Below, piece after piece: positions 1 through 64,000 of a DNA stretch of 64,000 nucleotides. The DNA is from an uncultured Clostridia bacterium (lineage in GTDB: Bacteria > Bacillota > Clostridia > Oscillospirales > Acutalibacteraceae). Location: the NCBI GenBank assembly GCA_947598155.1, contig CANQFC010000001.1:124001-188000 (forward strand), given 5' to 3'. The position numbers were made by a program, and so were the translations under genes. The notes beneath the pieces were generated by a model. That model made no database searches, was not told where the DNA came from, and saw only the letters and a program-made list of their open reading frames with translations. Numbering within the stretch: position 1 is the stretch's first letter; each line of letters starts with the position of its first letter.

Positions 1-20
1 TAACAGTAAGGTGAGAGCGT

Positions 21-1712
21 ATGAATATTGACAATCTTTGTATGGGCTGTATGAATGAGCTTTTCGGAGAAGAAAAATGCCCTAATTGCGGTTTCTATGT
101 AAATACGCCGCAAATTTTACCGTATCTTCAGCTTAAAAGCCAAATAGGCGACAGATATATTATCGGAAAAATGCTGAATGCCAATTCCGAGGGCGCAACG
201 TATATGGGTTACGACTCGGTACGGCAATCGCCTGTTACCGTGCGTGAATTTTTGCCCGAGCGTTTTGCGGAGAGAACGGTCGACAGCCCAATGCTTTTTG
301 TAAAAGCGGGCTGTGAGTCTTTGTTTGAAAAATATCTGGGAAAGTTTCTTGATATGTGGCGGAAACTCGCAAGGCTCAGAGGGCTTTCGGCTCTTATTCC
401 CGTTGTCGATATTATTGAGGAAAACAATACGGCTTATGTTATTACCGAATATGTTGACAGCATAACTCTGCGCGAATTTTTGCTCAAGAGCCAGACGGGG
501 TACCTTAACTGGAGCAAAGCAAAGGTACTGTTTATGCCTGTTCTTTCAACGCTTTCAAGCATTCACGACGCTGGCATAATCCACGGCGGGATAAATCCCG
601 ACAATTTACTTATCGGGCGTGACGGAAAACTTCGTTTAACGGGATTTTCAATTAACGAGGCGCATTTGGAGGGGAGCGATTTAACTCCTGAACTGTTTGA
701 CGGATATACGCCCATTGAACAGTACAGATATGAATATAATTTCGGTATATGGTCGGATATTTATTCTTTCTCGGCGGTTATTTACCGTTCGCTTGTCGGC
801 ACCGTTCCGCAGGACGCCGTTTCACGCGCCGTCAACGACCAGCTTATAATTCCCGCGCGCTATGCGGAGATAATCCCGATTTACGTTATAAACGCGCTTA
901 TGAACGGATTGCAGATTGAGCCTAACGACCGCACACTTGACGCCGAAACCCTCAGAGAAGAACTTTCGGCAACTCCTTCTAACGTTATTTCGTCTTTTTC
1001 AGGGTCAAGTGTGCCGCCGAAAAATGTTTCCGCACCCTCTTCACAGCCGAAAACTCAGGATAATCAGGAATCTTCGGCGGCTAAAATCGTTCTTATTACA
1101 TTTTTGGTTATTCTCATAACGGGTCTGTTGGCATTCGCAGGCTATTTGGCATATGAGCATTTCTTTACGGATAAACCTGTGCAGACGCCCGAAAACAGCG
1201 TTGAAGAGGTTAAAACCTTTGTAGTTGAGGATTTTCGCTACGGTACAGCAAGCCAAAACCTTACCTATAATCAAATTCTTAACAGCCAGCAAAAACGGTT
1301 CAACATAACCATTAAAGAAGTATACAGCAAAGATGTTCCGAAAGACTACGTCATTGAGCAGAGCATAGCGCCGAATGAGGTTGTTCCCTATGGCACGGAG
1401 CTTGTTTTGACCGTCAGCAAGGGCAAGGAATATGTCAGCATTCCAAACGTTATGGATTATAATGTTGACAATGCCGTAAGCGCTCTTGAAAGCGCGGGAT
1501 TCAAGGTGTCCGTTATTGAAGATGAAAATGACGGAACCCATACAGCGGACAGCGTGTATCAGATAACTCCCGAGGCGGGCGAGAAAGCCGAAAAGGGCTC
1601 AACCGTCTGCATCCATATTTACGGCAAACCCCCGGAAACGAGCACGGAAAAGCAGGAGAGCGGACTTGTCGGGCGTCTTCCCAGTATTTCGGATTTACTT
1701 TCAAGAAATTAA
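21..1712 (+). CDS. Zinc-ribbon / Ser-Thr pseudokinase / PASTA membrane protein
   Basis: The 563-residue protein starts with a zinc-ribbon-like knuckle (CMGC at 7-10, CPNC at 20-23), followed by a eukaryotic-type protein kinase fold (about 45-315), a linker, one membrane span (about 355-377) and an outside part with two PASTA-like repeats (about 398-535; YVSIPNVMDY and similar). Catalytic residues are altered: the usual VAVK lysine is Arg75, the HRD aspartate is Gly190 (HGGINPDN, 188-195) and DFG is GFS (208-210), while the metal-binding Asn195 is kept. It is therefore best read as a pseudokinase that senses cell-wall fragments or muropeptides through PASTA and signals by binding rather than phosphorylation. 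The start follows AAGGTGAG. A strong terminator follows, and it is the last gene of whatever unit lies to the left. The family is well known for active kinases (PrkC/Stk1); loss of activity here is inferred from the residues only. Confidence 0.85.
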   Translation: MNIDNLCMGCMNELFGEEKCPNCGFYVNTPQILPYLQLKSQIGDRYIIGKMLNANSEGATYMGYDSVRQSPVTVREFLPERFAERTVDSPMLFVKAGCESLFEKYLGKFLDMWRKLARLRGLSALIPVVDIIEENNTAYVITEYVDSITLREFLLKSQTGYLNWSKAKVLFMPVLSTLSSIHDAGIIHGGINPDNLLIGRDGKLRLTGFSINEAHLEGSDLTPELFDGYTPIEQYRYEYNFGIWSDIYSFSAVIYRSLVGTVPQDAVSRAVNDQLIIPARYAEIIPIYVINALMNGLQIEPNDRTLDAETLREELSATPSNVISSFSGSSVPPKNVSAPSSQPKTQDNQESSAAKIVLITFLVILITGLLAFAGYLAYEHFFTDKPVQTPENSVEEVKTFVVEDFRYGTASQNLTYNQILNSQQKRFNITIKEVYSKDVPKDYVIEQSIAPNEVVPYGTELVLTVSKGKEYVSIPNVMDYNVDNAVSALESAGFKVSVIEDENDGTHTADSVYQITPEAGEKAEKGSTVCIHIYGKPPETSTEKQESGLVGRLPSISDLLSRN

Positions 1713-1718
1713 CAGTAA

Positions 1719-1754
1719 CGGCGTTAAGTGAAAACTTAACGCCGCTGTTCTTTC
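1719..1754 (+). terminator. Rho-independent terminator after the pseudokinase gene
   Basis: A perfect 10-bp stem CGGCGTTAAG / CTTAACGCCG with a 6-base loop (1719-1744) begins seven bases after the stop codon and is followed by CTGTTCTTTC, a T-rich tail. Confidence 0.8.
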
Positions 1755-1938
1755 AATAAGAGGCGGTAAAGGCGCATAAAAAATCTCCGCACGACAGCAG
1801 ATAATTCTTTTACACTAAAAACGGCAAATGCGTGTTAAATGTCTGCGGTGCGAAAAAGCTTTTGGCAAAGCCTTAATAAAATGATTTTTGAACGCGCACT
1901 TTTAATATTTACGCTTAATGTAATCCCGCATTCTTTTA

Positions 1939-1967
1939 TTGACTTTTTTGTGATATTATTGTATAAT
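1939..1967 (+). promoter_or_regulatory. Sigma-A-type promoter for tRNA-Pro
   Basis: TTGACT at 1939-1944 and TATAAT at 1962-1967 are separated by exactly 17 bp. The tRNA begins about 95 bp downstream. The rest of the 1755-2061 interval holds no convincing gene; the short open frames in it have no ribosome binding site or recognisable sequence. Confidence 0.7.
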
Positions 1968-2061
1968 TTGTCTTGCTTGTTGTGCGTTTGCCGCTTTCAG
2001 TTCAAGCGCTTAGTCCGGATTATGCGAATATCGGTTAGCTAAATTAAATATAAATACATAA

Positions 2062-2137
2062 CGGGGTGTAGCGCAGTTGGTAGCGCGCTTGCTTTGGGAG
2101 CAAGATGCCGGGTGTTCGAGTCACCTCACTCCGACCA
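2062..2137 (+). tRNA. tRNA-Pro (anticodon UGG)
   Basis: A full cloverleaf can be drawn: acceptor CGGGGTG pairs with CACTCCG (one G-U), the D-arm contains AGTTGGTAG, the anticodon stem CTTGC/GCAAG encloses TTTGGGA with anticodon TGG, and the T-loop is TTCGAGT. The 3' CCA is encoded in the genome. Confidence 0.95.
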
Positions 2138-2172
2138 ACGCCTCCGGGACGGCTGTCCTCGAGGCGTTTTCT
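2137..2172 (+). terminator. Terminator after tRNA-Pro
   Basis: AACGCCTC at 2137-2144 pairs with GAGGCGTT at 2161-2168, followed by TTCT. It begins at the last base of the tRNA. From 2173 to about 2370 I see nothing that can be supported. Confidence 0.7.
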
Positions 2173-2375
2173 CATATATATTTGTTTCCTGCGGTGAAGT
2201 GATGGAGCGATTCGACTGATACGCCCCGCGTAGCTTGGTTGCAATAGACCAGATTAAGTTTACCTTTGCGATAACGTCGACCGGGGAATAATCTCACACC
2301 GCGTCAATAATTTTTTGTCTGCCATCATAACTGCCTAAAATCTAATACTATAATTTTAAATAAGTGTGGATTATA

Positions 2376-2412
2376 TTGCAAAATGCTGTACTATATAGTA
2401 TTATATTTGCAA
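2376..2412 (+). promoter_or_regulatory. Nested palindrome upstream of the fructokinase/GH32 pair
   Basis: The outer arms TTGCAAAAT (2376-2384) and ATTTGCAA (2405-2412) flank a perfect 12-bp palindrome TACTATATAGTA (2389-2400). The position, about 100 bp before the sugar genes, and the two-fold symmetry suggest an operator for a dimeric regulator. No regulator gene is adjacent, so this is inference. Confidence 0.4.
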
Positions 2413-2426
2413 AGAGTAAAGAGAAT

Positions 2427-2513
2427 ATGCAACGCATCAAAACGGCTGAAAGATTATTGTCGGTTATGGCAGATATGATTTTGCCGCAGAAAAAACAGGT
2501 GGCTATGAAATGA
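2427..2513 (+). CDS. Possible 28-residue leader peptide overlapping scrK
   Basis: A small frame begins MQRIKTAERLL and ends MK at 2513, with its TGA overlapping the ATG of the fructokinase gene as ATGA. That is the arrangement used for translational coupling. Its own ribosome binding site is poor (AAGAGA), and the sequence has no family resemblance, so it may be chance. Confidence 0.25.
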   Translation: MQRIKTAERLLSVMADMILPQKKQVAMK

Positions 2514-3478
2514 AAAAATTTGACATAACGGCTCTTGGGGAGCTGTTGATAGACTTCACGGCGGACGGGACGCTGAGCGAACAGGGCAACAGGCTGTTTG
2601 AGGCTAACCCGGGCGGCGCGCCGTGCAATGTGCTTGCGATGCTACAAAAATTGGGCAGGCATACGGCGTTTATCGGAAAGGTCGGGAACGATTTTTTCGG
2701 AGAAATGCTGAAAGATACTGTGCGTGAGGCAGGCATTAACACGGACAATCTGCTTACTGACAGCGATGCGCCGACTACCCTCGCCTTTGTGCATACCGCT
2801 CCGGACGGCGACAGGAGCTTTTCCTTTTACAGAAATCCCGGCGCGGATATGATGCTTTGTTCAGATGAAATCAACTTGGAATTGATTAAAAATTCGAGGA
2901 TATTTCATTTCGGCACGCTTTCAATGACAGACCCGAATGTTGAGGCCGCAACGAAAGCGGCAGTAGAGGCCGCCAAGCGGTACGGTGCACTTGTTTCCTT
3001 TGACCCGAATCTCCGTCCTCCGCTTTGGAAGAATCTTGATACGGCAAGAGAAAAGATACTGTACGGCTTGAGTCAATGCGATATTCTTAAAATATCCGAC
3101 GATGAGATAGCCTTTTTGACGGGCGCAGACGACGCTGACGCAGGCATCAACATTATTCGCAAAAAATTTGACATACCTCTTATCTGCGCCACTATGGGCA
3201 AAAAGGGCAGTAAAGCATATTACAAGGATTTTTCCGTATATCGTGAAACATTCCTTGATATAAACACGGTGGAAACCACAGGCGCAGGCGACACATTTAT
3301 GGCGTGCGTGCTTGACGCTGTTTTGGAAAACGGAATTGACGGCTTTGACGAAAAAAAGCTGTACGATATGCTGACCTTTGCAAATGCCGCATCGTCTATT
3401 ATTACAACTCGCCGAGGCGCGCTGAAAGTTATGCCGGAAAAGGCGGAGGTTTTGAGCTTTTTAGCCGAACGCATATGA
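2510..3478 (+). CDS. scrK: Fructokinase, PfkB/ribokinase family
   Basis: This 322-residue protein phosphorylates fructose with ATP (EC 2.7.1.4 expected). It shows the PfkB layout: GELLIDF near the start, the substrate motif NPGGAPCNV at 33-41 and the C-terminal anion-hole and catalytic-base signature ETTGAGDTF around Asp261. The start at 2510 has AGGTGG seven bases upstream. The next gene, 36 bp on, is a GH32 fructosidase, so the pair would release and phosphorylate fructose from sucrose or fructans. No sugar transporter sits beside them. A 2-keto-3-deoxygluconate or other sugar kinase is possible within the family, but the GPGxAPCNV-like motif and the GH32 neighbour favour fructose. Confidence 0.85.
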   Translation: MKKFDITALGELLIDFTADGTLSEQGNRLFEANPGGAPCNVLAMLQKLGRHTAFIGKVGNDFFGEMLKDTVREAGINTDNLLTDSDAPTTLAFVHTAPDGDRSFSFYRNPGADMMLCSDEINLELIKNSRIFHFGTLSMTDPNVEAATKAAVEAAKRYGALVSFDPNLRPPLWKNLDTAREKILYGLSQCDILKISDDEIAFLTGADDADAGINIIRKKFDIPLICATMGKKGSKAYYKDFSVYRETFLDINTVETTGAGDTFMACVLDAVLENGIDGFDEKKLYDMLTFANAASSIITTRRGALKVMPEKAEVLSFLAERI

Positions 3479-3514
3479 TAATTTGGTACACTTTAATTGA
3501 TAACGGGTTAAATT

Positions 3515-4591
3515 ATGAAACGATTTAAATATCATTTTGAGCCGAAATACGGATGGATGAACGACCCTAACGGCTTGATTTATTTTAAGGGCAAATATCA
3601 CGCCTTTTTTCAGCACAATCCAAAGGAACCCAAATGGGGGCCTATGCACTGGGGGCACGCTGTCAGCGATGATTTAATTCATTGGGAAGAATTGCCGATA
3701 GCTCTAAGGCCCGATATGTATTATGAAAATGACGGCGGCTGTTTTTCGGGGAGCGCCGTAGAAAAAGACGGAATTATGTATCTGTTCTATACCTCGGTAT
3801 CGGACAGGTACGGTCAAGCTCAGTCCGTTGCGACAAGCGAGGACGGAATTAACTTTAAAAAATACGAGGGAAACCCGATAATTAAACAACCTCCCTGCGA
3901 CGGCGGCAAAGATTTCAGAGACCCAAAGGTGGCTTTTATTGACGGAAAGTACTATATGGTTGTCGGTTCGGGAAAGGACGGCGCAGGTAAAGTACTGCTT
4001 TATAAATCGAAAAATTTGCTTGATTGGGAATACATCGGCGTTCTTTATGAAAACAGGGACTTCGGAAAGGTTTTTGAGTGTCCCGACTTCTTTAAAATAG
4101 GCGAAAATTATGTGCTGATGTTCAGCAAAATGATACCCGATATGAATAAAACGCAGTTTATCATAGGAGATTTTTACGGGGAAAGGTTTTATCCTAAATC
4201 TTTTCAATCGCCCGAAAACGGGCCGCAGTTTTACGCCCCTCAAACCTTTCAGGACAGCGACGGGCGCAGAATTTTAATTGCATGGTTTTACAACTGGGAG
4301 AAAAAGATCGACCCGAAATGTACCTTTGCCGGAGCATTGACTGTTCCGAGAGAGGTGAAAATATATGACGGTAAAATTCACCTGTTTCCCGTTGAGCAGG
4401 CTTATAATCTGCTGAGCCGTGAGGACAAATCGGTAAAGGTATGCAGGGACAAGGTAATAATGCGCGGCTCAAAACTGTCACATAAATTGCGCTATAAGGG
4501 CGATGTAAAAAGCGTTCACATACTTCGGGACGAAAAAGCGCTTGAGGTATTTATAAACGGGGGCGAGGTTTCATATTCGTATTGGATTTAA
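3515..4591 (+). CDS. GH32 beta-fructosidase (sucrose-6-phosphate hydrolase / fructan hydrolase type), short form
   Basis: The 358-residue protein shows all three GH32 active-site signatures: WMNDPNG with nucleophile Asp17, FRDPK with Asp136, and FECPDFF with acid/base Glu188. It hydrolyses terminal fructose from sucrose, sucrose 6-phosphate or small fructans. There is no signal peptide, so it acts in the cytoplasm. It is clearly shorter than the usual 450-500 residues; the five-bladed propeller is complete but only a stump of the C-terminal beta-sandwich remains (ending VFINGG and SYSYWI). The gene is otherwise intact, so I call it functional. It is co-oriented with scrK 36 bp upstream, with a possible joint operon. 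Confidence 0.85.
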   Translation: MKRFKYHFEPKYGWMNDPNGLIYFKGKYHAFFQHNPKEPKWGPMHWGHAVSDDLIHWEELPIALRPDMYYENDGGCFSGSAVEKDGIMYLFYTSVSDRYGQAQSVATSEDGINFKKYEGNPIIKQPPCDGGKDFRDPKVAFIDGKYYMVVGSGKDGAGKVLLYKSKNLLDWEYIGVLYENRDFGKVFECPDFFKIGENYVLMFSKMIPDMNKTQFIIGDFYGERFYPKSFQSPENGPQFYAPQTFQDSDGRRILIAWFYNWEKKIDPKCTFAGALTVPREVKIYDGKIHLFPVEQAYNLLSREDKSVKVCRDKVIMRGSKLSHKLRYKGDVKSVHILRDEKALEVFINGGEVSYSYWI

Positions 4592-4620
4592 ACAGATATA
4601 CTTTATATCTTGCCGCGTTT

Positions 4621-4646
4621 ATGGCGGGGCAAGCCCCTTATTGAAT
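4621..4646 (+). repeat. Dispersed palindromic repeat, copy 1
   Basis: This is ATGGCGGGGCAAGCCCC followed by TTATTGAAT, sitting between the GH32 gene and the response regulator. The GGGGCAAGCCCC core is self-complementary. Other copies lie at 10681, 17609, 42638 (reverse), 44973, 46981 and 47114 (reverse). Confidence 0.7.
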
Positions 4647-4666
4647 TAAATTTAGAGGTGAATCCA

Positions 4667-5341
4667 TTGAAGTTATTATATGCAGAAGATGAAAAAAGTA
4701 TGGCGGAGGCCGTGACCGATATTTTGCAGTATCATAAATTCATTGTGGATACGGTGTATAACGGAAACGACGCCTTTGATTATGCGATTTCGGAGCAGTA
4801 TGACGGAATCATCCTCGATATTATGATGCCGGGGCTTACCGGCATTGAAGTGCTGACAAAATTGAGACAGGCCGGTAATAAAACGCCTGTTTTGCTTTTG
4901 ACGGCAAAAGCCGAGGTAGAAGATCGGGTGGCGGGGCTGGACGCCGGCGCAGACGACTATCTGCCAAAGCCCTTCAGTATGAAAGAACTGTTGGCGCGGG
5001 TGCGCGCTATGCTCCGCCGCAGGGAAACCTTTACGCCGGACGTGCTGTCTTTTGGCAATATCTCGCTGAATATGCACAGCTTTGAATTATCCGGCCCGGA
5101 GCAGAGCGCAGTGCTGTCTAAATTAGAGTATCAGGTTATGGAGCTTTTGATGCTCAACCGCGGGATATATCTTTCCACAGAGGATATTCTGACAAAGGTT
5201 TGGGGGTATGACACCGAGGCGGATATAGGAATCGTATGGGTCTACCTGTCCTATCTGCGCCGTCGCCTCAGCGCCCTGCATGCAAACATTGAAATTCGTG
5301 CAAAGCGGGGCATCGGATATACCTTGGAGGTCGTATCATGA
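4667..5341 (+). CDS. OmpR/PhoB-family response regulator
   Basis: From the TTG at 4667 (AGAGGTG upstream, start of KLLYAEDE) the protein is 224 residues. A receiver domain with acidic pocket YAEDE and phospho-acceptor Asp51 (ILDIMMPG) is followed by LLLTAKAE and KPFSMKELLARV, then a winged-helix DNA-binding domain ending RGIGYTLE. It forms a two-component pair with the downstream kinase, whose ATG overlaps its stop as ATGA. The likely target is the surface operon beginning at 6665, whose upstream region carries an 11-bp-spaced direct repeat. A longer upstream start would run through the dispersed repeat and is unlikely. Confidence 0.9.
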   Translation: MKLLYAEDEKSMAEAVTDILQYHKFIVDTVYNGNDAFDYAISEQYDGIILDIMMPGLTGIEVLTKLRQAGNKTPVLLLTAKAEVEDRVAGLDAGADDYLPKPFSMKELLARVRAMLRRRETFTPDVLSFGNISLNMHSFELSGPEQSAVLSKLEYQVMELLMLNRGIYLSTEDILTKVWGYDTEADIGIVWVYLSYLRRRLSALHANIEIRAKRGIGYTLEVVS

Positions 5342-6591
5342 TAAAAACATTGCAAAAAAGATTTATTTTCTCGGCCATGCTTGCCATCAGCATATTGCTT
5401 ATAGTTCTCCTCGGCGCAATCAACGTCGGGAATATTCTTTTATCTGACAGGCAAAGCCGGCAAATGGCCAATATGCTTTTGAATGAAGAACTCAGGGTGC
5501 AGCCGCCCAGAGAAGAACGTCCGCGGGATTTTTTTAAACTGCCTATGGATGCCAATACAAAAATGTCCGCCATTTATTTTACCGTTCAGGTAGGAGCGGA
5601 TAACACGATTTTCGGCGTAAACACCGAAAGAATTGCGGATATTTCCGACGAAGACGCCGAAAGCCTTTGCATGCAGGCAATGGAGCAGAATAAATCCGAG
5701 GGGAAAATTCAGAATTTTCTGTTTCGCTCAGCCGAAAATCAGAGAGACGGCAGTCTGATTTTTCTGTTTCTTGATACGACCGTGCAACAGCGCACCATTC
5801 TTCGGGTTGCATTCTTTTCGCTCACAGCCGGGATTTTGTGCTTTGCCGCCATGCTCCTTCTTGTCATTCTGATTTCAAAAAAGGCGATTCGTCCCATTGC
5901 GGAAAACATAGAGCGCCAAAAACAATTTGTTACCGACGCCGGGCACGAAATAAAAACGCCTCTTGCCATTATTCTTGCCAATGCGGAGGCTATGGAGCTG
6001 TACGAAGGCGAAAATAAATGGCTGAAAAACATTCGGGAACAGACCGTCCGGCTCAACGGGCTGATGCAAAATCTTTTAGCTCTTGCCAAGGCGGACGAAA
6101 ATCAAAATGTTATGCGTATGGAGGACTTATCATTTTCATCGGAAATTTCGGAGGCGCTGGAAATCTTTTCCGAACCGATGCGCCTGAAAGAGCTCAAGCT
6201 GTCAACGCAAATAGAGCAGGACCTCTTTTTGCGGGCGGATCGGGAACAAATCCGCCGACTGCTCTCCGTTCTTTTAGACAATGCGGTAAAATATTCTCCG
6301 CCCAAAGGTGAGATTCTGATTACCTGTAAGTGTGACGGGAAGAAAATTGATTTTACCGTTAAAAATCAATGTGAAAATCTGCCCGATTGTCCCGCCGAAA
6401 AGCTCTTTGACCGTTTCTACCGCAGTGACTTAGCACGAGCAAGGGAAACCGGCGGCTACGGAATAGGGCTTTCGATTGCCAAAACCATTGTGGAATCACT
6501 TGGGGGAACCATTCACGCCGCCTATTTTCCGCCGAATCAAATCGCTTTTACCGCAACGTTTCCGCAAAGCGCAAAAAAGTCTGCAAATTAG
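5338..6591 (+). CDS. Two-component sensor histidine kinase
   Basis: The 417-residue membrane kinase has an N-terminal span (about 10-30), an extracytoplasmic sensor segment of about 120 residues with no recognised fold, a second span (about 155-180), a HisKA domain with phospho-acceptor His203 (DAGHEIKTPLAIILA), and an HATPase domain with N-box LLDNAVKYSP (Asn315) and G-box GGYGIGLSIAK. It should phosphorylate the adjacent OmpR-type regulator. No clear HAMP domain lies between the second span and HisKA. The last codons are part of an intrinsic terminator, which ends the two-gene unit here. Confidence 0.9.
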   Translation: MIKTLQKRFIFSAMLAISILLIVLLGAINVGNILLSDRQSRQMANMLLNEELRVQPPREERPRDFFKLPMDANTKMSAIYFTVQVGADNTIFGVNTERIADISDEDAESLCMQAMEQNKSEGKIQNFLFRSAENQRDGSLIFLFLDTTVQQRTILRVAFFSLTAGILCFAAMLLLVILISKKAIRPIAENIERQKQFVTDAGHEIKTPLAIILANAEAMELYEGENKWLKNIREQTVRLNGLMQNLLALAKADENQNVMRMEDLSFSSEISEALEIFSEPMRLKELKLSTQIEQDLFLRADREQIRRLLSVLLDNAVKYSPPKGEILITCKCDGKKIDFTVKNQCENLPDCPAEKLFDRFYRSDLARARETGGYGIGLSIAKTIVESLGGTIHAAYFPPNQIAFTATFPQSAKKSAN

Positions 6592-6603
6592 CAGACTTTT
6601 TTT
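6573..6603 (+). terminator. Terminator overlapping the end of the kinase gene
   Basis: AAAAAAGTCTGC (6573-6584) pairs with GCAGACTTTTTT (6591-6602) around AAATTA. The stop codon of the kinase gene lies inside the hairpin. It separates the two-component genes from the VTC operon. Confidence 0.85.
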
Positions 6604-6611
6604 GTTTTCGC

Positions 6612-6642
6612 TAAGGTTCCGTTAAGGTTCGTGTCGTATTCT
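6612..6642 (+). promoter_or_regulatory. Candidate OmpR-type regulator site and promoter before the VTC operon
   Basis: The octamer TAAGGTTC occurs twice, at 6612-6619 and 6623-6630, with an 11-bp period that places both on the same helix face, as expected for a dimer of an OmpR-class winged-helix regulator. A -10-like TATTCT follows at 6637-6642, with no good -35, which fits an activated promoter. The regulator encoded just upstream is the obvious candidate. This is inference from spacing. Confidence 0.5.
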
Positions 6643-6664
6643 TTTCTTGAAAGGAGGCGGCATA

Positions 6665-7336
6665 ATGGACTTTCGGCATGAATGGAAAATAGAGATCAAT
6701 ACAGCCGACCTTTTGGCGTTGCGCAGTCGGCTGTGTTTTCTTATGGAACCGGATGAACACGCCGCGGGCGGCAGGTATCTCGTTCGCAGTCTGTACTTTG
6801 ACAACCCCGCAGATCGGGCGCTGAGGGAGAAAATCGACGGGGTAAATCGCCGTGAAAAGTTCCGAATCCGCTATTACAACGGTGACACAGGTTTTTTGAG
6901 TTTGGAGAAAAAGAGCAAGCTAAACGGTCTTTGCAGTAAACAGTCTGTGCAGATAACAACCGAGCAGGCACAGGCGGTTGCAAACACAGGGCTCTCGGAA
7001 ACATTACAGAACGCTCCGCCGCTTTTGCAGGAACTGATTTATAAGATGAAAACGGAAGGATTAAAGCCAAAGGTTGTCGTGGACTATATCCGTGAGCCAT
7101 TCGTCTATCGGCCGGGAAACGTCCGGGTTACCTTTGATTACGGGATACGCACAGGCCTTACGTGTACCGATTTTCTAAACCCGGAGCTTGTGACGGTCCC
7201 AGCGGGGGACGCAACGGTCTTAATGGAAGTTAAGTGGGACGCCTTTCTTCCGGATGTGATTCGGGACGCCATTCAGATGACCGGCCGCAGGGCGTCCGCT
7301 TTTTCAAAATATGCTCAGTGCCGTATTTACGGCTAA
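6665..7336 (+). CDS. VTC-domain protein (polyphosphate polymerase fold)
   Basis: The 223-residue protein has the triphosphate-tunnel VTC fold also found in yeast Vtc4. Conserved basic and acidic strands are visible: RHEWK at 4-8, YLVRSLYFD, REKFRIRYY, LEKKSK, VVVDYIREPF and LMEVKWDAFLPDVI. The start at 6665 follows AAGGAGGCGG. No membrane span is present. In bacteria these proteins typically sit beside DUF4956 membrane proteins and surface proteins, exactly as here. Polyphosphate synthesis or another tunnel-type phosphotransfer is plausible, but activity in this bacterial subgroup is not shown by the sequence. Confidence 0.85.
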   Translation: MDFRHEWKIEINTADLLALRSRLCFLMEPDEHAAGGRYLVRSLYFDNPADRALREKIDGVNRREKFRIRYYNGDTGFLSLEKKSKLNGLCSKQSVQITTEQAQAVANTGLSETLQNAPPLLQELIYKMKTEGLKPKVVVDYIREPFVYRPGNVRVTFDYGIRTGLTCTDFLNPELVTVPAGDATVLMEVKWDAFLPDVIRDAIQMTGRRASAFSKYAQCRIYG

Positions 7337-7359
7337 TCTACCAGAAAGGAATCAAAACT

Positions 7360-8031
7360 ATGACATTCAGTGATATTTTCAAATCCAGCTTTTTAGAGAA
7401 CATCTCCAGTGTGACCATACTTGATATGGTTTTGGCACTGGTATTGGCCTTTGGCCTCGGCATCTTCATTTTTCTGATTTATAAAAAGACCTACAACGGC
7501 GTGATGTATTCGTCTTCTTTCGGGGTCACGCTGATTGCGCTTACCATGATCACCACGGTTGTGATTCTCGCCGTTACCTCAAATGTAGTGCTTTCCCTCG
7601 GTATGGTCGGCGCGCTGTCCATCGTCCGATTTCGGACGGCGATTAAAGAACCGTTGGATATTGCTTTTCTGTTCTGGTCGATTGCCGTAGGCATCGTCCT
7701 TGCGGCGGGTATGATTCCGCTGGCGGTGATTGGCAGTGTAATTATAGGTCTAATCCTGCTTGTGTTTGTCAACCGAAAATCCCACAGCAATCCGTACATT
7801 GTGGTGTTGCAGTGCAACGGACATGAAAGCGAACAAGCGGCAAAGGAATATCTTGAAAAACGAACAAATCGCTGTGTTGTAAAAAGCAAAACGGCGCAAA
7901 AAGGCAACATCGAGCTGAATCTGGAAATCCGCCTTAAAGACGACGATACGGATTTTATCAACGAACTGGCCGAAATGAACGGCGTGTCAAGCGCAGTACT
8001 CGTGAGCTTTAATGGGGAGTATATGGGATAA
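7360..8031 (+). CDS. DUF4956 family membrane protein
   Basis: The 223-residue protein has four to five membrane spans in its first 145 residues and a soluble C-terminal domain of about 75 residues. The stretch MVGALSIVRFRTAIKEP between spans is the family hallmark. AGAAAGGA lies before the ATG at 7360. It is 23 bp after the VTC gene and 11 bp before the surface protein, so the three are co-transcribed. The partner role suggested by such gene trios is moving or coupling the VTC product at the membrane; this is not established. Confidence 0.85.
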   Translation: MTFSDIFKSSFLENISSVTILDMVLALVLAFGLGIFIFLIYKKTYNGVMYSSSFGVTLIALTMITTVVILAVTSNVVLSLGMVGALSIVRFRTAIKEPLDIAFLFWSIAVGIVLAAGMIPLAVIGSVIIGLILLVFVNRKSHSNPYIVVLQCNGHESEQAAKEYLEKRTNRCVVKSKTAQKGNIELNLEIRLKDDDTDFINELAEMNGVSSAVLVSFNGEYMG

Positions 8032-8042
8032 GGAGGAGCCTT

Positions 8043-10001
8043 ATGGCAACACATAAGCATATTGACGCAATTTGCATTGTGATTATCGTGTTCACCCTGC
8101 TCCTGACAATCCTGTTTATGAACGGAAAAGCGCTTGGTATCACGACTGTCCTCGGTGAAGAAAACAGCGACGCAATGTTTACAGAAAACGATTTGGATGC
8201 TGAGTGGGACACCGAAGGCGCAACGGAAATCACCCTTTCTGACGAGGGCAGTACGGTTAGCGGAAACGGCGCCTATGTTAATAATGGGGACATTTATATC
8301 GTCTATGCGGGGAAATATGTGCTTTCAGGCGAGCTTTCCGATGGGTCGCTCATCATTGAAGCGGACGGCGATGACAAGATTCGGCTTATGCTTTCGGGAG
8401 TGTCAATCCATTGCGAGGATAACGCGGCAATCCGCGTGGAGCAGGCAGAAAAGGTATTTCTGACCTTGCAGGACGGCACCGAAAACACCCTTTCCTCCGG
8501 CTCGGCGTATAGCGAGGAAGCAGTTTCCGCCAATGTGGACGGAACGATTTACTCCAAAGACGATTTGACAATAGGCGGAGCGGGTTCTCTTAAGGTTACG
8601 GCGGAATATCAGCACGGTATAGTGTGCAACGATGATTTCGTCATGACCGGCGGCACGCTTAACGTAACCGCCGTACAGGATGCAATCCATGCGAATGACA
8701 GCGCGCGAATTAAAGAGGCGAATCTCACGCTTTCCGCGGGCGACGACGGGATTACGGTTTCCAATGACGATGAAACATCGTTTATTTATGTGGAATCGGG
8801 AAATATCACAATTCCGTCCTGCTGTGAAGGGCTGGAGGCTGTGCAGATCACCGTTGCCGGCGGAACACTGGATATTGCCGCAACTGACGATGGACTCAAC
8901 GCAAACGGGTACAGCGGAAACTCTGTTATCAACATTACCGGCGGCGAAATCACCGTCACGGTGGAGAACGGCAGAGATGCAGACGGAATCGACTCCAACA
9001 AGGATATTTATATCAGCGGAGGAAAAATATTTATCAGCGTCAGCGACAGCGGCGGAAGCTGTGCTATCGACTGCGGAAGTGAAAACGGCGGAAAATGCGA
9101 AATAAGCGGCGGAACGGTTCTCGCCTGTGGTAGCAGCGGAATGGCGGAAGGATTTGATTCGTCTTCCACGCAGGGCTTTTTGATGCAGACTGTTTCGGCC
9201 TCGGCAGGTACAACCGTAACGGTCAGAGACGCCGACGGAAACGAACTCATTTCAGAGAAAGTTCCGTGCAGTTTCTCTTCCGTTCTCGTCAGTACGCCGG
9301 AAATGAAGGTCGGAGATACCTGTACGCTGATCGTCGGAGATACAGAAACAGAGATTACCATTGATAATACTTCAAGCGGCGGCGGATTCGGCGGCGGAAG
9401 AATACCCGGCGGAAACGGTTTTGGCGGCGGACAGATGCCAAATCGGGGCGGTTTCGGCAGGAACAGCGGCGCGGCAAATGAAACACAGAACAGCGAAAAC
9501 ACACAGAACAGCATTAAACTGTCCGCGTCCGCCGGCACGCCGATGGTTAGTCCGCTTAGTACTGCGAAAACAGAAAGTCAGGCCGGAGATGTGACGGGTG
9601 AAACCGCTTTGCCCGACGCGCAAAACGGAAATACGCCTCCAAGTTTCCCCGAAAACGGCACAGCAGGCAATATGCAACCGCCTGAGACGCCGAATGAGGC
9701 TGATGGAGGCACAACGCCTCCCGATCTGCCGCAAGGGAATAGCTCGGATTCTTCGCAAAACAGTGACGCCGTTGCCGGAGCGCGCCCGGGTATCCAACAG
9801 GGCGGCGGTAACTTTGGCGAACGGCAAAACGGCGGAAATAAGCAAAACCCAAACGGGACTATGGGAGAACAGGAAAACGTCTCTCAATCGGCGGGTACAG
9901 GGACTCCTGTTTCAGCAGAACAACTCCTTCTGCTGGGTATTTCATCGGCTGTTCTGCTGTGCGGATGTATGATAGCGTTTTTCTATAAACGAAGAAGATG
10001 A
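8043..10001 (+). CDS. Surface-exposed Cthe_2159-like carbohydrate-binding beta-helix protein
   Basis: The 652-residue protein has an N-terminal signal anchor (about 9-27), then a repetitive right-handed beta-helix-like region (about 60-400) rich in turns such as DDGLNANG, GGTLDIAATDDG and SNKDIYISGGK, as in the cadmium/calcium- and pectin-binding Cthe_2159 family. A low-complexity Gly/Asn/Pro/Gln tail (about 440-620) leads to a C-terminal span (about 630-648) ending in KRRR. There is no LPXTG motif, so it should stay membrane-held. Ribosome binding site AAGGAGGAG. It is the third gene of the VTC/DUF4956 operon. CotH-type spore proteins occupy this slot in some relatives, but the helix repeats argue against that here. 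Confidence 0.8.
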   Translation: MATHKHIDAICIVIIVFTLLLTILFMNGKALGITTVLGEENSDAMFTENDLDAEWDTEGATEITLSDEGSTVSGNGAYVNNGDIYIVYAGKYVLSGELSDGSLIIEADGDDKIRLMLSGVSIHCEDNAAIRVEQAEKVFLTLQDGTENTLSSGSAYSEEAVSANVDGTIYSKDDLTIGGAGSLKVTAEYQHGIVCNDDFVMTGGTLNVTAVQDAIHANDSARIKEANLTLSAGDDGITVSNDDETSFIYVESGNITIPSCCEGLEAVQITVAGGTLDIAATDDGLNANGYSGNSVINITGGEITVTVENGRDADGIDSNKDIYISGGKIFISVSDSGGSCAIDCGSENGGKCEISGGTVLACGSSGMAEGFDSSSTQGFLMQTVSASAGTTVTVRDADGNELISEKVPCSFSSVLVSTPEMKVGDTCTLIVGDTETEITIDNTSSGGGFGGGRIPGGNGFGGGQMPNRGGFGRNSGAANETQNSENTQNSIKLSASAGTPMVSPLSTAKTESQAGDVTGETALPDAQNGNTPPSFPENGTAGNMQPPETPNEADGGTTPPDLPQGNSSDSSQNSDAVAGARPGIQQGGGNFGERQNGGNKQNPNGTMGEQENVSQSAGTGTPVSAEQLLLLGISSAVLLCGCMIAFFYKRRR

Positions 10002-10110
10002 AAGGCTGAGTTTATCAACCGAAACGCCGTCAGACTGTACTGCCAAAGACAGAATATATGCTAAAAATAATGGGTATAATAAAATACAAAGTATTTGGAG
10101 GTATTTTATT

Positions 10111-10569
10111 ATGTTTGAACTCAGACCTTATCGCAGGCACAACAATGAAATCGCCTATAACCCTTTCCGTGAGATGGAGGAACTTGAGAGAAAATTCTTT
10201 GACGAACCTTTCGGCTCTTTTTTCCGCAGCGGAGATATTGCGGAATTTAAGACGGATATTACCGACGAGGGAGACCATTACACTCTGGAAGCGGATTTAC
10301 CCGGCTTTGACAAGAAAGATATTCATCTCGACATCTCGGACAATATGCTGACGATAAATGCAGAACGCCATTCGGAGCATGAGGAAAAGGATAAAAAGCA
10401 AAAGTATGTCCGAATTGAGCGCTCATACGGCAAATACAGCCGGCAGTTTGACGTATCGTCTATTGATACGGAAGGTATCAAGGCAAAATATGAAAACGGA
10501 GTTCTGCGCTTGGCTTTGCCGAAAAAGCAGGAGGCACTTCCTGAGGCAAAGCACTTAGAAATTGAATAA
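10111..10569 (+). CDS. hsp20: Hsp20/alpha-crystallin small heat shock protein
   Basis: This 152-residue chaperone has the alpha-crystallin domain from about residue 45 (FKTDITDEGDHYTLEADLPG) to the C-terminal ENGVLRLALPKK signature. It binds unfolding proteins without ATP. The start has GGAGGT upstream. A TATAAT at 10075-10080 is a candidate -10, but no good -35 and no CIRCE element are visible. It stands alone, with a terminator at 10645. Confidence 0.95.
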   Translation: MFELRPYRRHNNEIAYNPFREMEELERKFFDEPFGSFFRSGDIAEFKTDITDEGDHYTLEADLPGFDKKDIHLDISDNMLTINAERHSEHEEKDKKQKYVRIERSYGKYSRQFDVSSIDTEGIKAKYENGVLRLALPKKQEALPEAKHLEIE

Positions 10570-10644
10570 GCGTAAACCGTAGGGGATATGTGCCGCATCA
10601 GTTGCTGTTGTACAAGAGAATTTTTAAATCCGCTACAAACTTAC

Positions 10645-10676
10645 AGCGCCGGAATCATTCAATTCCGGCGCTTTTC
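10645..10676 (+). terminator. Terminator after hsp20
   Basis: A perfect 11-bp stem AGCGCCGGAAT / ATTCCGGCGCT (10645-10655, 10662-10672) with a 6-base loop is followed by TTTTC. Confidence 0.85.
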
Positions 10677-10680
10677 TATA

Positions 10681-10706
10681 TTGACGGGGCAGAGCCCTTT
10701 TTGAAT
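10681..10706 (+). repeat. Dispersed palindromic repeat, copy 2
   Basis: TTGACGGGGCAGAGCCC then TTTTTGAAT, directly after the hsp20 terminator and before the convergent dockerin gene. Confidence 0.65.
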
Positions 10707-10788
10707 TGTGTGATGTAATTTTTTATATCCGAGCTGTATCTCCGTTTACCTTATACAGTCTGATTTTGGGGTATGTGATTTTATCCGT

Positions 10789-12270
10789 TTAATTGCTGTC
10801 TGAATTTAAAATACAATCAAGCTGTATGGCGTCGAATGCGTCAATTGAGCCGTCTCCGTTAATGTCTGCCGCCGCGAACTGTGCCGAATCCTTATACGCC
10901 TCTTTCTTGCAGAGCGTAATATCTTTGATTTCACTGCGGTCGATATTGTTGACGGAATTGTCCTTGTTGACATCGCCGATACGCACAATAGTGTAAACTT
11001 TTTCAACGGGACTTGTAATGTTGACCTTTCCGCCTGTCGTTACGCCCAAAACTGTGGCGGCGTTTGTATTAGGGGCGTTGCCTTTCCAAGAATTATATGT
11101 GCAAAGTATCTGCTGATTCGCGACAACGTCTTTGGGAATAAACATAAAGCCTCTTTCATTGTCAAACGTCGCCGCCGAATTCCACATCTGAATTACGCCC
11201 AAATAGCTTTGCGGTGAAACAGACGGATATGTCAGTGAAAAATCAATATTGTTAAAATGGGTGCCTGTTATGATATGATCCCCTGCGGAGTCGGTTCCGT
11301 TTCCGAATTTTGTTTTGCCGAATACAGCGTTTATGGTTTCGCTGCCCGTAAGGAAATAGTCATAATATATGTCGCCTTGGTCGTCCCAAGTTACGTCCAT
11401 ACCGTACCATTTTCCGTCTTCCATTTGAACATAGTTCCATTCGTGCGCTCCGCCCTTACCCAAACCTACAACAATAATACAGGGTATGTTTTCTCTGTCG
11501 CAAAGAAGCTTCATAGCTTCGGCATACCCCTCGCAGACTGCCTGCCCTTTAAGAAATACGCCTGTCGGTTGGTGAGCCATAGGCACATTTAATGTGTAAG
11601 TCGTGATTTTACAAATGCCGTCGTGCATGGATTTAAGCTTGCCGTAGCGGGTATTGCCATCAATTTTAAAGTTGTTAACCGAATCAATCAGCCGGTTATA
11701 ACAGTCTTTTATAACGTCCCAGTCCGCATAACTGTCAGTGTCAATAATGATTGATAAATCAATTTCGCGTATATAATTGTGATTTGTATCATAAATACCG
11801 TATCCGAACGTACTGCTGAAACTGCCCAGCCAGAAATATTCCGGATAATCGTCCATTGCCGCTGAAATTGCCGCTATAATTACTTTCCGCGCCTCATCCT
11901 GCATAGTGGTTTTTCCGACAATAAAAGATTTTTCGGGAAAAGTAATAACAATTTTAGAGGCCGGCTTGTCCGTGCCTTGAAGAATGCCGATTTCGCCTAA
12001 AAGTCCGCCTTCGTTTTCAACTATGGCGTCGTAGACTGTTTTTTGATTTTTTTCGAGAAAATCTCCGAAAGCGTAGCAGCCGTCAGGGTTTGAATAAAAT
12101 ACGTTAGGCTGAATTAGTCCGGAATTTATTTCCGGAAAATAATACTCGTCCTCTAACACTTCCACTAAACACGGTTCGCTTCTGTACTCAATTCCTAAGG
12201 CGGAGGGTGAAAGCGATAATGACATAGAAAAAATCAACATTGAAAGAATAATGCAAACAATTTTTTTCAT
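10789..12270 (-). CDS. Secreted transglutaminase-like protein with C-terminal type I dockerin
   Basis: The 493-residue protein begins with a signal peptide (1-26). A transglutaminase/protease-like papain fold is centred on Cys246 (KGQAVCEGYAEA), His276 (GAHEWNYV) and Asp292 (MDVTWDD), the complete catalytic triad. Residues 432-490 form a dockerin: two calcium-loop repeats, GDVNKDNSVNNID and ADINGDGSIDAFD. The dockerin should dock the enzyme to a cohesin-bearing scaffold on the cell surface, as in cellulosome-forming ruminococci; no cohesin lies in the window. The role could be peptidase or protein crosslinking. GGTGAT precedes the ATG. It ends about 80 bp from the repeat at 10681. Confidence 0.85.
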   Translation of the reverse strand: MKKIVCIILSMLIFSMSLSLSPSALGIEYRSEPCLVEVLEDEYYFPEINSGLIQPNVFYSNPDGCYAFGDFLEKNQKTVYDAIVENEGGLLGEIGILQGTDKPASKIVITFPEKSFIVGKTTMQDEARKVIIAAISAAMDDYPEYFWLGSFSSTFGYGIYDTNHNYIREIDLSIIIDTDSYADWDVIKDCYNRLIDSVNNFKIDGNTRYGKLKSMHDGICKITTYTLNVPMAHQPTGVFLKGQAVCEGYAEAMKLLCDRENIPCIIVVGLGKGGAHEWNYVQMEDGKWYGMDVTWDDQGDIYYDYFLTGSETINAVFGKTKFGNGTDSAGDHIITGTHFNNIDFSLTYPSVSPQSYLGVIQMWNSAATFDNERGFMFIPKDVVANQQILCTYNSWKGNAPNTNAATVLGVTTGGKVNITSPVEKVYTIVRIGDVNKDNSVNNIDRSEIKDITLCKKEAYKDSAQFAAADINGDGSIDAFDAIQLDCILNSDSN

Positions 12271-12291
12271 TTATATCACCATATACAATTA

Positions 12292-12747
12292 TTATTTCTT
12301 TTCAAGAAATGAGGAAAGCTCGTCCATAAACGCGTTAACGTCCTTAAAGTGTTTGTAAACCGACGCAAAGCGGACGTATGCGACCTCGTCAATTTCCTTG
12401 AGCTTTTCCATTACAAGCTCACCGATTTTTACGCTTGAAACCTCACGGTCAAGCGAATTTTGTAGCGAAGTTTCGATTTCAGTTACTGCGTTCTCGATTG
12501 TTTCCATTGAGACGCGGCGCTTTTCACATGCGCGCAGCATACCCCTTAAGAGCTTGTCACGGTCAAACGCCTCGCGGGATTTATCCTTTTTAACGACCAA
12601 AATAGGCACGCTTTCTATTATTTCATAGGTCGTAAACCTTTTTGAACAGTTAATGCACTCTCTGCGCCTGCGAATCCTTTCGCCTTCGTCTGTGGAGCGC
12701 GAATCAATAACCTTGCTTTCTTCACATCCGCAAAACGGACATTTCAT
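12292..12747 (-). CDS. nrdR: Transcriptional repressor NrdR
   Basis: This 151-residue protein has the NrdR zinc ribbon (CPFCGC at 3-8 and CINC at 31-34) and an ATP-cone (about 47-137; [16 protein letters not shown]). It represses ribonucleotide reductase genes when dATP is high, by binding paired 16-bp boxes. Such boxes are present in this window before nrdD and nrdG. The upstream interval has a 16-bp palindrome ATGTAT-TTAT-ATACAT near 12771, but it does not match a NrdR box. The gene is followed 21 bp on by the dockerin gene in the same direction, probably by chance. Confidence 0.95.
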
Positions 12748-12883
12748 AAAATCACATCCAATCCACTATAAATGTATTTATATACATATTAACATATTTC
12801 GGATATAATTGTAAAGATTTTTAGCTAAGAATTTTATGTAAAGTAAGGCATATGTTAACAGTTTGTTAAATTTAAAACTAATA

Positions 12884-12911
12884 TTGACTATCGGTCATTT
12901 TGTGGTATAAT
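12884..12911 (+). promoter_or_regulatory. Promoter with overlapping TetR-type operator
   Basis: TTGACT (12884-12889) and TATAAT (12906-12911) are 16 bp apart. An inverted repeat TGAC-N5-GTCA (12885-12897) overlaps the -35, the shape of a TetR-family half-site pair. Binding there by the regulator encoded at 12950 would give autoregulation of the three-gene operon. Confidence 0.6.
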
Positions 12912-12949
12912 TGTAGTATGAATCAAAGCGGTTAGCCGGAGGTGATACG

Positions 12950-13564
12950 GTGGATAAAATCGCGAAGAAAAAGAACGAAAAATACAGTAAAATAATTGAG
13001 TCCGCGTTTGAACTGTTTGAGAAAAAAGGTCCGCTTGTCGTGTCGATAGACGATATAGTTAAATCGGCGGGCATTGCCAAAGGAACATTTTACCTCTATT
13101 TTCACGATAAACACGATTTGATTTCCAAACTTATTCTTGAAAAGGCCGAAAAGTACATAAACGGTATAAGCTTTGAGAGCAAAGAAATTGTCAATGACGA
13201 GGAATTCGGCAAAACGCTGTATTGTTACCTTGAATATCTTTGTAAATTTCTTGAAAGAAATAAAACGTTAACAATGCTTATCGACAAAAACATAAATGTT
13301 TGCGTTAACGCGATTGTTGAGTCAACCGACAGCCCGTTATACAGAATTTACAAAGAAATAAAGAATTATATGGTAAAATGCGGAATAACCGAAACGGATT
13401 TCGCCGTCAGATTTTATCTATATGTTGAACTTACGGTTTCCTCATGCTGTAATGCGATTTTGAGGGAGCATCCGTACAGTCTGAGCGAAGTAAAATATAA
13501 CCTGTATAACATTATATTAAATGGAATTGCAGGAGAAAAAACGGCAGAGAGGTTAAGCGTATGA
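12950..13564 (+). CDS. TetR/AcrR-family regulator
   Basis: The 204-residue protein has an N-terminal helix-turn-helix (IIESAFELFEKKG, then IAKGTFYLYFHDKHDL at about 42-58) and an all-helical ligand-binding C-terminal half with no recognised ligand. The GTG start at 12950 follows GGAGGTGAT. Its stop overlaps the next ATG as ATGA, so it is translated together with the MMPL exporter and most likely represses it until a lipophilic or toxic compound binds. Confidence 0.9.
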   Translation: MDKIAKKKNEKYSKIIESAFELFEKKGPLVVSIDDIVKSAGIAKGTFYLYFHDKHDLISKLILEKAEKYINGISFESKEIVNDEEFGKTLYCYLEYLCKFLERNKTLTMLIDKNINVCVNAIVESTDSPLYRIYKEIKNYMVKCGITETDFAVRFYLYVELTVSSCCNAILREHPYSLSEVKYNLYNIILNGIAGEKTAERLSV

Positions 13565-15699
13565 TTAAAAAATTTGCATTATGGGAGTCTAAGCACCCCA
13601 AAACAATAATTGTGGTAGCGCTTTTATTGCTTATTCCGTCCCTGTTGGGATTCATATTTACGAGAGTAAATTATGACATTATGTCCTATCTTCCCGATAC
13701 GCTTGAATCCGTTCAGGGCGAACAGGTGCTTGACAAAACATTTAAAAACGCCGGTATGTCGATTGTTATCGTTGATAATATGCCGTCAAAATATACCGCG
13801 GAGCTAAAATCCGAAATAGAAAAAATAGACGGCGTTTCAACGGTTCTTTGGGTTGACACCTTGGCGGACATCACAATCCCCACTGAAATCCTTCCGGACG
13901 TAATGAAAGAGATTTTTTACAGTAAAGACGGCTCAAAAACTATGATGCTTGTCCAGTATGAAGAAGAAGGCTCATCGGACAAAACGCTCGACGCTATAAG
14001 CAAAATCAAAACGCTGATGAACGATAAGGTTCTTGTCAGCGGATTTACCGCAATTACCGAGGATATAAGGGACATCTGTATTAAGCAGGCCCCTGTTTAC
14101 GTTGCCTTTGCGGTATTATTGGCGTTCATAGCCATGCTTTTAATGACGGATTCATGGTTCCTGCCGCCCGTTGTCTTGACCGCGCTCGGTATGGGAATTA
14201 TTTATAATATGGGCTCAAACATATTTATGGGAGAGATTTCTTTTGTTACGCAGACTCTGGCGGCAATATTACAGCTGGGCGTTACAATGGACTACTCAAT
14301 TTTCCTTGTTGATAGGTATTATGAGGAAAAGAAGATATACGACGACAGACAGGAAGCTATGGCAAGAGCGATAGTTAACTCTATGACAGCGTTGACGGGA
14401 AGCTCGCTTACAACTGTTTTCGGGTTTGTAGCTCTGATGTTTATGCAGTTCTCTATGGGCTTTGACATAGGGTTTGTTATGGCGAAGGGCGTTGCTTTCG
14501 GTCTTGTAACCGTTTTGACCGTATTGCCCGCGCTTGTCCTTCTCACAGAAAAATATATAGACAAATTTAAACACCGTTCGCTTATGCCCAATTTCAGCAA
14601 AATTAACGGATGGGTATTTAAACACAAAAAGGTGCTTGCAATAATTTTTGTCGTTCTGCTTATTCCCTCTTATTTTATTCAAAGCAAGGCAAACCTTTAT
14701 TACAGTATGGACAAAGCGCTCCCGCAGGACCTTGTATCGGTACGCGGGCTTAATCAGCTAAAAAACGATTTTGGTATGGCGTCGTCGCAGTTCGTAATAT
14801 TTGACGATTCGCTCCCCGCAGGCAAAATTATGCAGATGGAAGACGAAATCCGCGATTTGCAGGGAATTGAATCAATAATTTCTTACAGCTCGTTCTTAGG
14901 GCCTGCCGTACAGAGCAGCATAATCCCCGATGAAATTCTTAAAATCTGCAAGGCAGACGGCCTTCAGCTTATGATGGTAAATTCCGAGTATTCCTCGGCA
15001 ACCGACGAGCTGAACGATCAGGTTGTAAAAATGGAAAAGATAGTTAAATCATATGACCCGAACGCCTTTATAACGGGCGAGGGGGCAATTTCAAAGGATA
15101 TGGTTGTAACTACGAGCCGCGATTTTACAATTACAGGCATAGTTTCCATAGCGGCAATCTTCATACTTATTGCAGTCTGCTTGAAATCAATAAGCATTCC
15201 CATAATTCTGGTTCTTTCAATAGAGCTTGCAATTTGGCTGAATCTTAGTTTATCGGTAATTTTCAAAAGTCAAATATCGTTTATTGACCCAACGGTTGTC
15301 AACTGCGTACAGCTGGGCGCTACGGTTGACTACGCGATTTTGCTTACAACAAGGTTCAGGGAAGAGCTTAAAAACGGGCTGCCTAAAAAAGACGCTATTC
15401 TCAAAGCGGTTTCCGCCGCCGAAAAATCCATTCTGCAATCTGCGTCGGTATTCTTTATGGCAACCTTCGGCGTATTCCTTGTATGCGATATAACTCTTAT
15501 CAAGGGAATTTGCGCACTTCTTTCAAGGGGTTCGTTAATAAGCGCGGTTGTTATTGTGGTATTCACAACTCCGATTCTTTACCTTTGCGAATCCGTTATA
15601 GACAAAACCACGCTTGATTGGAGAGAGCATAGACCGAAAAAAAAGAAAAATAAAAAAGCGATAGAAAGTTCTACTGAGGAGGCAGAAAACAATGCGTAA
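13561..15699 (+). CDS. MMPL/RND-type exporter
   Basis: The 712-residue membrane protein has the two-fold RND layout: a span at about 15-33, an outside domain, five to six spans (about 178-335), then the same again (span about 358, outside domain, spans about 520-690). The second halves carry the family hallmark regions VTMDYSIFLVDRYYEE and GATVDYAILLTTRFRE, with the membrane acidic residues used in proton coupling. It resembles YdfJ/MmpL exporters of lipids or drugs. It lies between a TetR regulator and a lipoprotein and overlaps both, indicating one operon. Confidence 0.9.
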   Translation: MIKKFALWESKHPKTIIVVALLLLIPSLLGFIFTRVNYDIMSYLPDTLESVQGEQVLDKTFKNAGMSIVIVDNMPSKYTAELKSEIEKIDGVSTVLWVDTLADITIPTEILPDVMKEIFYSKDGSKTMMLVQYEEEGSSDKTLDAISKIKTLMNDKVLVSGFTAITEDIRDICIKQAPVYVAFAVLLAFIAMLLMTDSWFLPPVVLTALGMGIIYNMGSNIFMGEISFVTQTLAAILQLGVTMDYSIFLVDRYYEEKKIYDDRQEAMARAIVNSMTALTGSSLTTVFGFVALMFMQFSMGFDIGFVMAKGVAFGLVTVLTVLPALVLLTEKYIDKFKHRSLMPNFSKINGWVFKHKKVLAIIFVVLLIPSYFIQSKANLYYSMDKALPQDLVSVRGLNQLKNDFGMASSQFVIFDDSLPAGKIMQMEDEIRDLQGIESIISYSSFLGPAVQSSIIPDEILKICKADGLQLMMVNSEYSSATDELNDQVVKMEKIVKSYDPNAFITGEGAISKDMVVTTSRDFTITGIVSIAAIFILIAVCLKSISIPIILVLSIELAIWLNLSLSVIFKSQISFIDPTVVNCVQLGATVDYAILLTTRFREELKNGLPKKDAILKAVSAAEKSILQSASVFFMATFGVFLVCDITLIKGICALLSRGSLISAVVIVVFTTPILYLCESVIDKTTLDWREHRPKKKKNKKAIESSTEEAENNA

Positions 15700-17305
15700 A
15701 AATATATTTTTTAAATCGCTGTGCGTAATTCTTGCCGCGTCTATTTTGCTTGCAGCGGCAGGCTGCGGAAAGAAAACAACGGGCAACGAGATTCTTGACG
15801 TCTATTCCGGTAAAAAGGAATTTAAGCAAACCGAGTATTCGGATATAGCGGAATCTTATAAAAAGCAGGAAACCGTTTATGTGAATATGGCTCCTGACGG
15901 AGCGACCTCCGTCGTTACGGTTATGGATTGGATTCATACGGATATGCCTCAGGTAAGAGTTGCAGATGTAAGCAACCTTAAAAATATCCGCAACGTAAAA
16001 ACTCTTATTTCTCCCGTAACTGACGGCAAAAACATATTTTGGGATATGGACACGACCGACATTTATTACAGCGGCGAAACCGATTCAGAACCTCCCGTTA
16101 CGTTTAAAATACGCTATTTCCTTGAGGGAACCGAAATGACTCCCGAGCAAATCGCCGGCAAAAAGGGCAATGTTAAAATTCAGGTTGAAGCAAATAACAA
16201 CCTTACGTTACCCAAAAAGATAAACGGGAAAGATTACACGTTAAGCTGTCCTATGTTAATGATTGGCGGCACCATTCTTTCCGAAAGCGTTTTCTCCAAT
16301 ATTTCAATAGATAACGGCTCAATGATAAGCGACGGCGATAAGCAGATTTTGTTTTTCTTCGGCGTTCCCGGTATAGACGAGAGCTTGGGAATTTCCGAAT
16401 TAGGGCTTGATTTTATTGATTACAGCCTTTACAGCAGTACTTACTGCATCTCTGCTTATACCGAAAAATTTGAGCTTGGAAATATGATGTTTGCAGTAAT
16501 TCCCCTTGCCTCTATCGGCAATTTGGGCAACGGCGGTCTTCCTACGAGCGTCGAGAGCATAAAAAAGGTTATTTCGGATATTGAGAATATTCAAAAAGCG
16601 CTTTCAGGGCTTGACGTTGACAAAATAGTTAACCTTCTTTACGGTGACGCGAATAAACTTCAGGATTTATTAGACGCCGTCGGAAATGCGGTACGCCTTT
16701 ATGAGGAAAACGAAAAGCTGATTAAGGTCATAGGCAAATATATGACCGATGAAAACCTTAATAAGCTCGACAAGCTTGCAAAAGACCTTGAAAAGACGGA
16801 TATGAACGCCGTTTCTGCAACGCTTAACGACCCTGCGGTTATGGCTCTTATAAGGATTCTGCCGCAGTTATCCTCAAGTCTTTCAAGCTTTTCCGTTCTT
16901 GCGCAGGATTTGAATGATGTTATGCCCATTTTGCAGGCTATGATGAAGGAGATGGACGCAGATCCGGATGTAAAAAAATCTCTTGATAATCTTCCTCAGA
17001 CGTTAACGGAACTTAAACGCATTTTAGCGGTAATTGATAAAAACAAGGAGCTTTTAAACACTATCGGCGATCTTGCAAGCGCCGATAGTACAGATAAGCT
17101 CGCCGCTATTATGGAAACCGCTGAAAAATACACCGACATAGGTTCTTTGAACAATACGAACACGGATTTGCTCGCGGCGCGTGTAAAAGAGTGGGTAACT
17201 ATGGGTATGCAGTACAGAATATTTACCGAATGTCCAAGTGACGCCGAGGCGTCCGTAATGTTTGTCTATAAAACCGACGCGATTAAAGCGGAACAAACCG
17301 CTTAG
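15692..17305 (+). CDS. MMPL-associated surface lipoprotein
   Basis: The 537-residue protein has a lipoprotein signal ending LAAAGC with Cys25 as the likely lipidation site. The body is a beta-rich domain (about 45-270) followed by a long helical, partly coiled-coil region (about 285-490) with recurring leucines. It overlaps the exporter gene by 8 bp and has GAGGAGGCAG as its ribosome binding site. I recognise a general likeness to the outside region of YhgE/Pip-type proteins, but no catalytic residues. The tight coupling suggests an accessory of the exporter, perhaps a periplasmic-side adaptor; the function is unknown. Confidence 0.65.
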   Translation: MRKNIFFKSLCVILAASILLAAAGCGKKTTGNEILDVYSGKKEFKQTEYSDIAESYKKQETVYVNMAPDGATSVVTVMDWIHTDMPQVRVADVSNLKNIRNVKTLISPVTDGKNIFWDMDTTDIYYSGETDSEPPVTFKIRYFLEGTEMTPEQIAGKKGNVKIQVEANNNLTLPKKINGKDYTLSCPMLMIGGTILSESVFSNISIDNGSMISDGDKQILFFFGVPGIDESLGISELGLDFIDYSLYSSTYCISAYTEKFELGNMMFAVIPLASIGNLGNGGLPTSVESIKKVISDIENIQKALSGLDVDKIVNLLYGDANKLQDLLDAVGNAVRLYEENEKLIKVIGKYMTDENLNKLDKLAKDLEKTDMNAVSATLNDPAVMALIRILPQLSSSLSSFSVLAQDLNDVMPILQAMMKEMDADPDVKKSLDNLPQTLTELKRILAVIDKNKELLNTIGDLASADSTDKLAAIMETAEKYTDIGSLNNTNTDLLAARVKEWVTMGMQYRIFTECPSDAEASVMFVYKTDAIKAEQTA

Positions 17306-17325
17306 CGTCTGTATATCCGACTTTT

Positions 17326-17400
17326 AACGGTTTTTAACCGTTTTCCGGCGGAATTTAACCTGATTGGAGCCGAAGACTTAACTGTTCTGCGGCTCTTAAA
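17326..17400 (+). terminator. Tandem terminator hairpins after the TetR-MMPL operon
   Basis: The first hairpin is AACGGTT-TTT-AACCGTT (17326-17342) with a T tail. The second pairs GAGCCG (17367-17372) with CGGCTC (17390-17395) and runs into TTAAATTTTT. The remaining interval to 17668 holds a GC-rich hairpin-prone stretch (about 17578-17608) and a dispersed repeat, but no gene. Confidence 0.55.
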
Positions 17401-17608
17401 TTTTTAAAATTTACTGACAGCCTTCAAAATGTTGCTGTTTCATAAATACAAGTACAATATTTTTACATAAATATATCTTGCCGTTATTCATTTGTTGATT
17501 TATAATAAATGCTGTCGGTTCGCGGCGGCCCGATTGAATTTTTACAGGTGGGGGATTTGGGTCTTCACTGATTCCTCCGCGCGGTTACACCGCGCCTTGC
17601 CGCGCCGC

Positions 17609-17634
17609 TTGACGGGGCAATCCCCTTATTGAAT
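17609..17634 (+). repeat. Dispersed palindromic repeat, copy 3
   Basis: TTGACGGGGCAATCCCC then TTATTGAAT, 35 bp before the MATE gene. As in copy 1, TTGCCGCG lies a short distance upstream, so the repeated unit may be longer than the core. Confidence 0.7.
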
Positions 17635-17668
17635 TTTTTAATAATTTTTGTTTTGCTTGGTGACGGTA

Positions 17669-19036
17669 ATGAAACAGAAAAACAGTATGCTGAACGGTAA
17701 CGCGCTTAAAAGTATAATTATTTTTGCTTTTCCGATAATGCTTTCATCGCTTCTTCAATACAATTACACGCTCGTTGACAATATTATAGTCGGGCGTTAC
17801 GTAAGTACGGACGCATTGGCGGCGGTCGGCAACGTCGGTTCAATAAATTCATTTATTATAGGCGCGGCGCTCGGCCTTACAAGCGGGTTTACCATACCGG
17901 TCGCACACGCTTTCGGCGCCGGCGACAAAAAGAAAATAACGCTTTACGCATCCGGCAGTATAGTGACGGCGTTTCTGGTGGGCTTGTTTCTTGTGCTTTT
18001 TGCGCACACGGTTTCATCGCCGCTTTTGAGGCTTATCGGCACTCCGAAAGAAATAATAAATCTTTCAAAATCTTATGTTAACATTCTTTATTTCGGCATA
18101 CCGTTTCAGATGCTTTCAAATAATTTTACCGCAATTTCAAGAGCAGTAGGGGAGAGCAAAAAACCGCTTTACCTGTTTGCGGTAAGCTGTATTGTAAATT
18201 TCGCGCTTGATTTGCTTTTGGTAAAGCAATTTCACCTCGGCGTTGAGGGCGCGGCGGCGGCAACGCTCGTTTCGCATATTGCGGCGGCGTTTTTAACGGG
18301 ATTTTATGTAATCAAAATCAACAAAAATGTTGAGATAAAGCGCTCGGACTTGCGCCTGCGGCCGAAAATTGCCTTAGAGCAATTAAATCTCGGTATTCCG
18401 GTTTCGCTTCAGTTTACAGTAACGTCAATAGGCTCTATGTGCTTGCAGAGCGCGGTAAATTCATTCGGCGCGAACGTAATGGCAGGTTTTACTGCGGCGG
18501 GCAGAGCGGAAAATCTCACAAATATCCCTATGAGCGGGCTGGGAGTCGCCACGCAGACCTTTGTCGGCCAAAATTACGGCGCGGAAAATTATGAGCGTAT
18601 TGTGAAATCGGTAAAACGCATTTTACTTCTCGATATTTTGGTTTCGGTTGTTATGAGCGTTACGCTTTATAAAATAGGAATGCCTTTGGTATCGCTGTTT
18701 TCTTCGGAATCCAATCCCGAAATGATGTTCGCCGCAAAGCATTATATAACCGCGATTTCGCTGTGTTACAGCCTTGTCGCCGTACTTTTTGTGCTCAGGA
18801 ACGCTTTGCAGGGGCTCGGTTTTACTTACTCCAACACCATAGCGGGCGCCGGTGAGCTTGTAGGCAGAATTTTAATCGCGTTTGTTTTGACGCCCGTTTT
18901 GGGCTTTGACGCCGTTTGCTTTGCCGGACCGGCGGCGTGGCTGCTTGCCGACATACCGCTTGCGGTTATCTATCTTCATCAGCGAAAAAAATTCAAAAAA
19001 GCGGCGGATAAAAAAATAGCTCTTGAAAAAGGGTGA
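17669..19036 (+). CDS. MATE family multidrug/Na+ efflux transporter
   Basis: From the ATG at 17669 ([11 protein letters not shown]) the protein is 455 residues with about twelve membrane spans in two similar halves, typical of the NorM/DinF-like MATE family. The early motif [17 protein letters not shown] and the mid-protein [14 protein letters not shown] are family signatures. It exports cationic or other compounds with Na+ or H+ influx. The ribosome binding site is weak (GGTGACGG). Its last codons contain the likely promoter of the rubrerythrin gene. Confidence 0.9.
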
Positions 19037-19052
19037 CAACAGCGAGTATAAT
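19023..19052 (+). promoter_or_regulatory. Promoter for rubrerythrin inside the MATE 3' end
   Basis: TTGAAA (19023-19028) and TATAAT (19047-19052) are 18 bp apart, 31 bp before the rubrerythrin ATG. Confidence 0.55.
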
Positions 19053-19082
19053 ATATGTATAATTTTATTAGGAGGTTTTATT

Positions 19083-19622
19083 ATGGCAAACAAATATGAA
19101 GGCACGCAAACCGAAAAAAATTTGCAGGCGGCATTCGCAGGCGAATCACAGGCAAGAAACAAATACACATATTTTGCGTCGGCCGCAAAAAAAGAGGGAT
19201 ATGAGCAAATTGCAGCGCTGTTTTTAAAGACGGCAGACAATGAAAAAGAGCATGCTAAAATCTGGTTTAAAGAGCTTAACGGAATCGGCAGTACAAGCGA
19301 AAACCTTTCTGCGGCGGCTGACGGCGAAAACTATGAGTGGACAGATATGTATGAAGAATTTGCTAAAACTGCCGAGGCGGAGGGCTTTGCCGAGCTTGCC
19401 AAGAAATTCAGAGCGGTAGCGGCTATTGAAAAGGCTCACGAGGAAAGATACCGCGCGCTCCTTAAAAATGTTGACGCCGCTCAAGTATTTGAAAAAAGCG
19501 AGGTTAAGGTTTGGGAATGCCGTAACTGCGGTCACATTGTAGTCGGCACAAAGGCTCCCGAGGTTTGCCCCGTATGCGCGCATCCTCAAAGCTATTTTGA
19601 GATTAAAGAAGAAAATTATTGA
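19083..19622 (+). CDS. rbr: Rubrerythrin
   Basis: The 179-residue protein reduces hydrogen peroxide in anaerobes. The four-helix di-iron domain has the expected ExxH-type ligands ([27 protein letters not shown]) and the C-terminal rubredoxin-like domain has paired CRNCGH and CPVCAH iron knuckles (about 147-169). The start at 19083 has TTAGGAGG upstream. It is an oxidative-stress gene standing alone between terminators. Confidence 0.95.
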
Positions 19623-19683
19623 TTTTCAGCAAAGCTAAAAATCATAAAAAGTATATACATAAATCCAATTTGAATTTTATTTT

Positions 19684-19720
19684 CAACCCGGTACGGCACT
19701 GCCTGCGCCGGGTTGTCTTT
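19684..19720 (+). terminator. Terminator after rubrerythrin
   Basis: CAACCCGG (19684-19691) pairs with CCGGGTTG (19708-19715), followed by TCTTT. Confidence 0.75.
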
Positions 19721-19878
19721 TGCTGTTATCTGCTTTAACGGCCGCCGGATTTTAACAGCGCCGTTCTTTCGGCGAAAATATTTTTGCGGGAAAATAAGGG
19801 AAAACACTATACAAATTTATATTTTTAAGGTAAAATAACTGTTAAGGTTTGGTTGAATTTATGTTGTTTGGAGGATTT

Positions 19879-21276
19879 ATGGAACAAAAAAGAAGTTCAT
19901 TCGGCGGTACAATAGGCTTTGTTCTCGCGGCGGCAGGCAGCGCCGTGGGACTTGGAAATATTTGGAGATTTCCGTATTTAGCGGCAAAGGACGGCGGCGG
20001 ACTGTTTATTATAGTATATTTGATTTTGGCGCTAACATTCGGCTTTTCGCTTTTGACGACAGAGGTGGCAATAGGAAGAAAGTCAAAGCAGGGTCCTCTT
20101 ACGGCTTACGGCAAAATTAAAAAGGGCTGGGGATTTCTCGGCGTGTTAGGGTGCTTAGTCCCCGCTATTATTTTGCCGTATTACTGTGTAATAGGCGGTT
20201 GGGTTGTAAAATACTTATCTGTGTTTTTAACGGGCGGCTGTTCCGCCGCCGCAGAAGACGGATATTTTACGTCCTTTATATCGGGTACATACGAACCGAT
20301 AATTATGATGGCGCTGTTTTTCTGCATAGTTGCATTTGTAATTTTCCGCGGCGTTAACAAGGGCATTGAAAGTATGTCAAAAGTCATTATGCCGATTCTT
20401 TTGATTCTTGTTGTCGGTATTGCCGTATTTTCGCTTACAATAAAATACGAGTCTCCCGACGGCACGGTCAGGACTGGTCTGCAGGGGCTTAAAATACTGC
20501 TTGTCCCGAATTTAAAAGGCGTAACGGCGGGAAAATTTTTAAATGTGCTTGTTGACGCGATGGGACAGTTGTTCTTCAGCCTCTCAGTTGCTATGGGTAT
20601 TATGATTGCTTACGGCTCTTATGTAAACGACAAAGCAAATCTTTCAAAATCTATAAACCAGATAGAGATATTTGACACCGCCGTGGCAATTTTGGCGGGT
20701 GTAATGATAGTGCCCGCTGTGTTTGCGTTTATGGGTCAGGACGGCCTTGATTCAAGCGGACCGGGTCTTATGTTCATTTCCCTGCCAAAAGTGTTTGCGG
20801 CAATGGGCAGGGCAGGAGATATTATAGGATTTCTTTTCTTTGCTATGGTGCTTTTTGCCGCGCTGACAAGCGCGATTTCAATTATGGAAGCGGTTGTGGC
20901 CTCGTTTATGGACGCGTTTAAAATGTCGCGCGTTAAAGCGGCCATCTTAGAGGGCCTGATTGCGTTTGCGGGCGCGGTTATAGTTTGCTTAGGCTACAAT
21001 AAGCTCTACTTTGAGGCAAAACTTCCGGTTGCTGACGGCGTTCAGATACTCGATATTCTCGACTATATAAGCAATAATGTACTTATGCCTGCAGTTGCTA
21101 TTGCAACTTGTATTCTGATAGGTTGGGTGGTAAAGCCGAAAACCGTTATTGACGAGGTTGAAAAGAGCGGCTGTATAATGGGCAGAAAAAAGCTTTATGT
21201 AGTAATGATAAAGTATATAGCGCCCGTGCTGTTGTTTGTGCTTTTCTTAAAATCAATAGGCATAATAAATCTGTGA
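19879..21276 (+). CDS. Sodium-dependent transporter, NSS (neurotransmitter:sodium symporter) family
   Basis: The 465-residue protein has eleven to twelve spans with the LeuT-like signature of span 1 (AAAGSAVGLGNIWRFPYLAAKDGGG), which forms the Na+ and substrate site. Bacterial members import amino acids such as tryptophan, tyrosine or leucine with Na+. The start at 19879 has GGAGGA upstream. Substrate cannot be told from the sequence. It is a single-gene unit with its own terminator. Confidence 0.9.
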   Translation: MEQKRSSFGGTIGFVLAAAGSAVGLGNIWRFPYLAAKDGGGLFIIVYLILALTFGFSLLTTEVAIGRKSKQGPLTAYGKIKKGWGFLGVLGCLVPAIILPYYCVIGGWVVKYLSVFLTGGCSAAAEDGYFTSFISGTYEPIIMMALFFCIVAFVIFRGVNKGIESMSKVIMPILLILVVGIAVFSLTIKYESPDGTVRTGLQGLKILLVPNLKGVTAGKFLNVLVDAMGQLFFSLSVAMGIMIAYGSYVNDKANLSKSINQIEIFDTAVAILAGVMIVPAVFAFMGQDGLDSSGPGLMFISLPKVFAAMGRAGDIIGFLFFAMVLFAALTSAISIMEAVVASFMDAFKMSRVKAAILEGLIAFAGAVIVCLGYNKLYFEAKLPVADGVQILDILDYISNNVLMPAVAIATCILIGWVVKPKTVIDEVEKSGCIMGRKKLYVVMIKYIAPVLLFVLFLKSIGIINL

Positions 21277-21310
21277 TAGTCAAATCCGAAAATAACAAAT
21301 ATTATTATTC

Positions 21311-21347
21311 AAAGCGGTTTGGGTTTTGCCGAACCGCTTTCCCTTTG
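21311..21347 (+). terminator. Terminator after the NSS transporter
   Basis: AAAGCGGTT (21311-21319) pairs perfectly with AACCGCTTT (21332-21340), followed by CCCTTT. Confidence 0.75.
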
Positions 21348-21520
21348 CCCAAAAGTGAAAAAATAGAGCAATTTACTTGTAAATTTTCCCTTAATGTGAT
21401 AAACTGAAAATGACATTTAATTAAATGGTTGCCCGTCATTAAACGCGGCAATAAACGCAGGAGCGCCGCCTCAGGAGGCGGGTGACATCTCTTGATTAAG
21501 TTATATTAGGAGAATTGTGA

Positions 21521-22288
21521 ATGAGAATCGTTGTAAAGGTAGGAACATCAACACTTGCGCACTCAACCGGCAGAATTAACATTCGGCGTGTGAGCACACT
21601 GTGCAGAGTGCTAAGCGACCTGCTTAACGCCGGCAATGAAATAATCCTTGTTTCATCGGGAGCTATCGGAATGGGTATGGGTAAGCTTTCTTTGGGCGAC
21701 AGGCCGCAGGATATGGCGTCAAAGCAGGCGGCGGCGGCAGTCGGCCAGTGCGAGCTTATGTATGTTTACGATAAGGAATTTTCCGAGTACAATCACACGA
21801 TAGCGCAGATTCTTATCACAAATTCCATAGTAAACAATAAAACCGACCATGAGAATTTCAGAAACACCGTATCGCGTCTTTTGCAGTTCGGAGTTCTGCC
21901 CGTTATAAACGAGAACGATACCGTTTCAACGGAAGAGATTGAAATTGGCGATAACGATACGCTCGGCGCCGTAGTCGCGGTGAGCCTTAACGCCGATTTA
22001 CTCGTTATCCTGTCTGATATTGACGGCCTTTACGATAAAGACCCCAGAACGAATGACGGCGCGGTTCTTATTAAAAAAGTTTACGAAATAAACGATAATA
22101 TTATGGTTATGGGTAACGGCCACGGCTCGGCTCTCGGCACGGGCGGAATGCACACTAAGCTTAAAGCCGCCAAAATTGTCACCGAAAAAGGCATAGATAT
22201 GGTTATTGCGAACGGCAGCGACCCGAAAATTTTATACGATATAGTTGAAAAAGAAGACGTAGGCACTCGATTTTACGGAAAGAAATGA
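21521..22288 (+). CDS. proB: Glutamate 5-kinase
   Basis: This 255-residue enzyme makes glutamyl 5-phosphate, the first step of proline synthesis. The amino-acid kinase fold is clear: VVKVGTSTL at the start, VSSGAIGMG, INENDTVST, and GTGGMHTKLKAAK near the end. It is the short form without the C-terminal PUA domain. The upstream region carries a hairpin (CCGCCT-CAGG-AGGCGG, 21466-21481) about 40 bp before the start; this could be a leader element but is not a recognisable T-box. The stop overlaps proA (ATGA). Confidence 0.95.
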   Translation: MRIVVKVGTSTLAHSTGRINIRRVSTLCRVLSDLLNAGNEIILVSSGAIGMGMGKLSLGDRPQDMASKQAAAAVGQCELMYVYDKEFSEYNHTIAQILITNSIVNNKTDHENFRNTVSRLLQFGVLPVINENDTVSTEEIEIGDNDTLGAVVAVSLNADLLVILSDIDGLYDKDPRTNDGAVLIKKVYEINDNIMVMGNGHGSALGTGGMHTKLKAAKIVTEKGIDMVIANGSDPKILYDIVEKEDVGTRFYGKK

Positions 22289-23538
22289 TGAAAATGACAA
22301 CTGCTCAAATACTTTCAGCGGCTACAAGCGCGAAGGCCGACATAAAACGCCTTACAAGCGAAGAAAAAAACAGCGCCATAAGCGCAATGGCAGATATGCT
22401 CCTTTTAAACGCGGATTATATCCTCAGTGAAAACGAAAAAGACGTACAAAACGCAAGAGGTAAAATTTCCGATGTTATGATTGACCGTCTGTCTTTGTCG
22501 AAAGACAGAATAACGGCAATGGCAAACGGTATGCGTGATGTAATGCGCCTTCCCGACCCTAACGGAAAAGTTCTTAATACCGTAAAAAGACCCAACGGTC
22601 TTATTATTGAAAAAACGGCCGTGCCTATGGGCGTTATCGGAATAATTTACGAAAGCCGTCCCAATGTCACAAGCGACGCCGCCGTTCTTTGCTTTAAAAG
22701 CTCAAATGTCTGCGTTCTTAGGAGCGGTAAAGAGGCTTACAGAACGTCAAAGGCTGTTGTGAACGCTTTGCGCGGCGGGCTTAAATCCCGCAAAATCAAC
22801 GAAAACGCCATTCAGCTTATAGACGACACAACAAGAGAAAGCGCCAAAGAAATGATGACAGCCAAAGGTCAAATTGACCTGCTGATTCCAAGAGGCGGCA
22901 AGGGGCTTATTGACGCGTGTGTAAAAAACGCGACCGTGCCGTGCATTGAAACAGGCACGGGAATTTGCCATATTTACGTTGAAAAAACGGCCGATATACA
23001 AATGGCGTTGAATATTATCGACAACGCTAAGACGTCGCGCCCGTCAGTGTGCAACGCCTGCGAGGTCGCGGTAGTAGACAGGGAGATAGCGTCCGAATTT
23101 CTGCCGCGTCTTTACAAACGGCTGACCGAAAATCGGGAGCATCCCGTAAAATTTGTCGTCGATGAAACGGCGGCGAAGATAATCGACGGCATTCTCGCAG
23201 GGGACGAAGGCTTTGATACGGAATTTCTCGATTATATTTTGGCAGTCAAGGTCGTTGAGAACACAGCCGAGGCTGTAAAGCATATTTTGGCTCATTCAAC
23301 GGGTCACAGCGAGGCTATTGTGACAAACGATAAGGAAAAAGCGGAATATTTTGTCAATAACACCGATTCGGCGGCGGTTTATGTCAATGCGTCTACCCGT
23401 TTTACCGACGGCGGCGAATTCGGGCTCGGCTGTGAAATGGGGATTTCCACGCAGAAAATCCATGCAAGAGGGCCTATGGGGCTTTCGGAACTGATGACGT
23501 ATCATTATGTAATTAAAGGAAACGGACAGGTGAGATAA
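22285..23538 (+). CDS. proA: Glutamate-5-semialdehyde dehydrogenase (gamma-glutamyl phosphate reductase)
   Basis: The 417-residue NADPH enzyme reduces glutamyl phosphate to the semialdehyde. The aldehyde-dehydrogenase-like fold shows IYESRPNVTSDAAVL, LIPRGGKGLI and the catalytic-cysteine region TSRPSVCNACE. It overlaps proB by four bases and is one base from proC, so it is the middle gene of a compact proBAC operon. Confidence 0.97.
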   Translation: MMKMTTAQILSAATSAKADIKRLTSEEKNSAISAMADMLLLNADYILSENEKDVQNARGKISDVMIDRLSLSKDRITAMANGMRDVMRLPDPNGKVLNTVKRPNGLIIEKTAVPMGVIGIIYESRPNVTSDAAVLCFKSSNVCVLRSGKEAYRTSKAVVNALRGGLKSRKINENAIQLIDDTTRESAKEMMTAKGQIDLLIPRGGKGLIDACVKNATVPCIETGTGICHIYVEKTADIQMALNIIDNAKTSRPSVCNACEVAVVDREIASEFLPRLYKRLTENREHPVKFVVDETAAKIIDGILAGDEGFDTEFLDYILAVKVVENTAEAVKHILAHSTGHSEAIVTNDKEKAEYFVNNTDSAAVYVNASTRFTDGGEFGLGCEMGISTQKIHARGPMGLSELMTYHYVIKGNGQVR

Positions 23539-23539
23539 A

Positions 23540-24334
23540 TTGTTTGAATACGGTTTTATCGGAACGGGGAATATGGCCTGCGCGCTTTGCGAGGCGCTGG
23601 TAAAAAACATTTCTCCGAAAACCGTTTTGCTCTCGAACAGAACGGCTCAAAAGGCCGAAAATTTGGCAAAAAAACTTGGGTGTGAATTTGCGGACAGCAA
23701 AAGCGTAGCGGAAAAATGCAGGTATATATTTTTGGGCGTGAAACCGCAAACTCTCGGCGAATTGGCAAGTGAAATAAGGCCTTGTTTGGAAAAAAGAGAG
23801 AGCAGATTTATACTCGTTTCCATGGCGGCTGGCAGAAGTACAGGGGACATCGCGGAGCTTTTCGGCGAATATCCCGTAATCAGAATAATGCCGAATGTTG
23901 CCTGCGCTGTCGGCGAGGGTATGATTCTCTGCGCTAAAAACAGCCTTGTGACGTGCGAGGAGTACAAAGCCTTTTTCAAGGCGATGGATAAATCCGGCCG
24001 GCTTGACGATATTCCCGAAAGGCTTATTGACGCCGCGTCCGCGGTTTCCGGGTGCGGACCCGCATTTGTATATGAGGTTATTGAGTCTCTTGCGGACGGC
24101 GCAGTCGCCTGCGGAGTACCGAGAGATAAGGCGTATCTTTACGCGTCCCAAACTCTTTTAGGCTCAGCAAAGCTTATGCTTGAAACCGGCAAAACCCCGG
24201 CGGCGCTCAAGGACTCCGTTTGCAGTCCCGGCGGAACTACAATTCAGGGCGTCAGAAAGCTCCATGAGGGCGGGCTTAGTTCGGCGCTTATGGAAGCGGT
24301 AATTGCTTCATATGAAAAGACGCTGAATATCTGA
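23540..24334 (+). CDS. proC: Pyrroline-5-carboxylate reductase
   Basis: The 264-residue enzyme completes proline synthesis. A Rossmann motif FIGTGNMACAL begins at residue 5 and the C-terminal proC signature (TPAALKDSVCSPGGTT) is present. It starts with TTG at 23540, one base after the proA stop, with AGGTGAG as ribosome binding site. Having all three genes adjacent means the window encodes a full route from glutamate to proline. Confidence 0.95.
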   Translation: MFEYGFIGTGNMACALCEALVKNISPKTVLLSNRTAQKAENLAKKLGCEFADSKSVAEKCRYIFLGVKPQTLGELASEIRPCLEKRESRFILVSMAAGRSTGDIAELFGEYPVIRIMPNVACAVGEGMILCAKNSLVTCEEYKAFFKAMDKSGRLDDIPERLIDAASAVSGCGPAFVYEVIESLADGAVACGVPRDKAYLYASQTLLGSAKLMLETGKTPAALKDSVCSPGGTTIQGVRKLHEGGLSSALMEAVIASYEKTLNI

Positions 24335-24396
24335 TAATATGACTTAGGCAAGACCATTATTATAAACACGGAAAATAAAAAAGGGGAAATGTATTT

Positions 24397-25515
24397 ATGA
24401 AGAGAACTTACAAAAGTTGGCTTCAAGGCGAGGTAAAGAGCGAGCAAAGGGAATATACAGAGCCTACGAAACTGCTTGACAGCGACGGTACGCTTTTAGC
24501 GGCGGGCTGGGCAAGGCACAACGTCTTTGAATACGACAGAAACCTTGTTAAGAAAAGCCATTCAAGAAAAGAGTGGGATTTTTATCAGATTTCAAACGGC
24601 AAATATATGGTGCAGATAAGCTTTGCCAATATTTCAATCGGCGGCTATGTTTGCGCTGCGCTTGTCGATTTACGCAATCCCGACCCGAATAAAAAGTTAG
24701 CGGCAGGCACAATAACCGCTCCTCAGCCAATATTCCTCGGCCAAACGGATAAGTATATTCTGCCGTCGAAGGGCGATGTTCCTAACCTTGTCGATTTCAG
24801 CGTTAACGGAATAGGAAACGGCAAATGCGTCTTTGACACAAAGGAAAACACAAGGTCTCTTCACTTTGAGTCGAGCGATAAGGGCAAGGCCGTTGTCTGC
24901 GATTTTTCAATGGATATTCCCGAAAATCTTGAAAATATTACGACGGTTCTTCCGTTTGAGAATTATCCCAAATGCTATTTTATGACGACAAAGCAGAACT
25001 GTATGCCGTGCGAGGGCGTATTCAGATTCGGCGATGAAATTTATGAATTTTCAAAGGAAGACACTTTCTGTGTTCTTGACTGGGGCAGAGTCAACACGCC
25101 CTATTCAATGGTTTGGTATTGGGGCAACGGAGCCGCCTATATTACCGATGAAAACGGCGAAAAGCACACTTTCGGATTTGAAATTACGTGGGGTATTGGC
25201 GATGAGAGCAAGGCAACGGAAACCTGCATTTTCTATGACGGAAAGGCGCATAAATTCGGCGCGGTTGACGTTGATATGTTCCCGAAACCGGATAAATATA
25301 TGCACCCGTGGCATTTTGTATCCGAGGACGGCAGGTTTAATTTTACAATGACCCCGTTTTACGACCATCACAGCGATTTGAATGTCATAGCTATGCGTAT
25401 GCACAGCCATCAGGTTCACGGAATGTGGAGCGGCAAGGCTGTTCTGGACGACGGCACGGAAATAAACGTAAAGGATATGTACGCTTTCTGCGAGTATGTG
25501 GAAAACAGATGGTAA
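24397..25515 (+). CDS. DUF2804 family protein
   Basis: The 372-residue protein has no signal peptide or membrane span. It matches the DUF2804 pattern by its recurrent beta-strand composition and the conserved blocks LLDWGRV-type (CVLDWGRVNTPYS), WYWGNGAA, GFEITWGIGD and WHFVSEDGRFN. Members are lipocalin-like, and no activity has been assigned from what I can see. It is transcribed toward a GPH transporter on the opposite strand. Confidence 0.75.
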   Translation: MKRTYKSWLQGEVKSEQREYTEPTKLLDSDGTLLAAGWARHNVFEYDRNLVKKSHSRKEWDFYQISNGKYMVQISFANISIGGYVCAALVDLRNPDPNKKLAAGTITAPQPIFLGQTDKYILPSKGDVPNLVDFSVNGIGNGKCVFDTKENTRSLHFESSDKGKAVVCDFSMDIPENLENITTVLPFENYPKCYFMTTKQNCMPCEGVFRFGDEIYEFSKEDTFCVLDWGRVNTPYSMVWYWGNGAAYITDENGEKHTFGFEITWGIGDESKATETCIFYDGKAHKFGAVDVDMFPKPDKYMHPWHFVSEDGRFNFTMTPFYDHHSDLNVIAMRMHSHQVHGMWSGKAVLDDGTEINVKDMYAFCEYVENRW

Positions 25516-25644
25516 TTGAACAGGGCTGTAAGAACAAACTGCGAGAAATGGCAAAGCGGACATAAGTGTTCCCCGCGCGGCTTTAATACGGAACACGGCA
25601 AAAGCCGCAAATTCGGTTTATATTTTCGCTTTAATTTAATCTGT

Positions 25645-25682
25645 TAAAAAACGCCTGCCAAGCTGATGCTTGACGGGCGTTT
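25645..25682 (-). terminator. Terminator for the GPH transporter (minus strand)
   Basis: AAACGCC and GGCGTTT form the base of a stem extended inside by CAAGC/GCTTG (25649-25682). The A-run at 25646-25651 becomes a T-run on the minus strand, so it chiefly ends the minus-strand gene. Confidence 0.75.
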
Positions 25683-25717
25683 AAAATAAGCTAAAACAGA
25701 GTATTTAATTTTATCGG

Positions 25718-27151
25718 TTAAATAATTTTTTCAAGTCCCTCGGCGGAATATTTTTCTCCGCCGCGTTTCTTTGCAAGCTCACGGCCCAAAAGGTTGAATT
25801 TTTCTTTTGTAATCGGGTACATAACCGCGCCTATAACTGAGAGAATAAGGAATGCCGCCGGAATAAGCGTTACGTTGTTTTCAATGCCGTTAATTGTCTT
25901 AGCGTTCTGCGCGGCAAGATCTGCATTGTATCCGGTTAACTGAAGGATAAGCGAAACCGTCCAAACGCCCACCGCCGCGCCAAATTTTTGGAAAAACTGC
26001 GGGAGCGCCGTTATAACGCTTTCGCGGCGTGTTCCGTAAGCAAATTCGTCAACTTCAACAAGGTCGTATGCCATGGAGTAAAATACCGTCCAGAAATTGG
26101 CCATACCCATAGCCATACAAAACGTTACCGCCAAAACGACGGCTATGGAGCGCACGCCTATTATTCTGCAAACGATAAGTCCCGCGCACATAAGGCTCAT
26201 AAACAGAATACTTGAAAATCGCCTGTCTTTGGTTTCGGCAATTTTTGTTACAAGCGGAATAAACGCCGCCATAACAACAACAAGCTCAATAATTACAACG
26301 GTCATCCACGTTTCGGGGTCTTTGTTTACAAGATATTTAATCATATATTCAAAGGACGATTGAATCATTGACGACGCCATAAGGAAAAATACTATAAACA
26401 TTGCGAACCATTTGAACGGCTTGATTTTAAGAACCTCAAAAAATTCGCTGAAGATTGTTTTAATGCTTTTTCTGCCGTTGTCCGCCGCCGTTTCAGCTTT
26501 TTGTAGGACAATACCTCTGAGCGATTTAACCGTAATGACGGCGAAAATTATTGACATCGCCGACATTATAACCGCCGTTGCCGACCAGCCGAACGAGTCG
26601 CCCATTTTTTTGCCTGAAAATATCAATCCGGCAAAAAGCGAGGGCAAAACGGCGGGCAGGGCGTTGCCGAGGAATATCGCCGCGGTGTTTATAAGGGAAC
26701 TTGTACTGCGGATTGACGTGCGCTCGTCATAGTCCTGAGTAATTTCCGCGACTACGGCGTAATAAGGGATAGTGTAAACGGTGTAAGCAAGCCAGAAAAG
26801 CATTGCGGCGGCCGTGTAATAGATAAACTGAATTACGGAAGACTGCGCGCCGATATTTACAAAAGCGGCAATGAACGTAATTCCTAACGGGAAAGTGGCT
26901 TTTGCCATAAATTTACGCTTGTCGGCGCCGTTTACATCGGCAAACGAGCCGATTATCGGGTCTGTTACCGCGTCCCAAAAAATCGAAATAAAACTTACGG
27001 TACCGGCAAGTATAGGGTTCATTTTAATGACGTCCGTCAGAAAGACAAGATAATATGTGTAAAACATATTGTAAAGCAGCGACTCCGTAACAATACCGGA
27101 GCAGTAGCCGAGTTTTTTGCGCTTTGTAAATTCCTTTTGCAAAACAACCAT
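25718..27151 (-). CDS. GPH-family (MFS) sugar:cation symporter
   Basis: From the ATG at 27151 (MVVLQKEFTKRKKLG; AAGGAGA upstream) the protein is 477 residues with about twelve spans. FWDAVTDPIIGSFAD after span 2 is the glycoside-pentoside-hexuronide signature. It imports a glycoside or sugar acid with a cation. The sugar is unknown; the nearest neighbours are a DUF2804 gene and nrdG, neither informative. Confidence 0.9.
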   Translation of the reverse strand: MVVLQKEFTKRKKLGYCSGIVTESLLYNMFYTYYLVFLTDVIKMNPILAGTVSFISIFWDAVTDPIIGSFADVNGADKRKFMAKATFPLGITFIAAFVNIGAQSSVIQFIYYTAAAMLFWLAYTVYTIPYYAVVAEITQDYDERTSIRSTSSLINTAAIFLGNALPAVLPSLFAGLIFSGKKMGDSFGWSATAVIMSAMSIIFAVITVKSLRGIVLQKAETAADNGRKSIKTIFSEFFEVLKIKPFKWFAMFIVFFLMASSMIQSSFEYMIKYLVNKDPETWMTVVIIELVVVMAAFIPLVTKIAETKDRRFSSILFMSLMCAGLIVCRIIGVRSIAVVLAVTFCMAMGMANFWTVFYSMAYDLVEVDEFAYGTRRESVITALPQFFQKFGAAVGVWTVSLILQLTGYNADLAAQNAKTINGIENNVTLIPAAFLILSVIGAVMYPITKEKFNLLGRELAKKRGGEKYSAEGLEKII

Positions 27152-27278
27152 CTCCTTATATTCATATATAAAGTATATCACAGTTTGATTTGTTAGTAAA
27201 CAGTATGTTAAAAAAAGCGTTTTGCAAATTACACAAAATTTTAACTCTGATTTATACATAATCCCATATTGATATATA

Positions 27279-27294
27279 CCACAATATATGGTAT
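27279..27294 (+). promoter_or_regulatory. Candidate NrdR box upstream of nrdG
   Basis: CCACAATATATGGTAT aligns with the NrdR box consensus ACACWATATATWGTGT over its core. It lies about 60 bp before the nrdG start. No second box is visible 31 bp away on either side, which makes it weaker than the nrdD pair. Confidence 0.5.
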
Positions 27295-27354
27295 ATTTAT
27301 TAACGGTTACGCATTTGATTTGGAATATCTTGTTTTTTGAAAGGAGAAAGAAAA

Positions 27355-28047
27355 GTGCGGATTCACGGCTTTCAGAAGATGACGCTGCTTGACTTTCCGG
27401 GGCGTGTGGCCTGTACGGTGTTTACGGGCGGGTGCAATTTACGCTGTCCGTTTTGCCATAACGCGCTATTAGTAACCGAGCTTTCAAATGACGATATTAT
27501 TCCCGAGGAAAGTGTTTTTTCGTACCTTAAAAAGCGCAAAGGAATTTTGGACGGCGTTGCCATTACGGGCGGCGAACCGCTTTTGCAGCCGGATATAGCC
27601 TCTTTTATCCGCAAAATCAAAGCCATGGGATACAGCGTAAAGCTGGACACCAACGGCGCTTACCCCGCTAAGCTTCGCGATTTGGTTGAAGAAGGTATTG
27701 TGGATTATGTCGCTATGGACGTAAAAAACTGCAGGGAAAAGTACGGCGAAACGGTGGGAATTCCAAATTTTGACGTGTCAAAGATTGAGGAAAGCATAAG
27801 CTTTTTGCTTTCGGGCAATGTGGATTTTGAGTTCAGAACTACGGTTGTCCGTGAATTTCACACGGTTGAGGACATTGAAAAGCTGAGCCGGTGGATAGCC
27901 GGAACGCCGAAGTACTTTATTCAAAATTTCACCGATTCCGGCAATCTGATAGGCGAAAATATGCACGAGTGCTCCAAAGAAACGCTTTTACTTATGCGCT
28001 CGGCCGCGCTTAAATATGTTCGTTCCTGTGAGATACGCGGAATATAG
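27355..28047 (+). CDS. nrdG: Anaerobic ribonucleotide reductase activating protein
   Basis: This 230-residue radical SAM enzyme installs the glycyl radical on NrdD. The cluster motif CNLRCPFCHN (CxxxCxxC) sits at about residues 26-35 and TGGEPLLQPD follows. GTG at 27355 is preferred because AAGGAGAAAG lies five bases before it. It precedes nrdD by 116 bp but has its own upstream box, and nrdD has its own promoter. Confidence 0.93.
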   Translation: MRIHGFQKMTLLDFPGRVACTVFTGGCNLRCPFCHNALLVTELSNDDIIPEESVFSYLKKRKGILDGVAITGGEPLLQPDIASFIRKIKAMGYSVKLDTNGAYPAKLRDLVEEGIVDYVAMDVKNCREKYGETVGIPNFDVSKIEESISFLLSGNVDFEFRTTVVREFHTVEDIEKLSRWIAGTPKYFIQNFTDSGNLIGENMHECSKETLLLMRSAALKYVRSCEIRGI

Positions 28048-28061
28048 TATTTTTTGCAAAA

Positions 28062-28116
28062 ACACAATATATTGTGGTGATTTCTATTGACATCACTATA
28101 AAATGTGTGCTATACT
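28062..28116 (+). promoter_or_regulatory. nrdD promoter with paired NrdR boxes
   Basis: Box 1 is ACACAATATATTGTGG (28062-28077), nearly identical to the consensus. Box 2 is TCACTATAAAATGTGT (28093-28108), 31 bp downstream start to start, the known spacing for NrdR pairs. The -35 TTGACA (28087-28092) and -10 TATACT (28111-28116) are 18 bp apart, and box 2 fills this spacer. Repression by occlusion of RNA polymerase is the natural reading. Confidence 0.85.
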
Positions 28117-28163
28117 TTTATGCGACAACAAATTAAGAGAAGAAAACAGTGAGGAGAGTAAAA

Positions 28164-30530
28164 ATGTATACAGTTGTTAAACGTGACGGCAAGATTGTTG
28201 AATTTAACCTTGAAAAAATCAAGGACGCCATTGTTCTGGCGTTTGAGGCGTGCGAAACGCAGTACCACCCCGACACCATCGACTTTTTGGTGCTCAAGGT
28301 AACCGCCGATTTTGAGTCAAAAATCAAGGACGGAAGAATTACCGTAGAAAATATTCAGGACAGCGTTGAAACCGTGCTTATCAAAGCTGGGTATGACGAT
28401 GTTGCCAAGGCTTATATTCTTTACCGCAAGCAGAGAGAGAAACTGCGCAACATCAGCAAGACGACTCTTGACTATAAAACCATAGTGGACAATTACCTTA
28501 AAATAAACGACTGGCGTGTAAAGGAAAATTCAACCGTTACCTATTCCGTAGGCGGACTTATTCTCTCGAACTCGGGCGCGATTACGGCTAACTATTGGCT
28601 CTCCGAGGTCTATGATGAGGAGATAGGAAACGCCCACCGCAACGCGGACATTCACATTCACGACCTTTCAATGCTTACCGGGTACTGTGCCGGCTGGTCG
28701 CTCAAACAGCTGATTCAGGAGGGGCTCGGCGGCGTTCCGGGCAAAATCACGTCTTCGCCTGCGTCTCATCTTTCAACGCTGTGCAATCAAATGGTAAACT
28801 TCCTCGGCATTATGCAGAACGAATGGGCGGGCGCGCAGGCTTTCTCATCGTTTGACACGTATTTAGCTCCTTTCGTTAAAGTTGATAACCTTTCATATAA
28901 AGAGGTTAAGCAGTGCATACAGTCATTTATTTACGGCGTAAATACGCCCTCCCGCTGGGGTACGCAGTCGCCGTTTACAAACATTACCCTTGACTGGACG
29001 GTTCCGAACGACCTTGCGGAGCTCAACGCTATTGTCGGCGGCAAGGAATTGGATTTCAAATATAAAGACTGCAAAAAAGAAATGGATATGGTCAACAAGG
29101 CCTTTATTGAAATTATGATTGAGGGCGACGCCAACGGCAGAGGTTTCCAATATCCTATTCCCACATATTCAATCACGCGTGATTTTGACTGGTCTGAAAC
29201 CGAGAATAACAAGCTGCTTTTCGAGATGACGGCAAAATACGGCACACCGTATTTCTCAAACTACATCAATTCCGATATGGAGCCGTCGGACGTGCGTTCA
29301 ATGTGCTGCCGTCTGCGCCTTGATCTTCGTGAACTCCGTAAAAAATCGGGCGGTTTCTTCGGCTCGGGCGAGTCAACGGGTTCTGTCGGCGTTGTTACAA
29401 TAAATATGCCCAGAATCGCTTACCTTGCCGCCGATAAGGAGGACTTCTTTAAGAGGCTCGATAAGCTTATGGATATTTCTGCGCGTTCACTTAAAGTTAA
29501 GCGTACCGTAATAACAAAACTTCTTGAAAACGGACTTTACCCATACACAAAGCGTTATCTCGGAACATTCAATAACCATTTCTCAACAATAGGTCTTGTA
29601 GGTATGAATGAGGCTGGTCTTAACGCGAAATGGCTTAGGAAAGATATGACGCACAAGGAAACCCAAGACTTCACGGTTGAGGTGCTCAACCATATGCGCG
29701 AGCGTCTTTCGGACTATCAGGAAGAGTACGGCGACCTTTACAACCTTGAGGCGACGCCTGCGGAATCGACTTCATACCGTCTTGCTAAGCACGACAAGAA
29801 ATATTATCCCGATATTATTACCGCCAATGAGAACGGCACGCCTTACTATACAAACTCATCGCATCTTCCCGTCGGCTTTACCGAAGATATTTTCTCGGCT
29901 CTCGACATTCAGGACGAGCTTCAGACGCTTTATACGTCGGGCACTGTGTTCCACGCCTTCCTCGGTGAAAAGCTCCCCGACTGGCAGGCCGCGGCAAACC
30001 TTGTACGCAAGATAGCGGAGAATTACAGGCTCCCGTACTACACAATGTCGCCGACATATTCGGTATGTAAAAACCACGGTTACCTTGCGGGCGAGCAGTT
30101 TATATGCCCCGAATGCGGTGAAAAAACTGAGGTTTACAGCCGTATTACAGGCTATTACCGCCCCATTCAGAACTGGAACGACGGTAAAGCTCAGGAGTAT
30201 AAGGACCGTAAGGTTTACGACATTGCAAATTCGCATCTCTCGCACACGGGAGTTATTGAAAGAAACGATGAAAGCGCCGAATGTGTTTGCGAAACGCCGT
30301 CTCAGGACGCGACTTATATTTTCGCAACGACTACTTGCCCCAACTGCAAAATAGTTTGCTCAATTCTTGATAAAGCAAACATAGAGTACGACAAAATTTA
30401 TGCAGACGAACAGCCTGAGCTTGCCGCGGAGTTCGGCATAAAGAAAGCGCCGACTCTTGTCGTAGTTAAGAACGGCGAGGCAGAGAAAGTTTACGGCGTA
30501 TCCGATATAAAGAAATATTATAATATTTAA
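28164..30530 (+). CDS. nrdD: Anaerobic (class III) ribonucleoside-triphosphate reductase with C-terminal redoxin domain
   Basis: The 788-residue enzyme makes dNTPs from NTPs. It starts with an ATP-cone (about 1-90; VVKRDGKIVEFNLEKI), followed by the catalytic barrel. The glycyl radical site is at about Gly674 (NWNDGKAQEY), beside a zinc site including CPEC. Residues about 716-788 form a thioredoxin-fold extension with CPNC at 725-728 and a cis-proline-like KKAPTLVV. The ATG at 28164 follows GAGGAGA. A thioredoxin reductase gene begins 16 bp after the stop. The built-in redoxin and reductase partner indicate a disulfide-reduced (NrdD2-like) rather than formate-reduced enzyme; this part is inference. 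Confidence 0.93.
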   Translation: MYTVVKRDGKIVEFNLEKIKDAIVLAFEACETQYHPDTIDFLVLKVTADFESKIKDGRITVENIQDSVETVLIKAGYDDVAKAYILYRKQREKLRNISKTTLDYKTIVDNYLKINDWRVKENSTVTYSVGGLILSNSGAITANYWLSEVYDEEIGNAHRNADIHIHDLSMLTGYCAGWSLKQLIQEGLGGVPGKITSSPASHLSTLCNQMVNFLGIMQNEWAGAQAFSSFDTYLAPFVKVDNLSYKEVKQCIQSFIYGVNTPSRWGTQSPFTNITLDWTVPNDLAELNAIVGGKELDFKYKDCKKEMDMVNKAFIEIMIEGDANGRGFQYPIPTYSITRDFDWSETENNKLLFEMTAKYGTPYFSNYINSDMEPSDVRSMCCRLRLDLRELRKKSGGFFGSGESTGSVGVVTINMPRIAYLAADKEDFFKRLDKLMDISARSLKVKRTVITKLLENGLYPYTKRYLGTFNNHFSTIGLVGMNEAGLNAKWLRKDMTHKETQDFTVEVLNHMRERLSDYQEEYGDLYNLEATPAESTSYRLAKHDKKYYPDIITANENGTPYYTNSSHLPVGFTEDIFSALDIQDELQTLYTSGTVFHAFLGEKLPDWQAAANLVRKIAENYRLPYYTMSPTYSVCKNHGYLAGEQFICPECGEKTEVYSRITGYYRPIQNWNDGKAQEYKDRKVYDIANSHLSHTGVIERNDESAECVCETPSQDATYIFATTTCPNCKIVCSILDKANIEYDKIYADEQPELAAEFGIKKAPTLVVVKNGEAEKVYGVSDIKKYYNI

Positions 30531-30545
30531 AAGGCACAGCAATTT

Positions 30546-31454
30546 ATGTACGATATTATAATTGTCGGCGGTGGCCCCGCAGGGCTTACCGCCGCTCTGT
30601 ACGCACGCAGGGCAGACAAAAATGTGCTTATAATCGAAAAAGAAACCTTTGGCGGTCAGATAACATTTTCCCCGAAGGTTGAAAATATACCCGGATTTTC
30701 AAATATTTCGGGCAATGAGTTTGCCGAAAAGCTCGTTGAACAGGTGTTAAATCAGGGCGCGGATTTTGAATCCTGCGAAGTCCTGAAAATCATTGACGGA
30801 GATGTTAAAACCGTTGTCACCGATTCGGGCGATTTTCAGGGAAAATCCGTTATTATAGCAACGGGCGCCAAGCACAGAACATTGGGGCTTGACGGCGAAG
30901 AAGAGCTTATCGGCGGCGGGATTTCATTCTGTGCAGTTTGCGACGGCGCGTTTTACAGAAATAGGACGGTCGCGGTGGTAGGCGGCGGAAACTCCGCTTT
31001 GCAGGAGGCAATTTTGCTCTCGGAATTGGCAAAAAAAGTTTATGTTATTCAGAACCTTGATTTCCTTACGGGTGAAAAGAAACTTCAGGAACAACTCCGC
31101 TCTAAGGAAAATGTTGAGATAATATGCGGAACGGTACTTACAGCGTATAAATCAGACGGCGGAGATGTTGTCGGAATCGACGTTAAAAATCAAAACAGCG
31201 GCGAGGAGAGCGAAATTCCCGTTAACGGCGTCTTTCTTGCGGTCGGCCTTGTTCCGCAGAATGAGCGTTTTGCGGATGTTTTGGAGCTTGACGGGCGCGG
31301 ATATGCGTTGGCAGACGAAACCTGCGCTACAAAATCAAACGGCATTTTCACTGCCGGGGACTGCCGCGCAAAGCGTATCCGTCAGGTGACAACGGCGGCG
31401 GCGGACGGCGCAGTTGCGGCGCTCGCGGCTTGCGATTATATTGACGCCCTTTAA
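30546..31454 (+). CDS. trxB: Thioredoxin reductase
   Basis: The 302-residue FAD/NADPH enzyme has the dinucleotide motif GGGPAGLTAALYARR, the redox-active pair CAVC (about 131-134), the second nucleotide motif GGGNSALQEA, and the FAD-binding end TAGDCRAK. It lies 16 bp after nrdD, whose C-terminal redoxin domain is its likely substrate. A terminator follows. Confidence 0.92.
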   Translation: MYDIIIVGGGPAGLTAALYARRADKNVLIIEKETFGGQITFSPKVENIPGFSNISGNEFAEKLVEQVLNQGADFESCEVLKIIDGDVKTVVTDSGDFQGKSVIIATGAKHRTLGLDGEEELIGGGISFCAVCDGAFYRNRTVAVVGGGNSALQEAILLSELAKKVYVIQNLDFLTGEKKLQEQLRSKENVEIICGTVLTAYKSDGGDVVGIDVKNQNSGEESEIPVNGVFLAVGLVPQNERFADVLELDGRGYALADETCATKSNGIFTAGDCRAKRIRQVTTAAADGAVAALAACDYIDAL

Positions 31455-31470
31455 TATGGCAAAATGCAGT

Positions 31471-31504
31471 AAAATAACGGCAAATTATTGTCGTTATTTT
31501 TTTG
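31471..31504 (+). terminator. Terminator after trxB
   Basis: AAAATAACG (31471-31479) pairs with CGTTATTTT (31492-31500) and a T-run follows. Confidence 0.8.
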
Positions 31505-31523
31505 TCATTCTTTATGTTTACGG

Positions 31524-31552
31524 TTGAAAAAGAGGGCGCGGTTTGATATAAT
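31524..31552 (+). promoter_or_regulatory. Promoter of the CooC-like / dehydratase operon
   Basis: TTGAAA (31524-31529) and TATAAT (31547-31552) are exactly 17 bp apart, 33 bp before the first ATG. No NrdR, Rex or other familiar box is visible around it. Confidence 0.7.
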
Positions 31553-31585
31553 AATATAAATATAGATTTTTGAAAGGTATTTTTT

Positions 31586-32368
31586 ATGGAGCGCAAAGCA
31601 AAAATAATAGCCGTTGCCGGCAAGGGCGGAGTCGGCAAAACCTCAATTTCCGGGGCTATTGTAAAGCTGTTGACCGAGGCTTATCCGGATAAGCGCATTT
31701 TAGCGATAGACGCGGACCCTGCCGTCGGGCTTTCAACCGCATTGGGAATTGAAGTTAATATGACTATTGACGACATTCGCAGGGAATTTGTAAACGAGGT
31801 TGAGAACGGCCAAGTGCGGGCCGCCATTGAAACGCTCGGCGACGCGCGCTATAAAATGTTTGACGCCCTCGTCGAAACAGACAAATTTGCGTTTATTGCC
31901 GTCGGCAGACCTGAAAGCGCGGGCTGTTACTGTAAAGTAAACGCTTATCTTAAAGAAGTAATTTCCGTTATGTCGTCTGATTTTGACTACGTTGTAATAG
32001 ACGGAGAGGCCGGAATTGAGCAGATAAACCGCAGGGTGATGGAAAAGGTAACGCATTTGATTTTGGTGACGGACGCGAGCAAAAAAGGCTGTGGAGTAAT
32101 AAAAACGGTTAAAGAGGTGGCGGATTCGCTTGTTATGTATGAGAAAACGGGCGCGATAGTCAACCGCATTCCCGATGAAAGCGTTATACCGCTTATAGAT
32201 ACAGGGGATATACCTGTTCTCTCATATATTATGTCTGATAAAAACTTAGCGTCCTTTGATATTGAGGGAAAGAATGTGTTGGAGATTCCGAGTTCTTCTC
32301 CCATTGTCACAGGGGTCAGAACGGCGCTCGAAAAATTAAGTATTTTAAATAAAGGCGGAAAGATATGA
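31586..32368 (+). CDS. CooC-like P-loop ATPase (metallocluster maturation type)
   Basis: The 260-residue protein is a SIMIBI-class ATPase: deviant Walker A GKGGVGKT (12-19), switch I region AIDADPAVGLSTALG, and Walker B-like VVIDGEAGIEQ. The GRPESAGCYC stretch carries the CxC pair (Cys114, Cys116) through which CooC proteins dimerise and bind Ni or Zn. CooC loads nickel into CO dehydrogenase. Here no CO dehydrogenase catalytic subunit is present. The gene is the first of an operon with dehydratase-type iron-sulfur proteins and overlaps the next gene by 4 bp. Maturation of, or electron gating for, those partners is the inferred role. Confidence 0.85.
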   Translation: MERKAKIIAVAGKGGVGKTSISGAIVKLLTEAYPDKRILAIDADPAVGLSTALGIEVNMTIDDIRREFVNEVENGQVRAAIETLGDARYKMFDALVETDKFAFIAVGRPESAGCYCKVNAYLKEVISVMSSDFDYVVIDGEAGIEQINRRVMEKVTHLILVTDASKKGCGVIKTVKEVADSLVMYEKTGAIVNRIPDESVIPLIDTGDIPVLSYIMSDKNLASFDIEGKNVLEIPSSSPIVTGVRTALEKLSILNKGGKI

Positions 32369-33561
32369 AGGATTTAAAGCATCTAATCTATTTTGAAAAA
32401 TTATTGCAGGAGGCTAAGAACGAGCTTGTAGACAAGGCGATAAGCGACGGTAAATTAGCCGTTGCGTACACCTGCTATCACATTCCCGAGGTTCTTCTGA
32501 ATGTAGGAAACTGCTTTTCCGTGCGACTGCGCGCGCCCAGAACCGGCTCAATGGATATTGCCACTTACTATATGAGCTCGTATCTGTGCGGTTATTCCAA
32601 GGCTTTGCTTGAGAGGGGAATAGAGGGCGGATACAATTTCCTTTCGGCGTTTATCGGCTCCGAATCCTGCTCCGAAATGAACAGAACATATGAGCATTTT
32701 GAGGTGTTAAATCTCGTCGCAAACGACAAATTTTTTGTTTCGATTGCCGATATTCCGTTTAAAATAGAGCCGCACACGATAAAGCACTATGCAAATCAGA
32801 TGCAGACAAAGGTGCTTGACAGGCTAAATGAGGTCTACGGCGTGGATATAAGCGAGCAGTCATTGAGGAAGGCCGTTGAGGAGCATAACGAGGTTTGCAG
32901 GCTTATTACCGAAATCGGGGAGTACAGAAAAGAGGAAAATCCGAGAATAACGGGCTATGAATTTCACGTTTTAAACCTCGTTACATATTGCTGTCCTAAA
33001 TATTTGATTATCGACAAGCTCCGCGAAACGGCCGAGGAACTTAAAACAAGAGTCCCCGATGAAAAGAAAAATTACAGAGCTAAAGTCGTTGTTGTAGGCT
33101 CTGAAATGGATGACCCCGACTTTACAAAGCTCATTGAGGAGTCAGGCGCGTTGGTTGTCGCCGACCGCTACTGTTTCGGCTCTCTGCCGGGGCGTGAGGA
33201 GATTGAGCTTACCGATGACCGCAACGTGCTTGAGCAGATAATTCTTCATTATATGAAGACATGCCAATGCCCAAGGTATATGGCGCAGGATAAGGTACGT
33301 GGCAGAAAAGAGTATGTAAGACAGCTTGTAAACGATTACCATGCCGACGGCGTAATTTATGAGCAGATAAAATTCTGCGAATATTGGGGCTATGAAAGGG
33401 CGCTTGCCTCTCACATTATGACAAACGAGTATGGAATCCCGTCCGTTACGGTTGACAGGCAGTACACCGCCAGCGCGTCGGGTCAGCTCCGAACACGGGT
33501 TCAGGCATTTGTAGAAAGCCTTGAAATTAAAAAAATTCAGAAAGAGAAGGGGGCTATATAA
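32365..33561 (+). CDS. 2-Hydroxyacyl-CoA dehydratase / double-cubane family protein, subunit A
   Basis: The 398-residue protein belongs to the HgdB/BcrC/FldBC family. Cysteines expected to hold an iron-sulfur cluster lie at the family positions: Cys37 (TCYHIPE), Cys75 (YLCGYSKALLE) and Cys102, with further conserved ones at Cys270 (ADRYCFG), Cys300/302 (TCQC) and Cys338 (KFCEYWGYE). It could be a radical dehydratase subunit or a double-cubane-cluster reductase; the sequence cannot tell. It overlaps the genes on both sides by 4 bp and 1 bp, which suggests a fixed ratio with its partner. Confidence 0.85.
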   Translation: MKDLKHLIYFEKLLQEAKNELVDKAISDGKLAVAYTCYHIPEVLLNVGNCFSVRLRAPRTGSMDIATYYMSSYLCGYSKALLERGIEGGYNFLSAFIGSESCSEMNRTYEHFEVLNLVANDKFFVSIADIPFKIEPHTIKHYANQMQTKVLDRLNEVYGVDISEQSLRKAVEEHNEVCRLITEIGEYRKEENPRITGYEFHVLNLVTYCCPKYLIIDKLRETAEELKTRVPDEKKNYRAKVVVVGSEMDDPDFTKLIEESGALVVADRYCFGSLPGREEIELTDDRNVLEQIILHYMKTCQCPRYMAQDKVRGRKEYVRQLVNDYHADGVIYEQIKFCEYWGYERALASHIMTNEYGIPSVTVDRQYTASASGQLRTRVQAFVESLEIKKIQKEKGAI

Positions 33562-35111
33562 TGGGATTTTGGGTTAATCAGCCGAAAAATCTCGGCAATC
33601 TTCACAAGGATAAAACGTGGATACTAAAGCACCGTGAATGGCGCGGGCTCCGCGACACGATGTACGATTATTATCGTTGGCTTATAACTTGGAAAAATAT
33701 TATCGTAATGGCGCTCAAAGCGCCCGTTTCAACGGTAAAGGGCATCTGGAACTACCGCTGGATGGCGTCTTATCTTTCTGCTCCCGCTTGGGTAGACAGG
33801 CACACTGAGGGCCTGCGGGGAACGCATCTGCGCATAGCTCACCTGCATTTTAACGGCCTTGTAAAGCCGACTACGGATATTATCCGTTTTCTGCTTACAA
33901 ACGACAAGCATTTTCACAAAAAATCAAAGATGGACGACAAGACCGTTCTTGTTGACGAGATTTTTTCTTCTGAGTTGACCGCCGGGTTCCCGGGACTTCG
34001 TGACGTTCACGTTTCGACTATCCCGATTTTCCTCACCTCAATGGTTGACCAGCAGATAACGCCGCATTACCTTGATATTACCGAAAGCTACGGAGTTCCC
34101 GCCGATGTTTGCCCTCTTCCGTCTGCGGAGGCGGGCGTTGCAATAAACGACGATTATCCTATTTTCGGAAAATGCGCGCTTACCTGCAATATGCCGTGTG
34201 ACGGCTCGGTTATAAATTCAAGCTTTATTGACAGAAGATTTAATATTCCGACCCACCCTATAAACGTTCCCCTCCGCTACAACGGCGAGGACGTTCAGGA
34301 ATATGCTGTTGACGAGGTTAAATCCGCGATTAAATTTATTGAGGAGCAGACCGGAGTTAAATTTAATTGGGACGCCTTTTCAAGCGCTATGGAAAGGTAC
34401 AACTTACAGCTTGATTATGAAATGCAGAAGTGGGATATAAATAAAACCGATTATCCGCAAATGACGGGCGCGACGTTTTGGCTTTACAGACTTTTCTATT
34501 TCCATATTTCGGGCGGTATGAACAAGCTTTACCCCAAGACAGACAAAAAGGTTAATAAGCTGATGATGAAGGGCTTTGAAAGAAAGGAGCCCGTTTCAAA
34601 AGAAATGCGTCACAGAGCCATAGTTTGGTCCTGCCCCGCAAACTATTACACAAGCCTTGCGAATTGGCTTGAAAATTGCTGGGGTATAAACGTGGTTATG
34701 GATATGGAAACTATGATTTCCTACATAAAATACGACACGACCGATGAAGAAAAAGCGCTTGCTACATACGCGAAAACGCTTCAGAGAACTACAATGAGAA
34801 AGCATACAAAGGGCGGCTATCAAAACGTTGTAGACGAGCTTTGGAGAATAGTCGATGAGTTTAACGCCGATATGGTTATTATGTACGACCAGATTTCCTG
34901 CAAGGGTATGGACGGACTTGTCGGCATATTCGACGACCAGGCGAGGGAAAGAGACATAAGTTTCATTTGGATTCCGCAGGACCTTATGGACCCGAGAACG
35001 ATTTCGCGGAGAGATATGCGTGAAAACGTTAACAAATATATGACAACGGTTCTCGGTGAAAAGCCCGTTGACCCGACGCTCGTAGATTTTGACGATACAA
35101 TGGCTTGGTAA
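33561..35111 (+). CDS. 2-Hydroxyacyl-CoA dehydratase / double-cubane family protein, subunit B
   Basis: The 516-residue protein is a diverged, longer relative of subunit A. It has about 120 extra N-terminal residues rich in aromatic and basic positions before the family core. Cluster-type cysteines are seen at Cys184 (ADVCPLPSAEAG), Cys205, Cys209 and Cys213 (GKCALTCNMPC), with later ones in VWSCPANYY and DQISCKGMDG. Its ATG overlaps the stop of subunit A (TAATG). It should pair with subunit A as a heterodimer served by the activase downstream. No acyl-CoA ligase, CoA-transferase or enoyl reductase is nearby, so a CoA-ester substrate is doubtful. Confidence 0.8.
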   Translation: MGFWVNQPKNLGNLHKDKTWILKHREWRGLRDTMYDYYRWLITWKNIIVMALKAPVSTVKGIWNYRWMASYLSAPAWVDRHTEGLRGTHLRIAHLHFNGLVKPTTDIIRFLLTNDKHFHKKSKMDDKTVLVDEIFSSELTAGFPGLRDVHVSTIPIFLTSMVDQQITPHYLDITESYGVPADVCPLPSAEAGVAINDDYPIFGKCALTCNMPCDGSVINSSFIDRRFNIPTHPINVPLRYNGEDVQEYAVDEVKSAIKFIEEQTGVKFNWDAFSSAMERYNLQLDYEMQKWDINKTDYPQMTGATFWLYRLFYFHISGGMNKLYPKTDKKVNKLMMKGFERKEPVSKEMRHRAIVWSCPANYYTSLANWLENCWGINVVMDMETMISYIKYDTTDEEKALATYAKTLQRTTMRKHTKGGYQNVVDELWRIVDEFNADMVIMYDQISCKGMDGLVGIFDDQARERDISFIWIPQDLMDPRTISRRDMRENVNKYMTTVLGEKPVDPTLVDFDDTMAW

Positions 35112-35131
35112 AGTGAAAAGGAGATTTTGAT

Positions 35132-35926
35132 ATGAAATATTTTGGCGGATGCGACGTAGGTTCAACCTACGCGAAATGTGTAATTCTCGATGAAAACGGC
35201 AAAATGGTCGCCGATGCCACGGTAAGGAGCAAAATAAACCCTGTTCAAAGCGCCGAATTGGCGCTCGGCGAGGCGATAGACAAAGTCGCTGACATTAACT
35301 CCGCTCAGGAGCTTACCTATCTCATAGGCACTGGGTACGGCAGAAACAAAGTCCCGTTTGCCGATGAAAACATTTCGGAAATAAGCTGTCACGCAATGGG
35401 CGTACATGTTACAAATCCGGAGGTTAAGGCGATTATAGATATAGGCGGTCAGGACGTTAAGGGCATTGCCATTGACAAAGACGGCACAGTTAAAAACTTC
35501 GCTATGAACGACAAGTGCGCGGCAGGTACGGGCAGATTTTTTGAGGCTATGGCAAACGCTTTTGAAATGAGCCTTCCCGAGTTTTGCAAGCTTTCGCTCA
35601 GCGCTAAAAACACTATACCCATTACCGCCCAGTGTACGGTTTTTGCGGAATCCGAGGTTATCTCTCTTGTGGGCGAGGGCAAGCCGATGGATGAAATAGC
35701 GGCGGGAATACAGCTTGCCGTTGCGAAAAGATGTTTTGTAATGGCTAAAAAAGCGGGCGCCACAGACAGCATTACGCTTACGGGGGGCTGCGCAAAGAAC
35801 GAGGGCCTTAAAAGAGCTATCGAAAAGGTGCTGAAAATAAATGTCGTTGATTTAAGCATCGACCCACAGCTTATGGGCGCGCTCGGCGCTGCCGAATATG
35901 CAAGGCAGAAAGGACTTTCAAAATGA
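35132..35926 (+). CDS. ATP-dependent activase (HgdC/BadF/BcrA type)
   Basis: This 264-residue ASKHA-fold ATPase has the phosphate motifs GGCDVGSTYAK and IDIGGQDVKGI and the adenosine motif LTGGCAKNEGL. Cys129 (NDKCAAGTGRF) and Cys168 (TAQCTVFAESEV) are the two residues that bridge a [4Fe-4S] cluster between subunits of the homodimer. Such activases use ATP to lower the potential of one electron and pass it to the dehydratase or double-cubane partner. AAAAGGAGA precedes the start. The stop overlaps the next small gene as ATGA. Confidence 0.93.
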   Translation: MKYFGGCDVGSTYAKCVILDENGKMVADATVRSKINPVQSAELALGEAIDKVADINSAQELTYLIGTGYGRNKVPFADENISEISCHAMGVHVTNPEVKAIIDIGGQDVKGIAIDKDGTVKNFAMNDKCAAGTGRFFEAMANAFEMSLPEFCKLSLSAKNTIPITAQCTVFAESEVISLVGEGKPMDEIAAGIQLAVAKRCFVMAKKAGATDSITLTGGCAKNEGLKRAIEKVLKINVVDLSIDPQLMGALGAAEYARQKGLSK

Positions 35927-36081
35927 TTAAAGCGTTGATTATAATCGGCATAGTGCTTTTGTGCCTTTTTGTGATTACATTTATTATTTATTTCTTTAAT
36001 CTTGATATGAAGCTTGTCCGCAAAATTTATGACGCGCTCGGAAAGCATTATGACAAGCTTGAAAAGGACAGAAAGCTTTAA
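35923..36081 (+). CDS. Small single-span membrane protein of the dehydratase operon
   Basis: The 52-residue product is one hydrophobic helix (about 4-26, including IIIGIVLLCLFVIT) and a charged tail (LDMKLVRKIYDALGKHYDK). Its start overlaps the activase stop (ATGA) and its stop shares a base with the next ATG (TAATG). That two-sided coupling is strong evidence it is translated. I recognise no family. It may hold the complex at the membrane or carry a partner; this is inference. Confidence 0.75.
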   Translation: MIKALIIIGIVLLCLFVITFIIYFFNLDMKLVRKIYDALGKHYDKLEKDRKL

Positions 36082-36770
36082 TGAAGTTTTTTGATAAGCA
36101 AATAAGAGAATTTAAGGACGAAATTGAAGAAAAAGAAAAATCCTTTTATCCTTTTTCGGGGAATGCTTGGGAAGACGCCGGCAGAAATGAAATTGTTATG
36201 CAAAAAGAAACGGCGTTTGAGCTTAAAGGCACCGGATTTGAGCTTTTTACATCTGAAAATATCGGCGGCGACGGTGTAATCGTTGTCGGCGGGGAGCTTG
36301 ATACATTCAAAGAAAATACGCCGTTTGCACGCGTAAGTCTTATTGAGATTGACGGAATTGAGGATGAACAGACGGCGCACGACGCGGTCAGAAAAATCGA
36401 GCGCGTAAAATACCGATATTTTCCCAAAGGATATATGATTCGCACAAATTCGATGAGCAACGCGGAAAATGTACGCGTTTCAAAACAAGCTGTAAAAGAT
36501 GGGATTTCATTTGAAAAAGTCGGCAGTCTGCTTATTTCAAAATATAAAGAAAACCCATCGGTAAAGGCGGCCAAGGTGTTCTTTATTACCGATAAAACGG
36601 TTAATTTTTCCGCTCTTGATTCTTTGTCGGAAAAATGCAGAGATGTAGCGGCGGCGCTTGACCATATAATAAGGGATTTGAATTTGGACTGCAATACCTG
36701 CAAGCTTAAAGCGATATGCGATGAGGTTGAGGGTATGAAAGAGCTGCATTTTAAAAATGCAAAAAAATAA
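36081..36770 (+). CDS. Acetyl-CoA synthase beta (CdhC/AcsB)-like protein lacking a full A-cluster
   Basis: The 229-residue protein appears to match the central part of acetyl-CoA synthase beta: a FELxxx-then-VIVVGGELDTF strand pair, and NVRVSKQAVKDG followed by FEKVGSLLISKY and KVFFITD, which parallels the WIRISKxxxxKGFRLKHIGxxLHAKF region of AcsB. The C-terminus has CNTCKLKAIC (about 206-215), three cysteines in a tighter spacing than the A-cluster set, and the later LCGAYNWLDC part is absent. It should not form a normal Ni-Ni-[4Fe-4S] site. Its place beside a CooC-like ATPase makes the likeness more believable. The assignment is by eye and needs a profile search. Confidence 0.55.
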   Translation: MKFFDKQIREFKDEIEEKEKSFYPFSGNAWEDAGRNEIVMQKETAFELKGTGFELFTSENIGGDGVIVVGGELDTFKENTPFARVSLIEIDGIEDEQTAHDAVRKIERVKYRYFPKGYMIRTNSMSNAENVRVSKQAVKDGISFEKVGSLLISKYKENPSVKAAKVFFITDKTVNFSALDSLSEKCRDVAAALDHIIRDLNLDCNTCKLKAICDEVEGMKELHFKNAKK

Positions 36771-36791
36771 GCTCGTTTCAGGAGTGGTTTT

Positions 36792-37721
36792 TTGGAATTT
36801 TTAACTAAGGAATACTCGTTTCCGTCTGCGTCGGGGCTTTGCGATATTTACGCTCAGAGCGCCGCTCCGATGGATTACGGCAGCATTCGGGGCGTCGTTC
36901 AGATTTCTCACGGAATGGCTGAGTATTCAAACCGATATGCGCAGTTTGCTTTGGAGCTTTGCAAAAACGGTTACGCTGTTTTTGTAAGCGACCATATAGG
37001 GCACGGCTCGTCGGCGGCAAATAAAGAAATGCTCGGATATTTCGGCGACAGCGGCGAAGAAACGTTTGTTGAGGATTTAAAGTCGCTTTCGGATATTATT
37101 AAAAGCGAATATAATGATTTACCGCTGTATTTGCTCGGCCACGGAATGGGCTCTCTTATTGCCCGTAAATATACGGCTAAATACGGCTATTTGCTTGACG
37201 GCGTAATTTATACCGGTACAAGCGGCGAAAATCCTGCTCTCGGGGTCGGAATCCAGCTTGCAAATACGCTTATTAAGCAAAACGGTCCCTATTACCGTTC
37301 CGAACTTCTTGACACGATAGCTTTCGGAGCTTATAACCGAAAAACAGAGAAAAGAACTGAGTTTGACTGGGTCTCAAGAGATGCAAAAGAGGTAGACAAA
37401 TTTATTGCCGACGATCTTTGCGGATTTAAGTACACCGTCAGCGGAATGAAGGCGCTTTTTCTGACTCTAAAGTCTGTTTCAACAAGACGCTGGTATAATT
37501 CCGTGCCGTTAAGTATGCCTATTTTACTGATGTCAGGTTCAATGGATCCGATAGGCGATTATACAAAAGGCGTTAACGAGGTCTGCAAAACGCTTAAAAA
37601 AACGGGGCATAAGTATGTAACACTTAAGTTTTATGAGGGCGCCCGCCATGAAATTTTAAACGAGATAAACCGTAAAGAGGTTTATGACGACATAATTTCG
37701 TGGCTTAACGCTTTAAAATAA
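36792..37721 (+). CDS. Alpha/beta hydrolase, PldB/monoacylglycerol-lipase type, with altered nucleophile
   Basis: The 309-residue protein has the alpha/beta hydrolase order: oxyanion motif ISHGMAEYSNRY (39-49), VSDHIGHGSS, nucleophile elbow LLGHGMGS (114-121), acid SGSMDPIG and base GARHEILNE. The elbow should read GHSMG, but position 118 is glycine (codon GGA), so the serine is missing while Asp and His remain. It may be inactive or non-hydrolytic. Start is TTG at 36792 with CAGGAGTGG upstream. It lies 21 bp after the ACS-like gene and is probably in the same operon. Confidence 0.8.
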   Translation: MEFLTKEYSFPSASGLCDIYAQSAAPMDYGSIRGVVQISHGMAEYSNRYAQFALELCKNGYAVFVSDHIGHGSSAANKEMLGYFGDSGEETFVEDLKSLSDIIKSEYNDLPLYLLGHGMGSLIARKYTAKYGYLLDGVIYTGTSGENPALGVGIQLANTLIKQNGPYYRSELLDTIAFGAYNRKTEKRTEFDWVSRDAKEVDKFIADDLCGFKYTVSGMKALFLTLKSVSTRRWYNSVPLSMPILLMSGSMDPIGDYTKGVNEVCKTLKKTGHKYVTLKFYEGARHEILNEINRKEVYDDIISWLNALK

Positions 37722-37802
37722 GAATATATGCGGGCATAAAAATTTTGGCAAAAACAAAATATGTGAAAAGCAAATTTAAAAATATATAAGGGAGTGTTTT
37801 CG

Positions 37803-38969
37803 TTGGCAACTTCAATGGATTATATTAAAAAGTACGGCGACAGCTCTTTTGAAGAACTGCCTTTTAACGATATTGACAATATACTGCTTTGCGAAATTTT
37901 GTATATGCCGTTTGAAAAGGTTATTTCAGACAGCTTTAACGACGAACCTGTTCCGTTTTCCGAGGCTTGTCAAAAACTCTTTGAGTATAACGGAAATCGT
38001 CATGTTGCGCCGGGACTTGTTCTTAAAAAGAAAATCAGCGTTAAAATGATGGCGATGGCAAAGACAAAACGATACGCTTCGCTGAAGGTCGCATATTGCA
38101 AGTGCGCGTTTGATGTTGAGCCGCCGCTCCAATTCGGCGCAATGACATTCTTTGTGCCCGACGGCACCGCCGTTATCGTTTTCAGAGGTACTGACGACTC
38201 GTTAATCGGCTGGAAAGAGGATATGTCCCTTTACACAAGAAAAGGAATACCGTCGCACGCGCTGTCGGTGGAATACCTTGAAAAGGTAGCGAAAACCTTT
38301 GACGGCAATATAATTATATGCGGTCACTCAAAGGGAGGCAATTTAGCTATTTACTGCGCACTTAAATGCTCTGAAAGCACAAGGCAGAGAATAGCAAGAG
38401 TTTATAATAACGACGGACCTGGGTTTGTAAACGGTGATTTAATGAAATGCGCGGAATACAAAGAAATTTTGCCTAATTACTTCCATTTTGTTCCGTCAAA
38501 TTCATTTATAGGTATGCTTTTGGTACACGACAATGACTTTAAAGCCGTTAAATGCAAGCATTTTTTGGGCTTTGTTCAGCACGACCTGTCTTTTTGGAAA
38601 ACAAAAGGGACGGAAATTTTGTTAAGAAACGATATTTCAAAGCTTGCAAAAATAACGGATGAATTTTTAAAAGAGATGATATACCGCGTTACCGACGACC
38701 AGAGCAAGCTGATTGACAAATGGTTCGGCGATTTAATAACGGGAATGGGAGAGGACAGACTTATAAGCATCTCCAAGAATTTGATAGGCTCGGTTAAAGG
38801 CGCTGTAAAGGTTTGTTCAGGCGTTGACAGCGATACGAGAGCCGCTATTGACAATTTCCTCGGAGGGCTCGGAAAAATAGCCGTTAATTCAACAAAATTT
38901 GTGCTCAGAACCGTTGAAGACGCAACCGAAAACGGCTTAGAAAAAATCGCGGATGCCGTTTTGGCGTGA
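37803..38969 (+). CDS. DUF2974 (Mbeg1-like) alpha/beta hydrolase
   Basis: From TTG at 37803 (AAGGGAG eight bases upstream) the protein is 388 residues. The DUF2974 elbow ICGHSKGGNLA gives nucleophile Ser176, and VIVFRGTDDS before it matches lipase-3-type folds. The C-terminal 100 residues are helical. No signal peptide. In gut Clostridia such proteins are common single genes of unknown substrate. An 80-bp AT-rich gap separates it from the preceding hydrolase, so it may have its own promoter. Confidence 0.85.
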   Translation: MATSMDYIKKYGDSSFEELPFNDIDNILLCEILYMPFEKVISDSFNDEPVPFSEACQKLFEYNGNRHVAPGLVLKKKISVKMMAMAKTKRYASLKVAYCKCAFDVEPPLQFGAMTFFVPDGTAVIVFRGTDDSLIGWKEDMSLYTRKGIPSHALSVEYLEKVAKTFDGNIIICGHSKGGNLAIYCALKCSESTRQRIARVYNNDGPGFVNGDLMKCAEYKEILPNYFHFVPSNSFIGMLLVHDNDFKAVKCKHFLGFVQHDLSFWKTKGTEILLRNDISKLAKITDEFLKEMIYRVTDDQSKLIDKWFGDLITGMGEDRLISISKNLIGSVKGAVKVCSGVDSDTRAAIDNFLGGLGKIAVNSTKFVLRTVEDATENGLEKIADAVLA

Positions 38970-38986
38970 GTTTCTTTATTACATAT

Positions 38987-39268
38987 TTAAGGCGAGAGGA
39001 GCCGAACCCGCATCGGTTTTCAACGGCTGATTTGTGCCCATGCTGTGTCACCGTCCTTGACAATACGGCAGTATTTTCTTCGGACGTTTCCTTGCCTGAA
39101 CGCAAATCCGCTCGGTGAAAACTGCTTTGCACTTACCGCAGAGCTATTTTTTGTGTGATTTTGCGTGCGGACGAGGCAGCCTTGCTGACGCAAGGCAACG
39201 AGGACAAGCGTAAAAGCGCCGAAAAGAGCCTGCGTCAAGCGGCGTGTGTTCGGCTCCCCTCGCCTTAA
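38987..39268. mobile_element. MITE-like non-coding element with 21-bp terminal inverted repeats
   Basis: The left end 38987-39007 reads TTAAGGCGAG, A, GGAGCCGAAC; the right end 39248-39268 is its reverse complement with a single mismatch. The 282-bp unit begins and ends with TTAA, which may be a duplicated target or part of the repeat. The inside does not pair end to end beyond the termini and holds several GC-rich smaller hairpins, such as CCTTGC-TGAC-GCAAGG near 39180. No protein frame inside is convincing. It may be a miniature transposon or a structured RNA. Confidence 0.55.
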
Positions 39269-39270
39269 GC

Positions 39271-39305
39271 AAAAGAGGCGCCCCGTCTTGGAGCGCCTCT
39301 TTTTT
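39271..39305. terminator. Bidirectional terminator between DUF2974 gene and putP
   Basis: AAAAGAGGCGC (39271-39281) pairs with GCGCCTCTTTT (39293-39303), with TTTTTT on the plus strand and CTTTTGC on the minus. It sits ten bases beyond the putP stop. Confidence 0.8.
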
Positions 39306-39315
39306 GCTTTTTCGT

Positions 39316-40863
39316 TTATGCGTTGATTTCCGCTTTAACGGTGTCAAATGTTTCTTCGATTTCCTTTTCGGGAGCTTTCGTGAGAAGGCTTACCACGATA
39401 ATAGCAATAAGACCGACAATAAACGCGGGGAGCAGTTCATATATGTTGAGGATTGTGTCCGCAAACTGAACGCGGACAACGAATTTCCAAACAAAAACTG
39501 TTACGCCGCCTGCAATCATACCCGCAATGGCGCCCCATTTGTTGGCGCGTTTCCAGAAGAGCGCCGCAAGCACAACGGGACCGAATGCGGCTCCGAATCC
39601 TGCCCAGGCAAATGAAACAATGCGGAAAACAGAGCTTTCGGGGTTGCGCGCGAGAAATACGGCGATAATTGAAATAACAACTACCGAAATTCTTGCAAGG
39701 AGCATAGATTTTTTCTGTGAGAGCTTAACGCCAAATGTTTCCTGAACCAAATTCTGCGAAACTGCGGACGCGGCGGCCAAAAGCTGTGAGTCGGCAGTCG
39801 ACATTGTCGAAGCAAGAATACCCGCAAGGATAATACCGCCGACAAATGCGGGCACATAACCGTAGCCTGCAATAACCTTTGCTATATCTACAATAATGGT
39901 TTCCGCCGCAGAGCTGTTTGCATATGTGGGGATAATGCCGGATTTCATAAGCGAATATCCTATAACGCCTATGAGTACCGCGATAAACATCGAAAAAGTA
40001 ACCCAAACCGAGGCAACACGGCGTGAGAGTTTTAACTTGTTTTTGTCCTCAATAGCCATAAATCTGAGAAGTATGTGGGGCATACCGAAATAACCAAGTC
40101 CCCACGCAAGCGTAGACGCGACTGGCAGAGCTCCGTAACTGCCGGTTGTACCGCTTGCCACGTCAAATCCCTTGAATACGTTAAGGTAGCCCGAAAGACT
40201 TTGAACATTCGCAAAGACATTTTCAAATCCCTTTGCCGCGCCTTCGCTAAAGCCGATGACAACAAAAAGAGCTATTGTCATAATAATGCTCTGAATAAAG
40301 TCTGTTGTCGAGGCGGCAAGGAAACCGCCGAGCGTGCAGTAAACAATGATAACTACTGCGCTTATAATCATTGCGGCAATGTAGTCCATTCCGAAAAGTG
40401 CCGAGAAGAGCTTTCCGCAGGCTGAGAACCCCGATGCGGTGTAAGGGATAAAGAATACTATAATAAATATTGCCGCAACGGTAGTGAGAATTTTAGAATT
40501 GTCGCCGAAACGCCTCGCAAAGAAATCGGGCAGGGTAAATGCGTCAATTTTATGGCTGTAAACGCGAAGTCTTTTTGCGACTATAAGCCAGTTAATGTAT
40601 GTACCTACGGCAAGGCCAATCGCCGTCCAAGAGGCTTCCGCAAGGCCGCCCATTAAAGCTACCGCGGGAAGTCCCATTAAAAGCCAGCCGCTCATATCCG
40701 ACGCCTCTGCGCTCATAGCGGTAACTAACGGGCCCAGTCTTCTTCCGCCGAGGAAAAAGTCTCCCGAGGTCTTGTTTTTATCGGCAACCGCAAAGCCGAT
40801 ACACACCATCATTGCCATATAAGCTATAATGGCGATGAGAATTACGATATTTGATGTAACCAT
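39316..40863 (-). CDS. putP: Sodium/proline symporter
   Basis: The 515-residue protein (MVTSNIVILIAI start, chosen because GAAGGAG is seven bases before it) has about thirteen spans and SSS-family signatures: GGRRLGPLVTAMSAEASDMSGWLLMGLP and the Na+-site region GGIILAGILASTMSTADSQLLAA. PutP imports proline with Na+. Together with proBAC in this window, proline can be both made and taken up. Upstream lies a 17-bp direct repeat that may be regulatory. Confidence 0.93.
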   Translation of the reverse strand: MVTSNIVILIAIIAYMAMMVCIGFAVADKNKTSGDFFLGGRRLGPLVTAMSAEASDMSGWLLMGLPAVALMGGLAEASWTAIGLAVGTYINWLIVAKRLRVYSHKIDAFTLPDFFARRFGDNSKILTTVAAIFIIVFFIPYTASGFSACGKLFSALFGMDYIAAMIISAVVIIVYCTLGGFLAASTTDFIQSIIMTIALFVVIGFSEGAAKGFENVFANVQSLSGYLNVFKGFDVASGTTGSYGALPVASTLAWGLGYFGMPHILLRFMAIEDKNKLKLSRRVASVWVTFSMFIAVLIGVIGYSLMKSGIIPTYANSSAAETIIVDIAKVIAGYGYVPAFVGGIILAGILASTMSTADSQLLAAASAVSQNLVQETFGVKLSQKKSMLLARISVVVISIIAVFLARNPESSVFRIVSFAWAGFGAAFGPVVLAALFWKRANKWGAIAGMIAGGVTVFVWKFVVRVQFADTILNIYELLPAFIVGLIAIIVVSLLTKAPEKEIEETFDTVKAEINA

Positions 40864-40926
40864 AATCATTCTCCTTCAAAAATAATTGCAAAATATAATA
40901 TCATACTTTTTATTAGAATGGAATAC

Positions 40927-40943
40927 AGAATAAAGTATAAACT
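40927..40943. repeat. Direct repeat A upstream of putP
   Basis: AGAATAAAGTATAAACT at 40927-40943 is repeated at 41005-41021 with one change (AGAATAAAGTATAGACT), 78 bp apart in a very AT-rich interval. It may be a regulator site for putP. Confidence 0.4.
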
Positions 40944-41004
40944 ATTTTTAATAAAAATTAAGTTTATTATTTAATAAAGCACTGAAAAACAAGGAATTTA
41001 TTAA

Positions 41005-41021
41005 AGAATAAAGTATAGACT
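41005..41021. repeat. Direct repeat B upstream of putP
   Basis: This is the second copy of the 17-bp sequence at 40927, identical at 16 of 17 positions. Confidence 0.4.
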
Positions 41022-41095
41022 AAAAAACAGTATAAAAATATTTTTTTGCTTTGAGCTAAACGCGGTAAGCCGCTTGCTGAAAAAAAATTCTGTTT

Positions 41096-41779
41096 TTATT
41101 GCTTTAACAGTTTAAGATATTCTTTTTGGTCTTTTGGTATTCTCAGGCTTTCGCAGGATTTTTGTATCGCCTTTCTGTGAGTCCATACGTCCAGCTTTCG
41201 CTCTTCAATAATTTTTACGGCGCTGTCCCACTGCTTGTCAAGCGCAGTCGCGAAAAACCACGCCTGCGCCATTTTTACGTAATATTCATCGCTTCTTATG
41301 TTTGCAATTCTCCATAAAAAATTTTCGTCAAAATCACTGTCAAGAAAGTGGCGCATAGCCGTTACAACGGCGAAACGCTTTGTGTAGATATGCTCTGACT
41401 CAAGCCAAATATCAATATCTTTTTTGAGTCTGTCACGGTTTTTTGTAAAAGCTTTCGGGTTTAAAAGGTCGCAGGTCGCCCAGTTATCTATGTGCGGCAG
41501 GAACGCGTTTATATGTTTGAGCGCATAGCCGTAATCATTGTATTTTGCGATAATAAATCCGTGAAGATTGTTTTCATCGTAGTATTTGTGCGGTAAATCA
41601 GACAAAAATTCGCTGATTTCCGCGCTGTAAAAATATTCGCTTGCGAGTTTGCGCAAAGCAGGCGTGCGCACGCCGATTATTTTTTCGGGCGCAATAGTCG
41701 GAATAAGCTTTGAATGAAACCTCTTATATTCCTCATCGGCATTTTGGAAAAGTCTTTCTCTAATTTCTTTCGTTATCAT
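41096..41779 (-). CDS. AlkD-like DNA alkylation repair protein
   Basis: The 227-residue protein is all-helical, with HEAT-like repeats of the AlkD/AlkC class. Telling parts are GVRTPALRKLASEY, DNWATCDLLNPKAF (aromatic and Asp residues that line the DNA groove) and YVKMAQAWFFATAL. AlkD glycosylases remove positively charged N3/N7-alkyl purines without base flipping. AGGGAAGA precedes the start. It is a single gene with a terminator of the coaX unit upstream. Confidence 0.88.
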   Translation of the reverse strand: MITKEIRERLFQNADEEYKRFHSKLIPTIAPEKIIGVRTPALRKLASEYFYSAEISEFLSDLPHKYYDENNLHGFIIAKYNDYGYALKHINAFLPHIDNWATCDLLNPKAFTKNRDRLKKDIDIWLESEHIYTKRFAVVTAMRHFLDSDFDENFLWRIANIRSDEYYVKMAQAWFFATALDKQWDSAVKIIEERKLDVWTHRKAIQKSCESLRIPKDQKEYLKLLKQ

Positions 41780-41795
41780 ATATCTTCCCTAAAAT

Positions 41796-41828
41796 AAAAC
41801 TGCCCTCGGATTTGTAGGGCAGTTTTTT
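41796..41828 (-). terminator. Terminator of the coaX-ECF unit
   Basis: AAAACTGCCCT (41796-41806) pairs with AGGGCAGTTTT (41816-41826). On the minus strand it follows the ECF gene and ends in TTTT. Confidence 0.75.
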
Positions 41829-41892
41829 ATTTATTGCTTGTGAACAGTGTTTTCAGAGCGGATTTTCTCTTTAAAATAAATCTGCCGTCAGC

Positions 41893-42492
41893 TTATGAAT
41901 TTTTCTTTTTCTTCAGCGCGTTCACAACCGTTACTATCGCGGGGCAGAGGATAATGTTTGTCGCCAGTTCAAAAATAAAATTGAAACCTACAAGACCGAC
42001 TATCATATAAGTAAGCGTATTAGTAAAGCCTGCGCCTGCGCCCCAATCTTTTATTGTTTCATAGAAAAACAGCCTGCACCCTAAAAGGAAAATTCCCGTA
42101 TTTGTTATGGGGCAGATAAAAGCGGACAAAATAGCGGCCAAATAAGTTTTGAGCTTTTTGCACGCGGCGAACACAAGACCTGCCGCAAGACCGCATAGCG
42201 CGCCTTTGAGCAGAACCGTGATAATTGTGCCGGGTATGCTGATAGCCAAAAACGGAGCTGCGTCGCCAGATAAAAGAACCACAATACCGAATACAAGTCC
42301 GAGCCAGGTGCTGATAAGCGGCCCGCAAAGTGCCGCGCCGACAATTATCGGAGCCAGCACAAGTGAAACGGAAAACGTGCCGAATCTGATGACCGTTGCA
42401 GGGAACTGCAGTACAACTACTAACGCGGTAAGAATACCGCCGATTGCGAGCTTGACAATTTTGTCTTTGCTCAATGTTTTTTTGTTTGCCAT
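41893..42492 (-). CDS. ECF transporter substrate-binding (S) component, probably pantothenate
   Basis: The 199-residue protein has six spans and a lysine-rich N-terminus and C-terminus. GGILTALVVVLQFPATVIRFG and FGTFSVSLVLAPIIVGAALCGP match the ECF S-component pattern. S components catch vitamins and share an energising ATPase module encoded elsewhere. The gene directly upstream in the same direction is coaX, so pantothenate is the likely vitamin. Folate or a queuosine precursor remains possible. AAGGAGT precedes the ATG, and a structured leader (about 42506-42548) lies just before that. Confidence 0.8.
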   Translation of the reverse strand: MANKKTLSKDKIVKLAIGGILTALVVVLQFPATVIRFGTFSVSLVLAPIIVGAALCGPLISTWLGLVFGIVVLLSGDAAPFLAISIPGTIITVLLKGALCGLAAGLVFAACKKLKTYLAAILSAFICPITNTGIFLLGCRLFFYETIKDWGAGAGFTNTLTYMIVGLVGFNFIFELATNIILCPAIVTVVNALKKKKNS

Positions 42493-42505
42493 AATGACTC
42501 CTTTC

Positions 42506-42548
42506 GCTGCTGTCCCTATGGCATGGGAAACCTCCCAAGGTACAGCGC
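42506..42548 (-). promoter_or_regulatory. Structured leader before the ECF gene
   Basis: GCTGT (42509-42513) pairs with ACAGC (42542-42546) and encloses an inner stem TGGGA (42524-42528) / TCCCA (42533-42537) with loop AACC. It is read on the minus strand and lies 14 bases from the start codon. It does not match a riboswitch class I can name. Confidence 0.35.
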
Positions 42549-42637
42549 TCTTAAAAAAATATTTAAAACAAATCCGCGTTTTACGTGATGCTGCGTCAAA
42601 GACTTCAGCTCACTTCGCAAAACTTGCTTTATGCAAA

Positions 42638-42662
42638 ATCAATAAGGGCTTTGCCCCGTCAT
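42638..42662 (-). repeat. Dispersed palindromic repeat, copy 4 (reverse)
   Basis: On the minus strand it reads ATGACGGGGCAAAGCCC then TTATTGAT. It sits just after the coaX stop codon. Confidence 0.7.
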
Positions 42663-42669
42663 TATAATA

Positions 42670-43434
42670 TTAGCTGTTTTTCTTGTATATCTCTTTAAGT
42701 CCTTTTAAAACAAGGTGCTTGTCGTAAATCATTTCGTGCTTGCACACTTGCGGAAGAAAATAGGACAGTCCGCCTGTCGCGATAACCGATTTGGGTTTCC
42801 CTATTTCATCGGAGAGTCTGTCGATAAGCCCGTCAATCATAGCGGCGGTGCCGAGTATTACTCCGCTCTGCATACTGTCCGCAGTATTTGTTCCGCAGAC
42901 TTTTTTTGGAGCCTCAAGGCTTATTGTCTGTAAAAGCGAGCTTGTATCCGTAAGCGCTTTTAACGAAATTGCAACTCCGGGGGCAATAAGGCAACCCCGA
43001 AAATTCTTTTTTTCGTCAACAACGCAAACTTTTGTCGCCGTTCCTAAATCGACAATGAAAGCGGGCAGAGGGTAATAAGTAACGGCGCCCACCGCTCCGG
43101 CGGCCAAATCCCCGCCGAGCTGAGCCGGATTGTCAATTAAAATGTTAAGACCCGTTTTTATTCCGGGCGCAAGAGTGATTACCTGACCGTCAATGAGCTT
43201 GCATAAAGCGTGTTTAACGGCGATGGTGATTTCGGGTACAACAGAGCTTATTATTCCGCCTGTAATTTTTTTCGGGTTGATTTTATAAAGCGTAAAAATA
43301 TCGGTAAACTCGATTGCGTACTGGTCCTCGGTTTTCTGCCTTTCGGTGGCAAACCTGCAATTCAAGACAAGCTCGTCGCCGGAAAAAACGCCGAGTGAAA
43401 TATTTGTGTTTCCTATATCTATTGAAAGGAGCAT
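42670..43434 (-). CDS. coaX: Type III pantothenate kinase
   Basis: This 254-residue enzyme phosphorylates pantothenate, the first step of coenzyme A synthesis. ASKHA motifs are seen: IDIGNTNISLGVF at the start, PAQLGGDLAAGAVGAV, and VDLGTATKVCVVD. Type III enzymes are not feedback-inhibited by CoA and need a monovalent cation. GAGGTGAT precedes the start. It is followed by an ECF S component, giving an uptake-plus-activation unit. Confidence 0.95.
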   Translation of the reverse strand: MLLSIDIGNTNISLGVFSGDELVLNCRFATERQKTEDQYAIEFTDIFTLYKINPKKITGGIISSVVPEITIAVKHALCKLIDGQVITLAPGIKTGLNILIDNPAQLGGDLAAGAVGAVTYYPLPAFIVDLGTATKVCVVDEKKNFRGCLIAPGVAISLKALTDTSSLLQTISLEAPKKVCGTNTADSMQSGVILGTAAMIDGLIDRLSDEIGKPKSVIATGGLSYFLPQVCKHEMIYDKHLVLKGLKEIYKKNS

Positions 43435-43497
43435 AAAATCACCTCATTGAAAGAATATTATACACTTCGGAACTTTTTTTTGCAAGAGTAAACGCAC

Positions 43498-43526
43498 TTG
43501 TTTTTACTTTATGTAAATGTTATACT
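43498..43526 (+). promoter_or_regulatory. Promoter of the radical SAM gene
   Basis: TTGTTT (43498-43503) and TATACT (43521-43526) are 17 bp apart, 21 bp before the start. The -35 is weak. Confidence 0.4.
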
Positions 43527-43547
43527 GTATTTTGCGAGGTGATATGC

Positions 43548-44423
43548 TTGATTTGTAATATTTGCCCAAGAAACTGCGGCGCAGAACGAAATGAAAACGA
43601 TGGTTCGGGTTTTTGCGAGATGCCGAACTCCCCGGTGCTTTCCCGCGCGTCAAAGCATATTTGGGAAGAGCCGTGCATCGCCGGCGAAAACGGAGCAGGC
43701 GCGGTTTTCTTTTCGGGCTGTACGCTGAAATGCTGTTTCTGCCAAAATTACGAGATAAGCCATTTGAATAACGGTAAGCGGATAACGGTTTCCCGTCTTG
43801 CGGAAATTTTCCGCGAGCTTGAAAAGAACGGCTGTTCGTGCATAGACCTTGTAAATCCTACCCATTTTTCCGATTGTATTTTATCCGCCCTGCAAATTTA
43901 CCGGCCGTCAGTCCCGTTGGTATATAACAGCTCCGGCTATGACAGCGTCGATACTTTAAAACGCTTTGACGGAATTGTCGACGTCTATTTGCCTGACATT
44001 AAATATTATGCGAGCTCGGTATCGTTAAAATATGCCGCGTGTCCCGATTATTTTGAAAAGGCTTCGGCGGCTCTTCTTGAAATGAAACGCCAGACAGGCG
44101 AATGTGAATTTAAAAACGGCATAATGATTAAGGGGCTTTTGGTACGCCACCTTGTTTTGCCGTCAAATATTTCCGACAGTAAAAAAATTCTGCTGTGGAT
44201 TAAAAATAATTTGGGCGAAAACACATATGTGAGCCTTATGAGTCAATACACGCCGTTTGCCGGCGCAAAAAATCACAAGGAAATAAACAGGCGGCTTTTT
44301 ACGGCTGAATATGACAAAATTTTGAATTATTTTTTTGAAATCGGCTTAAAAAACGGATTTATGCAGTCAAAAACCTCCGCAAATACATATTTTATTCCTA
44401 AATTTGATAATTTCGGCGTATAA
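43548..44423 (+). CDS. Radical SAM protein, PflA-like (COG1313 type)
   Basis: The 291-residue protein opens with a cysteine cluster (CNICPRNCG, then GFCEM) and carries the SAM [4Fe-4S] motif CTLKCCFCQN at about 58-67. DIVNPTHF-like DLVNPTHFSD and LPDIKYY are typical of the PflA-like COG1313 group, whose targets are mostly unknown. TTG at 43548 is preferred, since GAGGTGA lies five bases upstream; a GTG at 43539 would overlap that site. Confidence 0.85.
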   Translation: MICNICPRNCGAERNENDGSGFCEMPNSPVLSRASKHIWEEPCIAGENGAGAVFFSGCTLKCCFCQNYEISHLNNGKRITVSRLAEIFRELEKNGCSCIDLVNPTHFSDCILSALQIYRPSVPLVYNSSGYDSVDTLKRFDGIVDVYLPDIKYYASSVSLKYAACPDYFEKASAALLEMKRQTGECEFKNGIMIKGLLVRHLVLPSNISDSKKILLWIKNNLGENTYVSLMSQYTPFAGAKNHKEINRRLFTAEYDKILNYFFEIGLKNGFMQSKTSANTYFIPKFDNFGV

Positions 44424-44427
44424 AATA

Positions 44428-44455
44428 TTGCATTATTTAAAAAATATGATACAAT
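44428..44455 (+). promoter_or_regulatory. Promoter of mscL
   Basis: TTGCAT (44428-44433) and TACAAT (44450-44455) are 16 bp apart, 36 bp before the ATG. Confidence 0.5.
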
Positions 44456-44491
44456 ATTTTAGTAAAAATAAAAAAGAAGGCAGGTATAAAA

Positions 44492-44968
44492 ATGAGTAAA
44501 GCAAAAGGCTTTTTTAAAGAATTTAAAGAATTTGCAATAAAAGGCAACGTAATTGACCTTGCTGTCGGCGTTATTATCGGCGGCGCATTTCAGAAAATCG
44601 TTTCATCTCTTGTAAGCGACATCGTAATGCCGCTTATAGGTCTTATTACGGGCGACATAAGCTTTGCTGACAAATTTCTTGTATTCGGGCTTAAGGAGGG
44701 CGAAGTGTACGCTACCGTTGACGCCGCCGTTGCCGCCGGCAAAAACGTGCTTACATACGGCAACTTTATCGACGCCGTAATTAACTTCCTTATTATGGCG
44801 TTTGTTATTTTCCTTTTCATTAAGGGCATTAACACGCTTAAAAATTCCGCCAAGAAAGAGGAAGAGGCAGCGCCTGCGGCGCCGGAAACAAAAATCTGCC
44901 CTTACTGCAAGAGCGAAATTTCTGTTGACGCGACCCGTTGTCCGCACTGCACATCAGAAATTGAATAA
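44492..44968 (+). CDS. mscL: Large-conductance mechanosensitive channel with C-terminal zinc ribbon
   Basis: The 158-residue protein has the MscL signature [17 protein letters not shown], two spans (about 17-45 and 88-108) and a connecting loop. It opens under membrane tension to release solutes on osmotic downshock. The C-terminal cytoplasmic helix bundle is followed by a zinc-ribbon tail: CPYC at 132-135 and CPHC at 149-152. Standard MscL is about 135-150 residues and has no such tail. GAAGG precedes the start. Confidence 0.93.
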
Positions 44969-44972
44969 TAAT

Positions 44973-44998
44973 GACGGGGCAAGCCCCATCTTGAACAT
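44973..44998 (+). repeat. Dispersed palindromic repeat, copy 5
   Basis: ATGACGGGGCAAGCCCC then ATCTTGAAC, four bases after the mscL stop. Confidence 0.7.
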
Positions 44999-45013
44999 AA
45001 AAAACAAATTTTT

Positions 45014-45039
45014 CACCCCGAAAATCGGGGTGTTTTTTT
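45014..45039 (+). terminator. Terminator after mscL
   Basis: CACCCCGA (45014-45021) pairs with TCGGGGTG (45025-45032), followed by a run of seven T. Confidence 0.85.
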
Positions 45040-45052
45040 CGACATAACGCGC

Positions 45053-45081
45053 TTGAAAAAGCGGGACAAGTTTCCTATAAT
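45053..45081 (+). promoter_or_regulatory. Promoter of the M3 peptidase gene
   Basis: TTGAAA (45053-45058) and TATAAT (45076-45081) are 17 bp apart, 33 bp before the start. Confidence 0.65.
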
Positions 45082-45114
45082 TTAGTCAAATAATGATTCA
45101 ATAAGGAGCAAATT

Positions 45115-46815
45115 ATGAAATTTAACGAAATGCGGTATGTTCATCTTGACATTGAAAGCTTGAAAGAAGAAATATGCAAATCGGTTAATAAATTTAAGTC
45201 GGCGGATACTTTTGAATGCGCTGACACAGCTTTCGCCGAATACGGCAGACTTGCGGACACGGTTGAAACACAGACGGCGCTCGCTTACATTCGCCATACG
45301 GTAAACACGCTTGATGAATTTTACGATAAGGAACAGGAATTTTTAGATGAAAATTTACCTGTATTAACGGAATATTTTCAAATGATGTCAAAAGCTTTGC
45401 TTGAAAGTCCGTTTAGAGATGAGTTCACCAAAAAATACGGCGAATTGATGTTTATTAACGAAGAAATGGATTTGAAAACATTTTCTCCCGAGATAGTAGG
45501 CGACCTTCAGGAGGAAAACAAGCTGACTACCGAATATGAAAAGCTCTTAGCGTCGGCTCAGATTGAATTTAATGGGAAAATCTGCACCGTTTCACAGCTT
45601 GCGCCGTATAAGCAGGATACTGATGATAAAATACGGCTTGAGGCTTGGACTGCGGAGGGGCGTTTTTATAAAGAAAATAAGGAACAGCTTGACAGTATTT
45701 TTGACAAGCTTGTGCGTCTTCGGAATAAAATAGCGAAAAATCTCGGACTTGAGGATTTTACACAGCTCGGCTATTACAGAATGAGAAGAAACAGCTATAC
45801 TAAAGAGGATGTTGCCAAATTCAGAGAGGCGGTGCAAAAATATTTAGTGCCGCTTGCGGATAAAATCTACCGTGAAACCGCAGAACGAATCGGCAGGCCG
45901 TATCCGCTCAATTACGCCGATTCCGCTCTGATGTTTAAAAGCGGCAATCCTAAACCGTCGGGAAACGCCGATGATATTTTGGCGGCGGCCAAGAATTTTT
46001 ACCGCACGCTTTCACCGGAAACGGCGGAATTTATCGACTTTATGTTTGAAAACGAGCTTTTAGACGTTCTCAGCAAAAAAGGTAAGGCGCAGGGCGGCTA
46101 CTGCATTGAAATTCCCGATTATAAAGCGGAGTTTATTTTTGCCAATTTCAACGGCACGTCAGACGATGTAGAAACTGTTACTCATGAGGCCGGCCACGCT
46201 TTTGCCGGATATACCGCCAGAAATATTTTTCCTGCGGCGCTTCGCTCGCCCACAATGGAATCCTGCGAAATACATTCAATGTCAATGGAGTTTTTCGCTT
46301 GGAAAGCCGCCGGCGAATTTTACGGAAAAGAGGCGGACAAATTTAAGTACAGCCACCTTGCGAGCGCTGTAAAATTTATTCCGTACGGCACAATGGTAGA
46401 CCATTTCCAGCACATCGTTTACGAGCGCCCCGAACTTACGCCTGAACAGCGGGATTCGGTTTGGGCGGAGCTTACGGGGGTTTATATGCCGTGGATAAAA
46501 CTTGGCGAAATCCCATTTTATGGTGACGGATGCGCTTGGCAAAGACAGCACCACATTTATTCAAGTCCGTTTTACTATATTGATTACTGTTTTGCGCAGA
46601 CGGTGGCTCTTGAGTTCTGGGCAATGATGCAAACGGATTGGGAAAAGGCGTGGGAAAGTTACAAAAAGCTTGTAGGCTTTGCGGGAACAAAGAAATTTAC
46701 GGAGCTTGTAAGCTCTTCGGGTCTTGACAATCCGTTTGATGAAAACACTCTGAGGTCGGTTTGCGAAACGGCGTCAAAATGGCTCAGTGAATTTGATAAA
46801 ACCAAGCTCGATTAG
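45115..46815 (+). CDS. M3 family oligoendopeptidase (PepF type)
   Basis: This 566-residue zinc peptidase has the active-site motif THEAGHAFAGY (about residues 358-368), with the third ligand Glu in PTMESCEIHSMSMEFF. It cleaves short peptides in the cytoplasm; no signal peptide. The length fits the shorter M3 oligoendopeptidases of Firmicutes. ATAAGGAG precedes the start. Single-gene unit with terminator. Confidence 0.93.
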   Translation: MKFNEMRYVHLDIESLKEEICKSVNKFKSADTFECADTAFAEYGRLADTVETQTALAYIRHTVNTLDEFYDKEQEFLDENLPVLTEYFQMMSKALLESPFRDEFTKKYGELMFINEEMDLKTFSPEIVGDLQEENKLTTEYEKLLASAQIEFNGKICTVSQLAPYKQDTDDKIRLEAWTAEGRFYKENKEQLDSIFDKLVRLRNKIAKNLGLEDFTQLGYYRMRRNSYTKEDVAKFREAVQKYLVPLADKIYRETAERIGRPYPLNYADSALMFKSGNPKPSGNADDILAAAKNFYRTLSPETAEFIDFMFENELLDVLSKKGKAQGGYCIEIPDYKAEFIFANFNGTSDDVETVTHEAGHAFAGYTARNIFPAALRSPTMESCEIHSMSMEFFAWKAAGEFYGKEADKFKYSHLASAVKFIPYGTMVDHFQHIVYERPELTPEQRDSVWAELTGVYMPWIKLGEIPFYGDGCAWQRQHHIYSSPFYYIDYCFAQTVALEFWAMMQTDWEKAWESYKKLVGFAGTKKFTELVSSSGLDNPFDENTLRSVCETASKWLSEFDKTKLD

Positions 46816-46835
46816 TTTGGAAAAGCAAGAAAAAC

Positions 46836-46872
46836 GCCGCGGACTGTGCAAAGTCTGCGGCGGCTTTCTTTT
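46836..46872 (+). terminator. Terminator after the M3 peptidase gene
   Basis: A 10-bp stem GCCGCGGACT / AGTCTGCGGC (46836-46845, 46852-46861, one G-U) is followed by GGCTTTCTTTT. Confidence 0.8.
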
Positions 46873-46922
46873 GGGGTACAAAAAATATTTATGTAATTTT
46901 CGGCAAACAGAGTTGTATCTAT

Positions 46923-46941
46923 AATATGCTTATAGCATATT
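46923..46941. promoter_or_regulatory. Perfect palindrome upstream of the pilus locus
   Basis: AATATGC-TTATA-GCATATT, seven-base arms. It lies about 130 bp upstream of the pilus promoter and may be an operator. Confidence 0.3.
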
Positions 46942-46980
46942 GCCTTGCAGAGTATTGAAAGGGAATAAAAATTATAGTAC

Positions 46981-47004
46981 AATGTGGCAAACCCCTTATT
47001 GAAT
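46981..47004 (+). repeat. Dispersed palindromic repeat, copy 6 (degenerate)
   Basis: AATGTGGCAAACCCC then TTATTGAAT. The first half has decayed compared with the other copies. Confidence 0.5.
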
Positions 47005-47073
47005 CTTGTAAAAACAATGGACGCAATATTGTTGCAAAAAGTCAACATTTTTGTGAACAATTTGTTAAAACAT

Positions 47074-47102
47074 TTGATAAAAGCTAAAATGGGTACTATA
47101 AT
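47074..47102 (+). promoter_or_regulatory. Promoter of the pilus operon
   Basis: TTGATA (47074-47079) and TATAAT (47097-47102) are exactly 17 bp apart. The leader from here to the first start is about 100 bases and includes repeat copy 7. It is flanked by inverted copies 6 and 7 of the dispersed repeat. Confidence 0.7.
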
Positions 47103-47113
47103 GTTGTATTGTT

Positions 47114-47136
47114 TCAATCAAGGGCTTTCCCCGTCC
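47114..47136 (-). repeat. Dispersed palindromic repeat, copy 7 (reverse)
   Basis: On the minus strand it reads AGGACGGGGAAAGCCC then TTGATTGA. It lies in the predicted 5' leader of the pilus mRNA. Confidence 0.55.
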
Positions 47137-47209
47137 TGTATGTATTAAAAAAACGATTATAACGATTATTATATATGAACTTGGAACTCTGTGGAGGTAA
47201 CTGAAAACC

Positions 47210-50200
47210 ATGAGGCTGTTTCGTCGCATAGAAAAAATAATATTGCAAATTAACAGCGAAAGAACGGAAAAACACGGGCGCCGTTTTCTTTCGCTGATGC
47301 TTTGCCTTTGTATAGTTATTTCAATAGCAGGCGTCACAATACTTGCGAATGCCGTCGCGTCTGCCGCGCCTGCGGCAACAGCGGAAACGCAGACGAGAGA
47401 AGTCGACGTCAACGCTTATCCCGACGGTATGACGGTTTCTTTTGATGTAGATACTTCCACCGCCGCGGACGGATGGCTCTATTATTGGGGAAATGAATCA
47501 ACAAAACACTACACCGGCGTAGAGCTTAAGGACGGTCAAATAACCGCCATATATAAAAAGGCGAATAACAATCCCATTCCGGCAGGAGCGCTTGAACCGG
47601 GCGTCAATCATCATATCACCGTGACATACACCGCAATTCCTACCGACGGAACAAGCCAGCTGATTATGGCGCTGTATGTAGACGGGCGCAAGATAGGTGA
47701 ATTTCCGAGACTGGGAAGTTTTTTTGATGAGACGCTTACTTTCACATATACTGTTCCCGAAATCACTATTGACAATGGGATAAAGAATGAGCATCAAATC
47801 GCTGTGGACGCCGGAATCGCCCCGAAAGACATCTTCATTTGGTTTGACGCCACCCTGGGTAACGGCGTCGGCGACCCATACAACGCCGCAGTCAACCGAA
47901 TTGCGACTTACGATTTTATTAAAAACGGTGACGGCAGTTGGTCCGTTAAGCTCCCCGGGCCCGATGATGTGTGGAAAAACACAAGCGTTACGCACGATTA
48001 TACGCTTGCCGGGTGGTACGACATCTACTCAAAAGAATATTATAAGCCGGGCGAGACCGTCTCTGTAAACGCATTGGGCAATGATGAGAGCCACAACACC
48101 GTCTTTTACGCCGACTGGTGGGCGGCGGATTACAATTTCAATGACGATACTAAGGAAACCTTGCCAAACGGCAGATTTGACCGAGGCAACAGCTTTATTT
48201 CTACAACCGTTTTTGACTACAACGAGTTGTATAACACAACCTCCGCCAATGTCAGCTCAACTCAGTTAGATGAGAGCGGACACAAAGAAACTTGGACCGC
48301 TACGAATGAACGCATTGCATTCTCAAATTATCGTAAGAGCTCTGTCTTAAATCCGTCCGGCTTGACAGGAATGAACAAAAGTCAGGGCAGTAGCGGAGAC
48401 AACAGCGTCGTTTTTCCGGGCAAAATCACCTCCGATTTGTGGGAAAAAGGTGTAAAAGAGCTTTTTGAGAATAAGGAGCCTCTCCCCATGGGCGTTAAAT
48501 GTGTGGGTGAAGGCAATTCCCTTTACCAATACAACCGCACAACCGGGTTTTACTACTACGATTCCAGACTGAACGCCGCATCCTACGACCAAAGCCAAAA
48601 TAAGTTTCACGTCTATAACACAACGGAGAGCGTCACTGAAACCGGAACCAAATCGGCTTTTGTGCCATTTAACAAAGGAAAGGAAAGCTACGACAGCGGT
48701 TCAGAAGTGAACTACTGGTTCGGATTTTCCTCAGAGATTAACTTTAGCCTTCAGTATGCTCTCACTGATGATAATATTAACAGCGGTAAGGTGAATATGG
48801 CCGAGCGCAGTAACGGCTCAAGCTTGGCCGATATGGTTTTCACCTTTGCGGGCGACGACGACGTATATGTGTTCATTGACGATGAGCTTTGGCTGGATAT
48901 GGGCGGTATTCACGATGTGGTGTTCGGCGAAATCAACTTTACCAAAGGAACCGTTACTTACGGTCAAAGCGGCGCCGCAATCGCAAACACGGGTGAATAC
49001 GGCACCGGTGTTCCTCCGACCGTAACGGCAGGGTCGGGCGTAACAACCCAAAAATACATTTCCGAGCTTGAAGCAGGTGATCACACCCTGCGGATATGCT
49101 ATATGGAGCGCGGCGCAGGCGGCTCCAACTGCGCGATTTACTTTAACATTCAGCCTGAAATGCGGCAGCAGATTTACAAGGTAGACGAGGACGGCAACGG
49201 TATTGCCGGCACGGAGTTCACCTTATATGCGGCAAAGGAAGGTTCGGCATATATCAGTGATAAACAGCACCATGAGGCAAAAGAATTTGAAATTGCCGAT
49301 TCTAAGCCTATTACAGTTGTCACAACAAGAGAAGGGGAGTTTGACCCAACAAAACCCTCTGAAATGCAGGACAAAGGCTATGCAGACTTAGTGGGCGAAA
49401 ACGGAAAAAACATCAACTTCCGAGGCCTTGCGAATGACGGAAATATATACTACATTCTCCGTGAGACAGGGACTAATCCGGAGTACCGCGGGCTTTTAAA
49501 GGACGTTGTGTTAAAATTCGACCCCGACCTAAGCACATTTGAGGTAGTAAACCAGTTTGAGGTGGGCGCTTATGCCAGCTTCAATACCATAATGACGGAT
49601 AGTCAGGATGCGCTTTACTTCGCTTCGCTGAATGAGAACGGCACCACCTCCCCGGATACGGCTCACCCGATAACAACTACGGATCAGGAAGACTCCTTGC
49701 TGTTTGCCGTACCCCTGATTAAAATAACGCAAAACGGGCAAGTCGGGTGGTACCCGGTATATGGCAGTAATACGCAGGGCTTTACCATCGTAAACATATA
49801 TTCAAGCGAAGATTACCCCGGCGCAGACAAAAACTCAGCCGCCGCCAAAAGCTGGGCGCTGCGACACAACATTATGGCGACGGTGCTTCGGCAGGCCGCC
49901 AGTAAGGTTGCGCCGGACTGGGTTTACCAGTTTGACGAGAACATCAGCAAATTTACCGCTACGTTCCAAAATCTGCCGGGCAATCCCATGCGTTATGTGG
50001 CGAACAACAAAGACGATCCTTCAAAAGCGGATATAGTGTTGGCAGGATTTATGGTGGACGGAGGCTCGCTTATATCGCTCGTTCAGGGTATCGACAATAA
50101 AGTTGTTCTTGAGGGTATGGACGACGCGGAAAAATACGCGGCGCTCCAGAATACGCTGAACAGCTGGAGCGAAGGCAACTGGGCGACTGTATTTGACGAG

Positions 50201-52441
50201 CGCATTGCCGAAGACCCAAACGGCCGTGGCGATAGCTGGAAAGCGCTGAAGAATGTTATCGACACAGCGTATCGTGAGGGGAGCCCCGAGACCGATGACT
50301 ATAATTATGGCTACAATCTTGTGGACATCAGCGGATTTGAACGCTATTACTCCAGCACAATATATATACCCAATGAAATTCGTGATTTGCGGATTCAAAA
50401 GCGCGATCAGTACGGAAACGGGCTGAACGGCGCGCAGTTTTCTCTGTTTGGCAGTTTTGAGGACGCAGTAAACGGGGATAACGCCTTGGCAACGGGTAAA
50501 ACGGGCGTTGTAAACGGCACGAACGGCGTTCTGCTTTTGGGTCCGAAGGACGTGGACGACGATTCTAAAGACGGCGGATTTGTTTATGTTAACTGGGAAA
50601 CGCAGGTCGGCCACGGCGAAGGCGATGGCGGCCGCACATTTTGGATAAAGGAAACCCAAGCTCCGGAAGGATATGAAGTCAATCCCTCAATTATTCAAGT
50701 GTATGTCGGCGAGCAGACGATTTACGCCAATGCAAGCGGCTATAAGGCCGGAGCAGACGGTAAGCCGGTTCTCATAGACGATTATTCGGATTATTACACA
50801 AACGGCGAGAACGATAAAGGAAAGTTGGAAAATCTTCAGTCCGGAACCAAATACAACACCGACGGCGTGTCGGTGCGCAGTTCTGTGGGCAAACTGTTCC
50901 AGTCTATGGCAAAATACGCCGATATGATTGTTGACTCCACGCTGGTAGACATCACAGCGCGGGACTATATCTTCGTGAACACCGAGGACAGCCGCACTCA
51001 ACTTCCGGAGGGTGTCAACAAGCCGTATTGGAGCTTTGCCGGAGAGAACGGAAAAGAAAATAAACACAATTTCAACCTCCACTATTGGGGCGACGCTATG
51101 GCTTATGTGTCTTCCGATTACAGCTCGGATCACAACACCGCGGGCAGTAAAACAGGGATTTACGCCAGTACCAACAACGGATTTATGTATCTGCGCCCCA
51201 CGCAAACACCGAGTAAAAATGATGTTGGATTTGATGAATCTACCAATCCGTTCAGTTACGAAGAAAATCACCCGGATTATAAATTCTCCACCCGCCGAAC
51301 TTCTTTGAGAGAATCGGACGGTTCGGCAACGGACATCTCCGACTTGTTCTCACCGTCCACGGTTGTTGTTGTAGAGGACGTAAAGACGGGTACGCTGACT
51401 GTGGAAAAGCAGATTGAAAACGCCGACGATGACCGCGATCCGAAAACCGATTTCGATTTTACGGTTGAGCTAAAGACGCCTGTCGGAAAGGCGGCTCTGC
51501 AAAAGGATTTACTGTCAGCAGAAAAGATTTCAAACGGCGAATCGGCCGAAACACCTCTCACATGGACAGAAGTCAAAGACGGCGAAGGCAATGTAACGGG
51601 GTTCAAAACCGAATTTAAGCTGAAACACGGCGAAAGCATAAAAATTTCCGGCTTAATATACGGTACGGACTATACGGTTTGTGAAAAGTCGGCAAGCGGA
51701 TATAAATTATTGGACGTGAAAAACGGCGAAAAAGAGTCCGTCACATTTGACGCGAAAGCTCTAAGTACTGTCGGCAAAATCGGTGAAACAGAAGAAGGTT
51801 CTGGGGCCGAGGCGAATGCTCACCGTATTTTTGTCAATGAGCCGACAGGAACGCTCACTGTGGAAAAATATATACATAACGACGACCGCTGGACTGTGAG
51901 TACAGCATTTGAATTTAAAGTTACGCTTACCGCAGAGAAAGGAAAATATCTTGATACCTCCGCCCTTACAGTTATGAAGTTTAAGAAAACAGAGGGCGGC
52001 TCGGAAACAAGTGAATCTGTCGCAGACTGGAAGTGGGAAGAAACCAAAACCGACGGCGAAAATGTAACAGAGGTAACCGCCGCCTTTAGTTTACAGCACG
52101 GCGAAAGAATAGTCATAGGCGAAATTCCTTACGGAACAGAATATAAGGCCGCAGAGACCAAAAGTAACGGATATTACCTTGAACACGTCGCAGACAATCC
52201 TAAAGATGAAGTCGGTTCGGACGGCAAATATCTCAAGCTCAACCTCTTCACCCACAGCGTAAGCGGAACCGTCGCGAAGGACAATAAAGATGCGTATCTG
52301 TTCTTCAACAATTCGAAACCGTTTTTGCCGTTCACAGGCGGGTTCGGCGTGGAGATATTCTATTGTATCGGCGCTGTCTTACTGTTAGGTTCCATAGTGA
52401 TTTTGGCGGTTCGCCGCAGAAAACGCAGGTTGCATATTTAA
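47210..52441 (+). CDS. Giant LPXTG pilus-tip-like adhesin with fibro-slime and SpaA/Cna-B domains
   Basis: The 1743-residue protein has a long signal peptide (hydrophobic core about 27-50). The N-terminal 450 residues are beta-rich and unassigned. A PA14/fibro-slime-like module follows (about 460-650; FAGDDDVYVFIDDELWLDMG and LEAGDHTLRICYMERGAGG), then Cna-B/SpaA-type domains (about 650-760 and 1055-1175; KVDEDGNGIAGTEFTLYA and KRDQYGNGLNGAQFSLFG, with APEGYE). Two similar C-terminal repeats begin GTLTVEKQIEN (about 1394) and GTLTVEKYIHN (about 1547). The sorting signal LPFTG lies at 1706-1710, followed by a span and RRRKRR. First gene of the sortase locus, so a tip adhesin is likely; the ligand is unknown. 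Confidence 0.88.
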   Translation: MRLFRRIEKIILQINSERTEKHGRRFLSLMLCLCIVISIAGVTILANAVASAAPAATAETQTREVDVNAYPDGMTVSFDVDTSTAADGWLYYWGNESTKHYTGVELKDGQITAIYKKANNNPIPAGALEPGVNHHITVTYTAIPTDGTSQLIMALYVDGRKIGEFPRLGSFFDETLTFTYTVPEITIDNGIKNEHQIAVDAGIAPKDIFIWFDATLGNGVGDPYNAAVNRIATYDFIKNGDGSWSVKLPGPDDVWKNTSVTHDYTLAGWYDIYSKEYYKPGETVSVNALGNDESHNTVFYADWWAADYNFNDDTKETLPNGRFDRGNSFISTTVFDYNELYNTTSANVSSTQLDESGHKETWTATNERIAFSNYRKSSVLNPSGLTGMNKSQGSSGDNSVVFPGKITSDLWEKGVKELFENKEPLPMGVKCVGEGNSLYQYNRTTGFYYYDSRLNAASYDQSQNKFHVYNTTESVTETGTKSAFVPFNKGKESYDSGSEVNYWFGFSSEINFSLQYALTDDNINSGKVNMAERSNGSSLADMVFTFAGDDDVYVFIDDELWLDMGGIHDVVFGEINFTKGTVTYGQSGAAIANTGEYGTGVPPTVTAGSGVTTQKYISELEAGDHTLRICYMERGAGGSNCAIYFNIQPEMRQQIYKVDEDGNGIAGTEFTLYAAKEGSAYISDKQHHEAKEFEIADSKPITVVTTREGEFDPTKPSEMQDKGYADLVGENGKNINFRGLANDGNIYYILRETGTNPEYRGLLKDVVLKFDPDLSTFEVVNQFEVGAYASFNTIMTDSQDALYFASLNENGTTSPDTAHPITTTDQEDSLLFAVPLIKITQNGQVGWYPVYGSNTQGFTIVNIYSSEDYPGADKNSAAAKSWALRHNIMATVLRQAASKVAPDWVYQFDENISKFTATFQNLPGNPMRYVANNKDDPSKADIVLAGFMVDGGSLISLVQGIDNKVVLEGMDDAEKYAALQNTLNSWSEGNWATVFDERIAEDPNGRGDSWKALKNVIDTAYREGSPETDDYNYGYNLVDISGFERYYSSTIYIPNEIRDLRIQKRDQYGNGLNGAQFSLFGSFEDAVNGDNALATGKTGVVNGTNGVLLLGPKDVDDDSKDGGFVYVNWETQVGHGEGDGGRTFWIKETQAPEGYEVNPSIIQVYVGEQTIYANASGYKAGADGKPVLIDDYSDYYTNGENDKGKLENLQSGTKYNTDGVSVRSSVGKLFQSMAKYADMIVDSTLVDITARDYIFVNTEDSRTQLPEGVNKPYWSFAGENGKENKHNFNLHYWGDAMAYVSSDYSSDHNTAGSKTGIYASTNNGFMYLRPTQTPSKNDVGFDESTNPFSYEENHPDYKFSTRRTSLRESDGSATDISDLFSPSTVVVVEDVKTGTLTVEKQIENADDDRDPKTDFDFTVELKTPVGKAALQKDLLSAEKISNGESAETPLTWTEVKDGEGNVTGFKTEFKLKHGESIKISGLIYGTDYTVCEKSASGYKLLDVKNGEKESVTFDAKALSTVGKIGETEEGSGAEANAHRIFVNEPTGTLTVEKYIHNDDRWTVSTAFEFKVTLTAEKGKYLDTSALTVMKFKKTEGGSETSESVADWKWEETKTDGENVTEVTAAFSLQHGERIVIGEIPYGTEYKAAETKSNGYYLEHVADNPKDEVGSDGKYLKLNLFTHSVSGTVAKDNKDAYLFFNNSKPFLPFTGGFGVEIFYCIGAVLLLGSIVILAVRRRKRRLHI

Positions 52442-52612
52442 CGGTAAACAATAAAATCCCAAACTGTGTACACGGGCGGAAAATTCAACAAATAATGCGC
52501 CGCCGATAGTTGTAATGTGCAAAAGAATGAGGCAAAGCTCTGTGTGAGAACAGCCGATTTCTGTAAATATAAATCAGCTAAAAAAATATTTACATAAAGG
52601 AGAATGAAAGTT

Positions 52613-54682
52613 ATGAAAATTTCAAAAAACTCTTTTTCAAAACTGCTAAGTCTGGCATTGGTGTTCCTGCTTGCCTTTACGGCAGTTGTTCCCGCAATGG
52701 CATTACCTGTGGAAAAGCAGAAGCCTTTGACGATCACCATCAAAAATAATGAGGGTTTGCCTGAGATGAAGACTGAACAGTTCACCGCTTATCAGCTTTT
52801 TACAGGCACGCCTCAAAAGTCTGAGGGAGCGCCTGAGCCTAACCCAAATCAGACTGAAAACGAATGGAATGCGGAAAATTGGAACAATTACACCTTGGCC
52901 GATATTGAGTGGGGTGTAAATATTAAAGGTTCCGAACTTCTGAACGGGCTTAAATCAGGCGGTATCACTAAAGCTGAGTGGCCTGGATTCTTCAGCCCCG
53001 AAGGCGAAAATATTATTCAGAAGTACTTGGAAACAAATAATTTAGGCACCGCCGCCGATTTGGCCGCTTTCTTAGTTGGTCAAAGCAACGCCTTTTTACA
53101 GCAATTCTCACGATTTGTAATGGAGGGCAGTGAAACAGGCGCAAAGGGCTCAGGATTTAAAGACGGCGAAGGCACAAAATCCCAATTAACCAATGACGCG
53201 AGCGACCCGTCGGAAGATGAATCAACTATCGAAGTCACCGACGCCGGATATTACTTGATTGTTGAAAACGGCACGCATACATCTGCCGACGCCGTATCGG
53301 AATACATTTTGGCAGTATTGGGCGATCAGGTTATCAATTTGAAAGTTTCCGTACCTACATTGGAAAAGAATATTGTAAGCGGCGGCAAGCTTTTGAAAGG
53401 CGACTCCGTCGGTGTAAGCGACACGGTAACATATCAGATAACAGGCACTCTTCCCAAGAATTTCGCCGATTTTGCAAGCTATAAATATTCGTTCCACGAT
53501 ACGCTCGGCAAGGGCTTGACCTTTACCGAAGATAAGGGCAATATGGAAGTTACCGTTACCGTCAACAAAGAAGACGGCACGGCGCTTACTTATCAGATTG
53601 ATAAAAACGATGATACAGGTTATCAGGTTACATCAAGTACCGACGCCGACAAAACGCTTGTAGAAATCGCATTCGGCGATCTTATAAAGCTGAACGGTAA
53701 GCAGATTAAACCGACAACTAAACCCGATTCCGAGCCTATTCCGTTTAGTGAGGCAAAATCTTACGACAAGGGCGGCGTCACCGTCACCGTTAAATATGAC
53801 GTAACAGTAAACAGCAATGCCGTTATAGGCAAAGACGGCAATTCCAACAGCGTTTACCTTGAATATTCCAATGATTTGAACCACAGTGATTCTATGGCTC
53901 AAACGAAAGCAAGAGAAGTAAAGGTATATTCCTTTGCGCTTGACCTTACAAAAACGGCGGCGGATAAAGCCATCTCCGCGAACGGCTTGCCCGGCGCAGG
54001 ATTTGTACTGAGCAAAAAGATTGGCGAAGATACCTATTACGCTCAGTTTACGGACATAAAAGACGGTGGCAGCGTCACCGAACGCCGCTTAACCGGCTGG
54101 GTTAAGCAGGGCACCTCAGGCGGGGAAGTCAATGTAAACGGGTTAATAGATACCTATAAGTCGAGCAAAAAGAAATGGAACAATGCGTCTGATACAGATA
54201 AGGCTGATCCCGCCTCTGAAGTAAGCAGAAATTTGACCGCGGCAGAGACGGCTCTTTCCGCCTATTTGCTGAAATCCGGCAATGAAGGTAAAATTCCGTT
54301 AATCAGCGGCATAGACGCAGACAAATACATACTTTCCGAGGTTATTATTCCTGACGGTTACAACAAAATGGACGATATAGAGTTCACCGTTGAGGCTAAA
54401 ACACAGACAGACGCTCTTGACGGCGCAGAGGCGGCTCCTCAGCTTGTAAGTCTTTCGGCGTCAACCTCTGCTGAAAGGCCTGATGTTAAGTTTGAAACGG
54501 GAAATGTCGAGAACGGACAAATCAAAGGTGTACTTCAAAACCAAAAAGCGCCTTTCCTGCCCTTCACAGGCGGCATAGGCACAATGATTTTCTATATTCT
54601 CGGCGTGTCGTTGATTGCAGGCGCAGTCATTTACCTTGCAATCTCTTTCAAAAAGCGCAAAAAAGCCAAAGATAATGCTTAA
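52613..54682 (+). CDS. Major (backbone) pilin, isopeptide-forming, LPFTG anchored
   Basis: From the ATG at 52613 (AAAGGAGA nine bases upstream) the protein is 689 residues with a signal peptide ending near AMALPVEK. The middle contains a FimA-type isopeptide domain (YQITGTLPKNFADFASYKY, about 285-310) and the strand EVKVYSFALDLTK, which resembles the pilin-motif region whose lysine is joined to the next subunit. A Cna-B-like domain precedes the sorting signal LPFTGGIGT, a span and KKRKKAK. It is the likely shaft subunit, polymerised by the class C sortases downstream. Confidence 0.88.
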   Translation: MKISKNSFSKLLSLALVFLLAFTAVVPAMALPVEKQKPLTITIKNNEGLPEMKTEQFTAYQLFTGTPQKSEGAPEPNPNQTENEWNAENWNNYTLADIEWGVNIKGSELLNGLKSGGITKAEWPGFFSPEGENIIQKYLETNNLGTAADLAAFLVGQSNAFLQQFSRFVMEGSETGAKGSGFKDGEGTKSQLTNDASDPSEDESTIEVTDAGYYLIVENGTHTSADAVSEYILAVLGDQVINLKVSVPTLEKNIVSGGKLLKGDSVGVSDTVTYQITGTLPKNFADFASYKYSFHDTLGKGLTFTEDKGNMEVTVTVNKEDGTALTYQIDKNDDTGYQVTSSTDADKTLVEIAFGDLIKLNGKQIKPTTKPDSEPIPFSEAKSYDKGGVTVTVKYDVTVNSNAVIGKDGNSNSVYLEYSNDLNHSDSMAQTKAREVKVYSFALDLTKTAADKAISANGLPGAGFVLSKKIGEDTYYAQFTDIKDGGSVTERRLTGWVKQGTSGGEVNVNGLIDTYKSSKKKWNNASDTDKADPASEVSRNLTAAETALSAYLLKSGNEGKIPLISGIDADKYILSEVIIPDGYNKMDDIEFTVEAKTQTDALDGAEAAPQLVSLSASTSAERPDVKFETGNVENGQIKGVLQNQKAPFLPFTGGIGTMIFYILGVSLIAGAVIYLAISFKKRKKAKDNA

Positions 54683-54706
54683 CTAAAGCTTACAGTCCGT
54701 CTACAC

Positions 54707-54730
54707 TCCGGGAGATAAATTTCTCCCGGA
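54707..54730 (+). other. Intercistronic hairpin between pilin and sortase genes
   Basis: A perfect 9-bp stem TCCGGGAGA / TCTCCCGGA with loop TAAATT is not followed by a T-run. It lies 22 bases before the sortase start and could protect pilin mRNA or reduce read-through. Confidence 0.55.
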
Positions 54731-54751
54731 TACGGCGGCAGGGAGTGCCTT

Positions 54752-55624
54752 ATGAACAACACAAGCAAAGCGAAAAATAAAATTCACAGCCTCATTTCCG
54801 CATTTGTTGTGACGCTTGTTCTGCTCATAGGGCTTTCCCTACTGCTGTATCCGACTGTTGCGGATTACATCAACTCGCTGAACTATAAAAGAGACATCGA
54901 AAACTATCAAAGGGATATTTTGCAGTTAGACGACGACGAACGGGCATCTATGATTAAAGCGGCGCACGCTTACAATGCCGAACTGCTCGGCAGGTCAAGC
55001 CGTATAGGAGCTTTGGACGCGGAACAGCGAGAGGAATACGAAACACTGCTCAACCCCTCCGGCACGGGTATGATGGGGTATATCGAGATAGAAAAGCTCG
55101 GAATTTATCTGCCTGTCTATCACGGCACGGAAGAGAGCGTATTACAGGTCGGGATAGGGCACATCGCAGGGTCTTCACTGCCTGTCGGCGGCAAAGGTAC
55201 ACATACTATTTTGTCCGGCCATACCGGACTGCCGTCGTCCAAATTGTTCAGCAATATTGATCAGCTGGAAAAGGGCGATACCTTTGAACTGCACATAGCG
55301 GGAGAAGTATTGACCTACAAGATAGAATCAACCGTTGTTCTTTTGCCTGAGAAAGCGGAAAAACAGACGATTGACCCCCAAACGGATATATGTACGCTTA
55401 TGACATGCACGCCTTACGGAGTAAACTCTCACCGCCTTTTAGTGCGGGGCGTTCGGATTGATACGCCGGCGGAAAATCAGCCCGGCGCGGCTGAAACGAT
55501 TGAGAAAATTCCGGCTCCTATGCCTATTCTCCTTTTGGCGGTTATAATAGGGTTACCCATTTTGCTTATTATCGTCATCGTCGTCGCTGTCCGGCGAAAG
55601 CGGCGGAAAAGTGAAACGCTATGA
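54752..55624 (+). CDS. Class C (pilin polymerising) sortase 1
   Basis: The 290-residue membrane enzyme has an N-terminal span (about 14-36), the sortase barrel with His in SGHTGLPSSKLF and the catalytic cysteine in TLMTCTPYGVNSHRL, and a C-terminal span (about 258-280) ending in RRKRRK, which is typical of class C. The region before the barrel (YETLLNPSGTGMMGY) has the usual lid position. It joins pilins by transpeptidation. It overlaps the second sortase gene by 4 bp. Confidence 0.93.
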   Translation: MNNTSKAKNKIHSLISAFVVTLVLLIGLSLLLYPTVADYINSLNYKRDIENYQRDILQLDDDERASMIKAAHAYNAELLGRSSRIGALDAEQREEYETLLNPSGTGMMGYIEIEKLGIYLPVYHGTEESVLQVGIGHIAGSSLPVGGKGTHTILSGHTGLPSSKLFSNIDQLEKGDTFELHIAGEVLTYKIESTVVLLPEKAEKQTIDPQTDICTLMTCTPYGVNSHRLLVRGVRIDTPAENQPGAAETIEKIPAPMPILLLAVIIGLPILLIIVIVVAVRRKRRKSETL

Positions 55625-56526
55625 AAAAACAGAAAGACAACAGTAAAAAGAGAGCATCGAAAATTCTTTCCAACGCCTTAATTATTCTGATGATGCTTGT
55701 CGGATTTGCGCTTGTACTTTACCCGACGGTAGCTGATAAAATAAACGACTCTGTAAATAAAAAAATCATTACCGATTATCGGGAAAAAGCAAATATGCTT
55801 GACAGCGGCGAATACAGAAAGATTTTGGATGAGGCAAAAGCATATAACGAAGAGCTTGCCTTGACAATGCCGTATATAACCGAGCTTAAAGATGAACAGC
55901 GAAAGGAATATGAAAGTCTGCTCAATCCCTCCGGCACAGGTATTATGGGGTATGTCGAAATAAAAAAGGCAAATATCTATCTTGCAATATATCACGGCAC
56001 TGATGAAAACGCGCTGCAAACAGGCGCAGGGCATTTGGAGGCCTCCAGCCTGCCCGTACCGGGCGAGAGCGTGCATACGGTTCTTGCAGGTCACAGCGGT
56101 CTGCCGTCGGCAAGGCTGTTTACCGATCTTGACCGGTTAAAAATCGGCGACACCTTTACACTGCATATTTTAGGCGAAACACTAACCTACCGTGTAGAGG
56201 AAATAAAAAGGGTAAACCCTGATGAACTTAAAACCCTGCGTATTGAAGACGGGCGGGAGCTTTGCACGCTGATGACCTGTACGCCGTATGGAATCAATAC
56301 GCACCGACTGGTGGTTACCGGCAGCAGAATTGAAACGCCGACGGAAGAAAAATCTTCAGAAACTTCGGCTTTAAATGTTGCCGCGTCCAAATGGAATTTG
56401 CTGTTTGTATTTATTCCCGTTATTCTGTTTACGGTAATTTTAATCACAGTTTTGATTATTCACAATAAGAAGAAAAGAAAGAGACTACTGCGCGCAAGCC
56501 GCAGTGAGGAGGATCCCCGGTTATGA
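55621..56526 (+). CDS. Class C (pilin polymerising) sortase 2
   Basis: The 301-residue protein is a paralogue of the preceding sortase, with the same NPSGTGIMGYVEI, AGHSGLPSARLF and TLMTCTPYGINTHRLV blocks and N- and C-terminal spans. Two adjacent class C sortases suggest one for shaft polymerisation and one for adding the minor or tip subunit. It overlaps its neighbours on both sides by four bases (ATGA). Confidence 0.93.
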   Translation: MKKQKDNSKKRASKILSNALIILMMLVGFALVLYPTVADKINDSVNKKIITDYREKANMLDSGEYRKILDEAKAYNEELALTMPYITELKDEQRKEYESLLNPSGTGIMGYVEIKKANIYLAIYHGTDENALQTGAGHLEASSLPVPGESVHTVLAGHSGLPSARLFTDLDRLKIGDTFTLHILGETLTYRVEEIKRVNPDELKTLRIEDGRELCTLMTCTPYGINTHRLVVTGSRIETPTEEKSSETSALNVAASKWNLLFVFIPVILFTVILITVLIIHNKKKRKRLLRASRSEEDPRL

Positions 56527-57500
56527 GGAAACGCATTTTCCCACTCATACTTTGCATATTGCTGTTATTTTCGGCCGCGTTGCCGGCTTTTGCCGCAGAT
56601 AAAGGTTCGGTTACCGTATTGTTTCGGTATGAGAACCAGCCGATAACAGGTGTAATGTTTCAAATATATAAAGCGGCGGAATGGAACGGAAACGGCTACA
56701 CTCTGACGGAGCCTTTTGACGCATATTCCGTAAATGTGCCTGACGATGTAACCGACGGGGAATGGAAGGCTATGGCGTCTACGCTGTCCGCCTATGCCGC
56801 GCGGGACGGTATCACGCCCCTTTTCTCAGGTCAAACGGATAAAGACGGAAAACTGCGTTTCGACGGATTGTCCGACGGGCTGTATTTGGTAGTCGGTTCC
56901 TCTGCGCCATACGGCGATTTACAGCTGTTTCCTCAGCCGATGCTGGCGGCAGTTCCCTATACGTCGGCGGACGGGGAAAAGATTTATGAGGTGGAGACCG
57001 AGCCGAAATATGAAGTCCGCAAACAGGAAGAAGAGACAATTACCCGTCGGGCTTTGAAAATATGGAAAGACAACGGCAGTGAATCGAATCGCCCTCAGAA
57101 TATAACGGTACAGCTCCTTTGCGACGGTAAGCTTTATGACGAACAGACGCTAAGCTCAGCTAACAACTGGTTATATACCTGGGAGGGCTTAGATGCCGGA
57201 CACAACTGGCAGTTGATTGAAAAACAGGTGCCGGAGAACTATACTGTAAATGTAACACAGCAGGATATAACCTTTATCGTTACGAATACAAGCAATAATA
57301 CTATAACACCGCCGCCGAGTAATCCAAATAATCCGAGCAGTCAAAGCAAACCCAATACACCCGGCGCGTCAGATAAGCCCACTCTGCCAAATACCGGTAT
57401 GTTATGGTGGCCTGTGGCGGCGTTTGGCGCAATAGGAGCAGTTACACTGTTTTTCGGTATATATCTGCTTATGCGGAGGAAGGACTCCTCAGATGCGTAA
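56523..57500 (+). CDS. Minor/basal pilin with Cna-B domain and LPNTG signal
   Basis: The 325-residue protein has a signal peptide (1-24, ALPAFAAD), a SpaA-like domain (about 27-160; GVMFQIYKAA, FDGLSDGLYLV), a Cna-B domain (about 175-262; RALKIWKDN, NITVQLLCDG), a Pro/Asn/Ser-rich spacer through which it can span the wall, and LPNTG with a span and RRKDSS. Its LPNTG differs from the LPFTG of the two larger subunits, which fits use of a different sortase for wall anchoring. It overlaps the third sortase by 8 bp. Confidence 0.9.
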   Translation: MRKRIFPLILCILLLFSAALPAFAADKGSVTVLFRYENQPITGVMFQIYKAAEWNGNGYTLTEPFDAYSVNVPDDVTDGEWKAMASTLSAYAARDGITPLFSGQTDKDGKLRFDGLSDGLYLVVGSSAPYGDLQLFPQPMLAAVPYTSADGEKIYEVETEPKYEVRKQEEETITRRALKIWKDNGSESNRPQNITVQLLCDGKLYDEQTLSSANNWLYTWEGLDAGHNWQLIEKQVPENYTVNVTQQDITFIVTNTSNNTITPPPSNPNNPSSQSKPNTPGASDKPTLPNTGMLWWPVAAFGAIGAVTLFFGIYLLMRRKDSSDA

Positions 57501-58119
57501 CCGCAAGGGGGCTGTGGCGCTCATTTGTATCGGTTGCCTGTTTCTGGCGGCGGCGCTTGCTTTAGGCGGCTATAACCTTTGGGACGATCACCGCGCAGGG
57601 CGGCTTATAGACGGAATTTTTGAGCGACTGCCAATTGATGAACCTTCCGAAAGCTCTGTGCCGGACTATATTTTGAACCCGAATATGGATATGCCGACCG
57701 AGGAAATAGACGGATATTCATATATCGGGAAAGTGTCTGTTCCGACGTTGGATTTGGAACTGCCTGTTATGGACAAGTGGGATTACAAACGTATGAAAAT
57801 TGCGCCTTGTCGGTATGTGGGAACGTCATATCTGCCGGGCTTTGTCATTTGCGCTCATAATTATACTTCCCATTTCGGCCGTCTTAAAAATCTCTCGCCG
57901 GGCGACAGTGTGATTTTTACCGATATGGCCGGAAACACGTTTTTATATGAGGTTGCGGAATTGGAAACTCTTGTCCCCACGGCTGTTGAAGATATGGTAA
58001 GCGGCGATTGGGATTTGACGCTGTTTACCTGCACAATCGGCGGTCGGGCAAGGGTAACGGTGCGGTGCCGCAAGACGGTTGAGCGAAACGGTGATATTGC
58101 GGCCGACAGGAAAGATTGA
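57493..58119 (+). CDS. Third sortase, single-span
   Basis: The 208-residue protein has one N-terminal span (about 8-28), His in ICAHNYTSHFG and the catalytic cysteine in TLFTCTIGGRARVTVRC with the downstream arginine. It lacks the C-terminal span of the class C pair and has a different active-site context, so it most likely anchors the finished pilus or the LPNTG protein to the wall. The subclass (B, D or E) cannot be fixed by eye. Last gene of the pilus operon. Confidence 0.85.
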   Translation: MRNRKGAVALICIGCLFLAAALALGGYNLWDDHRAGRLIDGIFERLPIDEPSESSVPDYILNPNMDMPTEEIDGYSYIGKVSVPTLDLELPVMDKWDYKRMKIAPCRYVGTSYLPGFVICAHNYTSHFGRLKNLSPGDSVIFTDMAGNTFLYEVAELETLVPTAVEDMVSGDWDLTLFTCTIGGRARVTVRCRKTVERNGDIAADRKD

Positions 58120-58216
58120 ACAAATCAAATGCGGCTGTTATTTACTTTTCGTATTTGATGTTCCCTGTCTCGGACTCCGCCCATTTTTTGACTGTTTCGC
58201 TTTTTTAATCAACAAA

Positions 58217-58248
58217 AAGAGGCTTGACGAAAAACCGTCAGGCCTCTT
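58217..58248. terminator. Terminator hairpin between the pilus operon and tRNA-Leu
   Basis: AAGAGGC plus TGACG pairs with CGTCA plus GCCTCTT (58217-58248, one T-G mismatch) around AAAAAC. The T tail is on the minus strand, but the stem could stop both. I see nothing else in 58120-58401. Confidence 0.65.
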
Positions 58249-58401
58249 AAATTATATTAAAAAACTATATTTAATAAAGAACTTGCCTCATTATTATATT
58301 TAATTATTTCAGTATATCTTATATACAAATAAAATTAAATTTAGCGGCAAAAAGAAACCGAGCGCCCACTCAACTCTCAAGCCACTTATGAACACTCGGT
58401 A

Positions 58402-58486
58402 TGGTGCAGATGACGGGACTTGAACCCGTACGAATTGCTTCACAGGCTTCTGAGACCTGAGCGTCTGCCAATTCCGCCACATCTGC
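58402..58486 (-). tRNA. tRNA-Leu (anticodon CAG)
   Basis: Acceptor GCAGATG pairs with CATCTGC, then A and an encoded CCA. The anticodon stem CAGGT/GCCTG holds loop CTCAGAA with anticodon CAG. The long variable arm (TGAAGCAATTCGT region) is that of a class II tRNA, and the T-loop is TTCAAGT. Confidence 0.95.
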
Positions 58487-58563
58487 AAATTAAATTTTCT
58501 CAGCTGTTAAATAATATCATTTAGAAAGCGGATTGTCAAGTTTTATCACGGCGATTTCAAAAT

Positions 58564-59481
58564 TTACCCGTTAAAAAGTTTTAGAGAGCATCCCTGTGTA
58601 ATGCTCCGTTCCTTTAATTTACGGTTAATCGCGTTGAGCACTGATTTTTTATCAGCGCTCCATTTTGGCTCGGCAAGCAGATTTTTCGGCGCGTCGCCCG
58701 TAATCCTGTGAATTACAATGTTTTCGGGGATAATTTCAATACATTTGCATACTAAATCGCAATATTCCGATTTGGTAAGGGGAGTTACCTTGCCGCGAAG
58801 ATAGTCTTCGTAAAGGTCTGTGCCTTTAAGAATGTGCAATAGCTGGAGCTTTATGCCGTCGGTTCCGCTTTTTACGGCAAAACGCACCGTGTTTAAAACA
58901 TCTGTCTCGGTTTCGTTTGGCAGGCCGATTATTATGTGCGTTATCACATTTATGCCGCGGCTATTTAAATCTTTAACGGCGTTTTCATATATGCAGTTCT
59001 TGTAGTGCCGGCGGATATATTCGGCGCTTTTTTCATTTGACGACTGAAGTCCCAGTTCCACAAAAACCGGTTTAATTTCATTTATTTCCGACAGCAGATT
59101 AAGAATTTCGCCCGGCAGGCAGTCCGGCCTTGTGGCTACGGATAAAGCGGCAATTTCAGGTGCGTTGACTGATTCAAAAAACGCTTTTCTTAAAGTCTCA
59201 ACAGGTAAATAGGTAGTAGTATAGCTTTGAAAATAGGCTATAAATTTTTTGGCGTCTGTCTTGTTTTGTATTCGCCGTTTGGCGTTTTCAATTTGAGCTT
59301 TTACATTGTTTCCGCTTTCCGCAAAGTGCGATGACCCTTCGCTGCAAAAAACGCACCCTTTAGAGTCCAGCGTGCCGTCTCGGTTTGGGCAGGTAACGCC
59401 CAAACGCAAAGAAAGGCGGTAAACTTTTTCTCCGAACACTTTCTTGTAATATTCACTTGCCGAATAAAATCTGCCGTCCAT
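58564..59481 (-). CDS. Radical SAM protein, TIGR01212/YhcC-like
   Basis: The 305-residue protein (start MDGRFYSASEYYKK at 59481) has the cluster motif CPNRDGTLDSKGCVFC, with the family's long spacing between cysteines, and SVATRPDCL, ELGLQSS and HIIIGLPNET typical of the elongator-protein-3-like branch. The reaction is unknown, though a role in tRNA or small-molecule modification is often supposed. It begins one base after the nagB stop and is the last gene of the minus-strand operon. Confidence 0.88.
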   Translation of the reverse strand: MDGRFYSASEYYKKVFGEKVYRLSLRLGVTCPNRDGTLDSKGCVFCSEGSSHFAESGNNVKAQIENAKRRIQNKTDAKKFIAYFQSYTTTYLPVETLRKAFFESVNAPEIAALSVATRPDCLPGEILNLLSEINEIKPVFVELGLQSSNEKSAEYIRRHYKNCIYENAVKDLNSRGINVITHIIIGLPNETETDVLNTVRFAVKSGTDGIKLQLLHILKGTDLYEDYLRGKVTPLTKSEYCDLVCKCIEIIPENIVIHRITGDAPKNLLAEPKWSADKKSVLNAINRKLKERSITQGCSLKLFNG

Positions 59482-59482
59482 T

Positions 59483-60202
59483 TTAAAGCCTTTTTGCCGC
59501 CTCAGAGTCAATGAAAACGTGTACGTTCGGGTGTAGCTGAAGAACGCTTGCGGGGCATAAGGGTGAAATATCGCCGTTAATCATTTCGTAAATAGCGTCT
59601 TTTTTGCTTTCGCCGGTCGCTATCATAAATATTTCTTTTGAGCGCATAATTGTGGCCGTGCCCATAGTGAGCGCATAGTGGGGCATCGGGTTTTCGTCAA
59701 AATAAATTGAGTTCGCGGCTATTGTGCTCTCCGAAAGCTTGACCTTAAAGCAGTCCTTTGTAAATTTAGTTGACGGCTCGTTGAATCCGATGTGGCCGTT
59801 TCTGCCAAGACCCAAGAGCTGAACGTCAATGCCTCTGTCTCTTATAAGGCAGTCAAAGCGTCTGCACTCTTTGTCAAAATCCTCCGCGTTTCCGTTTAAA
59901 AAGTTGATATTTTCCTCTTTAACATCAATATGGTTAAAAAGATTTTCGTGCATAAATGTGTAATAACTGTTTTTGTCGCCGCGGGGGAGCAGGCAGTATT
60001 CGTCTAAGTTAAATGTTGTAATATCTTTAAAAGAAACCTCTCCGCGTTTGTAAAATTCAATCATATTTTTATAAACGGGCAGAGGGGAGGCGCCCGTAGC
60101 AAATCCAAAAGAGAGACGGGGGTTTGCTTTAACCCTGCTGACAAGCACTTCAGCCAAAATTTCACCTAAATTTTCCTTATTGTTAAATATTCTGACTTCC
60201 AC
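59483..60202 (-). CDS. nagB: Glucosamine-6-phosphate deaminase
   Basis: This 239-residue enzyme converts glucosamine 6-phosphate to fructose 6-phosphate and ammonia. FATGASPLPVY, FNLDEYCLL (catalytic Asp), LGLGRNGHIGFNEP (His and Glu) and HYALTMGTATIM are all present. It feeds amino sugars into glycolysis. No nagA is in the window. It abuts the gene before it, in an operon with a glycan transporter and mannosidase. Confidence 0.95.
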   Translation of the reverse strand: MEVRIFNNKENLGEILAEVLVSRVKANPRLSFGFATGASPLPVYKNMIEFYKRGEVSFKDITTFNLDEYCLLPRGDKNSYYTFMHENLFNHIDVKEENINFLNGNAEDFDKECRRFDCLIRDRGIDVQLLGLGRNGHIGFNEPSTKFTKDCFKVKLSESTIAANSIYFDENPMPHYALTMGTATIMRSKEIFMIATGESKKDAIYEMINGDISPLCPASVLQLHPNVHVFIDSEAAKRL

Positions 60203-60850
60203 TTAATCTTCCTCAATCCTTGATTTTATTTCTTTGTCGCAAAGTACGTGCATTACGAATGTGACGATGTATTCAGCAAAAATAAAGTAAAGCCCCGCTC
60301 CCGTACCGATTCCGTTAAAAATGCAAAGAGCAGTCATAACAGATAAAACGGCGGCGTTTACCGCGCTGAATACGGTATTTCTGACAAGCGATTTTTTTCC
60401 ACAGGAGAAAAGAGACGAAATAATAACCGCAAGCGAAAAAACAATGACGAAAATCATTGTAAGTATAGGCAAGAGATACAGCTTGTTGTTTAAAAGTTCG
60501 TCAAAATTCAGCTCGCCCTTAATAAATCCGATTATTATACCCTGCAAAGTAAATGTAAAAGTCGAGCCTCCCGAGCGCCGCAGAACAAATACAGGCAGAA
60601 CCATCCACAAAAGCGGAGTAAAGAAAAGGATAAGTCTGATTATCTGCCGCGCGCCGCCGACGCTTGACAGCTTTAATCTGTATAAAAAGTTCTTTACTGC
60701 GGCGTCCTCTTTTTCGGCTTGTATTCTGTCCTGCGTGAGCCTTTCTTCAAGACCGTAATAGAGCAAATTAGTCTTGCATTTCGGACATTCCTGTTTAAGG
60801 TAAAAAACGCTCAGCTTTTTACCGCATTTCGGACATTTGTTTTCAATCAT
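60203..60850 (-). CDS. Zinc-ribbon membrane protein of unknown function
   Basis: From the ATG at 60850 (GGGAGG eight bases upstream) the protein is 215 residues. It begins with a double-knuckle zinc ribbon (CPKC at 6-9 and again about 13 residues later), then a charged helix and four spans. It overlaps the symporter gene by 8 bp and ends immediately before nagB. I do not recognise the family. The setting suggests a sensor or partner at the membrane for the glycan operon. Confidence 0.75.
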   Translation of the reverse strand: MIENKCPKCGKKLSVFYLKQECPKCKTNLLYYGLEERLTQDRIQAEKEDAAVKNFLYRLKLSSVGGARQIIRLILFFTPLLWMVLPVFVLRRSGGSTFTFTLQGIIIGFIKGELNFDELLNNKLYLLPILTMIFVIVFSLAVIISSLFSCGKKSLVRNTVFSAVNAAVLSVMTALCIFNGIGTGAGLYFIFAEYIVTFVMHVLCDKEIKSRIEED

Positions 60851-62309
60851 TTGCGCCACCTCCCGAAAGCTGCTTTGACAATTCGCCGTGCCGCTCTTTA
60901 AGGTCGTTTCTCACAGTCATCAGTTTTTTGCCCGTAAGGTCATACCAAATGTACGGAATAAGAGCGATAAGTCCCAAAATCTGCGGAACCAAGGTGAAAA
61001 GCGCCCAAATGTAAAGGTCGGTGTGTTCGCCTTTAACGGTAACTGTCTGCGTTGAACCCTCAACCGCCTTGAATGACAGCCCGATTATCGGCAAAAGAGC
61101 CGCCCCCAAAGAGGTTGAAACCGAGCCCGTAAGCTTTCCGACAAATGTCAGAACGGCAAATGATATGCCCTCGTTCCTCTCGCCCGTTTTCCATTCCATA
61201 TAGTCCACCGTGTCGCCTATCATCTCTGTCGGGATAACCATATTTACGGTATCAAAAAAGCAGAATACAAGGTTTTGGAACATTAACAGGGGAATGACGA
61301 CCTTGAAATTCGTGAAATTGCTGTACCCTGCAAAAAATACGAATGCGCCGACTATAACCCTTGAAAAGCCGTTGAGGAAAATAATCTGTCTGTTGTCGAA
61401 CCGCGCTTTTAATTTCGGAATTAAAAGGTATGTAACAAAGCCTAAAACAGAGCCCGGAAGTGTTATTAAAATTGTGAGGGAATTTAAATGGACAACCTCG
61501 GAATAATAGTAGGTCGAAAAAACGCTTGAAATACCTCCCAGCGACCCTAAAACGCTCGAAACGATAATTATAAACAGGGGTTTGTTTTTGAGCATTGTCC
61601 GAAAGCCGTCAAGCACGCTCGGCCCCTTTACAGACTGCACGACTCTTTCCTTGCAGCATATGCCCGCCAAAGAGAAAAGTCCCATTCCGAATGTTCCGGC
61701 TATCACGGCCATAAGCAGGAATACCTGAGCGAGCGACAGATTTATAACGCCGTTATTGCTCAAATCCATTAAAACTACGAGAATTGTCGGGGAAAGATTG
61801 CCGATAAGACCCGAAATAAACCTTGCGCTTGAAATTGCCCTTGTTCTGTCCGCCGGCGACGGCGAAATTGCCGCGCTCATACTCCAAAACGGAATATCGC
61901 TTATTGTGTAGAATAATTCCCAAAGGAAATACGAGATATACATATAAACGATTTTTATTGCCGTCGTCTTTACGTCCTGTAAAATAACGGGCCCCGCAAA
62001 GAGCAAAATAGTAAAAATCGAAAGCGGAAGGGGAACAAAAAGCAAGTATGGACGCAATTTTCCGAATCTTGTTCTTGTTTTGTCAACCACGGCGCCCATA
62101 AGAGGGTCGTTGACCGTGTCCCAAATGCCGAGAACTAATATCATAACCGAAACGGCGTTCTCAGGCAGACCGAAAACCTTGGTGAAGAATAAAAGCATAT
62201 AGCCTCTTGCCACAAGGTTGTACCCAAAGACCTGGCCTGCGTTCGCAAAGCCGTAAGCCAGATTTTCCTTTACTCCGACATAATGTATGTCATTGTTGCT
62301 GTTTGCCAT
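60843..62309 (-). CDS. GPH-family sugar:cation symporter
   Basis: The 488-residue protein has about twelve spans and the GPH signature LGIWDTVNDPLMGAVVDKTRTRFGKLRPY, plus DIPFWSMSAAISPS. It should import an oligosaccharide or glycoside, here probably mannose- or N-glycan-derived since an alpha-mannosidase gene lies 19 bp upstream. AAGGGGTG precedes the ATG. Confidence 0.92.
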   Translation of the reverse strand: MANSNNDIHYVGVKENLAYGFANAGQVFGYNLVARGYMLLFFTKVFGLPENAVSVMILVLGIWDTVNDPLMGAVVDKTRTRFGKLRPYLLFVPLPLSIFTILLFAGPVILQDVKTTAIKIVYMYISYFLWELFYTISDIPFWSMSAAISPSPADRTRAISSARFISGLIGNLSPTILVVLMDLSNNGVINLSLAQVFLLMAVIAGTFGMGLFSLAGICCKERVVQSVKGPSVLDGFRTMLKNKPLFIIIVSSVLGSLGGISSVFSTYYYSEVVHLNSLTILITLPGSVLGFVTYLLIPKLKARFDNRQIIFLNGFSRVIVGAFVFFAGYSNFTNFKVVIPLLMFQNLVFCFFDTVNMVIPTEMIGDTVDYMEWKTGERNEGISFAVLTFVGKLTGSVSTSLGAALLPIIGLSFKAVEGSTQTVTVKGEHTDLYIWALFTLVPQILGLIALIPYIWYDLTGKKLMTVRNDLKERHGELSKQLSGGGAND

Positions 62310-62328
62310 TTTTTCACCCCTTAATTAT

Positions 62329-64000
62329 TTATTTATTATTCGCCGTCCAAAAATCGCGTTTGTCGTTAATGCGGATGAAAGATTTTTCGTAATTGTAAAT
62401 CAAACGGTCCTTGGCGCTCATTTTGTAGTCAAAATATCTTTTTTGAATTTTGTCAAAAAGCGGCGTCGCAAGTGAGCAGGACTCACGTTCGCTGTCAGCG
62501 GAGGCGGCAAGAATAATTATATCTCTGTCTGACGGGAGCGTAACGGAACCGTTTTCGCCGACGTCTGCGGTGACAATCCAAAAGAAAAGCTGTGCCGCCG
62601 CTACATCGCCCTTGTCTGAATGCGAATGCGTAAATTCAAATCCGAGCCTGCCGTTTTTAATGTGAGCCGTTTCTCCGTAATCGTAAAGGTCCCAGCTCGC
62701 AAAGCGCTCTTTTATATCGTTTATTTCACAGCTTTTACCGCCGAACATTACGTTCTTGTCGCCGTCAAGAGACGCGGCGAGAAAATGTATTTTTTCTGTG
62801 CCGCTCGGCGCAGTAACGGTCTGACCCCCGCAAAGAACCGCATTTCTTTGCGAAAGGTCAAATTCTATGCCGTTCACATATATTTTTTTCGGAGTAATTT
62901 CCAAAGGAATGGTTCTGTTTATTTTTGGAAGTGTGCCTTTGGCGTCCGAATTTGAGGAAAACGCGCTCACATTTGACGGGATTGAAAGCGCGGTTGTTGT
63001 TTGGCCGTTGATATTTTCACGCTTAACTTTAAGGGCAAATGACTTTATTTCATAAGGAGCCAAGTCAAAAACAAGCTTTCCGTCAGTCACGGGTACGTCC
63101 GCAATGTGCTCTTCGGAAGCGTAAACGGCTCTTGCCGATTCAATAGGTACGCTAAGCGATAACTCAACGTTTTTCTGCGGTTTCTTTTCGCTTTCGCCTA
63201 TGCGGACAATGATTTCATCGCTGTCCTCGGCTTTTTTCATCGCTCTGAGGATAGCGCCGTTTGTGGATAAAGAGCCGAATGAAAATTCCGAGCCGAGGTC
63301 TCCGCCGTGTTTCGAGCAGACAAATGATACAAGCGGCATAATGAAATTTCGCGCGGCAGTCTGCGTTTCCCCGCCGACTGCGCCGAAATGAGAGTAAATA
63401 GCGTAGCTGTATTTATTACGGCCCAAATCCATCATCGACTGCATACTGTCTATCTTGTAATTCTTTCGAGGCGTGTGAACCGCCGTAAGACGAAGAGTGT
63501 TGTCGTTAAACTTATCCCAGCCGTATTTACATTCGCTGATAACCGATACGCCGAATTCACCGCTCTTATCGGTTATGTCGGCCCACTTTTGGGCGGGGAC
63601 TTCAAAAAGCTTTTCGTTCATATTTCCCCGTTTAATCGCGCCGAGCCCCAAGTCGTAAACTGCGGTTTTGTTTTCAGCGGTAAATGGAAAAATCTCTTTA
63701 CAGCAGGAGCGCAGGCTCCTCCATTCGATTTCGTTATACACTTCAACGCATCTGCCGCCCGATGAGAGCGCAATAATGCTTGTAAATACGGAGTCGCCGT
63801 ATGTCTTGACGATTTTAACTGCGGCTCTGCAAGGCCCTTGTTCAACTACTGATGCGGATTTAATTCGGAGAGTATGTTCCGGTTCTCTGTTAAGCTCCTC
63901 AAAATTCATTTCCCACGCGGGCCAGCTGTTGCTGCCGTTATAATCGAAAATGCCGGTTGTTATGGGGGCTGAGAGTATTTCTCTTTTTAATTCCTTGTCA
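62329..64000 (-). CDS. Alpha-mannosidase, GH38-type C-terminal part (runs off the window)
   Basis: The reading frame is open from the window edge to 62329, about 556 residues, with no stop, so this is the C-terminal portion of a larger protein. Beta-sandwich blocks typical of the GH38 C-terminal region are visible: FDYNGSNSWPAWEM, EWRSLRSCCKEIFP, ECKYGWD, LRLTAVHTPR and YSHFG. The catalytic N-terminal domain is outside the window. It starts the operon with the GPH symporter and NagB, which points to mannose-containing glycan breakdown. The internal ATG at 63909 is not the start. Confidence 0.8.
   Translation of the reverse strand, partial: DKELKREILSAPITTGIFDYNGSNSWPAWEMNFEELNREPEHTLRIKSASVVEQGPCRAAVKIVKTYGDSVFTSIIALSSGGRCVEVYNEIEWRSLRSCCKEIFPFTAENKTAVYDLGLGAIKRGNMNEKLFEVPAQKWADITDKSGEFGVSVISECKYGWDKFNDNTLRLTAVHTPRKNYKIDSMQSMMDLGRNKYSYAIYSHFGAVGGETQTAARNFIMPLVSFVCSKHGGDLGSEFSFGSLSTNGAILRAMKKAEDSDEIIVRIGESEKKPQKNVELSLSVPIESARAVYASEEHIADVPVTDGKLVFDLAPYEIKSFALKVKRENINGQTTTALSIPSNVSAFSSNSDAKGTLPKINRTIPLEITPKKIYVNGIEFDLSQRNAVLCGGQTVTAPSGTEKIHFLAASLDGDKNVMFGGKSCEINDIKERFASWDLYDYGETAHIKNGRLGFEFTHSHSDKGDVAAAQLFFWIVTADVGENGSVTLPSDRDIIILAASADSERESCSLATPLFDKIQKRYFDYKMSAKDRLIYNYEKSFIRINDKRDFWTANNK

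What the first reader, a model, noticed from the sequence alone, without database searches (positions are those of the whole stretch)
31586..37721. Operon joining a CooC-like ATPase, a dehydratase/double-cubane pair with activase, a small membrane protein and an ACS-beta-like protein
Six genes overlap or nearly touch (overlaps at 32365, 33561, 35923 and 36081), so they are co-produced. CooC-type ATPases normally serve nickel CO dehydrogenase; HgdC-type activases normally serve 2-hydroxyacyl-CoA dehydratases, benzoyl-CoA reductase or double-cubane proteins. Here both ATPases serve one locus, with an ACS-like third partner but no CO dehydrogenase catalytic subunit, methyltransferase or CoA-ester enzymes. 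This could be a new ATP-driven low-potential reductase or a metallocluster assembly line.
Basis: partly seen in the sequence, partly recalled or inferred. Interest (0 to 1): 0.85.

Follow-up and report, generated by a model that had tools for sequence, protein, structure and literature searches.

The report
ATP-driven reductase with nickel-type helper genes
A conserved set of six neighbouring genes in gut and rumen bacteria seems to build an ATP-powered iron-sulfur enzyme for very difficult reductions, together with a helper pair that resembles the machinery that loads nickel into acetyl-CoA synthase; what it reduces is not known.

Summary
Six overlapping or closely spaced genes (31586-36770) encode CooC, two HGD-D proteins (HadB, HadA), an activase, a 52-aa membrane protein and an ACS-like protein (AcsL); the hydrolase at 36792-37721 is a local neighbour. 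They form one system: 51 complete copies in this order were found (48 dereplicated), with HadA down to 38% identical to the window's and with varying flanks. Among 390 other class genomes, HadA and AcsL occur in the same six. HadB keeps the six cysteines that hold BzdN's [8Fe-9S] cluster; HadA keeps three, as in BzdO. AcsL is only the ACS middle domain plus three cysteines that align with the start of the A-cluster motif. CooC keeps its CxC metal site. Of 69 genomes with HadA, 67 have one AcsL, while HadA copies number one to nine. Within the genus CooC and AcsL co-diverge apart from the other genes. Best reading: an ATP-driven, membrane-tethered BzdNO/DCCP-like reductase with its own metal-maturation pair related to AcsF-ACS. 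Nickel is inferred; the substrate is unknown. The window's genome shows no CO dehydrogenase, urease or HypA above cut-off. New variant of a known kind.

The parts
31471..31500 (+). terminator-like stem and T run between trxB and the operon
   Evidence: 13-pair stem (3 G-C) then T run; such sites are not above the shuffled expectation in this region (9 found, mean 7.7)
31524..31552 (+). sigma-70-like promoter, TTGAAA-17-TATAAT with TG before the second hexamer
   Evidence: 11 of 12 consensus bases, 33 bases before the CooC start; consensus match only (19 sites found, mean 10.3 in shuffles)
31586..32368 (+). CooC/AcsF-type P-loop ATPase
   Evidence: best PDB match CooC1 3kje, E 3.7e-15; Walker A GKGGVGKT and C114-x-C116, the two Cys in 62 of 62 aligned members
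32365..33561 (+). HadB: BzdN/DCCP-like subunit, predicted [8Fe-9S] double-cubane carrier
   Evidence: PF06050 319.9 bits; BzdN 8s02_B E 2.5e-26; C37/C75/C102/C270/C302/C338 in 102 of 102 rows align with BzdN C36/73/100/263/293/327
33561..35111 (+). HadA: BzdO/HAD-alpha-like subunit with an N-terminal extension, predicted [4Fe-4S] active site
35132..35926 (+). activase (ASKHA ATPase, HgdC/MbdQ type)
   Evidence: TIGR00241 211.5 bits, over its cut-off; MbdQ E 1.4e-61; C129 and C168 in 74 of 74 rows and aligned with Cys of MbdQ and the HAD activator
35923..36081 (+). 52-aa protein with one N-terminal membrane helix
   Evidence: no Pfam match; 106 of 107 homologues have a 19-aa stretch with hydropathy of at least 1.6; travels with HadB-HadA also in mini-operons
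36081..36770 (+). AcsL: ACS middle-domain protein with C-terminal Cx2Cx5C

Best explanation
The operon makes one ATP-driven, low-potential reductase and its own cofactor-maturation pair. HadB and HadA form a BzdNO-like heterodimer: HadB carries an [8Fe-9S] double cubane as electron store, HadA a [4Fe-4S] active site, and the 52-aa helix tethers the pair to the membrane. The activase hydrolyses ATP to push electrons, presumably from ferredoxin, into HadB. CooC and AcsL act before catalysis, in the manner of AcsF and ACS: CooC binds a metal at its CxC site, with nickel the likeliest, and uses ATP to load it on AcsL or through AcsL onto the reductase, whose cluster it completes. One CooC-activase-AcsL set serves all HadBA pairs of a cell. 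Shown by sequence: gene content, conserved order, co-occurrence, cysteine sets, folds, copy-number asymmetry, CooC-AcsL co-divergence in the genus. Inferred: cluster types, electron flow, membrane tether, maturation role. Not known: substrate, identity of the metal.
For: Cysteine sets: HadB six of six double-cubane ligands (ligand numbers from passages of PMC11971306); HadA three, which align with DCCP C114/C144/C374, positions that correspond to three of HadB's six. HadA model closest to catalytic subunits of HAD, BzdNO and MbdON. Activase over its cut-off. AcsL in 68 of 69 genomes with HadA, one copy in 67, against 1-9 HadA copies and two or more in 30 of 69. CooC-AcsL distances r 0.88 (Mantel p 0.0001, 12 operons) while CooC-HadA is 0.15 (p 0.12) and CooC-HadB 0.08 (p 0.21). 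CooC and AcsL are neighbours in a rearranged operon (L039: B-A-R-t-C-S) and stand as a two-gene pair in L133. AcsL's three cysteines align with the first three of the ACS A-cluster [4Fe-4S] motif. CooC's nearer relatives sit beside full-length ACS in 3 of 7 fetched loci. A sister CooC lies in a BzdQ-containing HGD-D locus, L177.
Against: No biochemistry. Nickel is not shown: the window's genome has no HypA, CO dehydrogenase or urease match over cut-off, so there is no independent sign that it uses nickel; [NiFe] hydrogenase and nickel uptake were not searched. Over all 48 operons the CooC-AcsL correlation (0.75) is no higher than AcsL with activase (0.81), HadA (0.78) or HadB (0.78); CooC is AcsL's strongest partner only as a partial correlation (0.46). 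The last 30 residues of the AcsL model, with the three cysteines, have low confidence (block means 55-71). The L177 locus has CooC but no AcsL match, so AcsL is not needed by every CooC-HGD-D system. AcsL evolves fast (40% mean identity against 83% for the activase).
Confidence: 0.6

Rival explanations
1. CooC and AcsL help to build or insert the [8Fe-9S] double cubane itself (an iron-sulfur chaperone role), and no nickel is involved. CooC would act like other MinD/MRP-type cluster carriers.
For: L177 pairs a CooC relative (CxC kept) with a HadB-like protein that keeps all six cysteines and with a BzdQ over its cut-off, but shows no AcsL match. The window's genome lacks other nickel markers that were searched.
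Against: All of CooC's relatives seen beside full-length ACS belong to a nickel pathway, and the CxC is the Zn/Ni site of CooC1 (PMC6006190, passages). In 5 DCCP loci named by NCBIfam no CooC was looked for, so a general need is untested.
Confidence: 0.2
2. The HadBA-activase unit is an ATP-driven reductive activator of another metalloenzyme, such as the IsrA family (putative nickel-dependent isoprene-reductase type), much as ATP drives activation of methyl-coenzyme M reductase; CooC, AcsL and HypA load nickel on that client.
For: IsrA homologues lie within two genes on the same strand in 29 of 80 genome-contig loci, HypA within three in 27 of 80, in both gene orders. IsrA is proposed to be nickel-dependent with HypA/HypB (PMC10134865, abstract, passages and section 9). 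The MCR activation complex precedent: PMC12176620, passages.
Against: Full-length IsrA is absent from the window's genome and 11 of its 16 tested genus mates that hold the operon; there only an unrelated GltD-type region matches. Many of the 29 loci are close relatives (Pseudobutyrivibrio). HypA in the genus tracks IsrA, not the operon (full-length matches only in the five IsrA genomes, plus two weak ones).
Confidence: 0.12
3. An ordinary 2-hydroxyacyl-CoA dehydratase or aryl-CoA reductase whose CoA-ester genes lie elsewhere, with CooC and AcsL as incidental companions.
For: Fold and activase are of that family; L177 shows a CooC relative with CoA ligase, thiolase and CoA-transferase-like genes.
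Against: NCBIfam equivalog cut-offs for HAD and BCR subunits are missed by a wide margin. HadA and HadB form their own clades apart from HAD and DCCP (BCR sequences were not in that tree). Companions are not incidental: AcsL is in 68 of 69 genomes. The position of BzdO His131 (Cys128+3) is Ser216 in HadA.
Confidence: 0.08

Closest known systems
Class I benzoyl-CoA reductase BzdNOPQ (8s02; PMC11971306)
   Same: Two HGD-D subunits, one with six double-cubane cysteines and one with three; ASKHA activase
   Different: One activase gene instead of two; NCBIfam cut-offs not met; Ser at the position of BzdO His131 (no-gap count); N-terminal extension on HadA; CooC, AcsL and membrane helix added
Double-cubane cluster protein DCCP and DCCP-R (6eno, 7yyl; NF040772)
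   Same: Six-cysteine double-cubane site in HadB; ATP-dependent reductase partner
   Different: DCCP is described as a homodimer with a double cubane per monomer (PMC11971306, passage); here a heterodimer in which HadA has lost three of the six; 145.9 and 46.1 bits against a cut-off of 350
CooC and AcsF nickel-insertion ATPases
   Same: Walker A GKGGVGKT and CxC; closest relatives in ACS-type operons
   Different: No CO dehydrogenase in the window's genome; partner is a truncated ACS
Acetyl-CoA synthase (AcsB/CdhC)
   Different: No N-terminal domain; lacks the fourth cluster cysteine and the CGC motif seen in the full-length ACS of L176
Putative isoprene reductase IsrA with HypA (PMC10134865)
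   Same: Frequent neighbour in Lachnospiraceae and other loci
   Different: Not part of the core: missing from the window's genome

Membership tests
HAD/BCR/DCCP superfamily (HGD-D plus activase) | PF06050 domain over cut-off in both subunits | tested here: met
   319.9 and 153.8 bits against 28.4
HAD/BCR/DCCP superfamily (HGD-D plus activase) | CoA-dehydratase-type activase with its two cluster cysteines | tested here: met
   TIGR00241 211.5 against 125.4; C129 and C168 align with MbdQ and 4eht
Double-cubane proteins | six cysteine ligands of an [8Fe-9S] cluster | tested here: met
   HadB, 102 of 102 rows, aligned with BzdN ligands; cluster itself not testable here
DCCP | NF040772 equivalog score | tested here: not met
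   145.9 (HadB) and 46.1 (HadA) against 350; five DCCP controls from other genomes scored 510-529
2-hydroxyacyl-CoA dehydratase | NF052455/NF052456 equivalog score | tested here: not met
   23.5 and 89.8 against 750 and 700
Class I benzoyl-CoA reductase | equivalog scores of Bcr/Bzd subunits | tested here: not met
   HadB 102.3 against 453.8 (bzdN); activase 166.3 against 380.2 (bzdQ)
Class I benzoyl-CoA reductase | two different activase subunits | tested here: not met
   one activase gene in the operon; the rest of the genome was not searched for a second one
Class I benzoyl-CoA reductase | reduction of an aryl-CoA ester | not testable with these tools
   needs enzyme assay
CooC/AcsF | deviant Walker A and CxC metal site | tested here: met
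   aligned with 3kje; CxC in 62 of 62; site described in PMC6006190 (passages)
CooC/AcsF | nickel binding and insertion | not testable with these tools
   needs metal binding assay
CooC of CO dehydrogenase | client CO dehydrogenase in the genome | tested here: not met
   no TIGR01702 match in G000; 7 of 69 operon genomes have one over cut-off
Acetyl-CoA synthase | middle domain fold | tested here: met
Acetyl-CoA synthase | complete A-cluster (four iron-sulfur cysteines and CGC) in a C-terminal domain | tested here: not met
   AcsL ends after three aligned cysteines
IsrA system | full-length IsrA in the genome | tested here: not met
   G000 matches only residues 398-876 of the 936-aa query, 35% identity

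The most novel reading that the evidence does not exclude
A first nickel-dependent (or other heterometal) member of the ATP-driven HAD/BCR/DCCP family: a Ni-Fe-S reductase that works without CO dehydrogenase, matured by a CooC-AcsL pair descended from AcsF-ACS, in which a half-size ACS has been turned from catalyst into metal carrier. It has expanded in gut and rumen Clostridia into families of up to nine paralogous reductases per genome, and may hydrogenate or dearomatise substrates in partnership with IsrA-type enzymes.
Probability: 0.3. Interest if true: 0.92.

Novelty: new variant of a known kind. Interest (0 to 1): 0.75.

Why it matters
ATP-driven double-cubane enzymes reach the lowest potentials known in biology, and the only substrates noted for DCCP in the passages read are small test molecules of unclear physiological relevance (PMC11971306). 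This system joins such an enzyme to a nickel-type maturation pair, occurs in hundreds of relatives (at least 574 in one capped scan), many named as rumen or gut bacteria, and has cultured hosts (Pseudobutyrivibrio, Butyrivibrio). It makes two questions testable: whether double-cubane enzymes can carry nickel, and how a truncated acetyl-CoA synthase module was reused as a maturation factor. A role in disposal of electrons in the rumen would bear on hydrogen and methane budgets (inference).

Tried and rejected
Rejected: AcsL as an acetyl-CoA synthase (no complete A-cluster). Rejected: a Wood-Ljungdahl context in the window's genome (no CO dehydrogenase). Considered and left: C373 of HadA as a cluster ligand; it is invariant (124 of 124), but it stands before strand 376-381 and its DCCP counterpart is Ala299, so no claim is made; coordinates of the model could not be measured. 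Considered: HypA as a core part; rejected because in the genus it follows IsrA. Considered: the acetogen 'Ca. Galacturonibacter' that lacks canonical CODH/ACS (PMC7000372, passages); no link to this operon found there.

Limits: the class sample (391 genomes) is an even draw, not the whole class. Of the 69 genomes used for copy numbers, 46 were reached through loci found by HadA, so HadA-rich genomes are over-represented. Cysteine counts used rows within set length ranges and without duplicates or unknown residues. The operon comparison used only complete operons. In the HGD-D tree the first 130 residues of HadA were cut off, no BCR sequences were present, the HAD references score below their equivalog cut-offs, and 5 of the 16 reference rows in the DCCP and HAD groups (L152, L169 twice, L159 beta, L170 beta) were assigned by pairing or length, not by a scan; long branches make the deeper joins unsure. 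Names of some neighbours (OYE-like, GntR, HydE, CysK, corrinoid protein and methyltransferase genes in L179, L181, L184) were read by eye from recall, not scanned.

Papers: ten searches showed no paper that joins CooC, an ACS-like protein and HGD-D reductases; only listings, abstracts and passages were seen, apart from section 9 of PMC10134865. Only openly licensed papers are held.
Full report
What is there. The window holds CooC (31586-32368), HadB (32365-33561), HadA (33561-35111), activase (35132-35926), a 52-aa membrane protein (35923-36081) and AcsL (36081-36770), in overlapping or nearly touching frames. A sigma-70-like promoter (31524-31552, 11 of 12 bases) and a terminator-like stem (31471-31500) precede CooC, but such patterns are not strong evidence here. 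The names HadB and HadA are mine and do not follow those of the dehydratase literature. The hydrolase at 36792-37721, inside the stated range, follows the operon only in close relatives.

One system. In the genus AcsL was found in 18 of 36 members, own genome included, one of them (G033) a fragment at a contig end; none of the 23 genomes of other genera in that call had it. In 390 other genomes of the class HadA was found in six and AcsL in the same six, plus one weak hit inside a real 709-aa ACS in G210. The CooC subfamily at over 50% identity was found in five of those six; in the sixth, G065, the contig ends inside HadA. A scan of genome contigs gave at least 574 relatives of HadA, of which the best 80 were kept. 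Among all loci fetched, 51 complete operons have the order CooC-HadB-HadA-activase-TM-AcsL, the window's included, 48 after dereplication. Compared with the window, HadA identity over the other 50 runs from 38 to 95% and AcsL from 25 to 76%. In 11 genus loci the upstream neighbour belongs to six different families, so the six genes keep together while the surroundings change.

Division of labour. In 38 of the 80 scanned loci no CooC, activase or AcsL was recognised beside HadA, and many of these are small HadB-HadA-TM operons, although some loci are cut by contig ends. Yet 68 of 69 tested genomes hold AcsL: one copy in 67, two in G460. The one miss, G483, has a HadA so close to a contig end that AcsL could have run off it (inference). 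HadA is present once to nine times, twice or more in 30 of 69. So one CooC-activase-AcsL set seems to serve several HadBA pairs. Rearranged loci show CooC next to AcsL (L039), CooC-activase-TM-AcsL without HadBA (L137) and CooC-AcsL alone (L133). Within the genus (12 operons) CooC and AcsL distances correlate at r 0.88 (Mantel p 0.0001), CooC with HadA only at 0.15 and with HadB at 0.08, although CooC and AcsL are the two ends of the operon; AcsL with HadA gives 0.36 (p 0.02). Over all 48 operons this contrast fades: CooC-AcsL 0.75, AcsL-activase 0.81, with CooC-AcsL the strongest partial correlation of AcsL at 0.46.

A second CooC-HGD-D locus. L177 (genome G239, which also has the six-gene operon) holds a HadB-like protein with all six cysteines, a HadA-like protein with the three, a CooC with CxC, a BzdQ over its cut-off (420.7 against 380.2), a second activase, and CoA-ligase, thiolase and CoA-transferase-like genes, but no AcsL match. 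It suggests that CooC joined HGD-D reductases before AcsL, and leaves a CoA-ester ancestry open.

Neighbours. IsrA homologues (putative isoprene reductase family, proposed nickel-dependent, PMC10134865) lie within two genes on the same strand in 29 of 80 loci and HypA within three in 27 of 80, some of them near copies of each other. Full-length IsrA is missing from the window's genome and from 11 of 16 tested genus mates. HypA over cut-off is seen in 55 of 69 genomes; in the 17 genus genomes in the five with IsrA, plus two weak cases. So this is a frequent partner, not a core part. An old-yellow-enzyme-like gene (read by eye) adjoins the operon in eight loci.

CO and nickel context. CO dehydrogenase over cut-off: 7 of 69 genomes, not the window's nor its 16 tested genus mates. 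Urease over cut-off: 0 of 23. HypA in the window's genome: below cut-off. [NiFe] hydrogenase was not searched.

Verdict. A real, conserved and apparently undescribed (ten paper searches, listed under Tried and rejected) six-gene system: a new variant of the ATP-driven HAD/BCR/DCCP family with an AcsF-ACS-related helper pair.

Noticed in passing
window 28149-30530: Anaerobic ribonucleotide reductase NrdD (793 aa) carries a C-terminal glutaredoxin/thioredoxin-like stretch (residues 724-782), next to a thioredoxin reductase gene at 30546-31454: perhaps a self-contained reductant supply.
   Followed up: no
L177:7838-18775: A CooC-family ATPase inside a BzdQ-type, CoA-ester-like HGD-D locus of genome G239, without AcsL.
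   Followed up: partly
L107, L104, L111, L115, L120 and others (Mogibacterium MAGs), right after the small membrane gene: A HydE-like radical-SAM gene and a cysteine-synthase-like gene follow HadB-HadA-TM (names by eye); some of these loci are near relatives.
   Followed up: no
L063-L067, L069, L101: A GntR-like regulator gene (read by eye) lies close to the operon, mostly on the opposite strand just upstream, in seven loci.
   Followed up: no
window 36081-36770 and genus loci L029-L044: AcsL diverges far faster than its operon mates: mean identity in the genus 51% against 81% for HadA and 92% for the activase.
   Followed up: partly
genome G487 (Firmicutes bacterium CAG:103): Nine HadA and eight IsrA matches, some of them pieces of genes, with one AcsL: the largest expansion seen.
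   Followed up: no
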